In this document: positions 1 through 40,259 of the stretch, piece by piece | How the letters are laid out: each line of letters begins with the position of its first letter | Numbering within the stretch: the stretch's first letter is position 1 | Assembly: GCA_017540265.1 (NCBI GenBank) | Contig: JAFYBJ010000028.1 | Location: 1-40,259, forward strand | From: Lachnospiraceae bacterium | GTDB lineage: Bacteria > Bacillota > Clostridia > Lachnospirales > Lachnospiraceae | Reading direction: 5' to 3' | Length of the DNA stretch: 40,259 nt | Position numbers and translations under genes: made by a program | The notes under the pieces: generated by a model | Seen by the model: only the letters and a program-made list of their open reading frames with translations | Told to the model about the DNA's origin: nothing | The model's database searches: none

Positions 1-233
1 CAAAGACGGTCACCCTCAGCGTAAAGACTTCACCTGCGCTTAATAAGTCTGATATAAAGGCGGTATGGTCTGTGGCTAATGAAGGGAACGGCGTGAAGAA
101 GATAAGCGATGAGAACGGAAAGGCTGTATTTGAAGTTTCAGCAGCAACGAAGGATACCGTTGTAACAGCTACTGTAACGGATCCCGTCACCGGAAGAACC
201 TATACGGTCAACAGCGTGATAGATGTAAACTAA
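1..233 (+). CDS. C-terminal end of a secreted protein with a bacterial Ig-like domain (5' truncated)
   Basis: An open frame enters from the left edge (first full codon at position 3) and ends in TAA at 231-233, giving 76 residues. The pattern of alternating beta strands (KTVTLSV, KAVWSVAN, GKAVFEVS, TVVTATVTD, YTVNSVIDV) is that of a Big_2-type bacterial Ig-like repeat, usually found in surface or secreted clostridial proteins. There is no sortase motif or hydrophobic tail at the C terminus, so anchoring must be elsewhere or absent. The rest of the gene lies outside the window, so its overall function is unknown. A strong terminator follows directly. Confidence 0.7.
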   Translation, partial: KTVTLSVKTSPALNKSDIKAVWSVANEGNGVKKISDENGKAVFEVSAATKDTVVTATVTDPVTGRTYTVNSVIDVN

Positions 234-258
234 ACTGACAGACTGATACTCTGTCCTG

Positions 259-287
259 AAAAGCCCCGGCACCGCCGGGGCTTTTGT
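259..287 (+). terminator. Rho-independent terminator
   Basis: The GC-rich stem AAAAGCCCCGGC / GCCGGGGCTTTT has a three-base loop and ends in T residues. It sits 26 nt after the stop codon of the Ig-like gene and would end that transcript. Confidence 0.9.
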
Positions 288-376
288 TATCGCAGGGGCG
301 GCGACATGTCTTGAGAAGTCCATTTCCCGTTTCGCCCGCAACACGCATATGTCGGACGGTGAGTTTTTCTGTGGTT

Positions 377-536
377 TTGTGGTATAACAGGGACGTTATG
401 CGCAAAAAGCAAGCGCTTTTGCCCGCCATGGATGGCGGGCAGCGTAGCGTTTGTGGTATAACAGGGACGTTATGCACAAAAAGCAAGCGCTTTTGCCCGC
501 CATGGATGGCGGGCAGCGTAGCGTTTGTGGTATAAT
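377..536 (+). repeat. 74-bp tandem repeat (two copies plus a 12-bp partial third) with REP-like hairpins
   Basis: Copies at 377-450 and 451-524 differ at a single base (402 versus 476). A third partial copy starts at 525 and runs into the aguB promoter. Each unit carries TGGTATAAC (a near -10 element), the small stem AAAAGC/GCTTTT, and a strong hairpin GCCCGCCA-TGGA-TGGCGGGC (421-440 and 495-514), further extendable by CGCT/AGCG. The hairpin resembles REP-type intergenic palindromes. The coding potential across it looks spurious. Whether the unit is dispersed in the genome cannot be seen here. Confidence 0.85.
528..536 (+). promoter_or_regulatory. Extended -10 promoter of the amidase gene
   Basis: TGGTATAAT is a perfect extended -10 with no recognisable -35. 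It lies only 8 nt before the ATG at 545, so a transcript from it would be leaderless or nearly so. It forms the junction with the partial third repeat copy, where TATAAC in the full repeats becomes TATAAT. Confidence 0.6.
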
Positions 537-544
537 GTCTCACC

Positions 545-1441
545 ATGAGAAAGATTACTGTATCCGCATGCCAGATGAGCATGTGCAATGATGTTGATGA
601 AAATATAAAAAAGGCGTCCGGGCTGGCTGAGAAGGCAGCAGAGGATGGAGCAAATATCATACTCCTCCCCGAACTCTTTGAGACTCCTTATTTCTGCCAG
701 GAGAGAAAATACGGACATTACGGGCTGGCGCATACGGTGGATGAGGATCCTGCTGTCAGGCATTTTAAAAAGCTGGCGGCAAAGCTTCATGCAGTCATAC
801 CCGTGAGCTTTTATGAAAAGGCAGGAACCGTGCTCTATAATTCACTGGCCATTATAGATGCGGACGGCGAGCTTCTTGGGGTATACAGGAAGACGCACAT
901 CCCCGATGATCACTTTTATCAGGAAAAATTTTACTTCACACCGGGAGATACCGGTTTTAAGGTGTGGGATACCGCTTTTGGGAAAATAGGAGCGGGCATA
1001 TGCTGGGATCAGTGGTTTCCGGAAAGCGCCAGGTGCATGGCTCTCAAGGGAGCGGAGGTACTGCTTTATCCCACGGCAATAGGTTCCGAGCCGGTGCTTG
1101 AGACGGATTCCATGCCACACTGGAGGCGGTGCATGCAGGGACATGCGGCAGCAAATCTCATGCCTCTTGCGGCGGCAAACCGCATTGGTACCGAAACCAT
1201 TACGGCATCTGACGATAATAACATGCAGTCTTCATCCCTTGTTTTTTACGGTTCATCCTTTATATGCGATCATACAGGTGAAATAAAAGCGTCTGCAGAC
1301 AGAGATTCCGATATGGTGATAAGTTCGCAGTTCGATCTGGATGAGCTTTATGAATTTCGCATGAGCTGGGGAGTTTTCAGGGATCGCAGGCCTGAGATGT
1401 ATGGCGTGCTTTCCGGAAAAAAGACTGATACGGAGGCATAG
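545..1441 (+). CDS. aguB: Nitrilase-superfamily amidase, N-carbamoylputrescine amidase-like
   Basis: The 298-aa protein has the complete nitrilase-superfamily triad: Glu43 in LPELFETPYF, Lys116 in YRKTHIPD and Cys153 in GICWDQWFPE. These motif contexts and the length match N-carbamoylputrescine amidohydrolases, which release putrescine, CO2 and ammonia in the agmatine route to polyamines. Agmatine deiminase and other agu genes are not in the window, so the substrate rests on family resemblance only; another omega-amidase or carbamoyl-amide substrate is possible. The ATG at 545 has no Shine-Dalgarno sequence and lies just after an extended -10, suggesting leaderless expression. trkA starts 9 nt downstream and may be cotranscribed. 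Confidence 0.75.
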   Translation: MRKITVSACQMSMCNDVDENIKKASGLAEKAAEDGANIILLPELFETPYFCQERKYGHYGLAHTVDEDPAVRHFKKLAAKLHAVIPVSFYEKAGTVLYNSLAIIDADGELLGVYRKTHIPDDHFYQEKFYFTPGDTGFKVWDTAFGKIGAGICWDQWFPESARCMALKGAEVLLYPTAIGSEPVLETDSMPHWRRCMQGHAAANLMPLAAANRIGTETITASDDNNMQSSSLVFYGSSFICDHTGEIKASADRDSDMVISSQFDLDELYEFRMSWGVFRDRRPEMYGVLSGKKTDTEA

Positions 1442-1450
1442 TATAAACAG

Positions 1451-2806
1451 ATGAAGATAGTGATAGCAGGCTGCGGAAAGTTAGGCTTTGCACTTGCGAA
1501 ACAGCTTTCGGCAGAGGAACATGATGTAACTGTTATAGATCTCAGTACGGAGAAGCTTGGACGTACACTGGCAGTCCTTGATATACAGGGCATAGCGGGT
1601 AATGCCACATCCTTCAAGACACAGAAGGAAGCGGGGGTTCCGGATGCGGATCTGATGATAGCCGTTACGGGTGCCGATGAAGTAAATCTTCTTTGCTGTC
1701 TTATAGCGGGACGCACAGGCGTAAGGAAGACCATTGCCAGGGTGAGAAATCCTGTATATAACGATGAAGTGGGCTTTCTTTCGGGACAGTTGGGTATTTC
1801 GGTGGCAATAAATCCCGAGCTTGCATGCGCAAGGAATATGGCCAGGCTTTTAGAGGTCCCTGCAGCCCTTGAGATCACATCATTTGCCAGGGGCCGAGTG
1901 GATCTTTTGAAGCTTTCGCTTCCTGCGGACACGCCTCTTGACGGACTTACGGTAATGGATTTTGCAAAACAGGGACGTAAGGGAACTCTTATTTCGGCGT
2001 TGTCAAGAAACGGTGAGGTCATCATCCCTGACGGCCGTACGAAGATACAGGCCGGCGATGATATGTATGTGATAACACCTCCTGCGCAGATCCATAAGCT
2101 TTTAGCTTCTGCGGGAATAGTTTCAAAACCGGTGAGGAACGTGATAATAGCCGGCGGCGGGACTACGGCATATTATCTTGCAAAGCGTCTTGAACGTGAC
2201 CAGATAGATGTAAAGATAATCGAGATGGATAAGAAGCGTGCAGAGGAATTAAGCGATCTGCTTCCGGAATGCATAATAATCAACGGTGACGCCTCCGACA
2301 GGCAGCTTCTCATGGAAGAGGGGCTCTTAAATTCCGACGGTCTTGTGAGCCTTACAAATCTTGACGAGGAAAATATGGTGCTTTCCATGTTTGCAAATAA
2401 AGTGGGACATGCAAAGACCATCACAAAGCTTAATCATATTTCTTTTGATGAGGTGGTTTCGGATCTGCCCTTGGGCTCCATAGTATCACCGAAGGATGCC
2501 ATAGCGAAAATGATACTCCAGTATGTACGTGCCATGCAGAATACCTTCGGAAGCAATGTGGAGACTCTTACCAGGATACTTGATGATAAGGCGGAGGTGC
2601 TGGAATTTGCCATAAGGCAGAAGTCGGAAGTTACCGACAAACCTCTTATGGAGCTTTCCTTAAAGAAGGGGCTTTTAGTCTGTGCTATAGTAAGGGAGGG
2701 GAAGGTGATAACTCCCGGAGGCCGCGACGATATGAGAGTGGGAGACAATGTTGTGATAATGACGACCATAAAAGGTCTGAATGATATAAAGGATATACTG
2801 GCATGA
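1451..2806 (+). CDS. trkA: Trk system K+ uptake regulatory subunit TrkA
   Basis: This 451-aa cytosolic protein has two tandem RCK units, each an NAD-binding Rossmann half followed by an RCK_C half. The first glycine motif is GCGKLG (residues 7-12) and the second GGGTTA (about 235-240); RCK_C regions fall near 140-220 and 370-450. TrkA of this double form gates the TrkH/KtrB K+ translocator in response to nucleotides. The gene overlaps trkH by 4 nt (ATGA), so the two are translationally coupled. GGAGG at 1433-1437, inside the end of the upstream gene, is a slightly distant ribosome-binding site. Confidence 0.93.
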   Translation: MKIVIAGCGKLGFALAKQLSAEEHDVTVIDLSTEKLGRTLAVLDIQGIAGNATSFKTQKEAGVPDADLMIAVTGADEVNLLCCLIAGRTGVRKTIARVRNPVYNDEVGFLSGQLGISVAINPELACARNMARLLEVPAALEITSFARGRVDLLKLSLPADTPLDGLTVMDFAKQGRKGTLISALSRNGEVIIPDGRTKIQAGDDMYVITPPAQIHKLLASAGIVSKPVRNVIIAGGGTTAYYLAKRLERDQIDVKIIEMDKKRAEELSDLLPECIIINGDASDRQLLMEEGLLNSDGLVSLTNLDEENMVLSMFANKVGHAKTITKLNHISFDEVVSDLPLGSIVSPKDAIAKMILQYVRAMQNTFGSNVETLTRILDDKAEVLEFAIRQKSEVTDKPLMELSLKKGLLVCAIVREGKVITPGGRDDMRVGDNVVIMTTIKGLNDIKDILA

Positions 2807-4245
2807 ATTACGGGATCATCCGGTATGTGCTGGCAAGAGTGATACAGATAGTGGGTGCCATGATGGTGGCCCCTTTTGCCGTGTCCTTCATATACGGGGA
2901 GAAGGAAGGTATATATTATCTTGCCTGCGCTGCGGGTGCGCTGCTGACCGGAGGGGCGCTTGCCGTTAAGAAACCGGAAAAAAAGGATTTTTATGCAAAG
3001 GAAGGTTTTGTAGTCACTGCGGCTTCCTGGATACTGCTCTCGGTGATAGGGGCACTTCCTCTTTATTTTTCCGGTGAGATGGCATCATTTACGGATGCTC
3101 TTTTTGAGACTGTTTCGGGTTTTACCACAACAGGTGCTTCCGTGGTGCCTGCAGTGGAAGATCTTTCCAGATCAGCAAATTTCTGGAGATGTTTCATACA
3201 GCTTATCGGAGGTATGGGAGTTCTTGTATTTCTGCTTGCGATGCTTCCCATGACCGGCGGTCAGGATATATACATTATGAAAGCCGAATCACCGGGGCCG
3301 GATGTAGGCAAGCTGGTGCCAAGGGTCCGCAGAACGGCTTATTATCTGTATGCCATATATTTTCTCCTTACGACGGTGCTTTTCTTTGCGCTGCTTATAG
3401 CGGGGATGCCTTTATATGATGCCATATGCACTGCTTTCACCACCACCAGCACAGGCGGTTTCGGTATAAAGAATGATTCCCTCGGAGGTTATGCTCCGGA
3501 AGTGCAGTATGTGGTGGCGGGCTTTCTTTTCCTTGCGGGCATAAATTATAATTTTTACTTTTACATTTTCAGGAAGAGGATAAAGGATGCATTTTCATCC
3601 GAAGAAGTAAGGCTGTATGCGTTTATCTTTTTTGCATCGGTGTTTTTCATAGCCATAGTGCTCATAAACGGAAAAGTATGCGGGACAGAGCCTGCATTCA
3701 GACATGCTTTTTTCCAGGTGGGTTCTATCATGACTACCGCCGGATTTTCTTCCATCGATTATAATGACTGGCCGGCTGCGGCAAGGGAAGTGATCATTTT
3801 CCTTATGCTGCTTGGAGGATGTGCCGGAAGCACCAGCGGCGGAATAAAGGTGAGCCGTCTCATCATATACGTAAAGATACTCGGCAGGGAGCTTATGGAG
3901 CTCTGTCATCCCAGGGCGGTGAAGACTATACGTATGGACGGCGCCAGGGTAAACAACGAAGTGGTCAAATCCGCGGTATCCTTTATCATCGCCTATGCTT
4001 TTATATTTGTGATCTCCGTACTGCTTGTAAGTATGGACGGAAAGGATTTTACAACGAATTTTACAGCTGTGGCTTCGGGGCTTGGAAATATAGGTCCCGG
4101 ATTCTCGTTAGTGGGACCGGCTGAGAATTTCGCACATTTTTCGATGCTCTCAAAATATGTGATCATGTTTGATATGATAGCCGGCCGTCTGGAGATATTC
4201 CCGCTTCTTGTTCTTCTTGCTCCCGCTACATGGAGGAGAAAGTAA
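2803..4245 (+). CDS. trkH: Trk/Ktr-type K+ transporter membrane subunit TrkH
   Basis: The 480-aa integral membrane protein has many hydrophobic segments and the four-fold loop pattern of the SKT family. Filter-like segments include SGFTTTGAS, TTTSTGGFG, MTTAGFSS and SGLGNIGPGFS, with GGCAGSTSGGIKVSR after the third. It forms the K+ conducting pore gated by TrkA, encoded immediately upstream with a 4-nt overlap. Length and topology are typical. No terminator is evident; the next gene has its own promoter. Confidence 0.93.
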   Translation: MNYGIIRYVLARVIQIVGAMMVAPFAVSFIYGEKEGIYYLACAAGALLTGGALAVKKPEKKDFYAKEGFVVTAASWILLSVIGALPLYFSGEMASFTDALFETVSGFTTTGASVVPAVEDLSRSANFWRCFIQLIGGMGVLVFLLAMLPMTGGQDIYIMKAESPGPDVGKLVPRVRRTAYYLYAIYFLLTTVLFFALLIAGMPLYDAICTAFTTTSTGGFGIKNDSLGGYAPEVQYVVAGFLFLAGINYNFYFYIFRKRIKDAFSSEEVRLYAFIFFASVFFIAIVLINGKVCGTEPAFRHAFFQVGSIMTTAGFSSIDYNDWPAAAREVIIFLMLLGGCAGSTSGGIKVSRLIIYVKILGRELMELCHPRAVKTIRMDGARVNNEVVKSAVSFIIAYAFIFVISVLLVSMDGKDFTTNFTAVASGLGNIGPGFSLVGPAENFAHFSMLSKYVIMFDMIAGRLEIFPLLVLLAPATWRRK

Positions 4246-4270
4246 AGGCATGGCGGCTGCCGAAAAAATA

Positions 4271-4279
4271 TGATATAAT
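4271..4279 (+). promoter_or_regulatory. Extended -10 promoter for the EAL/HDOD gene
   Basis: TGATATAAT is 40 nt before the ATG at 4320; no good -35 is seen. AAAGGAG at about 4303-4309 supplies the ribosome-binding site. Confidence 0.6.
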
Positions 4280-4319
4280 GACTATGCTGCTTTTTTACAG
4301 ATGAAAGGAGTCCGGAGCG

Positions 4320-5552
4320 ATGTTAGCTGCACTGATCCCTCTTTTTGACCACAATATGAAAGTTTGTGCATATTCCATATTTGCACAAAAGGAGAATTTC
4401 CTTTTAAATCCGAGGCTTTTGGGTGTCGGACGTTTTGACGGCGCGTCAAATATCGAAGGAATGAAGATAGTGGAGAGCATGGGGCTCGATACGGTATCGG
4501 ATGAAAAGACCGTATTCATAGAGCTCAATAATATCTCTCTTTTTTCGGATATTGCGGGGCAGTGTGATGCTCCTCATGACAAGCAGGTTCTGCTGATCGA
4601 CAAGGATATACCGCCTGAGCGGAGATATATCGACAGGATCATCGAACTCAAGAAGGAAGGCTACCGGTTTGGTATCAGGAAGCTCCCGGTGAGCCAGTTT
4701 GAAGCTTACAGGGAGATACTCAAGGAAACAGATTATGTTTTCCTCAATCACAAGAAGATAGATATAACCAAGGCGAAGGTTTATTTCTCAAGGATGTACC
4801 CCAATGTTAAGCTTGTAGCCGTGAATGTGAATTCCAAGGAAGATTTCGACATTCTTAAGGAAGGCGGCGGATATGATCTTTATGAGGGTGAATTCTTCAG
4901 GACTCCCGTGAAGACAAGCGGAGAGGAGCTTGCTCCTTTAAAGGTCAATTACCTTGAGCTTTTAAATATCGTAAATGATATAGATTTTGATCTGGCGGAT
5001 GCTGCCGATGTTATAGGCAGGGATCCGGCGCTTGTTATCTCCCTTCTTGAGATGGTAAACCGTATGACGGTAAATTCCGGCATTACTTCGGTCCGTCATG
5101 CTGCAGCTATGTTGGGTCAGAGGGAACTTAAAAAGTGGATAAATACGGCAGTTACCAGGGAGCTTTGTGCGGATAAGCCCAGTGAGATCATGCGCACATC
5201 CCTTATAAGGGCACGTTTTGCGGAGAATCTTGCGCCGGTATTCGAAATGGCGGGACTTTCCTCCGAGCTTTTCCTTATGGGTCTTTTCTCGGTGCTGGAT
5301 GTCATATTGGACAAGCCCATGCCCGAGGCGCTGGAAATGGTAAAGGTATCAAAAGAGATAAGGCAGGCTCTGTTGGATAAGAGCGGACCTTTTTCCCAGG
5401 CGCTGGATTTCATGATGCAATATGAGAATGCCTCCTGGCAGGAAGTTTCCAGACAGATGGTTGTGGCAGGCATAGATGAAAATACAATCTACAATGCATA
5501 TGTGGATGCCCTCAGATGGTTTAAGGAACTCTTTGAGATCAGGACAAGATAA
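4320..5552 (+). CDS. YuxH-like EAL/HDOD-domain signalling protein with degenerate EAL
   Basis: The 410-aa protein matches the YuxH-type architecture. An N-terminal EAL-like half (about 1-205) keeps the fold pattern, for example VLLIDKDIPPERRYIDRI and a terminal GGYDLYEGEFF, the position of the usual G-x-QG-x-x-F signature. It lacks the catalytic EAL motif and acidic metal ligands, so it should not hydrolyse c-di-GMP. The C-terminal half (about 205-395) is an HDOD domain (LNIVNDIDFDLADAADVIGR, then SLLEMVNR). Such proteins are thought to act as signalling adaptors; the target here is unknown. It stands alone between its own promoter and a terminator. Confidence 0.8.
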   Translation: MLAALIPLFDHNMKVCAYSIFAQKENFLLNPRLLGVGRFDGASNIEGMKIVESMGLDTVSDEKTVFIELNNISLFSDIAGQCDAPHDKQVLLIDKDIPPERRYIDRIIELKKEGYRFGIRKLPVSQFEAYREILKETDYVFLNHKKIDITKAKVYFSRMYPNVKLVAVNVNSKEDFDILKEGGGYDLYEGEFFRTPVKTSGEELAPLKVNYLELLNIVNDIDFDLADAADVIGRDPALVISLLEMVNRMTVNSGITSVRHAAAMLGQRELKKWINTAVTRELCADKPSEIMRTSLIRARFAENLAPVFEMAGLSSELFLMGLFSVLDVILDKPMPEALEMVKVSKEIRQALLDKSGPFSQALDFMMQYENASWQEVSRQMVVAGIDENTIYNAYVDALRWFKELFEIRTR

Positions 5553-5579
5553 AGGGCAAAAGAAGAATATGATAATAAT

Positions 5580-5605
5580 AAAGCCGGCCGTAAAAGCCGG
5601 CTTTT
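5580..5605 (+). terminator. Rho-independent terminator
   Basis: The stem AAAGCCGGC / GCCGGCTTT is followed by T residues. It lies 28 nt after the HDOD gene and 15 nt before the ATG of the next gene, so that gene either reads through it or starts within this short gap. Confidence 0.85.
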
Positions 5606-5619
5606 CAGAAGTTTGATTC

Positions 5620-6576
5620 ATGAAAAAGATCATCTGGGCGTCTTACGCGGCGCGTCGTTTCCTTAAGAAAAAACTTCATATAAAGAGAAAGCCCGGCTCA
5701 CCATACGGGGGCAGGCGCTTTACGTCTGATGAAGAGGCGGCAAAAGAGCTTGCGGGGCTTATAAAGAGCGGGAAGCCGTTTATGGCCGGACGTCTCGGAC
5801 TTTTTGAAACGGCTGTCATGAGGATGTATGAATTCGGTATAAAAAAGAAATATGCCCTTACGATGGATAATCTTTATAATTGCGCAGGTTTCTTTCCAAA
5901 GGACATAAGCCTTGGCGGAAGGTTTACGGAGCTTATGAAAGACGGACTGGGGCAGACGGATATTCTTGCCTGCAACCTGGAGTTTCTTGAGGATTATTTT
6001 GTTAAGACCTGTCTGCCGAAGGAGAGCGTTATCACAAAAAAATTCACGCTTTATGAAAATCATAAGCTGGATACACACTGGAGCGCGGCCCTTGAAGGAA
6101 AGAAAGTCCTTGTGGTAACTCCATTTTCCGATTCGGTAAAGCAGCAGTATGAAAAAAGGGAACTGCTTTATAAGGGCTCTGATATACTTCCGGAATTTGA
6201 GCTTTTGACATATAAGAGCCTTATGACGGTGGGTGATCTTAAGGATGATCGTTTTGAAAACTGGTTTGAAGCCCTTGAATTTATGGAAAAAGAGATCGCT
6301 TCCATTGATTTTGATATAGCCCTTCTCGGTTGCGGAGCCTATGGCTTTGCGCTTGCTGCGGCGATAAAAAGATCCGGAAGGCAGGCCGTGCATATGGGTG
6401 GCGTACTTCAGCTGCTCTTCGGTATAATGGGAAGACGCTGGGACGGTTCCAGATTCGGCGGAGCAGAAAAGATGGAAGCTTCGCTTAAGAAATACTACAA
6501 TGAGGCATGGACATATCCCATCGAAGGCAAGCCGGCGGAGGCTTCCGGGGTGGAATACGGACCGTATTGGAAATGA
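5620..6576 (+). CDS. GT-D fold-like putative glycosyltransferase
   Basis: A 318-aa soluble protein with a basic N terminus. It resembles the GT-D (DUF1792-like) fold proteins of polysaccharide loci: an R-x-G-x-x-E element near residues 58-63 (RLGLFE), a KKVLVVTPF strand at 161-169, and a C-terminal block at about 232-275 with LLGCGAYGFALAAAIKRSG followed by HMGGVLQLLFGI and GRRWD. That block is the most conserved part of the family as I know it. The donor and acceptor sugars cannot be inferred. It overlaps the following channel gene by 4 nt, an unexpected partnership. The family call comes from motif memory only. Confidence 0.6.
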   Translation: MKKIIWASYAARRFLKKKLHIKRKPGSPYGGRRFTSDEEAAKELAGLIKSGKPFMAGRLGLFETAVMRMYEFGIKKKYALTMDNLYNCAGFFPKDISLGGRFTELMKDGLGQTDILACNLEFLEDYFVKTCLPKESVITKKFTLYENHKLDTHWSAALEGKKVLVVTPFSDSVKQQYEKRELLYKGSDILPEFELLTYKSLMTVGDLKDDRFENWFEALEFMEKEIASIDFDIALLGCGAYGFALAAAIKRSGRQAVHMGGVLQLLFGIMGRRWDGSRFGGAEKMEASLKKYYNEAWTYPIEGKPAEASGVEYGPYWK

Positions 6577-7826
6577 CGATGCCGGATAAGAAAACAGAAG
6601 AAAAAAAGAATAAAAAAGCGAAGATACGCGGAGCCTGGAGTTTTGAAAGCCCGAAGCATGCTTCCTTCAGGGCTTCCGTATTTAATATGGTCGAAGTGGG
6701 CTACGATGAGGATATCATCGGCAGGGGCTATGATGTATTCAGTCTTTTGGTGATAGCGGTCAATCTCCTGATATCCGTGCTCATCACATTTGATGATATA
6801 GTGCTTAAATACGGAGAGCTGCTTTCGGTTTGTGAAGGACTGACGGTATTGTTTTTTGCCATTGATTATGTGCTTCGTCTGTGGACTTCGTCATTTTTAT
6901 ATCCCGCAAAGAAGCCGGCGGCTGCGATGCTTGGATATATCTTTTCATTAAACGGTATAGTGGATATCCTTTCATTCCTGCCGTATTATCTTCCTGTATT
7001 TTTCCCGCAGGGAGCTGTTGCTTTCAGGCTTTTCAGGCTGATGAGGATATTCAGACTCTTCAGGGTAAATGCGTATTATGATTCGCTGAATGTCATAACA
7101 GAGGTTTTAAAGAGCAAGGCAAAGCAGCTTATATCTTCGGTATTTGTGATCTTTTTACTGATACTTGCATCAAGTCTTTGCATGTACAGTGTGGAGCATG
7201 AGGCGCAGCCGGAAGTATTTGACAATGCTCTTTCGGGAATATGGTGGGCTTCTGCGACACTGCTTACCGTGGGGTACGGTGATATTTATCCCATAACGCC
7301 TTTAGGAAGGGTGCTTGGCACACTTATAACCTTTCTGGGTGTGGGAGCTGCCGCTATACCTACAGGTATCATTTCTGCCGGTTTTGTGGAGCAGTATTCC
7401 AGGCTCCAGGGAATGGCAGGGGAAAATACCGCACTGCAGATCATAAAACTTAAGCTTTCGGGGAAAGACGGCTGGGAAGGGAAACGGATAGCTGATATAA
7501 GTTTCCCCGGAGGGATGATAGTTGCGGCGGTGCTGCACGCCGGAGAAGTAAAGGTTCCAAGGGGAGATCTGGTCTTGTCTGAGGGGGATGTGCTGGTTCT
7601 TGGCGCGGAACCCTGTGATGAGGGCGTGGATATATATCTCACTGAAGTGACGGTTGAAAAAGGGCATGAGTGGGAAGGTGTAAAGATAAAGGATCTTGAT
7701 ATATCACGTCAGACCTTTATCATTACGGTTAAGAGGAAAAAGAAGGCTATGGTTCCCAATGGTTCATTTGTCATCAGGGCCGGAGATACTGTAGTGATGT
7801 ACACAAAAGGAAAAAGAAAACAATGA
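6573..7826 (+). CDS. Voltage-gated-like K+ channel with two RCK_C (TrkA_C) domains
   Basis: With the start at 6573 (ATGA overlap with the upstream stop) the protein has 417 residues; an in-frame reading further upstream would only overlap the previous gene. It has six transmembrane segments, an S4-like helix with regularly spaced arginines (about 152-164, FRLFRLMRIFRLFR), and the K+ selectivity filter TVGYGD at 232-237. The C terminus (about 285-417) holds two RCK_C-type ligand-binding modules, each a GDVLVLG or GDTVVMY-like unit, but no Rossmann RCK_N. The N terminus is highly charged (KKTEEKKNKKAK). It is distinct from the TrkAH system upstream. Confidence 0.85.
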   Translation: MTMPDKKTEEKKNKKAKIRGAWSFESPKHASFRASVFNMVEVGYDEDIIGRGYDVFSLLVIAVNLLISVLITFDDIVLKYGELLSVCEGLTVLFFAIDYVLRLWTSSFLYPAKKPAAAMLGYIFSLNGIVDILSFLPYYLPVFFPQGAVAFRLFRLMRIFRLFRVNAYYDSLNVITEVLKSKAKQLISSVFVIFLLILASSLCMYSVEHEAQPEVFDNALSGIWWASATLLTVGYGDIYPITPLGRVLGTLITFLGVGAAAIPTGIISAGFVEQYSRLQGMAGENTALQIIKLKLSGKDGWEGKRIADISFPGGMIVAAVLHAGEVKVPRGDLVLSEGDVLVLGAEPCDEGVDIYLTEVTVEKGHEWEGVKIKDLDISRQTFIITVKRKKKAMVPNGSFVIRAGDTVVMYTKGKRKQ

Positions 7827-7850
7827 TCTGAGATCAGACGGAGGTGTTTT

Positions 7851-8876
7851 ATGGCAATATTGGTAACAGGCGGATGTGGATTTATCGGAAGCCATACCGT
7901 GGTTGAATTGTTAAATGCGGGAAAAGATGTGATCGTTATCGACAATCTGGATAATTCTTCGGAGAAGAGCCTTGAAAGAGTAAAGGAAATAACGGGAAAA
8001 GATGTGACGTTTTACAAGCTTGATATACGTGACAGAGAAGGGCTTGAAAAACTTTTTACCGACAGAAAAGACATAGAAGGCTGCATTCATTTTGCGGGAA
8101 AAAAGGCTGTAGGCGAATCGGTGGCTTTTCCGTGGGAATACTATGAAAATAATATAGGCGGCACATTGACGCTTATTGATGTGATGAGGAAGCACGGAGT
8201 AAAGAATCTGATCTTTTCATCTTCTTCAACCGTATACGGGGATCCGGACAGCGTGCCTGTCACGGAAGAGAGCCCCGTAAAGAAGTGCACCAATCCCTAT
8301 GGTTCCACGAAAGCCATGCAGGAGACCATACTTACGGATATACAGCATGCGGACAGCGAATGGAATATCGTGCTTTTGCGTTATTTCAATCCCATAGGAG
8401 CGCACAAGAGCGGAAAGATAGGTGAAGATCCAAACGGCATACCCAACAATCTCATGCCCTATATCACACAGGTGGCTGTGGGAAAGCTTGAATACTTAAG
8501 AGTGTTCGGGGATGATTATCCTACGCCGGACGGAACCGGGATAAGGGATTATATCCATGTGGTAGATCTGGCAAGAGGACATGTGCTGGCTTTAAAGAAA
8601 TTCAATGAAAAGGGCGGCGTGTTTACTTACAATCTGGGTACAGGAAAAGGAAGCAGCGTGCTGGAAGTGGTAAACAGCTTTATTGAGGCTACGGGTGTAA
8701 ATATTCCCTACAGGATAATGGAAAGGCGCCCCGGAGATATAGCCGAGAACTGGAGCGATGCGTCAAAGGCCGAGAGGGAGCTTGGTTTTAAAGCTGAGTA
8801 TGACCTTAAGGATATGTGCGCCGACAGCTGGAACTGGCAGAAAAATAACCCGGATGGATATAAAACCATATCTTGA
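7851..8876 (+). CDS. galE: UDP-glucose 4-epimerase
   Basis: The 341-aa extended-SDR enzyme interconverts UDP-glucose and UDP-galactose, feeding galactose use and surface polysaccharide synthesis. The NAD motif GGCGFIGSH is at residues 7-15, the catalytic Ser in FSSSSTVYGDP near 125, and the catalytic Tyr150/Lys154 in NPYGSTK; LRYFNPIGAH and GTGIRDYIHVVDLARGH are classic GalE blocks. Length is typical. GGAGGTG lies just before the ATG at 7851. It follows the channel gene by 24 nt and may be cotranscribed with it. Confidence 0.96.
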   Translation: MAILVTGGCGFIGSHTVVELLNAGKDVIVIDNLDNSSEKSLERVKEITGKDVTFYKLDIRDREGLEKLFTDRKDIEGCIHFAGKKAVGESVAFPWEYYENNIGGTLTLIDVMRKHGVKNLIFSSSSTVYGDPDSVPVTEESPVKKCTNPYGSTKAMQETILTDIQHADSEWNIVLLRYFNPIGAHKSGKIGEDPNGIPNNLMPYITQVAVGKLEYLRVFGDDYPTPDGTGIRDYIHVVDLARGHVLALKKFNEKGGVFTYNLGTGKGSSVLEVVNSFIEATGVNIPYRIMERRPGDIAENWSDASKAERELGFKAEYDLKDMCADSWNWQKNNPDGYKTIS

Positions 8877-8917
8877 TATTTACTAATAAAGGTGATTCTG
8901 TTTACATAAAGTTTTCT

Positions 8918-8940
8918 CACACTATAAAATGTGGTTTTTT
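8918..8940 (+). terminator. Weak terminator-like hairpin after galE
   Basis: A short stem CACA/TGTG around an A/T-rich loop is followed by GTTTTTT. The stem is only four base pairs, so termination strength is doubtful. The rest of the 8877-9059 gap is AT-rich and holds the promoter of the next gene. Confidence 0.3.
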
Positions 8941-8995
8941 GAAAGAAAAAAATACAAAATATATGAAAAGAACTACCATTTTATAAAAAAACGTG

Positions 8996-9001
8996 TATAA
9001 T
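8996..9001 (+). promoter_or_regulatory. -10 promoter element upstream of the PolC-like gene
   Basis: A perfect TATAAT follows an A/T-rich stretch (8940-8990) that could act as an UP element; no clear -35 is visible. The implied transcription start near 9008 argues against the GTG at 9009 being the translation start, unless the message is leaderless. Confidence 0.5.
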
Positions 9002-9059
9002 AGAACGCGTGGTGTCGGCACAAGATATGGTGCGGATCCGGTCTCAGAAAAGTGACTGG

Positions 9060-9725
9060 ATGATCATGTGTGTCGTGCACCGGAGGATTAATTCAAGAGG
9101 GGCACGGGAGTTGTTTGTGAGAAACAGAGGTTACCGCTTTATAATCAGAGATCTGGGATTTAATTCCGGATGTACTGCTCTTTGCATAAATGCATCATGG
9201 ATAAACGGCCTTCTCGGAGAGCATGGTGTGGATCCGGTCACTTTCAGGAAGTTAAGCTGGCAGGATCTTGCAGAAGCAGCGGGTACAGGTATTTCCAGGC
9301 GTATATTATCGGATTTAAGACCGGCGGGTTTCTGGCAGATGTGTGATGCGGTATCGCTTCTTCATGCAGACTATGCAGGCTCTGAAAAAGGTATGGCCTA
9401 CAGGAACAGCTGGTTTAAAGAATATCCGATACTTGTGGAAGAAGATATATATGAGATACTTCTGGATGAGGGTTTTAGCCAGGAGGATGCCATGGAGATA
9501 ACGCTCTGGTACAGACAGCACGGTGAGAGCTGTGACAGGTCGGAGCTCAGGGATATGCTGGAGCTTTATGATGTACCGGCGGATATCAGCCGCATACTCA
9601 TGAATGCAGCGCATCTCCCTTCCAGAGAGAAGATGATAGCCGAGCTTATGAAGCTCTTAAAAAAATCAGCTTCACTTTTTGAGAGAAAACAGATATCATA
9701 CAGGGACAGCAGAGAAGTTTGCTGA
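9060..9725 (+). CDS. PolC C-terminal-like orphan protein, without polymerase active site
   Basis: The frame is open from 9009 to 9725; candidate starts are GTG 9009, ATG 9027, ATG 9060 and GTG 9117, none with a strong ribosome-binding site. I list 9060 (221 aa). The sequence aligns by eye with the C-terminal region of PolC-type DNA polymerase III alpha: IRDLGFNSG matches the L-DILG-DDPT region, GEHGVDPVTF matches the LTG-DP-TI helix, then RRILSDLRPAGF matches FVRQMLEDTKPKTF. EEDIYEILLDEGFSQEDAMEI matches the RDDIM-YLI-GLEPSLAFKI segment, and LYDVPADISRIL matches the VP-WYIDSCKKI segment. The catalytic aspartates lie outside this part, so it cannot polymerise DNA. Function unknown; possibly a DNA-binding or clamp/replisome-interacting remnant. 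Confidence 0.6.
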   Translation: MIMCVVHRRINSRGARELFVRNRGYRFIIRDLGFNSGCTALCINASWINGLLGEHGVDPVTFRKLSWQDLAEAAGTGISRRILSDLRPAGFWQMCDAVSLLHADYAGSEKGMAYRNSWFKEYPILVEEDIYEILLDEGFSQEDAMEITLWYRQHGESCDRSELRDMLELYDVPADISRILMNAAHLPSREKMIAELMKLLKKSASLFERKQISYRDSREVC

Positions 9726-9768
9726 TATCATTTCCTTATGATACGGCATTGCAGGGTGTTTATTTTGG

Positions 9769-9796
9769 GGAGTCTGCTGCGCAGGCTCCTTATTAG
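9769..9796 (+). terminator. Hairpin, possible weak terminator
   Basis: The stem GGAGTCTGC / GCAGGCTCC (one G-T pair) has a TGC loop and a poor T-rich tail (TTATTAG). It lies between the PolC-like gene and the acidic membrane protein and could partially separate the two units. Confidence 0.45.
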
Positions 9797-9822
9797 TTAT
9801 AAAAACATAAAGGGGAGAAAAA

Positions 9823-10206
9823 ATGAAAAAGATACCGGCTTATATACTTAGCGGAGTATGTGCAGCGGCTACCGTGGCTTCGATAGCTGTTATGGTACTC
9901 GTAAATGAAGATTATGTATCTGCCTCGGAGGATGTTGCCGCAGAAAAAGAATACATCGAGGAATTAAAGGCCGATGTTGCCGAAGAAGAAAAGGCGACAG
10001 AAGAGGAGATAAAGGAATTCGAGGCTGAAAGAGACGGATACCTTAAGGAGAGCGAAGAGCAGGAAAAGAAAAATGCCGAGCTCGAAAAGCAGTTCCTGGA
10101 ACTTTATGACGAAGAGGAGCTTAATGAGATAAAGGCATGGTATGAAGAAGAGCCTGAAGATGACGAGGAAGAAGAAGCAGAGGTTCCCTCGGCTGCAACA
10201 GAATAA
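9823..10206 (+). CDS. Small membrane-anchored acidic coiled-coil protein
   Basis: The 127-aa protein starts with MKK and one hydrophobic helix (about 5-27), which acts as an uncleaved anchor or signal. Then come a long Glu/Lys-rich predicted coiled coil (about 38-100) and an acidic tail (EEEPEDDEEEEAEV). I do not recognise a family. AAGGGGAG precedes the ATG. It is the first of two similarly built neighbours and heads the run leading to murC, so an envelope-related role is a guess from context. By the positive-inside rule the coiled coil would be outside the cell. Confidence 0.75.
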   Translation: MKKIPAYILSGVCAAATVASIAVMVLVNEDYVSASEDVAAEKEYIEELKADVAEEEKATEEEIKEFEAERDGYLKESEEQEKKNAELEKQFLELYDEEELNEIKAWYEEEPEDDEEEEAEVPSAATE

Positions 10207-10224
10207 GGAGAGGGGATAAAGGAT

Positions 10225-10803
10225 ATGGAAAAGCATAATATAATAGCAATTGTGGCAGGCAGTGCTGCGATAATATCCCTGGGTATCATGGGATTCAGAT
10301 TAAACAGGGTTTACAGGCTCGATGCGGAGATCGACCGTCTTACGGAAAAAGAAGATGAGATCGAGGTGAGCGATGAGCTCTGGGACAGGTATGATGCGGC
10401 CCTGGAGGAAGTTGACATAGCCATGGAGAAACTGGACAATCTGGTGGCATACGGAGAAGAGCTTCAGGAATGGATAAACAACTACGAGGAAGAAGAGGAA
10501 GAAGAAGAGCCTGTCGCAACAGAGGCACCGGCTAAAAAGAAGCCTGCTGCAACTGCTGCGCCCACAGCGGATCCCGAAGCCGTGAGCATAAACGATGCAG
10601 ATGATGTCGAGGTTGAATATGATTACGAGGATGAAGAAGAGGCTGAAGATCTCGATGATGAAGAATGGGATTATGACGAAGATGAAGATATGCCTGAAGG
10701 CGTGCTGGATTATGATGATGAAGGCTGGTGGGATATGGAAGGAGATTATCACTGGTTTGATGAGGAAGGCGTTCCTGCCTGGTATAAGGAAAGACACCCG
10801 TAA
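10225..10803 (+). CDS. Membrane-anchored, extremely acidic low-complexity protein
   Basis: The 192-aa protein has one N-terminal transmembrane helix (about 6-24) and a short helical segment (30-85). A Pro/Ala/Thr/Lys linker follows (about 97-118), then an acidic tail rich in Asp, Glu, Tyr and Trp (about 125-192). The tail ends in aromatic repeats such as DDEGWWDMEGDYHWFDEEG. It shares layout with the preceding gene, suggesting a related pair. No known domain is recognised. Such a tail could bind cations or wall material, but that is inference. The lipoprotein gene starts inside its last 44 nt in another frame. Confidence 0.75.
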   Translation: MEKHNIIAIVAGSAAIISLGIMGFRLNRVYRLDAEIDRLTEKEDEIEVSDELWDRYDAALEEVDIAMEKLDNLVAYGEELQEWINNYEEEEEEEEPVATEAPAKKKPAATAAPTADPEAVSINDADDVEVEYDYEDEEEAEDLDDEEWDYDEDEDMPEGVLDYDDEGWWDMEGDYHWFDEEGVPAWYKERHP

Positions 10804-11389
10804 GAGCGCGTGTGCGGGAGCCTTATGTTTAATGCCTGCTGTGTTCATCCTTCTTGCTGCCTGCGGAAAGAAAGATGAAGCTGAAAGTATTTCCGGCAAT
10901 ACGGTCACTGTATCGGCGGATGAAGAAATAAGCGTGGATATGCCCGGTTTATATAAGGCGGTGAAATATAAAGAACTGTTCTTTTATATTCCCGAAGCTT
11001 TTACGGCGGATAAGGAAAACAATGAGGACAGGGAGATATATGCCAGTCCGGAATCGTCGGATGATTCGTATATAATGTATGTGCGCACGCTTAATGAGAA
11101 GGAAGATGATTATGCCCTGCTTACTTCCGAGGATTACAGCAGTGCCCTTTCGGAGAGCTTAAGCGCAAATGTGGCTGTGCATGATTTTGTAAATGTGATA
11201 TCTCCGGATACGGGGATGCGCACAGTGAAAGCTTCCGCGGTCATAAAAAAAGATGATTCCGAAGATCATATGACGGAATATATCTATGTGACGGATGATT
11301 ATGTTTTTACGCTTGTATATATGCTCGAGACCGGTACCGGATGGGGGCCGGAGTATGAAAAGAGCATGCAGAGCATAGAACTTAAATGA
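10760..11389 (+). CDS. Putative lipoprotein of unknown function
   Basis: Starting at the ATG at 10760 gives 209 aa with a basic n-region (RKAFLPGIRKDTRK), a hydrophobic core and a lipobox LLAAC with the acceptor Cys at residue 35. The frame is open further upstream, but that part is a shadow of the acidic tail gene and makes no sensible signal peptide. The mature part (YKELFFYIPEAFTADKENN, then YVFTLVYMLETG) resembles small extracytoplasmic lipoproteins that contain a PsbP- or DUF-like beta fold, not assignable by eye. It overlaps the upstream gene by 44 nt. GGAAGGAG lies about 15 nt before the start, so the start is uncertain. Confidence 0.7.
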   Translation: MRKAFLPGIRKDTRKSACAGALCLMPAVFILLAACGKKDEAESISGNTVTVSADEEISVDMPGLYKAVKYKELFFYIPEAFTADKENNEDREIYASPESSDDSYIMYVRTLNEKEDDYALLTSEDYSSALSESLSANVAVHDFVNVISPDTGMRTVKASAVIKKDDSEDHMTEYIYVTDDYVFTLVYMLETGTGWGPEYEKSMQSIELK

Positions 11390-11406
11390 TTTAAGGAGGA
11401 TACATA

Positions 11407-12333
11407 ATGGATATAAAGCCTACGTTAGTGATACTTGCTGCGGGAATGGGGAGCCGTTACGGCGGACTCAAGCAGATGGATCCGGTGGACGATGAAGGTC
11501 ATAAGATAATAGATTTTTCAATGTATGACGCAAAACGCGCCGGCTTCGGAAAGGTTGTATTCATAATAAAAAAAGCGATCGAGGCTGATTTTAAGGAGAG
11601 TGTTGGAAACAGGGTGGCAAAGCACATTCCCGTAGAATATGTTTTCCAGGAGAAGGAAGATATCCCCGAGGGTGTAAAGATCCCTGAGGGCAGGGAAAAA
11701 CCCTGGGGCACGGCACATGCCATATACGCCTGCAGAAATGCTGTAAAAGAGCCCTTTGCCGTGATCAACTCCGATGATTATTACGGTGTGGATGCGTATA
11801 AGGGGCTGGCAGCCTTCCTAAAGGCTCCCGTGGCAGAAAGAGAAGGAATATCGCCTTACTGCATGGTGGGATATATGCTTAAGAATACCCTTACTGAAAA
11901 CGGATATGTTTCAAGAGGTTACTGCCGTGTCAATGATGAGGGGTATCTTACCCAGATAGATGAGCTTACGCATATTGAAAAGACTGCGGACGGCGCAAGA
12001 TATACAAGAGACGGAATTAATTATGAGTCTCTTTCTGTTGATGCACCGGTATCAATGAACATGTGGGGATTTGATCCCTCCATATTCCCTGCGCTTAAGG
12101 AATCTCTTGACAGATTCTTTGCGGAGAAAATGCCGGAAGATCCTCTTAAGAGTGAATGTTTCATCCCTATCGAAGTGGGAGAGATGATCAAAAGCGGAAA
12201 GGCTTCCGTAAAGGTGCTTTCCTCTTCTGACAGATGGTTTGGAGTGACCTATAAGGAAGATAAGCCTGAGGTCATGGCATCGATAAAAGAATTAAAGGAT
12301 AAGGGTGTTTATCCCGCAAAGCTCTGGGATTGA
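11407..12333 (+). CDS. Sugar-phosphate nucleotidyltransferase family protein
   Basis: The 308-aa protein opens with LVILAAGMGSRYGGLKQ, the G-x-G-x-R signature of NDP-sugar pyrophosphorylases, and later has PWGTAHAIYAC and INSDDYYG, the nucleotide- and metal-binding segments. This subfamily is often annotated as UTP-glucose-1-phosphate uridylyltransferase-like, but its substrate is not settled by sequence alone. It has an ideal ribosome-binding site (TAAGGAGGA) and sits 17 nt after the lipoprotein gene and 17 nt before murC, pointing to cell-envelope sugar metabolism. Confidence 0.85.
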   Translation: MDIKPTLVILAAGMGSRYGGLKQMDPVDDEGHKIIDFSMYDAKRAGFGKVVFIIKKAIEADFKESVGNRVAKHIPVEYVFQEKEDIPEGVKIPEGREKPWGTAHAIYACRNAVKEPFAVINSDDYYGVDAYKGLAAFLKAPVAEREGISPYCMVGYMLKNTLTENGYVSRGYCRVNDEGYLTQIDELTHIEKTADGARYTRDGINYESLSVDAPVSMNMWGFDPSIFPALKESLDRFFAEKMPEDPLKSECFIPIEVGEMIKSGKASVKVLSSSDRWFGVTYKEDKPEVMASIKELKDKGVYPAKLWD

Positions 12334-12350
12334 GGAAAGAAGGGATCCGG

Positions 12351-13739
12351 ATGTACGAACTTGATCTGAACAAACCGGTAAAGGTTTTTTTCTGTGGTAT
12401 AGGCGGCATAAGCATGAGCGGCCTTGCGGAGATACTGCTTTCAAAGAGGTTCAAGGTGGCAGGCTCCGATATAAGGGATTCGGAGCTCACGGAAAGGCTT
12501 GAAAAGCTTGGGGCAGAGATCCATATAGGTCAGGAAGCTTCAAATGTGAGCGATGATACGGATCTGTTTGTTTATACGGCAGCCATCTCACCCGATAATC
12601 CCGAATTTTCAAAGGCGGTGGAAAAGAATATCCCCATGCTCACCAGAGCAGAGCTTTTAGGGGAGATAATGCACGGCTACGGCACCGCTGTATGCGTCAG
12701 CGGAACCCACGGAAAGACCACGACCACTTCTATGGTCACCGAGATATTCATAAAGGCCGGCATGGATCCCACTGTTACCGTGGGCGGCATGTTAAAGGAT
12801 ATTGGCGGCAATCTCCGCATAGGATCTTCCGGTAATTTCATAGCGGAAGCCTGTGAATATACCAACAGCTTCCATTCTTTTTTTCCTACCATAGCGCTGA
12901 TCCTCAATATCGAAGAGGATCATATGGATTTTTTCAAGGATATAAACGACATAAGAGCTTCCTTTAAGAAGTTCGCTTCCCTTCTGCCGGCTGACGGGAC
13001 GTTAGTGATAAACAGCGGTATTGAGGCTTATACGGAGCTTACAGAGGGTCTTGAATGCCGTGTGGTAACCTTCGGAACGGATGAAGGAGCTGATTATCGC
13101 GCGACGGATATAAGCTTCGATGACAGGGGGCTTTGTTCTTATACGCTTCACAGAAAGACTCCGGACGGCGAGGAAACGGAAAAAATAAAACTTTCCGTTC
13201 CGGGCGAGCATAATGTATATAATTCCCTGGCGGCCATAGCAGCTGCTGATGCGGCAGGAGCAGATAAGTCTGCGATCGTCCCGGGCCTGGAAAGCTTTAA
13301 GGGCGCAGGAAGGCGTTTTGAGTATAAGGGAGAGATCGGAGGTGTGACGGTCATAGATGATTATGCCCATCATCCCAGCGAGATAAAGGCTACGCTCCTT
13401 GCAGCGGAAAGATATCCGCATAAGAGGCTGTGGGTCGTATTCCAGCCTCATACCTATACCAGAACAAAGGCTTTTCTGGATGATTTTGCAAAAGCTCTTT
13501 CAATGGCCGACGAGGTGGTGCTGCTCGATATATATGCGGCAAGGGAAAAGAATACAGTGGGCATATCTTCGGCAGATCTTAAGGATAAGCTTGATAAAAA
13601 GGGCAGAAAAGCTGTTTATTTCAAGTATTTTGACGATGCGGAAGCCTATCTGTTACAGCATTGCACAGCGGGAGATCTGGTGCTTACGGTGGGTGCCGGG
13701 GACGTATATCGTATAGGTGAGCATCTGCTCGGGAAATAA
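12351..13739 (+). CDS. murC: UDP-N-acetylmuramate--L-alanine ligase
   Basis: This 462-aa cytoplasmic ligase adds L-Ala to UDP-MurNAc in peptidoglycan synthesis. The N-terminal UDP-binding glycine motif GIGGISMSG is at about 16-24, the ATP loop GTHGKTTTT at 118-126, and the conserved IEEDHMDFF and DDYAHHPSE motifs are present. I chose the ATG at 12351, preceded by GAAGGGA, rather than the in-frame TTG at 12330 that overlaps the previous stop. It closes the operon that begins with the acidic membrane proteins and is followed by a strong terminator. Confidence 0.96.
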   Translation: MYELDLNKPVKVFFCGIGGISMSGLAEILLSKRFKVAGSDIRDSELTERLEKLGAEIHIGQEASNVSDDTDLFVYTAAISPDNPEFSKAVEKNIPMLTRAELLGEIMHGYGTAVCVSGTHGKTTTTSMVTEIFIKAGMDPTVTVGGMLKDIGGNLRIGSSGNFIAEACEYTNSFHSFFPTIALILNIEEDHMDFFKDINDIRASFKKFASLLPADGTLVINSGIEAYTELTEGLECRVVTFGTDEGADYRATDISFDDRGLCSYTLHRKTPDGEETEKIKLSVPGEHNVYNSLAAIAAADAAGADKSAIVPGLESFKGAGRRFEYKGEIGGVTVIDDYAHHPSEIKATLLAAERYPHKRLWVVFQPHTYTRTKAFLDDFAKALSMADEVVLLDIYAAREKNTVGISSADLKDKLDKKGRKAVYFKYFDDAEAYLLQHCTAGDLVLTVGAGDVYRIGEHLLGK

Positions 13740-13763
13740 AGATATGACAAAAATTTTGTGAAT

Positions 13764-13791
13764 AAAAAAACGCGGTATCACGCGTTTTTTT
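13764..13791 (+). terminator. Strong Rho-independent terminator after murC
   Basis: The stem AAAAAAACGCG / CGCGTTTTTTT encloses a GTATCA loop. It is symmetric, so it could also work in reverse. It directly abuts the DnaA-box cluster. Confidence 0.9.
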
Positions 13792-13795
13792 GATG

Positions 13796-13822
13796 TTATC
13801 CACAGTATCCACATTATCCACA
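13796..13822 (+). promoter_or_regulatory. Three directly abutting DnaA boxes
   Basis: Consecutive 9-mers read TTATCCACA (13796-13804, perfect consensus), GTATCCACA (13805-13813, one mismatch) and TTATCCACA (13814-13822, perfect), all in the same orientation with no spacing. A weaker inverted match lies at 13852-13860 (TGTGGACAT). The cluster is about 50 nt upstream of the promoter for the DnaD-like/DnaC-like genes, whose products act with DnaA in initiation, so transcriptional control by DnaA is the natural reading. Confidence 0.75.
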
Positions 13823-13868
13823 ATCCCTGAAAGCCTTATTTTACGCGAGGTTGTGGACATTGGCATGC

Positions 13869-13896
13869 TTGATTTTATATCTGCTTTTGGTATACT
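13869..13896 (+). promoter_or_regulatory. Promoter of the dnaD-dnaC operon
   Basis: A TTGATT -35 (13869-13874) and an extended -10 TGGTATACT (13888-13896) are spaced 16 nt apart. The start codon is 62 nt beyond, at 13959. The triple DnaA box lies just upstream. Confidence 0.65.
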
Positions 13897-13958
13897 CTTG
13901 TTTGCTGCACGGGACATATGTCTGTGTGCGGCAGAATTAATGAGAGAGGGTTTTTGGC

Positions 13959-15035
13959 ATGGCAAGAGTCAGGCTCACAACGGCGCGCCGCAGAGCGGTG
14001 ACCGAGGTTTCTGATATATTCATAGACGAGTTCATGAATGATGCCAATGAGGTGCAGTTAAAGCTCTATCTTTATCTCCTGAGGCACAGTGCCGGGGATG
14101 AAGGTCTTGATATCTCGGGCATGGCGGATGCGCTTAATTTTTCCGAGAGAGACATAATGAGAGCTCTTAAATACTGGGAAAAGCAGAAGGTACTTAAGGT
14201 AACGCTTTCGGGAGAGGGTAAAAAAGCGGATACAGAGGCACTTGAAGGCATCAGCCTCCTTGATCTTTCGGGGGTGACGGTAAATCAGATGACAAACGGA
14301 AAAGAAAAGAAGGAAGACAAGGCAAAAGTGGCTGAAGCGGCTGAAAACAGGGAATTCAGTGCAGCCGAGATAAACGAATTTGCGGAGAATGAGGATTCCA
14401 GGATACTTATTACTGCAGCGGAGATGTACTTCGGACGTCCTGTCGGAACAGGGGAGCTTCGCAGTATAATGTATATGGTTAAGAGGCTTAAGATGAATCC
14501 GTCCCTGGTGGATTATCTTATGCAGCGTTCGCTTGAGAGAGGAATAAAGAAATTTTCCGAAATGGAGAAGATCGCTTCCAGATGGAAGGAGGCGGGCGTA
14601 TCGGATGTGGCATCGGCCAGGGCTTTTGAGGCTTCCGACGGTCTTCTTCCGGATGACAGGGAAAAGGCGGTATGCGCACAGCTGGGGAGAAAGAAGAATA
14701 TAACCCAGGGAGAGCTTGATGCGGTACGCAGATGGACGGTAACCTTTGGTTTTTCTGATGATATAATAGCCGAGGCCTGCAGGCGTACGGTCATGAACGT
14801 GGAAGATCATCGTTTTTCCTATGCCGATTCCATATTAAACGACTGGTTCCATAACGGAGTGAGATCCATGGAGGATATAGAGAAGCTGGATGAGCTCTAT
14901 AAGGACAGGACAGCGTCAAATAAGAGTACAGGGGCAAACAGGCCGAAAAACACACAGGGCAGGACACAGAACAGGTATAAGGCAAAAAGCCGCGAGTATG
15001 ATTATGATGAGCTCGAAAAAAAGCTGATGAAATGA
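13959..15035 (+). CDS. DnaD-domain primosome protein
   Basis: The 358-aa protein has an N-terminal winged-helix-like region (about 1-100, with LKLYLYLLRHSAG and MADALNFSERDIMRALKYWEKQKVL). Two DnaD/DnaB-type C-terminal helical modules follow, near 140-215 and 225-300. The second ends in YADSILNDW, matching the Y-x3-IL-x2-W signature needed for DNA binding. In Firmicutes such proteins help DnaA recruit the helicase loader to origins. It lies 6 nt before the loader gene and downstream of DnaA boxes. The basic C-terminal tail is low-complexity. Confidence 0.88.
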   Translation: MARVRLTTARRRAVTEVSDIFIDEFMNDANEVQLKLYLYLLRHSAGDEGLDISGMADALNFSERDIMRALKYWEKQKVLKVTLSGEGKKADTEALEGISLLDLSGVTVNQMTNGKEKKEDKAKVAEAAENREFSAAEINEFAENEDSRILITAAEMYFGRPVGTGELRSIMYMVKRLKMNPSLVDYLMQRSLERGIKKFSEMEKIASRWKEAGVSDVASARAFEASDGLLPDDREKAVCAQLGRKKNITQGELDAVRRWTVTFGFSDDIIAEACRRTVMNVEDHRFSYADSILNDWFHNGVRSMEDIEKLDELYKDRTASNKSTGANRPKNTQGRTQNRYKAKSREYDYDELEKKLMK

Positions 15036-15041
15036 TAAGGT

Positions 15042-16004
15042 ATGAAGCTTAATAACGAACAATACAGAAATATAGAGCAGATATATGAAGTCCGCAGGCG
15101 TGCCAGGCAGGCTGAGATGACCGAAAGGAAGAAGGAAGTCTGTGAAAAGGTTCCGGGCTACAGGGAGACTGATGCGGAACTTATCGACCTGTTTATGAAA
15201 CGTGCGACAATGTTTTCGGGCGGGGGAGATATTCCTGACATCTCTCCGAGAATAAAGCTCCTTTCCGAAAAAAAGAAGAAGCTTCTTACGGAGGCGGGTT
15301 ATCCGGCGGATTATACCGAAGTGCCGTATGTTTGTCCCTTATGCATGGACACCGGATATACGGGCAATGAAAAATGCAGCTGCTTTAAGAAGTTTGAGAT
15401 CGAAGCGAGATATGATGCCTCGAATCTGAAGGAATGGGTAGAGGAGAATAATTTCGAAAGGCTCAGGGAAGATTTTTACGAGGGTGAGGAGCTTAAGCTG
15501 TTTAAGCATGCGGTGGATGAATGCCGTGATATGATAGAGCATTTCGATGAAGATAAGAGAGGGCTGCTTCTTTATGGCACTGCGGGAACCGGAAAGAGCT
15601 TTCTTTCGGGCTGTGTTGCAAAGGAAATGCTTGACAGAGACCGCTCAGTTGTATATTATGGCGCCGCCGAGCTTTTTCCGATGCTGGCGGATAAGGCTTT
15701 TTCCGATGACAGGGAAGAACTGGGGTCTTTTATGGATCTTTTATATGAGTGCGATCTGCTGATAGTTGACGATCTGGGCACCGAAAAGAGTACGGATTTT
15801 ACCTACAGCAGGTTCTATATGATCTGCAACAAGCGCATGATGAAGAAACGTCCCATGATCATTTCATCCAATATGGATCTTAAAGGGCTTGGAGATGCAT
15901 ACAGGGACAGGATATTTTCAAGAGTAATAAGCAGCAGCAGGGTGTGCAGGCTGGACGGGCCGGACATAAGGATGAGACTCAGGCTGGAGAGCCAGTATGG
16001 TTAA
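15042..16004 (+). CDS. DnaC/DnaI-type replicative helicase loader ATPase
   Basis: The 320-aa AAA+ protein has an N-terminal helical region and a zinc-binding cluster CPLCMDTGYTGNEKCSC (Cys98, 101, 112, 114), as in DnaI. Walker A GTAGTGKS is at 179-186, Walker B LLIVDD at 239-244 followed by LGTE, and ISSNMD acts as sensor I. It loads DnaB-type helicase during initiation or restart. Chromosomal context (DnaD partner, DnaA boxes) supports a housekeeping role rather than an IS21 IstB homologue. Confidence 0.9.
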   Translation: MKLNNEQYRNIEQIYEVRRRARQAEMTERKKEVCEKVPGYRETDAELIDLFMKRATMFSGGGDIPDISPRIKLLSEKKKKLLTEAGYPADYTEVPYVCPLCMDTGYTGNEKCSCFKKFEIEARYDASNLKEWVEENNFERLREDFYEGEELKLFKHAVDECRDMIEHFDEDKRGLLLYGTAGTGKSFLSGCVAKEMLDRDRSVVYYGAAELFPMLADKAFSDDREELGSFMDLLYECDLLIVDDLGTEKSTDFTYSRFYMICNKRMMKKRPMIISSNMDLKGLGDAYRDRIFSRVISSSRVCRLDGPDIRMRLRLESQYG

Positions 16005-16112
16005 GTGGCCATTTCGGTAGAGATACCGTTTGGAAGATAGATTAATAAGGAGCAGTAACGAAATAACCTGATTATTTTGGCTGATCCTAAACAGCAAGAA
16101 AAGGAGAAAAAA

Positions 16113-17303
16113 ATGACAGCTGTCAAAGATGAGATCAGGAATCTGAACACGATACCGGTAGGAGCACTTGGTGTGATACCGATTAAGGGGTGCGAGAGCC
16201 TTGGAGAAAAAGTGGATCAGTATCTTGTGAAGTGGAGGAAGGAAAGGGAGCATGAACATGCGGATACCCTTGCTTTTTCCGGTTATGAGAGGGATACATA
16301 CATACTTGATGCGGATGTTCCGCGTTTTGGCTCCGGTGAGGCAAAGGGACTCATAAAGGAATCTGTAAGAGGTACAGATCTTTTTCTTATGGTCGATGTC
16401 TGCAATTACAGCCTTACCTACAAGCTTTTTGGACAGGTAAATCATTATTCTCCGGATGATCATTATGCAAACCTTAAGAGGATAATAGCAGCTGTGGGGG
16501 GAAAGGCGCGCCGTATCACGGTCATCATGCCCTTCCTTTATGAGAGCCGCCAGCACAGGCGTACCGCAAGGGAGTCTCTTGACTGCGCATATGCTCTTCA
16601 GGAACTGGTATCCATGGGCGTTGAAAATATCATTACTTTTGATGCTCATGATCCCCGCGTTCAGAATGCCATACCTCTTAACGGCTTTGAGACAGTACAG
16701 CCTGCATATCAGTTTATAAAGGCTCTCTGCAGGAAGTTTAAGGATCTCTCCTTTGACGCCGATCACATGATGGTGATCAGCCCCGATGAAGGCGGAATGG
16801 GCAGGGCTATATATATGGCAAATGTTCTGGGCCTTGATGTGGGAATGTTCTATAAGCGCAGGGATTATACAAAGATAGTTGACGGCAGGAATCCCATAGT
16901 TGCCCATGAATTCCTTGGTTCGAGCGTTGAGGGCAAGGATATGATCATCGTTGATGATATGATCGCTTCGGGTGAGAGCATGCTTGAGGTTGCAAAGGAG
17001 TTAAAGGAAAGAAAAGCCCGCCGTATCTTCTGCTGCTCAACATTCGGCCTCTTTACAAGCGGGCTGGAGCGCTTTGACAGGGCATATGAGGATGGCACGA
17101 TAAACGGCATACTCACTACCAATCTTGTTTACCAGACGCCCGAGCTGCTTTCCAGAGACTGGTATATCAACTGTGATATGAGCAAGTATATAGCATACAT
17201 TATAGATACCCTTAATCATGATGCGTCCATCAGCGATCTGCTGGATCCCAGCGAGCGTATCACGAAGCTCATGAACACCTATAAGGAAGAAAATAAGGGT
17301 TGA
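16113..17303 (+). CDS. prs: Ribose-phosphate pyrophosphokinase (divergent long form)
   Basis: The enzyme makes PRPP from ribose 5-phosphate and ATP. The ATG at 16113 has AAGGAG 6 nt upstream and gives 396 aa; an in-frame TTG at 16077 is less likely. The ATP/Mg region FDAHDPRVQNAIPL and the PRPP loop VDDMIASGESM are recognisable but diverge from the usual D-x-H-x-x-Q-x-x-x-FF and DDIIDTAGT forms. The protein is about 80 residues longer than the classical enzyme. Long variants of this kind are, to my knowledge, common in Lachnospiraceae. The 108-nt gap before it has only a small CGGTA/TACCG hairpin (16015-16028). Confidence 0.88.
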   Translation: MTAVKDEIRNLNTIPVGALGVIPIKGCESLGEKVDQYLVKWRKEREHEHADTLAFSGYERDTYILDADVPRFGSGEAKGLIKESVRGTDLFLMVDVCNYSLTYKLFGQVNHYSPDDHYANLKRIIAAVGGKARRITVIMPFLYESRQHRRTARESLDCAYALQELVSMGVENIITFDAHDPRVQNAIPLNGFETVQPAYQFIKALCRKFKDLSFDADHMMVISPDEGGMGRAIYMANVLGLDVGMFYKRRDYTKIVDGRNPIVAHEFLGSSVEGKDMIIVDDMIASGESMLEVAKELKERKARRIFCCSTFGLFTSGLERFDRAYEDGTINGILTTNLVYQTPELLSRDWYINCDMSKYIAYIIDTLNHDASISDLLDPSERITKLMNTYKEENKG

Positions 17304-17379
17304 ATTAATATTAAATAAACAACATCTTGTATTTTTATGCAAATGTAACACAAAAAAGAATAAATCACATTAAATTTTT

Positions 17380-17395
17380 GTGAAAAATCATTCAC
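17380..17395. promoter_or_regulatory. Palindromic operator candidate at the glgC promoter
   Basis: GTGAA-N6-TTCAC overlaps the -35 region. TGAAAAATCATTCA resembles a catabolite-responsive element but lacks the central CG. Binding by a CcpA-like regulator is a guess; position and symmetry are what the sequence shows. The rest of 17304-17474 is AT-rich and holds no gene. Confidence 0.4.
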
Positions 17396-17419
17396 TTTAA
17401 AGCTTTGTTATGTTATAAT
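17391..17419 (+). promoter_or_regulatory. Promoter of glgC-glgD-spoVG
   Basis: A TTCACT -35 (17391-17396) is 17 nt from TATAAT (17414-17419), with a TG extension at 17411-17412. It precedes the glgC start by 56 nt. Confidence 0.7.
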
Positions 17420-17474
17420 CACACAAGACGGAACTTGTTCATTATTGGACAGAATAACAGCTAGGGGTGATGAC

Positions 17475-18749
17475 ATGGTAAAAAAAGAGATGATCGCTAT
17501 GCTTCTGGCGGGGGGCCAGGGCAGCAGACTGGGCGTGCTGACAAGGAAAGTGGCAAAGCCGGCTGTTTCTTTCGGCGGGAAATACAGGATCATAGATTTT
17601 CCGCTCAGTAACTGTATCGATTCGGGTGTGGATACCGTAGGCGTGCTTACCCAGTATCAGCCTCTTAGGCTCAATACCCATATAGGTATTGGTATTCCCT
17701 GGGATCTGGACAGGAATGTAGGCGGCGTTACGGTTCTGCCCCCTTATGAGAAGAGTACCAATAGTGAGTGGTATACCGGAACTGCGAATGCCATATATCA
17801 GAATATTGATTATATGGACAGCTTTAATCCTGATTATGTGCTCATCCTTTCGGGTGATCACATCTATAAGATGGATTATGAAGTGATGCTTGATTTCCAT
17901 AAGAAGAACGGGGCTGAAGTAACGCTTGCAGTTATGCCCGTTCCCATGGAGGAGGCAAAGCGTTTCGGTATAGTTATCACTGATGATAACAGAAGGATAG
18001 TGGATTTCGAGGAAAAGCCCGAACATCCGCGTTCAAATCTTGCTTCCATGGGTATTTATATATTTAACTGGAAGACTCTCAAGGAAGCTCTTATAGCAAA
18101 AGCTGACCAGCCTGCACTGGATTTCGGAAAACATGTTATTCCGTACTGCCACAGCAGGAAGTCTCCTATCTTTGCCTATGAATACAATGGCTACTGGAAG
18201 GATGTGGGAACACTTCATTCTTACTGGGAAGCAAATATGGAACTCATAGACATCATCCCGGAATTTAATCTTTATGAGGAATACTGGAAGATATATACGA
18301 AGAGTGATGCTCTCACTCCCCAGTATATATCGGGTGACAGCAAGGTTGAAAGATGCCTCATAGGAGAGGGGGCTGAGATATACGGTGAGGTCTACAGTTC
18401 TATCATAGGATGTAATGTAGAGATAGGCAAAGGCGCCGTGATACGTGATTCCATAATCATGAACGATACGGTCATAGGCGACGGAGCACGCATAAACAAG
18501 ACCATTATCGCCGAGAATACGGTGGTAGGTAAGAATGTGGTCACCGGAGAGGGCGAGGAGCAGGAGAATGAGACCGATCCGCACATTTACAATCATGGAC
18601 TTGTATGCATAGGTGAAAAGACAACGGTTCCCGATAATGTGACCATAGGAAAGAATTCAGTCATATACGGAAAGACAGATGCTTCCGATTATCCCGGCGG
18701 AGAGCTGGGCAGCGGAAGGACGCTTATAAAGGAGGCTGAAAAGATATGA
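17475..18749 (+). CDS. glgC: Glucose-1-phosphate adenylyltransferase, catalytic subunit
   Basis: This 424-aa enzyme makes ADP-glucose for glycogen. The N terminus has the intact catalytic loop [14 protein letters not shown] and [10 protein letters not shown]; the middle has [11 protein letters not shown] and IVDFEEKP. The C-terminal third is a left-handed beta helix of hexapeptide repeats. The ATG at 17475 follows AGGGGTGA and is better than the in-frame TTG at 17445. It overlaps glgD by 4 nt, so the two subunits are translationally coupled. Confidence 0.96.
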
Positions 18750-19870
18750 GAGCAATGGGGATCATACTTGCGGGCGGCGGAATGAAGAACAGCAGGATGG
18801 GCGAGCTGGCCGCAAAAAGAGCGGTTGCCGCAATGCCCGTGGCAGGAAGCTACAGGAGCATAGATTTCGCCCTCAGCAATATGAGCAATTCACATATTCA
18901 GAAGGTGGCAGTTCTTACCCAGGACAATGCCAGAAGCCTTAATGAGCATTTAAGCTCATCAAAATGGTGGGATTTCGGTCGTAAGCAGGGAGGTATGTAC
19001 GTATTTACTCCCACCCGTACCCTCGATAATTCGGACTGGTACAGGGGCACGGCAGATTCCATCGCACAGAATATAGAATTTATAAAAGACAGCCACGAGC
19101 CTTATGTGGTAATAGCATCCGGCGATTGTGTCTACAAGATGGATTACGGCAAGGTGCTTGAATACCATATTTCCAAGAAGGCTGATATCACGGTGGTTTG
19201 CAAAGAGATGCCGGAGGGCAGCAATGTTGAGCGTTTCGGATGTCTTAAGACGGACGATGACGGCAGGATCACCGAGTTCGAGGAAAAGCCCGTAGAGGCA
19301 AAGTCAAATCTCATCTCCTGCGGTATTTATATCATCCGCAGAAGACAGCTTGTGGAGATGATAGAAAAGGCTGCTCTTGAGAACAGATATGATTTTGTTA
19401 AAGACATCCTCATCCGTTATAAGGATATAAAGCGTATCTATTGCTATAAGACGGAGGAGTACTGGAAGAATATATCCACTGTACAGGATTATTACGACAC
19501 CAATATGGATTTCTTAAACAGCGATATTCGCAAATACTTCTTCAAGACTTATCCGGATATTTACTCAAAGGTGGATGATCTTCCTCCTGCAAAATACAAT
19601 GTGGGAGTTGATGTAAAGAACAGCCTTGTGGCCAGCGGCAGCATAATAAACGGTACCATAGAGAATTCGGTCATATTCAAAAAGGCGTTCATAGGAAACA
19701 ACTGCACTATCAAAAATTCCATCATTCTTAATGATGTGTATATTGGTGACAATTCCTATATAGAGAATTGCATCGTAGAAAGCAGGAGTACAATAAGAGC
19801 AAACTCCGTGCAGAAAGGAGATGATGGCATAAAGATAGTCGTAGAGAAGAATGAAAGATATGTGATTTGA
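18746..19870 (+). CDS. glgD: GlgD subunit of ADP-glucose pyrophosphorylase
   Basis: The 374-aa paralogue of GlgC has the degenerate loop [19 protein letters not shown] in place of the GxGxRL-type catalytic loop. [21 protein letters not shown] and FEEKP are retained, with hexapeptide repeats at the C terminus. In Firmicutes GlgD is a weakly active or inactive partner that stimulates GlgC. It lies directly downstream of glgC with a 4-nt overlap. Confidence 0.95.
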
Positions 19871-19926
19871 CATATACGCGATAATTTTCAGAGAAGAAAA
19901 AGTTTAGGGGGTTCCAAAGAGAACAA

Positions 19927-20199
19927 ATGAATGTTACGGATGTACGTATCAGGATCATGGAAAAGGAAGGAAAGTTAAAAGCGGTTGCATCGATCACGAT
20001 AGACGATTGTCTGGTGATACATGACATAAAGGTGATCGAAGGCGACAGGGGGCTCTTTATAGCAATGCCCAGCCGCAAAGCTCAGGACGGCACTTATAAA
20101 GATATTGCCCATCCTATTAATTCCGATACCAGGACCGAGCTTCAGGATTTAATACTTAACAATTATGAAAAAGCCCTGAAGGAAGGCGTTGCGCTGTAA
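19927..20199 (+). CDS. spoVG: SpoVG-family RNA/DNA-binding regulator
   Basis: The 90-aa protein matches SpoVG along its whole length: [45 protein letters not shown], then DIAHPI before the helical end. SpoVG binds nucleic acid and affects sporulation, division and surface traits in Firmicutes; presence alone does not prove sporulation. It lies 56 nt after glgD with a possible GATAAT -10 at about 19880, so it may be read from both glgC and its own promoter. Confidence 0.95.
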
Positions 20200-20276
20200 T
20201 AATGCGCGGGAAGACAGCCGGAGATGAGACAGACGTGCGTGGCTTGAATGCTGTCGTGAAATAATACGATCCGATC

Positions 20277-20306
20277 AAAGCGGCGGGGTTATATTCCGCC
20301 GCTTTT
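20277..20306 (+). terminator. Rho-independent terminator after spoVG
   Basis: The stem AAAGCGGCGG / CCGCCGCTTT has a 9-nt loop and an added T run. Confidence 0.9.
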
Positions 20307-20341
20307 GCGTGTGATGAGGCTTTCTATATACGGGTGATAAT

Positions 20342-21088
20342 ATGAGTGAGGATAATAATAAAAAAAGCGGAATAGGAAAAGTGTTTGAAACACTTGGAAA
20401 AAAGCTGGCGGGGTATTTGATATGGACGGCCATCCTGTGCGTTGTTTTTGTCATCCTTATGAAGGTGATAGTGAATAAGATAAAGATAGATGCTGATGCT
20501 TCTATTCCTCAGCCGTGGGAGGTTTCCGTAGATTTTGATGAGGTGGAATTTGGAGAATACACAAGTGAGAGGAAACTGGTGGTTTATGAGCAGGATCTTT
20601 CCGTGGCAACCACTGTCACACAGGCGGGCTTCCTTTCTCTTGAGGCACTGACAAAAAAGAGTGTAGTGATATTTAAGGGGATGGGAAACTATACACTTGA
20701 TTTAAGCCGCATAAGCAGAGACGATATTGAGGTTGATGCTGTGGATCACACAATCACTGTATATATACCGAAGCCCTATCCGGATGTTGAGGCATTGCCT
20801 GAAAAAACACAGGTAGCAAACGAAAACGGACTGCTTGCATTTAGCGAGCTTAAGCTCAGCCTTTCGGAAGCAACCAACCTGGAAAAGAAAGGGAAAGCCC
20901 TGCTTCTTCAGGAATTTAATGCAAATGAGAAGGCCAGAGCCAATGCAGAGCAGTTTGCGACAGATGCAGTGGAGGAGCTTCTCCAGCCTTTTGCCGATGC
21001 CTGTGTAAAGAATGCGGTAAAAGATGCCGACGATCCCTTTGCCATCGCACCCCACTATACGGTAAAGGCAAAGATCCGAAATGATTGA
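20342..21088 (+). CDS. DUF4230-family membrane-anchored protein
   Basis: The 248-aa protein has a cytoplasmic N terminus, one transmembrane helix (about 23-44, YLIWTAILCVVFVILMKVIV), and an extracytoplasmic domain. The core SVVIFKGMGNYTLDLSRI and HTITVYIPKPYPDVEALPE is that of DUF4230 proteins, whose function is not established. A helical C terminus is rich in Ala, Glu and Lys (about 170-225). It has no clear operon partner: a terminator precedes it and an inverted repeat follows. Confidence 0.75.
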   Translation: MSEDNNKKSGIGKVFETLGKKLAGYLIWTAILCVVFVILMKVIVNKIKIDADASIPQPWEVSVDFDEVEFGEYTSERKLVVYEQDLSVATTVTQAGFLSLEALTKKSVVIFKGMGNYTLDLSRISRDDIEVDAVDHTITVYIPKPYPDVEALPEKTQVANENGLLAFSELKLSLSEATNLEKKGKALLLQEFNANEKARANAEQFATDAVEELLQPFADACVKNAVKDADDPFAIAPHYTVKAKIRND

Positions 21089-21099
21089 TAAAAATACTT

Positions 21100-21117
21100 T
21101 CACGACGCCGTGAAATG
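21100..21117. repeat. Small inverted repeat between DUF4230 gene and rpe
   Basis: TTTCACG-ACGC-CGTGAAA is a perfect 7-bp stem without a T run, so a poor terminator; it could be an operator for the rpe unit. A GATAAT -10-like hexamer follows at 21119-21124. Confidence 0.5.
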
Positions 21118-21170
21118 TGATAATATATCCCGGTGTATTGTTTTTTTGACCTTATATGAAAGGCAGATAT

Positions 21171-21827
21171 ATGGAATCGGTACTTGCTCCTTCTATATTG
21201 TCAGCGGATCTGACGAAACTTGGTGAAGATGTAAAAGCCTGTGAAGGTGCGGGCGTGAACTGGCTTCACGTGGATGTTATGGACGGCATCTTTGTTCCGC
21301 AGATATCATTCGGAATGCCGCTTATAAAATGCTTAAGGAAGATAACGGATTCGGTGCTGGATGTCCATATAATGATCACGGATCCCATACGTTATATAAA
21401 GGATTTTGCGGAATCGGGCGCAGATTATATCACCTTCCATGTGGAAGCGGCGAAATATCCTGCAGAGGTCGCAAAGGCCATACGCGCAGAGGGAAAGAAG
21501 TGCGGAATAGCCATCAATCCGAAAACACCGGCAGAGGCGCTTATTCCTTATCTCGATCTTGCGGATATGGTGCTTGTTATGAGTGTGGAGCCGGGATTCG
21601 GCGGCCAGAAATTCATAGACGGATCACTTGAAAAGATAAAAGAAGCAAGGGCGCTTCTTGATTCAAAAGGACTTAAAGATGTTCCGGTTGAGGTTGACGG
21701 CGGTATAAATTTTGAGAATATAAGAGCCGCAAAGGATGCGGGAGCGGATATACTCGTTGCCGGATCTGCGGTATTTAAAGGTGATGCCGCAATGAATGCG
21801 GCAAAACTTGGCGGGCAGCTAAAATGA
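21171..21827 (+). CDS. rpe: Ribulose-phosphate 3-epimerase
   Basis: The 218-aa TIM-barrel enzyme interconverts ribulose 5-phosphate and xylulose 5-phosphate. APSILSADLTKL, HVDVMDGIFVPQISFG, DVHIMI, MSVEPGFGGQKFI and VEVDGGIN carry the metal- and phosphate-binding residues. The ATG at 21171 has AAAGGCAG upstream; the in-frame ATG at 21156 lacks a ribosome-binding site. It is followed at 14 nt by the transketolase genes, forming a non-oxidative pentose-phosphate unit. Confidence 0.95.
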   Translation: MESVLAPSILSADLTKLGEDVKACEGAGVNWLHVDVMDGIFVPQISFGMPLIKCLRKITDSVLDVHIMITDPIRYIKDFAESGADYITFHVEAAKYPAEVAKAIRAEGKKCGIAINPKTPAEALIPYLDLADMVLVMSVEPGFGGQKFIDGSLEKIKEARALLDSKGLKDVPVEVDGGINFENIRAAKDAGADILVAGSAVFKGDAAMNAAKLGGQLK

Positions 21828-21841
21828 TGAGGTAAAGAAAT

Positions 21842-22672
21842 ATGGAGATTAGGGAGCTTGAAAAAAAAGCAAATGATGTGAGATTGAGGCTGATAGAGGC
21901 AGTTCACAGCGCAAAGTGCGGACATCCCGGCGGAGCGCTTTCTTCTGCGGATATCATTACCTATCTCTATTTTCAGGAGATGAATATCGATCCCAAAAAT
22001 CCTGATAAGGATGACAGGGACAGGTTTGTTCTTTCAAAGGGACATTCGGCGCCGGCGCTTTATGCCGCGCTTGCCTACAGAGGATACTTCCCTGTAGAAG
22101 ACCTGATAAGTTTAAGACACACCGGATCTTATCTCCAGGGACATCCGGATATGAAGCAGACTCCCGGTATTGATATGTCTACCGGTTCACTTGGTCAGGG
22201 AATATCCGCTGCCTGCGGAATGGCAGTAGGTCTCAGACACAAGGGTTATTCGAGCAGGGTCTTCTGCCTTATGGGAGACGGTGAGCTTGAAGAAGGCGAG
22301 GCATGGGAAGCTTTCATGTTTGCCGGATACAGAAAGCTGGATAATCTCATTGTGATAGTGGATAATAATGATCTTCAGATAGACGGGCATCTGGATGAGG
22401 TATGCTCACCTTATCCTCTGGTTGAGAAATTTGAAGCATTCAATTTTAATGTGCTTACGGTGGATGGCAATGATATGGCTGCTGTAGCGGATGTATTTGA
22501 GAAAGCTAAGGGGCTTAGCGGAAAGCCGGTAGCCATAATTGCGAAGACTGTAAAGGGCAAGGGAGTTTCCTTTATGGAGAATGATGCTTCATGGCACGGA
22601 AAAGCTCCCAATGACGAAGAATTCGAAGTGGCGATGCAGGATTTGGAAAGGCTGGGCGAAAAAATTGGATAA
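21842..22672 (+). CDS. Transketolase, N-terminal subunit
   Basis: This 276-aa half corresponds to the thiamine-diphosphate pyrophosphate-binding part of transketolase: HSAKCGHPGGALSSADI, LSKGHSAPALYAAL, and the ThDP motif GDGELEEGEAWEA to VDNNDLQIDG. Split transketolases are common in Clostridia. The downstream gene supplies the pyrimidine-binding half; the two overlap by 8 nt, so their synthesis is coupled. Together with rpe this gives pentose-hexose interconversion. Confidence 0.95.
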   Translation: MEIRELEKKANDVRLRLIEAVHSAKCGHPGGALSSADIITYLYFQEMNIDPKNPDKDDRDRFVLSKGHSAPALYAALAYRGYFPVEDLISLRHTGSYLQGHPDMKQTPGIDMSTGSLGQGISAACGMAVGLRHKGYSSRVFCLMGDGELEEGEAWEAFMFAGYRKLDNLIVIVDNNDLQIDGHLDEVCSPYPLVEKFEAFNFNVLTVDGNDMAAVADVFEKAKGLSGKPVAIIAKTVKGKGVSFMENDASWHGKAPNDEEFEVAMQDLERLGEKIG

Positions 22673-23612
22673 TACAAAGAAGATTGCTACCAGAGAGAGC
22701 TATGGAAAGACCCTTCTTGAACTGGGAAGGGAGCATGAGGATATAATGGTTCTGGATGCGGATCTGGCTGCTTCCACCAAGACATCTGTCTTCAGGAAGG
22801 AATTTCCGGACAGACATATAAACTGCGGTATAGCGGAGAGCAATATGATGGGTGTTGCAGCAGGCCTTGCAACATGCGGATTTGTGCCTTTTGTCAGCAG
22901 CTTTGCGATGTTTGCAACAGCACGTCCCTATGAACAGATAAGGAATTCGATAGCTTATCCGCATCTGAATGTTAAGATATGCGCTTCGCATGCAGGTCTT
23001 TCCGTTGGTGAAGACGGAGCAACACATCAGTGTATAGAAGATATAGCTCTAATGAACTTTATGCCCGGTATGACAGTTATATCGCCTTCGGATGATATTG
23101 AAGCCTGCGCGGCTGTCAGGGCAGCGTATGCAATAAAAGGACCTGTATATATGAGACTTGGACGTCTGGCCGTGCCTGTTATAAACACGGATCCTTCTTA
23201 TAAATTCGAGCTTGGAAAGGGTGTAAAGCTCCGCGACGGAAGCGATGTGACATTGATAGCAACAGGGCTTGAAGTGGCATATGCCGTAGAGGCAGCTGAA
23301 ATGTTAAAGGCGGCAGGCATAAGCGCTTCTGTTATAAATATTCATACTATAAAACCTATCGACAGGGATATCATTGTTTCCGAGGCAGCAAAGACAAGTA
23401 AGATAGTTACCATAGAAGAGCATTCAACCATGGGAGGTCTGGGCAGCAGTGTTGCTGATGTACTCTGCGAAGAGGGAACAGGAGCAAGACTCTTAAAGAT
23501 CGGCGTGGATAATTGCTTCGGAGAGTCAGGTCCGGCTTTGGAACTGCTCCACAAGTTCGGGCTTGATGCTGAGGGCATTACGGCTTCCGTAAGGAAATGG
23601 CTTGGGAAATAA
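22665..23612 (+). CDS. Transketolase, C-terminal subunit
   Basis: This 315-aa half has the pyrimidine-binding and C-terminal domains: RESYGKTLLELG, VLDADLAASTKTS, NCGIAESNMMGVAAGLA, GEDGATHQCIEDIA and EEHSTMGGLG. The start is most likely TTG 22665 (then DNTKKIATRES), inside the end of the N-subunit gene with GGAAAGG upstream; no ATG lies near the conserved start, and the longer in-frame reading is a shadow of the upstream gene. It is followed by a strong terminator. Confidence 0.92.
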   Translation: MDNTKKIATRESYGKTLLELGREHEDIMVLDADLAASTKTSVFRKEFPDRHINCGIAESNMMGVAAGLATCGFVPFVSSFAMFATARPYEQIRNSIAYPHLNVKICASHAGLSVGEDGATHQCIEDIALMNFMPGMTVISPSDDIEACAAVRAAYAIKGPVYMRLGRLAVPVINTDPSYKFELGKGVKLRDGSDVTLIATGLEVAYAVEAAEMLKAAGISASVINIHTIKPIDRDIIVSEAAKTSKIVTIEEHSTMGGLGSSVADVLCEEGTGARLLKIGVDNCFGESGPALELLHKFGLDAEGITASVRKWLGK

Positions 23613-23654
23613 GCAGCCGGAAGCAAAAATGATCTGTAATATTTAAGATATATC

Positions 23655-23682
23655 AAAGGCAGCCTTTAAAGGCTGCCTTTAT
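23655..23682. terminator. Bidirectional Rho-independent terminator
   Basis: The stem AAAGGCAGCC / GGCTGCCTTT with a TTTAAA loop lies between the convergent transketolase and HD-GYP genes and can serve both strands. Confidence 0.92.
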
Positions 23683-23724
23683 TATTGCGGTCAGGTTGAA
23701 TTAAACATAACTCCGGGTACAGGG

Positions 23725-25434
23725 TTAAAGATTGCTGTAATATTCTTCCAGCCTGGGTCTGGCGTTCGTATAAGCACTCTTAAGCCCGGGGTCAAACTGG
23801 CTTCCCATGCCTTCCATGATTATTGAATCTGCTTTTTCAAAGCTGAAGGAATCTTTATATACACGTTTGCTCACAAGTGCATCATAAACATCCGCGATAG
23901 CCATTATCCTGGCTTCAAAGGGAATCTCTTCAGCTTTAAGTCCTTCGGGATAACCTGATCCGTCCCATCTCTCATGATGATAATGGGCTACGTTTTCTGC
24001 CAGTTTTTTAAAGGATTCGTCATCTGTATTTAAGAGTATCTCAAGTATGGCGCGGGCGCCTTCCTCAGAATGCTTCTTCATTTTTTCATATTCTTCAGGC
24101 TCGAATTTTCCGGGCTTCCTGAGTACCGCATCATCGACGGCGATCTTTCCAAGATCGTGCATTGGAGCAGCTTTTATCATATCTCTGCAGAATTCATCCG
24201 AAAGATCATAGCGTCCTTCCTTTACGAGCTCATCAATAAGGATGCGGACGCCTTCGCTGGTTCTTTTAATATGACCGCCGGTGGAATTATCCCTGCTTTC
24301 AACCAGGACTGCCATGCTCATTATAAGATTGTCGTGCATTTCCACGATATGCTTTGTTTTAGCTTCAACTTCCGACTGAAGCTTTTCATTATAGGAATCG
24401 ATCAGCCTGATGTATTTCTTGTTTTCGGTATCATCCGTAAAGGTTATGATGTAACCTTTCTTGCGTGATCCGTCATAAAGATAATTAACGTTGACGTTAT
24501 AGAATCTGTCATTGTCAGGATCGTTATCATCCAGATTCTCGGTATGTAAAAAAGAATGATTTGAATTATCTTCCTGAAAACTGACTAAAAAGTGTAAGAT
24601 TTTTTTTTCGGAAGGAATATCACTCAGAGTATCATCCAATGCTATCTCGTTTAAATGCGGGAAGAGCCTTGCTGCTATGGAATTGCATCCCAAAAAACGC
24701 AGTTTCAGATCAAACGACATATATCCGATGGTATCTTCTTTCACCATGGAATCAACGACCGTATCGGCAACATTATACAGGCTGGCCCTGTCAGATACTG
24801 CCAGGTAAGCGATCTGAGCAAATACATAGCCCAAAGGGATCAGTTCAAGGGGAGATTTTATAAGCTTTACCACAAAATAACTTATTACGCAGATCAGATT
24901 CGGGATTATGAGAAGATCCAGGACCGTACGCGGAACCTGCCTCATCTTAAAACGTGAATACAGTATGATCACAAGACCGAAGGCCAGGTAGGATATGATA
25001 AGCACGTAAAAGATATTATGCAGGGGACCATAGGTTTTTGTGATATGCTGCACGCCGTCAATCATTTCGAAATTAAAATCTTTGTAAAAAAGCGGATAAT
25101 ATCCCGAGGTCAGGGTACCGATAAATAATGTACTGCTGGCAAGGAAAAGCACCAGCTTGACCCACCTGGGTGTTTTGAATTTACACAGGTTCAGAATGCA
25201 GAAAAGAATAAACAGTGTCAGAAAACATCCGCCTATATAGGTGATCTTAAGCGCATTCAGATAGGCGAAAGTATCGGTTGCCAGCCCTTCAAGAAGATAG
25301 CCCAGATTTGCAACGGGAATGAATGCAAAAATAAGCGTAAGATTTACATCATAATGCTTATGCCATGTAAACAAATAGATCGCTGAACATATGATAGAAG
25401 CAGCAAACACGCTGACGTAATAAGGCAAATACAT
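23725..25434 (-). CDS. 7TM-PAS-HD-GYP protein, likely c-di-GMP phosphodiesterase
   Basis: The 569-aa protein has seven hydrophobic segments (about 5-212) of the histidine-kinase N-terminal 7TM type. A PAS-like domain follows (about 228-340, DTIGYMSFDLKLRFLGCN), then a coiled-coil linker (340-370) and an HD-GYP domain (about 370-560). Catalytic residues are intact: His426-Asp427 in MHDLGKI, HYHHERWDGSGYP with GYP at 494-496, and IADVYDAL. It would sense a membrane or intracellular signal and degrade c-di-GMP. GGGGAA lies before the ATG. It is divergent from the flavin reductase across a large palindrome. Confidence 0.92.
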   Translation of the reverse strand: MYLPYYVSVFAASIICSAIYLFTWHKHYDVNLTLIFAFIPVANLGYLLEGLATDTFAYLNALKITYIGGCFLTLFILFCILNLCKFKTPRWVKLVLFLASSTLFIGTLTSGYYPLFYKDFNFEMIDGVQHITKTYGPLHNIFYVLIISYLAFGLVIILYSRFKMRQVPRTVLDLLIIPNLICVISYFVVKLIKSPLELIPLGYVFAQIAYLAVSDRASLYNVADTVVDSMVKEDTIGYMSFDLKLRFLGCNSIAARLFPHLNEIALDDTLSDIPSEKKILHFLVSFQEDNSNHSFLHTENLDDNDPDNDRFYNVNVNYLYDGSRKKGYIITFTDDTENKKYIRLIDSYNEKLQSEVEAKTKHIVEMHDNLIMSMAVLVESRDNSTGGHIKRTSEGVRILIDELVKEGRYDLSDEFCRDMIKAAPMHDLGKIAVDDAVLRKPGKFEPEEYEKMKKHSEEGARAILEILLNTDDESFKKLAENVAHYHHERWDGSGYPEGLKAEEIPFEARIMAIADVYDALVSKRVYKDSFSFEKADSIIMEGMGSQFDPGLKSAYTNARPRLEEYYSNL

Positions 25435-25476
25435 CGTTCATTCCCCGTAACGCGTAAGGTAAACATTATCCTGATA

Positions 25477-25505
25477 ATTATAAGCCATACGTGTCTTTTT
25501 TTCCA
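25477..25505 (-). promoter_or_regulatory. Promoter of the HD-GYP gene
   Basis: On the minus strand TATAAT (25477-25482) is preceded at 17 nt by TGGAAA (25500-25505). An inverted repeat ATTATC-CT-GATAAT (25465-25478) overlaps the end of the -10 and is a possible operator. Confidence 0.55.
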
Positions 25506-25589
25506 TGACGATCCGGAAAAGATCAGGGAAGCCCGGGAAAAAGAGAATGATGATGATTCTCCTGTCTTATGGAAACGCAGGCTGATTTT

Positions 25590-25598
25590 TGGTATACT
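25590..25598 (+). promoter_or_regulatory. Extended -10 facing the palindrome and flavin reductase
   Basis: TGGTATACT is identical to the extended -10 of the dnaD operon. Its start site would fall near 25605, immediately before the palindrome, so the palindrome would form the 5' end of the transcript. Confidence 0.5.
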
Positions 25599-25609
25599 CT
25601 GAAAACAGG

Positions 25610-25712
25610 TATAGTAAGCGACATTAGAAATTGCGATTTGAGCAGCATCAAAATGCTGGCACATATGGCTTTTGATGCTGCGAAAACGCAATTACTTTTG
25701 TCGCTTACTATA
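25610..25712. repeat. 103-bp near-perfect palindrome (MITE-like or structured RNA)
   Basis: Perfect 14-bp ends TATAGTAAGCGACA / TGTCGCTTACTATA (25610-25623, 25699-25712) enclose AATTGCG/CGCAATT (25629-25635, 25687-25693). Inside these lies a 12-bp arm pair GCAGCATCAAAA/TTTTGATGCTGC (25642-25653, 25670-25681) with a 16-nt loop. The order and spacing fit one long stem with small internal loops. There is no T run after either arm, so it is not an ordinary terminator. It has no coding potential. Confidence 0.88.
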
Positions 25713-25749
25713 ACATAGGTAAACACAGAGAATAAGGATAAGAGCCGAT

Positions 25750-26325
25750 ATGTCCAAAACAGAATTTTTAAAACCCGGTAATTTCATATATCCGGTGCCT
25801 GCCGTGATGGTAAGCTGTGGCAGCATGGAGGGAGAAAAGAATATCATCACTGTAGCATGGACGGGGACGGTATGCTCGGATCCTCCCATGGCATATATTT
25901 CCGTGAGACCGGAGAGGTACTCATATCACATTCTTAAGGAAGGTATGGAATTTGTGATAAACCTTCCGGATAATGATCTTGCAAACGCGTTGGATTTCTG
26001 CGGCTGTACAAGCGGAGAAAAGATTGATAAATTCAGCAAATGCGGGCTTACTCCGGAAAAAAGCAGTAAAGTGAAAGCTCCATCCATACTTGAGGCGCCG
26101 GTGTCGATAGAGTGCAGATGCACACAGATACTGGAGCTGGGCACGCATCATATGTTTTTAGCCGAAGTACTTGCGGTCCGCGTGGATGACAGGTATCTGG
26201 ACGAAAAAGGCGTATTCCATATGGAGGAAGTGGGGCTGTTAGCTTATGAGCATGGCAGATACCGTGAGCTTGGCGGAACACTTGGAACCTTCGGATATTC
26301 TGTCCGCAGGAAGCAAAAGAAATAA
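25750..26325 (+). CDS. Flavin reductase-like (FMN-binding split barrel) protein
   Basis: The 191-aa protein fits the flavin reductase-like family: PGNFIYPVPAVMVSCGSMEGEKNIITVAWTG... at the N terminus, SVRPERYSYHILKEG, FVINLP and CGCTSGEKIDKFSKCGL. These are conserved features of clostridial members that bind FMN and are linked to redox transfer. The physiological partner is unknown. AAGGATAAG precedes the ATG. No partner gene is adjacent; the next gene has its own promoter. Confidence 0.88.
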   Translation: MSKTEFLKPGNFIYPVPAVMVSCGSMEGEKNIITVAWTGTVCSDPPMAYISVRPERYSYHILKEGMEFVINLPDNDLANALDFCGCTSGEKIDKFSKCGLTPEKSSKVKAPSILEAPVSIECRCTQILELGTHHMFLAEVLAVRVDDRYLDEKGVFHMEEVGLLAYEHGRYRELGGTLGTFGYSVRRKQKK

Positions 26326-26327
26326 TA

Positions 26328-26355
26328 TTGCCCGATCACTAAAATATTGTATAAT
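26328..26355 (+). promoter_or_regulatory. Promoter of the zinc-ribbon operon
   Basis: TTGCCC (26328-26333) and TATAAT (26350-26355) are spaced 16 nt apart; the start codon at 26401 is 45 nt downstream. Confidence 0.6.
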
Positions 26356-26400
26356 TATGTAACTGTGATCCGATAAAAATCATATGGGGGAAACAGAGAT

Positions 26401-28035
26401 ATGTTCTGTACAAACTGTGGAAAACAACTTGGTGATAAAATGCGTTTCTGTACGGCCTGCGGTACGCCGGTGGATGAAAGTATTCCCGAGGAACCTGCAA
26501 AACCTGCAGAGCCTGAAAAAACCGAAGAGTCTGCTAAGCCTGCAGAGTCTGCTAAGCCTGCAGAGCCTGTAAAGCCCGAGGAGTCTGCAGAGCCTGTAAA
26601 AACTATGGTTGCGCCTGCAGCAGCACCTGCGGTAAATAATGCTGCTGCACCTCAGAAAACAGCAGCAAACACTGCAGCTAGGAAAGCATTACCGCTTCCT
26701 GCCATTATAGGCGGCGTAGCCGCTGTTGTGATATTAGGGGCTATATGCTGTGCAGTGATCTTCTCCGGAAAGAAGCTGGATCTTACTGTCGTGGTAAACT
26801 CTGAAGACGGTTCTGCACTTGAAGGTGCAGAGGTGAGTCTTACAGGCGGGCCTGAAGGAAAGGATGCAGGAAGCTACAGCGCTTTAACGGATGCAGAGGG
26901 AAAAGCGTTTTTTACAAAGCTTCCCGAGGGCAGCTATGAAATGAGCGCGTCAAAGGAATACTATAAAGAGTCAGGTTCGAAGATCAGCCTTTCAAAGGAA
27001 GATGCGGCTGACAAGGCTTCAAAGAATATAACTCTATCGATGCTTAAAGGTACGGTCACCGTTAAGGTACTAAATGATGCTACAGGTACTCCCATGGAGG
27101 GCACTTCCGTAGGTTTATCCGCAGGCGGTGATGTGCTTAAGGGAAAGACGGATGAAGAGGGTCTTGTGGAGTTTAAGGATCTTACATACGGGACATATAC
27201 CATAGCTGCGTCAGATACACTTTTGGGTGATGCTACGGGAACAGCGGAGTTGTATGCGGATTCAGTAACGGCAGAGCTTAAATATGATCCCGAAGTTTAC
27301 TCATTCTCAATGGATGTACAGGCTGCCAATATAGGAAAAGGCATAGAGGGTGCACATGTGGATTTTTACCGCAGTGGCGAGGATACGCCGGCATACAGCA
27401 CCAAGAGCAATGAAGTCGGTCATGTTCAGATAAAAGGCATACTTCCCGGAAGCTATACGATGAGATGCACCAGGGAAGGATACTGGACGGAAGAACGCAT
27501 TGTGGATATGAAAAAGGATGAGGACATGCGCCTTATCATCGTGCCGGAGCCTGCAGATTCGGGATACGTATATGTGCTGCTTACCTGGGAAGGAGATCAG
27601 GATCTTGATCTGTGCAGCTTCAACAGTTACTATCAGGATTATCTTACCATCAGCAACGATCCGGATAAGGCCGGAAGTTTCGTGCATGCGGATAATAAGG
27701 CTTACGGCGGAAAGGGTGACGATGCCCTCGGTTACGAGCTGGTAATGCTTTACGGTATGAATGAAAACGTTGTAAAGAATATGTATGTTGTGGATACAGC
27801 GGCAGCAATGGAAAATGACAGCACAAAAATGGAAGAGGACGGAGTACACCTCTACATATACGGCAGAAACGGTGTTACGGGAGAGAGAGGACTTATCTGG
27901 CAGGCTGATGCGGATCCGGAGGAGAATGCTCCTCTCTGGAATCCATGCTATATCTATAACGGGGATGTATTTAAGAATGATGTGCCCTATATAAGGGATG
28001 TAAGCGGACAGACCTGGGTATACGGTATCAAATGA
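26401..28035 (+). CDS. Zinc-ribbon, single-TM protein with Ig-like repeats and a DUF2135-like C terminus
   Basis: The 544-aa protein begins with a zinc ribbon (Cys3, 6, 17, 20: MFCTNCGKQL, RFCTACGTPV), then a Pro/Ala/Glu/Lys repeat linker (about 30-70) made of short DNA repeats. A transmembrane helix lies at about 97-122. Three or so carboxypeptidase-regulatory/CnaB-like beta domains follow (LDLTVVVNSEDGSALEGAEV, VTVKVLNDATGTPMEG, FSMDVQAANIGKGIEGAHV). The final domain contains LLTWEGDQDLDLC and FVHADNKAYGGKGDD, reminiscent of YfaP/DUF2135. Orientation would put the ribbon inside and the beta domains outside. Role unknown. It overlaps the next gene by 4 nt. Confidence 0.82.
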   Translation: MFCTNCGKQLGDKMRFCTACGTPVDESIPEEPAKPAEPEKTEESAKPAESAKPAEPVKPEESAEPVKTMVAPAAAPAVNNAAAPQKTAANTAARKALPLPAIIGGVAAVVILGAICCAVIFSGKKLDLTVVVNSEDGSALEGAEVSLTGGPEGKDAGSYSALTDAEGKAFFTKLPEGSYEMSASKEYYKESGSKISLSKEDAADKASKNITLSMLKGTVTVKVLNDATGTPMEGTSVGLSAGGDVLKGKTDEEGLVEFKDLTYGTYTIAASDTLLGDATGTAELYADSVTAELKYDPEVYSFSMDVQAANIGKGIEGAHVDFYRSGEDTPAYSTKSNEVGHVQIKGILPGSYTMRCTREGYWTEERIVDMKKDEDMRLIIVPEPADSGYVYVLLTWEGDQDLDLCSFNSYYQDYLTISNDPDKAGSFVHADNKAYGGKGDDALGYELVMLYGMNENVVKNMYVVDTAAAMENDSTKMEEDGVHLYIYGRNGVTGERGLIWQADADPEENAPLWNPCYIYNGDVFKNDVPYIRDVSGQTWVYGIK

Positions 28036-29630
28036 TGATAAAAAATAAGTACTATCTTTATCTTACCGAATTCTTTGCAGGAATGGCCGTAATGGCTGTT
28101 GAACTCGGTGCCAGCAGACTGCTGGCACCGTATTTTTCATCTTCCCAGATCGTATGGACCATAATAATCGGTACCATAATGATCGCCATGGCACTGGGAA
28201 ATCTTTTCGGAGGAAAATGGGCGGACAGGGATAAGGATCCCGTAAAGCTTTTCAGAAGGATACTTACGGCGTCAGTATGGATTGCCCTGATACCGCTGCT
28301 TGGCAAATATGTGATAATCGCCATTACCGGCATCCTTATTGTTACTATATCAGAGAATCTGCTTGTATGGGCTGCTTTTGCTGCCTGCCTTATCATATTT
28401 GTGTATCCGCTTTTTCTTCTTGGAACGGTTACCCCGTCTCTGATAAGATTTTCTGTTTCGGATATTGATGAAAACGGAAGAGTAGCGGGGCGTCTGGGCG
28501 CATGCAATACGGTAGGAAGTATAATAGGAACCTTTCTGCCTACTTTTGTGACCATACCTGCAGTAGGTACGGCGATAACCTTCTTAATATTTGCGGCGGT
28601 ACTCTTTGCCCTTGCGTCCCTTTACCTGATCTCGGTAAAAAAAGGAAGGGCATCAGTAGTCATATCTGCCCTGATCATTATACTTTCGGCAGTTTTCGGA
28701 CACCGTTCGGATTTTGCCTTCTGGGAAAACGATCTTACATATGAAGGCGAGTCGGTATACAATTATCTTCAGGTTAAAGATGATGAAAGGGCGACCTATC
28801 TTTCGACAAATGTTATGTTCGGTGTGCAGTCAGTCATGATGAAAGACAGCTCTCTTACGGGACTTTATTATGATCATGCGCTTGCAGCCCCTGTAATGGC
28901 GGGCCTCGGCAGGGATTCTGCAGGCAAGAATATACTGATACTGGGAATGGGCACGGGAACTTTTGCCACACAGTGCAGAAAATACTTCCCGGATGCCGAT
29001 ATAAAAGGCGTGGAGATAGATGAAAAGATCACAATGCTTGCCAGAGAATATTTTGATCTTTCAGAAGATATACCGGTGACCACCTATGATGGCAGGGCCT
29101 ATCTTTTTGCGGATAAGGAAAAATATGATATCATAATGGTGGATGCGTACCAGGATATCACCATACCTTTCCAGATGAGCTCTACAGAGTTTTTTACGGA
29201 GGTAAAAGATCATCTGAAAGAAGGCGGTGTGATGGTGGTGAACATGAATATGCACGGGGATGATACTGAAGGAGATATAACAGATCATCTTACGGATACC
29301 GTAGCTTCGGTATTTAAGGAGGTAAAGACGGTTGATGTTCCCCGAACGACAAACAGGGAAATGTTCGCATCCATGGAAGAGGGGCTTTCCGAAAGGCTTT
29401 TAAGAGGAGCAGATGATCTTGAGGATGAGTCACTTAAGGTTCTTATGACGGACATAGAAAAAAGACTTGTCTTTGAGGAGAACGGAGGCAGGATACTTAC
29501 GGATGACAGGGCTCCCGTTGAGCTTCTGGGAATGAATACCATAGATACGCTCATACAGGGAAGCGTCGGATATTACAGGGATATTTTTAAAGAAAAAGGA
29601 CTTAAAGGGCTCATTGAAGAGCTTGGATGA
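28032..29630 (+). CDS. Membrane protein fused to a spermidine synthase-like domain
   Basis: The 532-aa protein has about seven N-terminal transmembrane segments (about 10-225: EFFAGMAVMAVELGASRLLAPYF, then the conserved GNLFGGKWADR loop). A C-terminal Rossmann methyltransferase/spermidine synthase fold follows (about 240-510), with ILGMGTGTFATQCRKYFP, GVEIDEKITMLAREYF and IMVDAYQ. Such membrane-fused polyamine-synthase-like proteins are widespread in bacteria, but true aminopropyltransferase activity is mostly unproven. It has 4-nt overlaps with both neighbours, so it forms a tight unit with the zinc-ribbon protein and MecA. Confidence 0.88.
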   Translation: MMIKNKYYLYLTEFFAGMAVMAVELGASRLLAPYFSSSQIVWTIIIGTIMIAMALGNLFGGKWADRDKDPVKLFRRILTASVWIALIPLLGKYVIIAITGILIVTISENLLVWAAFAACLIIFVYPLFLLGTVTPSLIRFSVSDIDENGRVAGRLGACNTVGSIIGTFLPTFVTIPAVGTAITFLIFAAVLFALASLYLISVKKGRASVVISALIIILSAVFGHRSDFAFWENDLTYEGESVYNYLQVKDDERATYLSTNVMFGVQSVMMKDSSLTGLYYDHALAAPVMAGLGRDSAGKNILILGMGTGTFATQCRKYFPDADIKGVEIDEKITMLAREYFDLSEDIPVTTYDGRAYLFADKEKYDIIMVDAYQDITIPFQMSSTEFFTEVKDHLKEGGVMVVNMNMHGDDTEGDITDHLTDTVASVFKEVKTVDVPRTTNREMFASMEEGLSERLLRGADDLEDESLKVLMTDIEKRLVFEENGGRILTDDRAPVELLGMNTIDTLIQGSVGYYRDIFKEKGLKGLIEELG

Positions 29631-30451
29631 CAGAGGATAAAGTTTTGAAGATAGAAAAGGTAAATGACAATCAGATAAAATGCATACTCACCAGGGAAGA
29701 TCTTGAAGAGAGAAAGATCAGCTTCAGTGAGCTTACTTTCGGGAGCAGTCAGGCAAACGAGCTGCTTCGCGATATGATGCAGCAGGCCAGCGTTGAGGTT
29801 GGGTTTGAGGCAGATGACAAGCCTCTTATGGTAGAGATCGTTCCCATGCAGACCGGCCTGATCGTTTTTGTGATCACAAAAATGTCAGGTGCCGATAAAG
29901 CGGAAGATGCGCTTATATCCGGGGAAAATACGGATATTCAGGAAGATATCATAGATGATGAAGCAGAGGATGATGAGGATGAAGATAATAACGGCAGTGG
30001 ACGCACCATGGAAATAAAGATAACGCAGCAGTCCGGTGCGCCCATTCCTCTTGAACCTATGATGCGCTCACTTCATGATCTTTTCAGGGAAATGATGGGT
30101 TCGGGCTCTTCACAGTCCCGGAATGAATCCAAAGAACCTGTGAATTATTCCGAAGAGGGCAGCAGGCTCTTCCTTTTTGATGATATGGATGCATTGCTTG
30201 GAGCGGCGAAGGAAATGCGCAATACCGACTGCGGCGCCAGCTCCCTTTATAAGGACAGATCAGGCGGGGATTATTATCTGATAATCAATCCGGAGGGTAT
30301 GGATAAGATGGCCTTTAGCAATGTATGCTTAAAACTCATGGATTTTGGAAGACAGATAAAACTGAATCCCGTCTATGCTTCATACATAAAGGAGCATTAC
30401 AGACCTCTCATAGAGCGCACGGCTCTTGAGGATCTTACAAAGATGCTCTGA
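29627..30451 (+). CDS. mecA: MecA-family adaptor protein
   Basis: The 274-aa protein has the MecA layout: an N-terminal substrate-binding part (MTEDKVLKIEKVNDNQIKCIL, ELLRDMMQQASVEVGF), a long acidic linker (about 100-125), and a C-terminal ClpC-binding domain. The latter starts near residue 180 (SRLFLFDDMDALLGAAKEM) and includes SLYKDRSGGDYYLII. MecA targets proteins to ClpCP and regulates its activity. Its translational coupling to a membrane spermidine-synthase-like gene is unexpected for MecA and may hint at substrates. Confidence 0.88.
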   Translation: MTEDKVLKIEKVNDNQIKCILTREDLEERKISFSELTFGSSQANELLRDMMQQASVEVGFEADDKPLMVEIVPMQTGLIVFVITKMSGADKAEDALISGENTDIQEDIIDDEAEDDEDEDNNGSGRTMEIKITQQSGAPIPLEPMMRSLHDLFREMMGSGSSQSRNESKEPVNYSEEGSRLFLFDDMDALLGAAKEMRNTDCGASSLYKDRSGGDYYLIINPEGMDKMAFSNVCLKLMDFGRQIKLNPVYASYIKEHYRPLIERTALEDLTKML

Positions 30452-30453
30452 TA

Positions 30454-30468
30454 AAAAGGATCCCTTTT
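30454..30468. terminator. Short hairpin between convergent genes
   Basis: AAAAGG-ATC-CCTTTT spans the 15-bp gap and the stop codon of the minus-strand hydrolase gene. The stem is only 6 bp, so termination is likely weak. Confidence 0.35.
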
Positions 30469-31684
30469 AATAGAATACATGACCACCGATGAATATCCCG
30501 TCGAGTCCGGGTATGATGGTCCTGAAGTAGACGCAGTTGCCTACATTGGTCCTGCCGCTCATGGCTGCATCCGCGGCGTTGTAGCAGGAGGCTGTGGCTC
30601 TGTTCTCTGCAAGCGCCAGGGAAAGCCTTCCGCTGCCAACGGGTGAAAACTGTGCATGCTGGTATATGACACCGGTCACCGTATCGGGATAGCGTGAGCT
30701 TAAGACTCTGTTTATTACAACTGCTCCGACAGCGATCTGTCCTTCATAAGGTTCGCCGCCTGCTTCGCAGTAGATCAGATTTGCAAGCAGGTACCTGTCG
30801 CCGTCTTCGAAAGTTACTTCAGATATATCTCTCCAGGCGCTTTGTGCAGCCAGTCTTGAGAGACGCAGCTCCTCTTCGTATTTAGCCTTTATAGCAGCAT
30901 ATTCTGCAGCTGCGGCCTTGGCTTCGGCTTCTTTCTGATCCACCTGGTCTTCAAAGGCATCTGCCGCTGCCTGAGTCATGTTTATATTCTCTGCCGTGAT
31001 AGCGATATGTTCCGCAGTGTCATTTATGAGGCCCGTGACCTTCTCCTGCTCAGCTTTTACCTGCGCATGCATTTCCTCGAGATCCGCCATTTCCTGTTCG
31101 AGTATCTTTTCTTCCTCGCTTATCCTGGCTTCTGTTTTTGTGTATTCCTCCAGCATATATCTGTCGTAAGCAGAAAGTGCTTCGATATAATCGGCATAAT
31201 TGATCAGCTCGCCGAAGTTTTTCGCAGAGAAGAGGATATCTATATATCCGTCGCTGCCTTTTTCATACAGAAAACGGATGCGCGTCTTCATTGCCTCGTA
31301 TTGATCGATCCTTGTCTGCTTTGCTTCTTCGAGGGCTTTAGTGGTGTCGTCAATGTCCATCTGTTTCAGCTCAATGGAATTTTCCAGAACAGCCAGATTG
31401 TCCGCGACCAGGGTGAGATTTCCGTTTAGAATGTTCATCTGTCCCTGATAAGTATTTTTCTGGCTTTCAAGACCGACAAGACTTGCTTTGGTCACGGCGA
31501 GATTCTGCTGCGCTGCGGCCAGTTCCTGTTCCTTTTCGGCTTTCTTCTTTTCGGCTGCATCAACCTGTTCTTTTGTGGTGCCGGCGGCTGTTGCAGGGAG
31601 TTTTTCCAACGAAAAGAGGGCAGAAGCAGATATTGCCGCTGCCAGAAGTATGTATGCCAGTTTTTTTATTAAAGAACGTTTCAT
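30467..31684 (-). CDS. PcsB-like coiled-coil plus SleB-type cell wall hydrolase
   Basis: From the ATG at 31684 (405 aa) the protein has a signal peptide (MKRSLIKKLAYILLAAA, cleavage near ATAAG). A long coiled coil of PcsB/CwlO N-terminal type covers about 40-280 (RIRFLYEKGSDGYIDILFSAKNFGELI is diagnostic), and a C-terminal SleB/CwlJ hydrolase_2 domain about 290-405 (LIYCEAGGEPYEGQIAVGAVVINRV, FSPVGSGRL). The coiled coil usually keeps such hydrolases inactive until activated. The in-frame TTG at 31702 overlaps the upstream stop and is less likely. It is the last gene of a five-gene operon. Confidence 0.9.
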   Translation of the reverse strand: MKRSLIKKLAYILLAAAISASALFSLEKLPATAAGTTKEQVDAAEKKKAEKEQELAAAQQNLAVTKASLVGLESQKNTYQGQMNILNGNLTLVADNLAVLENSIELKQMDIDDTTKALEEAKQTRIDQYEAMKTRIRFLYEKGSDGYIDILFSAKNFGELINYADYIEALSAYDRYMLEEYTKTEARISEEEKILEQEMADLEEMHAQVKAEQEKVTGLINDTAEHIAITAENINMTQAAADAFEDQVDQKEAEAKAAAAEYAAIKAKYEEELRLSRLAAQSAWRDISEVTFEDGDRYLLANLIYCEAGGEPYEGQIAVGAVVINRVLSSRYPDTVTGVIYQHAQFSPVGSGRLSLALAENRATASCYNAADAAMSGRTNVGNCVYFRTIIPGLDGIFIGGHVFY

Positions 31685-31698
31685 TGGAAAATATGGGA

Positions 31699-32181
31699 TC
31701 AAAGATCCAGTTCTACCTTTGTCCCGGTGGATTCATAACGGTAATAACGCACGCCTGCAGCGTTAAAGAGCCTTTTGGCTGCTGTATTCATGGGAGTGCC
31801 GTCATATTTGTCATCGGAGTAGATAACGGTCTTTATTCCTGCCTGTATGATGGCTTTTGCGCATTCATTGCAGGGGAAAAGAGTCACATAAAGCCTTGTG
31901 CCCTCAAGGGTCACTCCCCTGCAGTTGAGTATGGCATTGAGTTCGCTGTGGGTGACATAAGGATATTTTGTATCCAGTTCATCACCGTCTCTGTCCCAGG
32001 GGAAATCGTCGTCGTTTATCCCGTTGGGAAAACCGTTATATCCCATGGAGAGTATGCGGCGGTTTTCGCTTACGATACATGCGCCTACCTGTGTGTTTGG
32101 ATCCTTTGAACGTTTGGAGGACAGCTTCGCAACCCCCATGAAATATTCGTCCCAGCTTATATAATCCTCACGTTTTCCCAA
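31699..32181 (-). CDS. Deoxycytidylate (dCMP) deaminase family protein
   Basis: The 160-aa zinc enzyme converts dCMP to dUMP. The zinc and proton-shuttle motifs are HSE (78-80) and PCNEC (103-107), with NTQVGACIVSENRRILSMGYNG at the N terminus and an additional PWDRDG segment. This matches the ComEB-type dCMP deaminases of Firmicutes. It lies 18 nt after rpiB and 14 nt before the hydrolase gene, all on the minus strand. Confidence 0.92.
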   Translation of the reverse strand: MGKREDYISWDEYFMGVAKLSSKRSKDPNTQVGACIVSENRRILSMGYNGFPNGINDDDFPWDRDGDELDTKYPYVTHSELNAILNCRGVTLEGTRLYVTLFPCNECAKAIIQAGIKTVIYSDDKYDGTPMNTAAKRLFNAAGVRYYRYESTGTKVELDL

Positions 32182-32199
32182 TGCGGCACCTCCGTTTCT

Positions 32200-32640
32200 T
32201 TATCCTTCTATAAGTTTTATCCTTCTTGCGTGTCTTTCTTCACCGGAAAATTCCGTTTCAAGGAAGATATCGGCTATCATCTCCGCCATCTGAACAGATA
32301 CTTCTGCAGCGCCCAGAGCCAGTACATTTGAATCGTTGTGGAGCCTGGTCATCCTTGCCGTATGCTCATTGTGGCAGAGGGCACAGCGTACTCCCTTTAC
32401 TTTGTTTGCGGTTATCGATACGCCTATGCCGGTAGTACAGATGACAATGCCTCTGTCTGAAACCTTGTTTGCCACGTCTTCGGCCGCAGCTCTTGCAAAT
32501 ACGGGATAATCAACACTGTCCTTGGAAAAACAGCCTCTGTCTTTTATCTCATAGCCCTTGTCTGTAAGATATTTCTTTAATGCTTCCTTTAATTCATAGC
32601 CGCCATGGTCGCAGCCCATTGATATGGTCTTTACCTTCAT
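32200..32640 (-). CDS. rpiB: Ribose-5-phosphate isomerase B
   Basis: The 146-aa protein interconverts ribose 5-phosphate and ribulose 5-phosphate. CDHGGYELKEAL (10-21) and Cys68 in ICTTGIGVSITANK mark the active site, and EHTARMTRLHNDSNVLALG is typical. The usual C-G-T-G-I-G loop reads C-T-T-G-I-G here, a mild change next to the catalytic Cys. It supplies the isomerase step complementing rpe and transketolase elsewhere in the window and lies 10 nt after the tsaC stop. Confidence 0.93.
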   Translation of the reverse strand: MKVKTISMGCDHGGYELKEALKKYLTDKGYEIKDRGCFSKDSVDYPVFARAAAEDVANKVSDRGIVICTTGIGVSITANKVKGVRCALCHNEHTARMTRLHNDSNVLALGAAEVSVQMAEMIADIFLETEFSGEERHARRIKLIEG

Positions 32641-32650
32641 TTCGGATACC

Positions 32651-33703
32651 TCACTGAATCTTTTTAATATTGAATCCGGCTGCCTTGGAAAGTCTGTTCA
32701 TCACAGCCTGTCCGAAGCCTTTATCCGGAAAACTCTCTGAATATATCATGTCGATCCCTGCACTGTCAAACTCTCTGAGGACGCGGTAAAGTGATCTGGC
32801 GATGGAGGCCTCGTCATTACGGCTTCCCACACTTAATACCAGATCGGCTTTTATACTGTCTTTTATTTCATCCGTGCATAATATGCCGCATTTGAGGCCG
32901 TTTTCTGCGGCGGCAGCAGCTTCCTTATTCATCATTTCGATCACTTTACCGGTGTCTCCCTCTATAAGCATCATCTGTGCCTTAGGAGCGTAATGCCTGT
33001 ATTTCATACCGGGCGCCTTAGGCGGCCGTTTATCCGTGCCCTCTATAAGTGTTACATCAGTATCTACCTTTCCAAGCACTCTTTCAAGCATTTCGGACGT
33101 GATATACCCGGGCCTTAGTATCACCGGTGTTTTTTCCGTAAGGTCGACTATCGTTGATTCAACGCCTATGCCTACTTCTCCACCGTCTATTATCATATCT
33201 ATCTTTCCGGAAAGATCTTCATATACGTGGGATGCAAGTGTGGGGCTGGGACGTCCCGAAGCATTTGCGCTTGGTGCTGCTATATAACCGCCTGCAGCCC
33301 TGATGAAGGAAAGGGCGGTATTGTGATCCGGCATGCGTACAGCTACGGTATCAAGACCGCCGGTGGTGGCCTTCGGAACCGATCTGCTTTTTTTTATTAT
33401 CATTGTAAGGGGACCGGGCCAGAAGACTTCCGCAAGCATATAAAGTGTATCGGGGATATCATCGCTTAAAAGCGGAAGGGCATCCAGATCAGCAATATGG
33501 ACTATGAGCGGATTGTCGGAGGGCCTGCCCTTTGCCGCATATATTTTTTGAGAGGAAGAAGGATTCAGCGCATCTCCTCCGAGACCGTATACGGTTTCTG
33601 TGGGGAAGGCCACAAGGCCGCCGGATCTTATGATATTTCCGGCTTTCTCCATAAGGGAGGGATCCGGCATTATGGCGTCTGTTGTTTCTGTCAGAGTGTT
33701 CAT
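32651..33703 (-). CDS. tsaC: L-threonylcarbamoyladenylate synthase (Sua5/YwlC type)
   Basis: From the ATG at 33703 (350 aa, AGGAGA upstream) the YrdC domain shows GGLVAFPTETVYGLGGDA, KIYAAKGRPSDNPLIVHI and the S-A-N site in APSANASGRPSPT. A linker and a C-terminal Sua5 domain (about 230-350) make it the long form. It makes the precursor for t6A37 modification of tRNAs reading ANN codons. The frame extends 28 codons upstream but only inside the previous gene. It overlaps that gene by 4 nt. Confidence 0.94.
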   Translation of the reverse strand: MNTLTETTDAIMPDPSLMEKAGNIIRSGGLVAFPTETVYGLGGDALNPSSSQKIYAAKGRPSDNPLIVHIADLDALPLLSDDIPDTLYMLAEVFWPGPLTMIIKKSRSVPKATTGGLDTVAVRMPDHNTALSFIRAAGGYIAAPSANASGRPSPTLASHVYEDLSGKIDMIIDGGEVGIGVESTIVDLTEKTPVILRPGYITSEMLERVLGKVDTDVTLIEGTDKRPPKAPGMKYRHYAPKAQMMLIEGDTGKVIEMMNKEAAAAAENGLKCGILCTDEIKDSIKADLVLSVGSRNDEASIARSLYRVLREFDSAGIDMIYSESFPDKGFGQAVMNRLSKAAGFNIKKIQ

Positions 33704-35613
33704 TTTGCAAGTATCTCCTGAAACCATGTCCAGGTATCGGCGTTTTCGAGACCTATGCGCCAGCCTCCGGCGCTGGTGATGCCGCACCCGGCAAGTACAT
33801 TAAGCTTTGCCCTCATAGACTGTTCGTCTTCGAGCCATACCCGGTATTTTGCAGTGCCGTCAGCGGATTCGCCGTAGTTCTGGCAGGCTTCCGCATCCCA
33901 GCTTAAGTTTAAACCGTTCTTTGCGGCAAAGTTTATTGCCGTATCCATACCTACTGCATCTGAATGCGTATCGTTTCCTTCTGTGCGCCATATGCGTGTG
34001 TAGAAGGGGAGTATGCTGATGATCTTTTCTGCGGGAATACCTCTGTCGATGGCTTTTTTAACACCGTCTTCTATAAAGCCCACACTGGCTACGGAACCTA
34101 CTTCGGAACCTGCCCAGTGCTCATTGTACTGCATCAGACAGATATAATCCGCACAGAGTCCCTGTTCTTTATAATTGTAGTAGATATTTCCTTCGTTCGG
34201 CGCAAAATCATCGACGGAAAGGATTATCCCGGCTTTCCTTGTTTCTATTGAAAGTTCCCTTATGAACTGAACATAATGGGGGCCGGTCTTTGAATCTATG
34301 CGCTCGATATCAAGGTTTATGCCGTCAGCGCCGCAGGCTGAGACAGACGAAAGCAGATTGTTTATAAGTGTCTGTCTGTGCGCCGAGGATGAAAAGATGG
34401 CATATTCGTCCACGTCATTTGTAAGATCCTCAAGCAGAGCCCATACCTTATAGCCTCTTTCATGGGCAGCAGTTACATATGCAGCTGAGGAATGATCCAG
34501 ATAGTTTCCTTCATTATCATTTAAGAAAAACCAGGTGGGGGATATGACGTTCATGCATGCGGTATTTATGCTTATGGCTTTTATGCTGCTGCCGTTATCC
34601 GGCATACCGAGCTGGTGAAAGCCAAGGAAGACAGATCCCATTTCCTGCCGTGCGCTCATATAATCGCTTTCGGGATCGTAAGCACCGCTTACTGCTTCTG
34701 CTGCTGTATCCGCATAGGAGGTAAGCTTGTCATTTTCAAGATATCCGATAAAGCAGTCACGGGTTTTTACCTTGGTCCAGTTTTCCATGCTCTCAAGCAC
34801 TTCAACTTTGTCTCCCGCCGAGACGGGGGTGAGCACATCACTCTTTACTCCGCCTTTATATCTTACGTAGCTGTCCTCGGAAACCTCGGCCAGTTTATCA
34901 GTTCCCCACTCGGTATAAACCTGCATGCGGTTGGGATCTTCGAAAAATTCATAGGAGAAGTTTGAGAAAAGCTTCACATAATCGGCCCAGATATATACTT
35001 TGCCGTCTTTGTCGTAAACAGCCGCAGGTTTTTCGAGACTTGTCTCCCCGGCGTTTGTTGTATAGTGATCGCTGTCATCGCCTATGGTAACCGCATAAAT
35101 GTCATCCGAGGTGGAGTAGAGCAGCTTGTTCTCATCGGTATTAAGATAGAATCTTTTTGTAAAAAGGTCATAAACGGTATCGGATGAAAAATAAACACCC
35201 CCGTTTATAAGTTTTCCTCTTGCTTCTATACGGGTATCCTGAAGTATTATGGCAATATCATCCGTGGAAAAAAGATTGAAATATTCATTCATATCCGCAT
35301 ATTGGGTGGAATAGGAATATTTTTCGGGATAAAGTATCTCAAGTATGCTGTGGAAACTGAATTTCTCCCCGCTGTCCATGACCGTTTTTATACGGCTGCC
35401 GAAGGCAACAGCAATGATAATGAATATGAGGAGCAGGGCAACAGCAAAGCTTACAAGCCTGTGGCCGAAGCTCTTTATCATGTCCATATCGGGCTCTCTC
35501 TCGGGCTCGCCCCTTCGTCTGCTCCTTCGCCTTGCGGTACTGCTGCGGCGCTTTACGGCTCCCGGCCTGCGTTTTCTGCCGTGCCTTTCCGTATTTCTTT
35601 CATCCTGCGGCAT
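33700..35613 (-). CDS. Membrane-anchored GH18-type glycoside hydrolase (YaaH/SleL-like)
   Basis: The 637-aa protein has a very Arg-rich cytoplasmic N terminus (about 10-35), one transmembrane helix (52-72) and a middle region with copper-amine-oxidase-like and SH3-like beta modules (about 100-296). A GH18 barrel covers about 325-637. The catalytic segment DGINLDIE (430-437) has Asn in place of the third Asp, as in YaaH/SleL-like enzymes, and keeps the acid Glu437. The likely substrate is peptidoglycan or another beta-1,4 GlcNAc polymer. AAGGAG precedes the ATG. First gene of the minus-strand operon, with an unusually structured leader. Confidence 0.88.
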   Translation of the reverse strand: MPQDERNTERHGRKRRPGAVKRRSSTARRRSRRRGEPEREPDMDMIKSFGHRLVSFAVALLLIFIIIAVAFGSRIKTVMDSGEKFSFHSILEILYPEKYSYSTQYADMNEYFNLFSTDDIAIILQDTRIEARGKLINGGVYFSSDTVYDLFTKRFYLNTDENKLLYSTSDDIYAVTIGDDSDHYTTNAGETSLEKPAAVYDKDGKVYIWADYVKLFSNFSYEFFEDPNRMQVYTEWGTDKLAEVSEDSYVRYKGGVKSDVLTPVSAGDKVEVLESMENWTKVKTRDCFIGYLENDKLTSYADTAAEAVSGAYDPESDYMSARQEMGSVFLGFHQLGMPDNGSSIKAISINTACMNVISPTWFFLNDNEGNYLDHSSAAYVTAAHERGYKVWALLEDLTNDVDEYAIFSSSAHRQTLINNLLSSVSACGADGINLDIERIDSKTGPHYVQFIRELSIETRKAGIILSVDDFAPNEGNIYYNYKEQGLCADYICLMQYNEHWAGSEVGSVASVGFIEDGVKKAIDRGIPAEKIISILPFYTRIWRTEGNDTHSDAVGMDTAINFAAKNGLNLSWDAEACQNYGESADGTAKYRVWLEDEQSMRAKLNVLAGCGITSAGGWRIGLENADTWTWFQEILAK

Positions 35614-35657
35614 ATAATATCTCCTTGGGGATGGTATAGTATTTAGATTTTGTGATA

Positions 35658-35696
35658 AAAATCCTCATGCAGATACATCTGCATTCGGATTTTGTA
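35658..35696. repeat. 39-bp hairpin repeat, copy 1
   Basis: AAAATCC arms and inner ATGCAGAT/ATCTGCAT arms form a near-perfect palindrome. It is identical over 39 bp to 35828-35866 and lies just upstream of the GH18 gene start. Confidence 0.92.
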
Positions 35697-35827
35697 ATCA
35701 AAAAGCGATATCCGGATTGCTTCGTTTCGTTACGAAACTCGCGCAATCCGGAAACATTCGGAATCCGCTAAACAGCCCGGTTCCGGTCTGTTTGCTGCTT
35801 CCTCATGTTTCTGCGGGTTCCAAAGTC

Positions 35828-35866
35828 AAAATCCTCATGCAGATACATCTGCATTCGGATTTTGTA
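35828..35866. repeat. 39-bp hairpin repeat, copy 2
   Basis: An exact second copy of 35658-35696, enclosed by extra arms GGGTTCCAAAG (35815-35825) and CCTTGGAACCC (35867-35877). Confidence 0.92.
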
Positions 35867-35886
35867 CCTTGGAACCCTGATATCGC

Positions 35887-35915
35887 ATTATAGCAAAACA
35901 GAAGCTTTTAGTCAC
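35887..35915 (-). promoter_or_regulatory. Promoter of the minus-strand GH18-tsaC-rpiB operon
   Basis: On the minus strand GTGACT (-35, 35910-35915) is 17 nt from TATAAT (-10, 35887-35892), with a TGC extension. This is one of the best sigma-A matches in the window. One arm of a 13-bp inverted repeat fills the spacer. Confidence 0.7.
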
Positions 35916-35995
35916 CTGTGCAGGGATCGGAGGCAATTATCCGTGAAATATCCGCTCATCCTTATGCCTGTGAAGGAAACAATAAAAGCTTCTGT
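35898..35995. repeat. 13-bp inverted repeat flanking the operon promoter
   Basis: ACAGAAGCTTTTA (35898-35910) and TAAAAGCTTCTGT (35983-35995) are exact inverted copies 72 nt apart. On the plus strand the second arm is followed by GATTTTTT, so the region could also be read as a terminated small RNA. On the minus strand the first arm lies between -35 and -10, fitting an operator pair. Confidence 0.7.
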
Positions 35996-36003
35996 GATTT
36001 TTT

Positions 36004-36308
36004 AAGGATACCTGCATATACCTGTTATGAAAATAAAAGAAAAATAACGTAAAGCATTGGTATATGAAATTATAAGATGTATCAAATTTAGCTCTGATGG
36101 ATCCCGGATTCAATCGGTGGAATAAAACAGAAATTTACCGATCAGGTTTAACCTGTAAGATGGACTTTGTTTAAGTCCCAGATCTGTCAGAAGTCTTAAA
36201 TTATAATGCCGGTACTGCCGGCCGTTCCTTCCTGCACATCAACTCCCTTCCGGTATAAGTCTCATGCAGGTATCCTGTGAGGAGAATTGTAATCGAGTTT
36301 AAAAATAA
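36004..36308. other. Gene-free stretch upstream of proS
   Basis: No convincing gene is seen. It contains a small palindrome CAGGTT-T-AACCTG (36145-36157), a TATAAT (36202-36207) without a good -35, and a short hairpin GCCGG/CCGGC (36208-36222). No T-box antiterminator sequence (the GGTGGTACCGCG-like core) is present. Confidence 0.6.
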
Positions 36309-36335
36309 TTGCAAGGGGAAATTTTGTGATATAAT
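36309..36335 (+). promoter_or_regulatory. Promoter of proS
   Basis: The extended -10 TGATATAAT (36327-36335) has a possible TTGCAA -35 (36309-36314) at a short 15-nt spacing. The start codon lies 39 nt beyond. Confidence 0.6.
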
Positions 36336-36374
36336 GTTTTGGATTTTACGATTAAATATCAAAGAGGTATAAAA

Positions 36375-37811
36375 ATGGCTGACAAAAAGATGGTGGAGGC
36401 TATCACCTCCATGAATGAAGATTTTGCGCAGTGGTACACAGATGTGGTAAAAAAAGCCGAGCTGTGCGATTATACATCCGTAAAGGGCTGTATGGTGATA
36501 CGCCCTGCGGGTTTTGCGATCTGGGAAAGGCTCAGGAATGAGCTGGATAAGCGCTTCAAGGAGACAGGCGTTCAGAACGTTTATCTTCCGATGTTCATTC
36601 CCGAGAGTCTTCTGCAGAAGGAGAAAGATCACGTGGAGGGTTTTGCTCCCGAAGTTGCATGGGTGACAGAAGGAGGGCAGCAGCCTCTTACGGACAGGCT
36701 TTGTGTACGTCCCACTTCCGAGACACTTTTCTGTGATTATTATAAGAATACAGTGCATTCCTACAGGGATCTTCCCCAGGTATGCAATCAGTGGTGTTCT
36801 GTTGTACGCTGGGAGAAAGAGACCAGACCTTTCCTGCGTTCCCGTGAATTCTTATGGCAGGAGGGGCATACGGCTCATGCCACCGCCGAAGAGGCTGAAG
36901 AGCGTACAGTACAGATGCTTAATGTATATGCGGATTTTCTTGAGGAATTCTGCGCTATTCCCGTGATAAAAGGAAGAAAGACGGATAAGGAAAAATTTGC
37001 CGGAGCAGAGTCAACATATACGGTTGAAGCTCTTATGCACGACGGAAAGGCACTTCAGAGCGGTACATCCCACAATTTCGGAGACGGTTTTGCAAGAGCA
37101 TTCGGCATACAGTATGCGGATAAGGACAATCACTTAAGCTATGTTCACCAGACATCATGGGGGGTTACCACCCGTCTTATCGGTGCCATCATCATGGTGC
37201 ATGGTGATGATTCCGGACTGGTGCTTCCTCCTAAAGTTGCGCCTGTGCAGATATGCATCGTTCCCATACAGCAGAAAAAGAAAGGGGTGCTTGAAAAGGC
37301 GGCAGAACTTAAGGAAAGCCTCGGAAAACAGTTCAGGGTGAAGCTCGATGATACGGACAAGACTCCCGGATTTAAATTCGCGGAGCAGGAGATGCGCGGT
37401 ATTCCCCTGCGTATAGAGATAGGTCCCAGGGATATCGAAAATGGAAAGTGTGTCGTGGTAAGGCGTGATAACGGAGAGAAGGAAGAGGTTTCTCTTGCAG
37501 GCCTTGAGGCAAGGATCGGCGAGATCCTTGAACAGATGCAGAAGGATATGTACGACAGCGCAAAGGCGCGTCGTGATTCCCAGACCTACGAAGCATCTGA
37601 TTATGAGGAATTTAAGAACATATTTGCGGAAAAGACAGGTTTTGTAAAAGCACTCTGGTGCGGTGACAGGGCCTGCGAGGATAAGATAAAGGAAGAACTT
37701 GCAGTTACAAGCCGCTGCATGCCGCTTGAAAACGCTGACGTGACGGAAGGGAGCTGCGTATGCTGCGGCAGACCTGCAAAGAAGATGGTTTACTGGGGGA
37801 AGGCGTACTGA
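36375..37811 (+). CDS. proS: Prolyl-tRNA synthetase, archaeal/eukaryotic-type
   Basis: The 478-aa class II enzyme charges tRNA-Pro. It lacks the large editing insertion of the standard bacterial form and has the C-terminal zinc-binding extension ([40 protein letters not shown]), as in type-3 ProRS. Motif 2 appears in [24 protein letters not shown] and the TxE-type loop in RPTSETLF. The ATG at 36375 follows AGAGG; the in-frame TTG at 36339 overlaps the promoter. Regulation is not by an obvious T-box. Confidence 0.95.
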
Positions 37812-37844
37812 TCAGTCTCTCACCCGTAACCGGATCTGATAATT

Positions 37845-37850
37845 TATAAT
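37845..37850 (+). promoter_or_regulatory. -10 element before ackA
   Basis: TATAAT sits 45 nt before the ackA start; no clear -35. ackA may also be read from proS, as no terminator separates them. Confidence 0.4.
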
Positions 37851-37894
37851 ATTGTGCACAGCACATAAAATATGATAACAGGAGGAAATGTTTT

Positions 37895-39088
37895 ATGAAG
37901 GTACTTGTGATCAACTGCGGCAGCTCGTCGCTTAAATACCAGCTCATCGATTCCGATTCGGAAGCGGTACTGGCAAAGGGGCTTGTGGAAAGAATAGGCA
38001 TAGAAGGCAGCATCCTTACACATCGTCCCGCAGGTAAGGATAAGGTGGAGATAAAGACTCCCATGGAGGATCATAACATAGCTGTAAAGCTTGTAATTGA
38101 TGCTCTTATAGACAAGGATCATGGTGTTATAAGCGATCTTTCCGAGATTGGCGCCGTAGGCCACAGAGTTGTTCACGGAGGAGAAAAGTTCAATAAGGCT
38201 GTTCTCATAACACCCGAGGTAAAGAAGGATATCGAGGAGCTTTCCGCTCTTGCGCCTCTTCACAATCCGGCAAACCTTATCGGCATAAATGCATGCGAGC
38301 AGAATATGCCCGGAGTTCCTCAGGCAGCGATCTTTGATACCGCATTCCATCAGACAATGCCTGCATCCTCATATATGTACGGTCTTCCTTATGAATATTA
38401 CGAGAAGTACAAGATCCGCCGTTACGGTTTCCATGGCACCAGCCATGATTATGTATCCGCAAGGGCTGCGGAGATCCTCGGCAAGAAGAGGGAAGATCTT
38501 AAGATAGTTGTTTGCCATCTTGGTAACGGCGCATCCATATCTGCTGTTAAGAACGGAAAGTGCGTAGACACATCCATGGGTCTCACTCCTCTTGAGGGTC
38601 TTATAATGGGAACACGTTCGGGAGATCTTGATCCCGCGATCCTTTCCTATGTAGGTGAAAAGGAAGGTCTTTCCGCAGCAGAGGTGAATAATGTGCTCAA
38701 TAAAAAGAGCGGTGTGTTTGGTCTTTCCGGCGGAGTATCTTCCGATTTCCGTGACTTAAACGCAGCTGCCGCAGATGGCAACGAGAAAGCAAAGCTTGCC
38801 CTTGATACCTATTATTACAGGGTTGCAAAATATGTTGCAGCTTATGCAGTACCTCTCGAGGGTATTGATGTGATAGCTTTTGCTGCAGGCGTGGGTGAAA
38901 ACGATCCCCAGGTTCGTGCAAAGGTTTGCGAGAAGCTTGCATTTATGGGTGTGAAGCTTGATGCTGCAAAGAATGATATGCGCGGCGAAGAGCAGATCAT
39001 CTCCGCAGATGATTCAAAGGTAACAGTTATGGTGGTACCTACAAACGAGGAGCTTGCAATAGCAAGACAGACCATAGCCCTGCTTTAA
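37895..39088 (+). CDS. ackA: Acetate kinase
   Basis: The 397-aa enzyme makes ATP from acetyl phosphate. [15 protein letters not shown] (with Asn7) is at the start; [33 protein letters not shown] and GTRSGDLDP cover substrate and nucleotide sites; length is standard. GGAGGAAA precedes the ATG at good spacing. Phosphotransacetylase is not adjacent, which differs from the common pta-ackA pair. Confidence 0.96.
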
Positions 39089-39121
39089 TCTGAATACATT
39101 ATAAATGCTGATGATTTTAAG

Positions 39122-39157
39122 CTGCCCCGGCTCTCCGGGGCAGTTTCTGTGTTTTTC
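39122..39157 (+). terminator. Rho-independent terminator after ackA
   Basis: The stem CTGCCCCGG / CCGGGGCAG with a CTCT loop is followed by a T-rich tail (TTTCTGTGTTTTT). Confidence 0.88.
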
Positions 39158-39180
39158 CCTGTGTATGTTTGAAAGGAAAT

Positions 39181-39216
39181 GCTGAAATGACAGAAAATGC
39201 TGAAATGACAGAAAAT
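39181..39216 (+). repeat. 18-bp tandem duplication at the MATE gene start
   Basis: GCTGAAATGACAGAAAAT occurs twice in a row (39181-39198, 39199-39216), each copy carrying an in-frame ATG (39187, 39205). It duplicates the first six codons (MTENAE). Confidence 0.9.
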
Positions 39217-40259
39217 AAGATGGGCGTAATGCCCGTAAAGAAGCTGATAATATCTATGTCGGTACCCATGATGTTTTCCATGCTGGTTCAGGCGCTTTAC
39301 AATATAGTGGACAGTGTCTTCGTATCATGGATATCGGAGGAAGCCCTTACAGCTGTAACCGTGGTCTTCCCCATACAGAATCTGATGATAGCTGTGGGAA
39401 CCGGTACCGGCGTAGGTATAAACGCGCTGCTTTCAAGATCATTGGGAGAAAAAAATTACAAGACAGCTGACAAGGCGGCAAACAGCGGTCTGCTCCTTGC
39501 TGTTTTCAGTTATCTGCTGTTTCTTCTGATAGGCTTTACCGCAGTGGAACCCTTTGTTTCATCCCAGACTGATTCTGCGCAGGTGAGGGAACTGGGAATA
39601 ACCTATGGAACGATCTGCTGCTGCTGTTCCATAGGAGTTTTCTTCCAGATCACACTGGAAAGACTGCTTCAGTCTACGGGACGCACCGTATTCAGCATGA
39701 TGTCGCAGCTTACGGGTGCCATCATAAATACCATAATGGATCCCATTCTCATCTTCGGACTGTTTGGCGCACCGAAGCTCGGAGTTGCCGGCGCAGCATG
39801 CGCAACGATCTTTGGTCAGGTGGTGGCTTCCTGCCTGGGTCTGTTCCTTAATCTGAAATATAATAAAGATATACACCTCTCTTTAAGCAGTATATTAAAA
39901 CCGGATAAGAATGTTATCAAAAGCATTTACGCTGTAGGAATTCCTTCGATACTCATGGTATCTGTTGGTTCCGTGATGACATATTTGCTTAATCTGATAC
40001 TGAAGCCTTTTTCATCAACCGCAACTGCAGTATACGGCGCGTATTTTAAGCTTCAGAGCTTTTTCTTCATGCCGGTATTCGGTTTGAATAACGGTTCCAT
40101 CCCCGTACTTGCATATAATCTGGGAGCAAGAAAAGCGGACAGGATAAAGGAAACACTTGGATTTTCGGTGAAGCTTGCTTTTGTGATAATGACCTGCGGT
40201 ACCATAGTTTTTGAATTGATCCCCACAGTGCTGCTTGGATTTTTCCATGCTTCAGATAA
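39187..40259 (+). CDS. MATE-family efflux transporter (3' truncated by the window)
   Basis: The open frame runs from ATG 39187 (AAAGGA upstream) to the window edge, 357 codons so far. It shows the MATE pattern: PVKKLIISMSVPMMFSMLVQALYNIVDSVFVSWI at TM1, LGEKN in the loop between TM2 and TM3, ERLLQSTGRT, DPILIFG and GVAGAACATIFGQ. About ten of the usual twelve helices are present. MATE pumps export drugs or cationic metabolites with Na+ or H+; the substrate is not predictable. It follows the ackA terminator. Confidence 0.92.
   Translation, partial: MTENAEMTENKMGVMPVKKLIISMSVPMMFSMLVQALYNIVDSVFVSWISEEALTAVTVVFPIQNLMIAVGTGTGVGINALLSRSLGEKNYKTADKAANSGLLLAVFSYLLFLLIGFTAVEPFVSSQTDSAQVRELGITYGTICCCCSIGVFFQITLERLLQSTGRTVFSMMSQLTGAIINTIMDPILIFGLFGAPKLGVAGAACATIFGQVVASCLGLFLNLKYNKDIHLSLSSILKPDKNVIKSIYAVGIPSILMVSVGSVMTYLLNLILKPFSSTATAVYGAYFKLQSFFFMPVFGLNNGSIPVLAYNLGARKADRIKETLGFSVKLAFVIMTCGTIVFELIPTVLLGFFHASD

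Follow-up and report, generated by a model that had tools for sequence, protein, structure and literature searches.

The GH18 leader

The window, by which we mean the whole 40,259-nucleotide stretch of Lachnospiraceae contig JAFYBJ010000028.1 that was analysed, carries on its minus strand a GH18 gene preceded by a strongly folding leader. The features of this locus are the following.

33700..35613, minus strand: GH18 gene (Pfam PF00704), a host gene downstream of the element and outside it
35653..35700, minus strand: downstream hairpin TGAT..ATCA, containing the second 39-nt copy (35658-35696)
35706..35885, minus strand: Clostridiales-1 RNA body (RF01699; cmscan, model positions 1-166 of 166)
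35706..35712, minus strand: closing stem P1, 3' strand GATATCG
35713..35750, minus strand: hairpin 3
35751..35811, minus strand: hairpin 2, whose purine-rich internal loops are conserved
35815..35877, minus strand: hairpin 1, containing the first 39-nt copy (35828-35866)
35879..35885, minus strand: closing stem P1, 5' strand CGATATC, pairing with 35712-35706; also the 5' end of the element
35887..35892, minus strand: TATAAT, probably the GH18 gene's -10 box, one base ahead of the element

The 267-nt leader (35886-35620, minus strand) has a predicted folding energy of -121.8 kcal/mol (z = -11.7), and none of 200 shuffled sequences was equally stable. An earlier note on this DNA had described a leader of about 265 nt made of four strong hairpins; the strength of the fold stands, but the hairpins are not four separate units, since hairpins 1-3 belong as arms to a single multibranch structure, the closing stem of which has 7 bp (35885-35879 with 35712-35706), and only the fourth lies apart, 3' of that structure. 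The two identical 39-nt palindromes that had been placed about 170 bp apart are indeed present, at 35658-35696 and 35828-35866, with starts 170 nt apart. The first copy, counted from the 5' end of the RNA, is the upper part of hairpin 1, while the second forms the fourth hairpin, 3' of the RNA; each pairs locally in the minimum-energy structure, which speaks against the alternative pairing that had been suggested between the two. The 28-nt core of the palindromes has no further site in the window's own genome (an assembly of 1.9 Mb, 72.9% complete) at up to three mismatches.

Upstream of the leader, GTGACT lies 17 nt ahead of TATAAT (35892-35887), the two boxes together matching 10 of 12 consensus bases. 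The boxes of the promoter previously called good are thus in place, but a scan returned three promoter-like sites against 2.9 expected by chance, and because this count does not exceed chance we regard a GH18 promoter before the element as plausible. The closest genome, G001, has TTATAAT at the corresponding place ahead of the orthologous gene, where the window has TATAATG (matched by eye). At the other end of the leader, GGATTTTT was found at 35664-35657 in the last hairpin, about 43 nt ahead of the ATG at 35613 and hence close to the 40 nt first given. It was flagged as terminator-like in a scan that gave two such sites against 0.7 expected; most of its T run, however, is taken up by pairing, as the 3' side of the A-T stem of that same hairpin, which makes it a poor intrinsic terminator.

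The leader feature is a copy of Clostridiales-1 RNA

The covariance search proposed in the earlier note identified the feature as an existing family. RF01699 (Clostridiales-1 RNA) matches 35885-35706 on the minus strand at full length with 99.2 bits, against a gathering cut-off of 48, and is the sole Rfam match over cut-off in the whole window. The minimum-energy fold of the window copy agrees with the alignment to the RF01699 model in having three hairpins and one closing stem, and the leader feature is one copy of Clostridiales-1 RNA. No known riboswitch or leader was recognised: at gathering and at permissive thresholds alike, Rfam gave RF01699 and, besides it, just sub-threshold microRNA matches.

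Clostridiales-1 was entered in a table of Weinberg et al. (2010; PMC2864571) as a likely RNA, not cis-regulatory, from Clostridiales and human gut, and Rfam classes it as 'Gene; sRNA'. The window copy resembles the Rfam family in its full-length match and its three-hairpin fold with one closing stem; it differs in that RF01699 here makes up the interior of a longer unit, which has inverted ends and target duplications and is present in tens of copies per genome. We found no description of Clostridiales-1 as mobile in those parts of the open-access literature that were consulted.

Copies lie beside unrelated genes

Homologues of the GH18 protein occur in 32 of 35 genomes of the genus. Thirty of these 32 loci were scanned with Rfam (flanks of up to 1.5 kb; G011 and G018 left out; orthologue proteins 46-65% identical), and RF01699 exceeded the cut-off at the window's own locus and at none of the 29 others. 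In G001 no element follows the TTATAAT, in an alignment made by eye to a diverged genome. Near the GH18 orthologue of G022 we also observed a match to a group II intron (L158, 3883-3947).

Within the window's own genome there are 10 RF01699 matches (E <= 0.001), some partial or overlapping, of which six are over cut-off. Eight of nine neighbouring reading frames tested have a Pfam match, and these are mutually unrelated: MatE, BadF-type ATPase, Mg-chelatase, DAHP synthase, 2-hydroxyacid dehydrogenase, Maf, prephenate dehydrogenase and NUDIX. More broadly, RF01699 was found in 20 of the 35 genus genomes (over cut-off in 19), in 161 of 299 sampled family genomes (over cut-off in 130) and in none of 14 control genomes. 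Four relatives carry 31, at least 93, at least 111 and at least 95 matches, the last three being lower bounds because only 150 candidates were scored in each of those genomes. Many copies inside one genome are near-equal in length, as after recent amplification. Among the 80 records of named genomes listed for the exact end pattern described below, 46 were titled Lachnospiraceae, and the remaining records listed were named Blautia, Lachnospira, Muricomes, Hungatella, Eubacterium, Clostridiales, other Clostridia, 'bacterium' or 'Bacillota'. In one cultured carrier, Muricomes intestini DSM 29489, two element ends face each other at a distance of 185 nt.

Orientation was counted for 81 copies in four genomes, using reading frames of at least 300 nt taken without a gene caller. 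The downstream frame was co-directional in 55 cases, opposed in 25 and absent in one; the flanks were divergent in 28, convergent in 10, '++' in 21 and '--' in 13. Copies thus favour promoter-side gaps, follow no clear orientation rule and are near-random in orientation.

These observations bear on the proposal that the leader is an unrecognised regulatory RNA of the operon, that is, a riboswitch, attenuator or alternative-pairing switch dedicated to the GH18/tsaC/rpiB cluster. Such a leader would be expected right after a plausible promoter and ahead of the gene, where the element does sit, and its very stable fold would fit; yet RF01699 is an existing Rfam family that is absent from the 29 other GH18 orthologue loci and that adjoins unrelated genes in near-random orientation, and the two 39-nt copies each fold locally at minimum energy. 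We consider a dedicated switch very improbable.

Carriage on plasmids or phages was sought by blastn of window positions 35500-36000 against plasmid and phage collections, with no match. Separately, the exact end pattern of the element occurs in two IMG/VR viral contigs (L364, 358-377; L365, 6379-6398). Two copies in the window's own genome (G000) are unusual in build. On contig C11 (L006, 1547-1565 and 1598-1616), hairpin 2 is swapped for a perfect 19-bp palindrome, and this copy continues into the 3' part of another copy, forming a chimaera; on contig C49 (L010, 1682-2100), five tandem units of about 72 nt adjoin a partial Clostridiales-1 copy.

Transposon-like ends, target duplications and empty sites

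Comparison of flanks indicated that the conserved unit exceeds the Rfam model and has inverted ends, TGAT..GGGTCAAAAGGT and ..TTTTGACCCCAACATC. The start of the unit, TGATACCAGGGTCAAAAGGT, coincides with the first base of the RNA, and the end lies about 30-33 nt 3' of the RNA, where a hairpin (GGGGTCAAAA..TTTTGACCCC) is followed by AACATC; the element accordingly has TGATRYYRGGGTCAAAAGGT as its 5' end and a hairpin plus TTTTGACCCCAACATC as its 3' end. In 34 distinct copies with both ends recognised, which were chosen by script for recognisable ends so that decayed copies are unrepresented, the element measures 183-211 nt, and perfect flanking direct repeats of at least 6 nt were found in 26 (6 nt in 15, 7 nt in 10 and 10 nt in one). 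For comparison, 2.9% of 1122 mispaired flanks had 5 nt or more in common. Both ends are present, with the duplication ATATAA, in a copy of the window's own genome (C40), and derivatives of about 60-95 nt that retain both ends occur as well. A comparison of orthologous sites, made for a single copy of G304, found this copy missing at the corresponding place in G334 and G336, where both flanks align at 80-83%.

Over 173 ends of both kinds, the target pattern is A-T-W-W-W-A and AT-rich. Insertion into -10 boxes as a rule was considered and rejected: an exact TATAAT starts 7-12 nt upstream at just 11 of the 173 ends, so that an AT-rich target suffices.

The family has terminal inverted repeats, a constant-length duplication, presence/absence between genomes for the one copy compared, and an autonomous partner with the same ends (see below), the features by which MITEs are recognised. 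Like MITEs of bacterial insertion sequences in general, the element is short, non-coding, dispersed and mainly intergenic, and it has inverted ends, duplications and ends in common with an insertion sequence of the same or related genomes. It differs from them in its interior, where, instead of just a deleted insertion sequence, there is a multibranch RNA that shows covariation and strand bias across genera. The other possibility named in the earlier note, palindromic repeats that had colonised the leader, is therefore the one borne out, by RF01699 copies beside unrelated genes, by target-site duplications and by the copy with orthologous empty sites. What had been foreseen for such a repeat, scattering at unrelated loci without conservation at GH18 orthologues, is true of the element family but not of the 39-nt letters themselves, which are unique to the window copy.

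A palindrome family of the REP/BIME type spread by a RAYT (IS200-type tyrosine) transposase shares with our element the palindromic units, the tandem arrays and the intergenic placement. IS200-type transposition is not known to leave a duplication, whereas 6-7-nt target duplications are present here, and the ends are those of a DDE-type insertion sequence; a REP/BIME origin is exceedingly unlikely.

IS1182-like insertion sequences as the likely mover

When 120 records were screened for facing element ends 0.4-5 kb apart, four pairs came up, and the pair in L292 encloses a transposase fragment. Of the other three, L273 encloses other reading frames, L312 spans 401 nt and begins like an element, and the last lies in L282. 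We also discarded G265 L118 as an autonomous candidate, as it holds two long reading frames that resemble each other and lie in inverted orientation (118-3240 and 4823-6634), with a C-terminal anchor-like tail, and not a transposon.

Insertion sequences with the element's ends and perfect duplications were found in three genomes. The one in G143 is 1850 bp long, encodes a transposase of 550 aa, has TGATGTTGGGGTCAA as its ends and is flanked by a perfect duplication of 7 nt. Its counterparts measure 1862 bp in G209 and 1865 bp in G309, where the gene contains one stop; their ends match, and both lie between perfect duplications of 6 nt. At G151 (L380) and L292 the ends are present without a perfect duplication. 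The transposase resembles the IS1182 family in its DUF772 and DDE_Tnp_1_6 domains, and IS1182 (NF033551) is its best NCBIfam match; since the score of 120.6 bits falls far below the curated cut-off of 270, we take it to be a distant or separate group and call it IS1182-like only. These insertion sequences have ends and duplication length in common with the RF01699 element, and a profile search did not find the RNA body in the insertion-sequence loci examined.

Strong transposase matches (E < 1e-20, a threshold chosen once the list had been seen, with genome tables counted by hand) occur in 16 of the 299 family genomes. Nine or more RF01699 matches were found in 10 of these 16 and in 44 of the 283 others (Fisher p 5.8e-5). 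Mere presence of RF01699 is not associated with a strong match (11 of 16 against 150 of 283, p 0.17), while for any transposase match (E <= 0.001) the counts are 24 of 34 against 137 of 265 (p 0.028). Speaking against a link, just 11 of the 161 RF01699-bearing genomes have a strong match, a transposase without RF01699 is seen in G190, G195, G209, G276 and G329, and the window's own genome (72.9% complete) gave no transposase match. From the ends and duplication length in common, we infer that the element was most likely mobilised in trans by IS1182-like transposases. Adjoining an IS1182-like gene in G071, a TnpB-like fragment was observed (L367, 613-1266; Cas12f1-like TNB and OrfB_IS605 matches).

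A conserved, strand-specific RNA fold

The modelled strand is more stable than its complement in 55 of 56 diverse copies, by a mean difference of -10.9 kcal/mol. Counted by column over four stem segments, G-U type cells number 20 against two A-C cells, with 42 further cells holding other mismatches, many of them at two columns; these are counts of cells and not of independent events. Pair-keeping changes on both sides were found in 42 of 63 pairs among 14 copies, a favourable subset picked for similar length. On all 56 copies the consensus from RNAalifold was poor, as hairpin lengths vary. The strand bias and the compensatory changes point to selection acting on a single strand, for which RNA would be the simplest carrier and single-stranded DNA a possible one. 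For the same reasons the body would not be mere junk, and a plain MITE leaves it unexplained.

Taken by themselves, the two-sided changes and the stabler sense strand (55 of 56) would suit a free-standing gene for a trans-acting sRNA, the type under which Rfam files the family, that had become multicopy by chance. Such a gene should bring its own promoter, whereas the element starts at the first base of the RNA, and upstream of the 173 ends there is only the AT-rich target pattern, with an exact TATAAT 7-12 nt upstream at 11 of them, so that probably no promoter travels with the element. The ends and target duplications, moreover, mark a transposing unit, and we find a free-standing sRNA gene quite unlikely.

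The reading that we prefer, with a probability of about 0.83, is that the RF01699 copy in the window is an IS1182-linked MITE carrying a conserved, strand-specific RNA fold. Clostridiales-1 RNA would be the body of a non-autonomous, MITE-like element that inserts at AT-rich A-T-W-W-W-A sites, leaves 6-7-nt duplications and was presumably moved in trans by IS1182-like transposases. A catalogued 'sRNA' family of unassigned role would then look like the interior of a transposon-like repeat, a new reading that accounts for the copy number and placement of RF01699 and alters the interpretation of its matches in genomes and metagenomes from the gut. It also raises the testable question of what would lead so small an element to retain a strand-specific RNA fold across distances as large as those between genera. 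Tentatively, and at somewhat less than even odds, we propose that Clostridiales-1 is a transposable element with a selected RNA, the body being kept across genera because it serves the element or spares the host, while the IS1182-like transposase moves the DNA. If so, the RNA form may shield host transcripts from the insertion or take part in its spread.

Probable history of the window copy

The element in the window starts at 35885, one base past TATAAT, and no clear target duplication is visible there. Its 3' end is rearranged: the place taken in other copies by the terminal hairpin or by a second unit is occupied here by TGAT-hairpin-ATCA (35700-35653). Among 188 distinct full bodies in the loci analysed, the copy's own hairpin 1 is repeated exactly (at least 18 nt, within 110 nt) downstream in 27 and upstream in three, and the downstream repeats are tandem second units, whole or truncated. 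As the window is one of these 27, its second 39-nt hairpin is probably what is left of a second unit lying downstream; a rearranged terminal hairpin would be the other candidate.

We thus picture an old copy that came to lie one base 3' of the probable GH18 -10 box. Since the element adjoins that box, the RNA body would make up most of the GH18 mRNA leader, although transcription of the leader, like any function of its fold, is something we infer. If the leader is the insertion of a mobile repeat beside a promoter, there is probably no dedicated GH18 switch, and the window would illustrate that even so striking a leader may come from an insertion.

Compatible with an IS1182-linked MITE is co-option of the copy after insertion, for instance as a dampener of the GH18 mRNA or a stabiliser at its 5' end. 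The outer bases of the closing stem have both changed (C-G for T-A) with pairing kept, and the element sits at the probable transcription start; a paired change is also seen in own-genome copy C11, and hence such a change need not reflect the window site. Co-option seems to us possible though rather doubtful.

A second RNA candidate upstream

A perfect 13-nt inverted repeat, with arms at 35898-35910 and 35983-35995 that lie 72 nt apart, spans the stretch immediately ahead of the GH18 -10 box. Further upstream of the GH18 promoter, 36282-36005 (minus strand) is a second RNA candidate, in which TTGCAA-17-TACAAT is followed by a stretch of about 270 nt where GGATACCTGCAT at one end pairs with ATGCAGGTATCC at the other (z = -3.4). 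No Rfam family fits this candidate, and 6S RNA was rejected, the genome's 6S-like match being on another contig. Counting its own, the candidate was found in four of 35 genomes: shorter matches occur in G027 and, elsewhere placed, in G024, and G001 has a 73% identical segment in which the end stem is changed yet still pairs.
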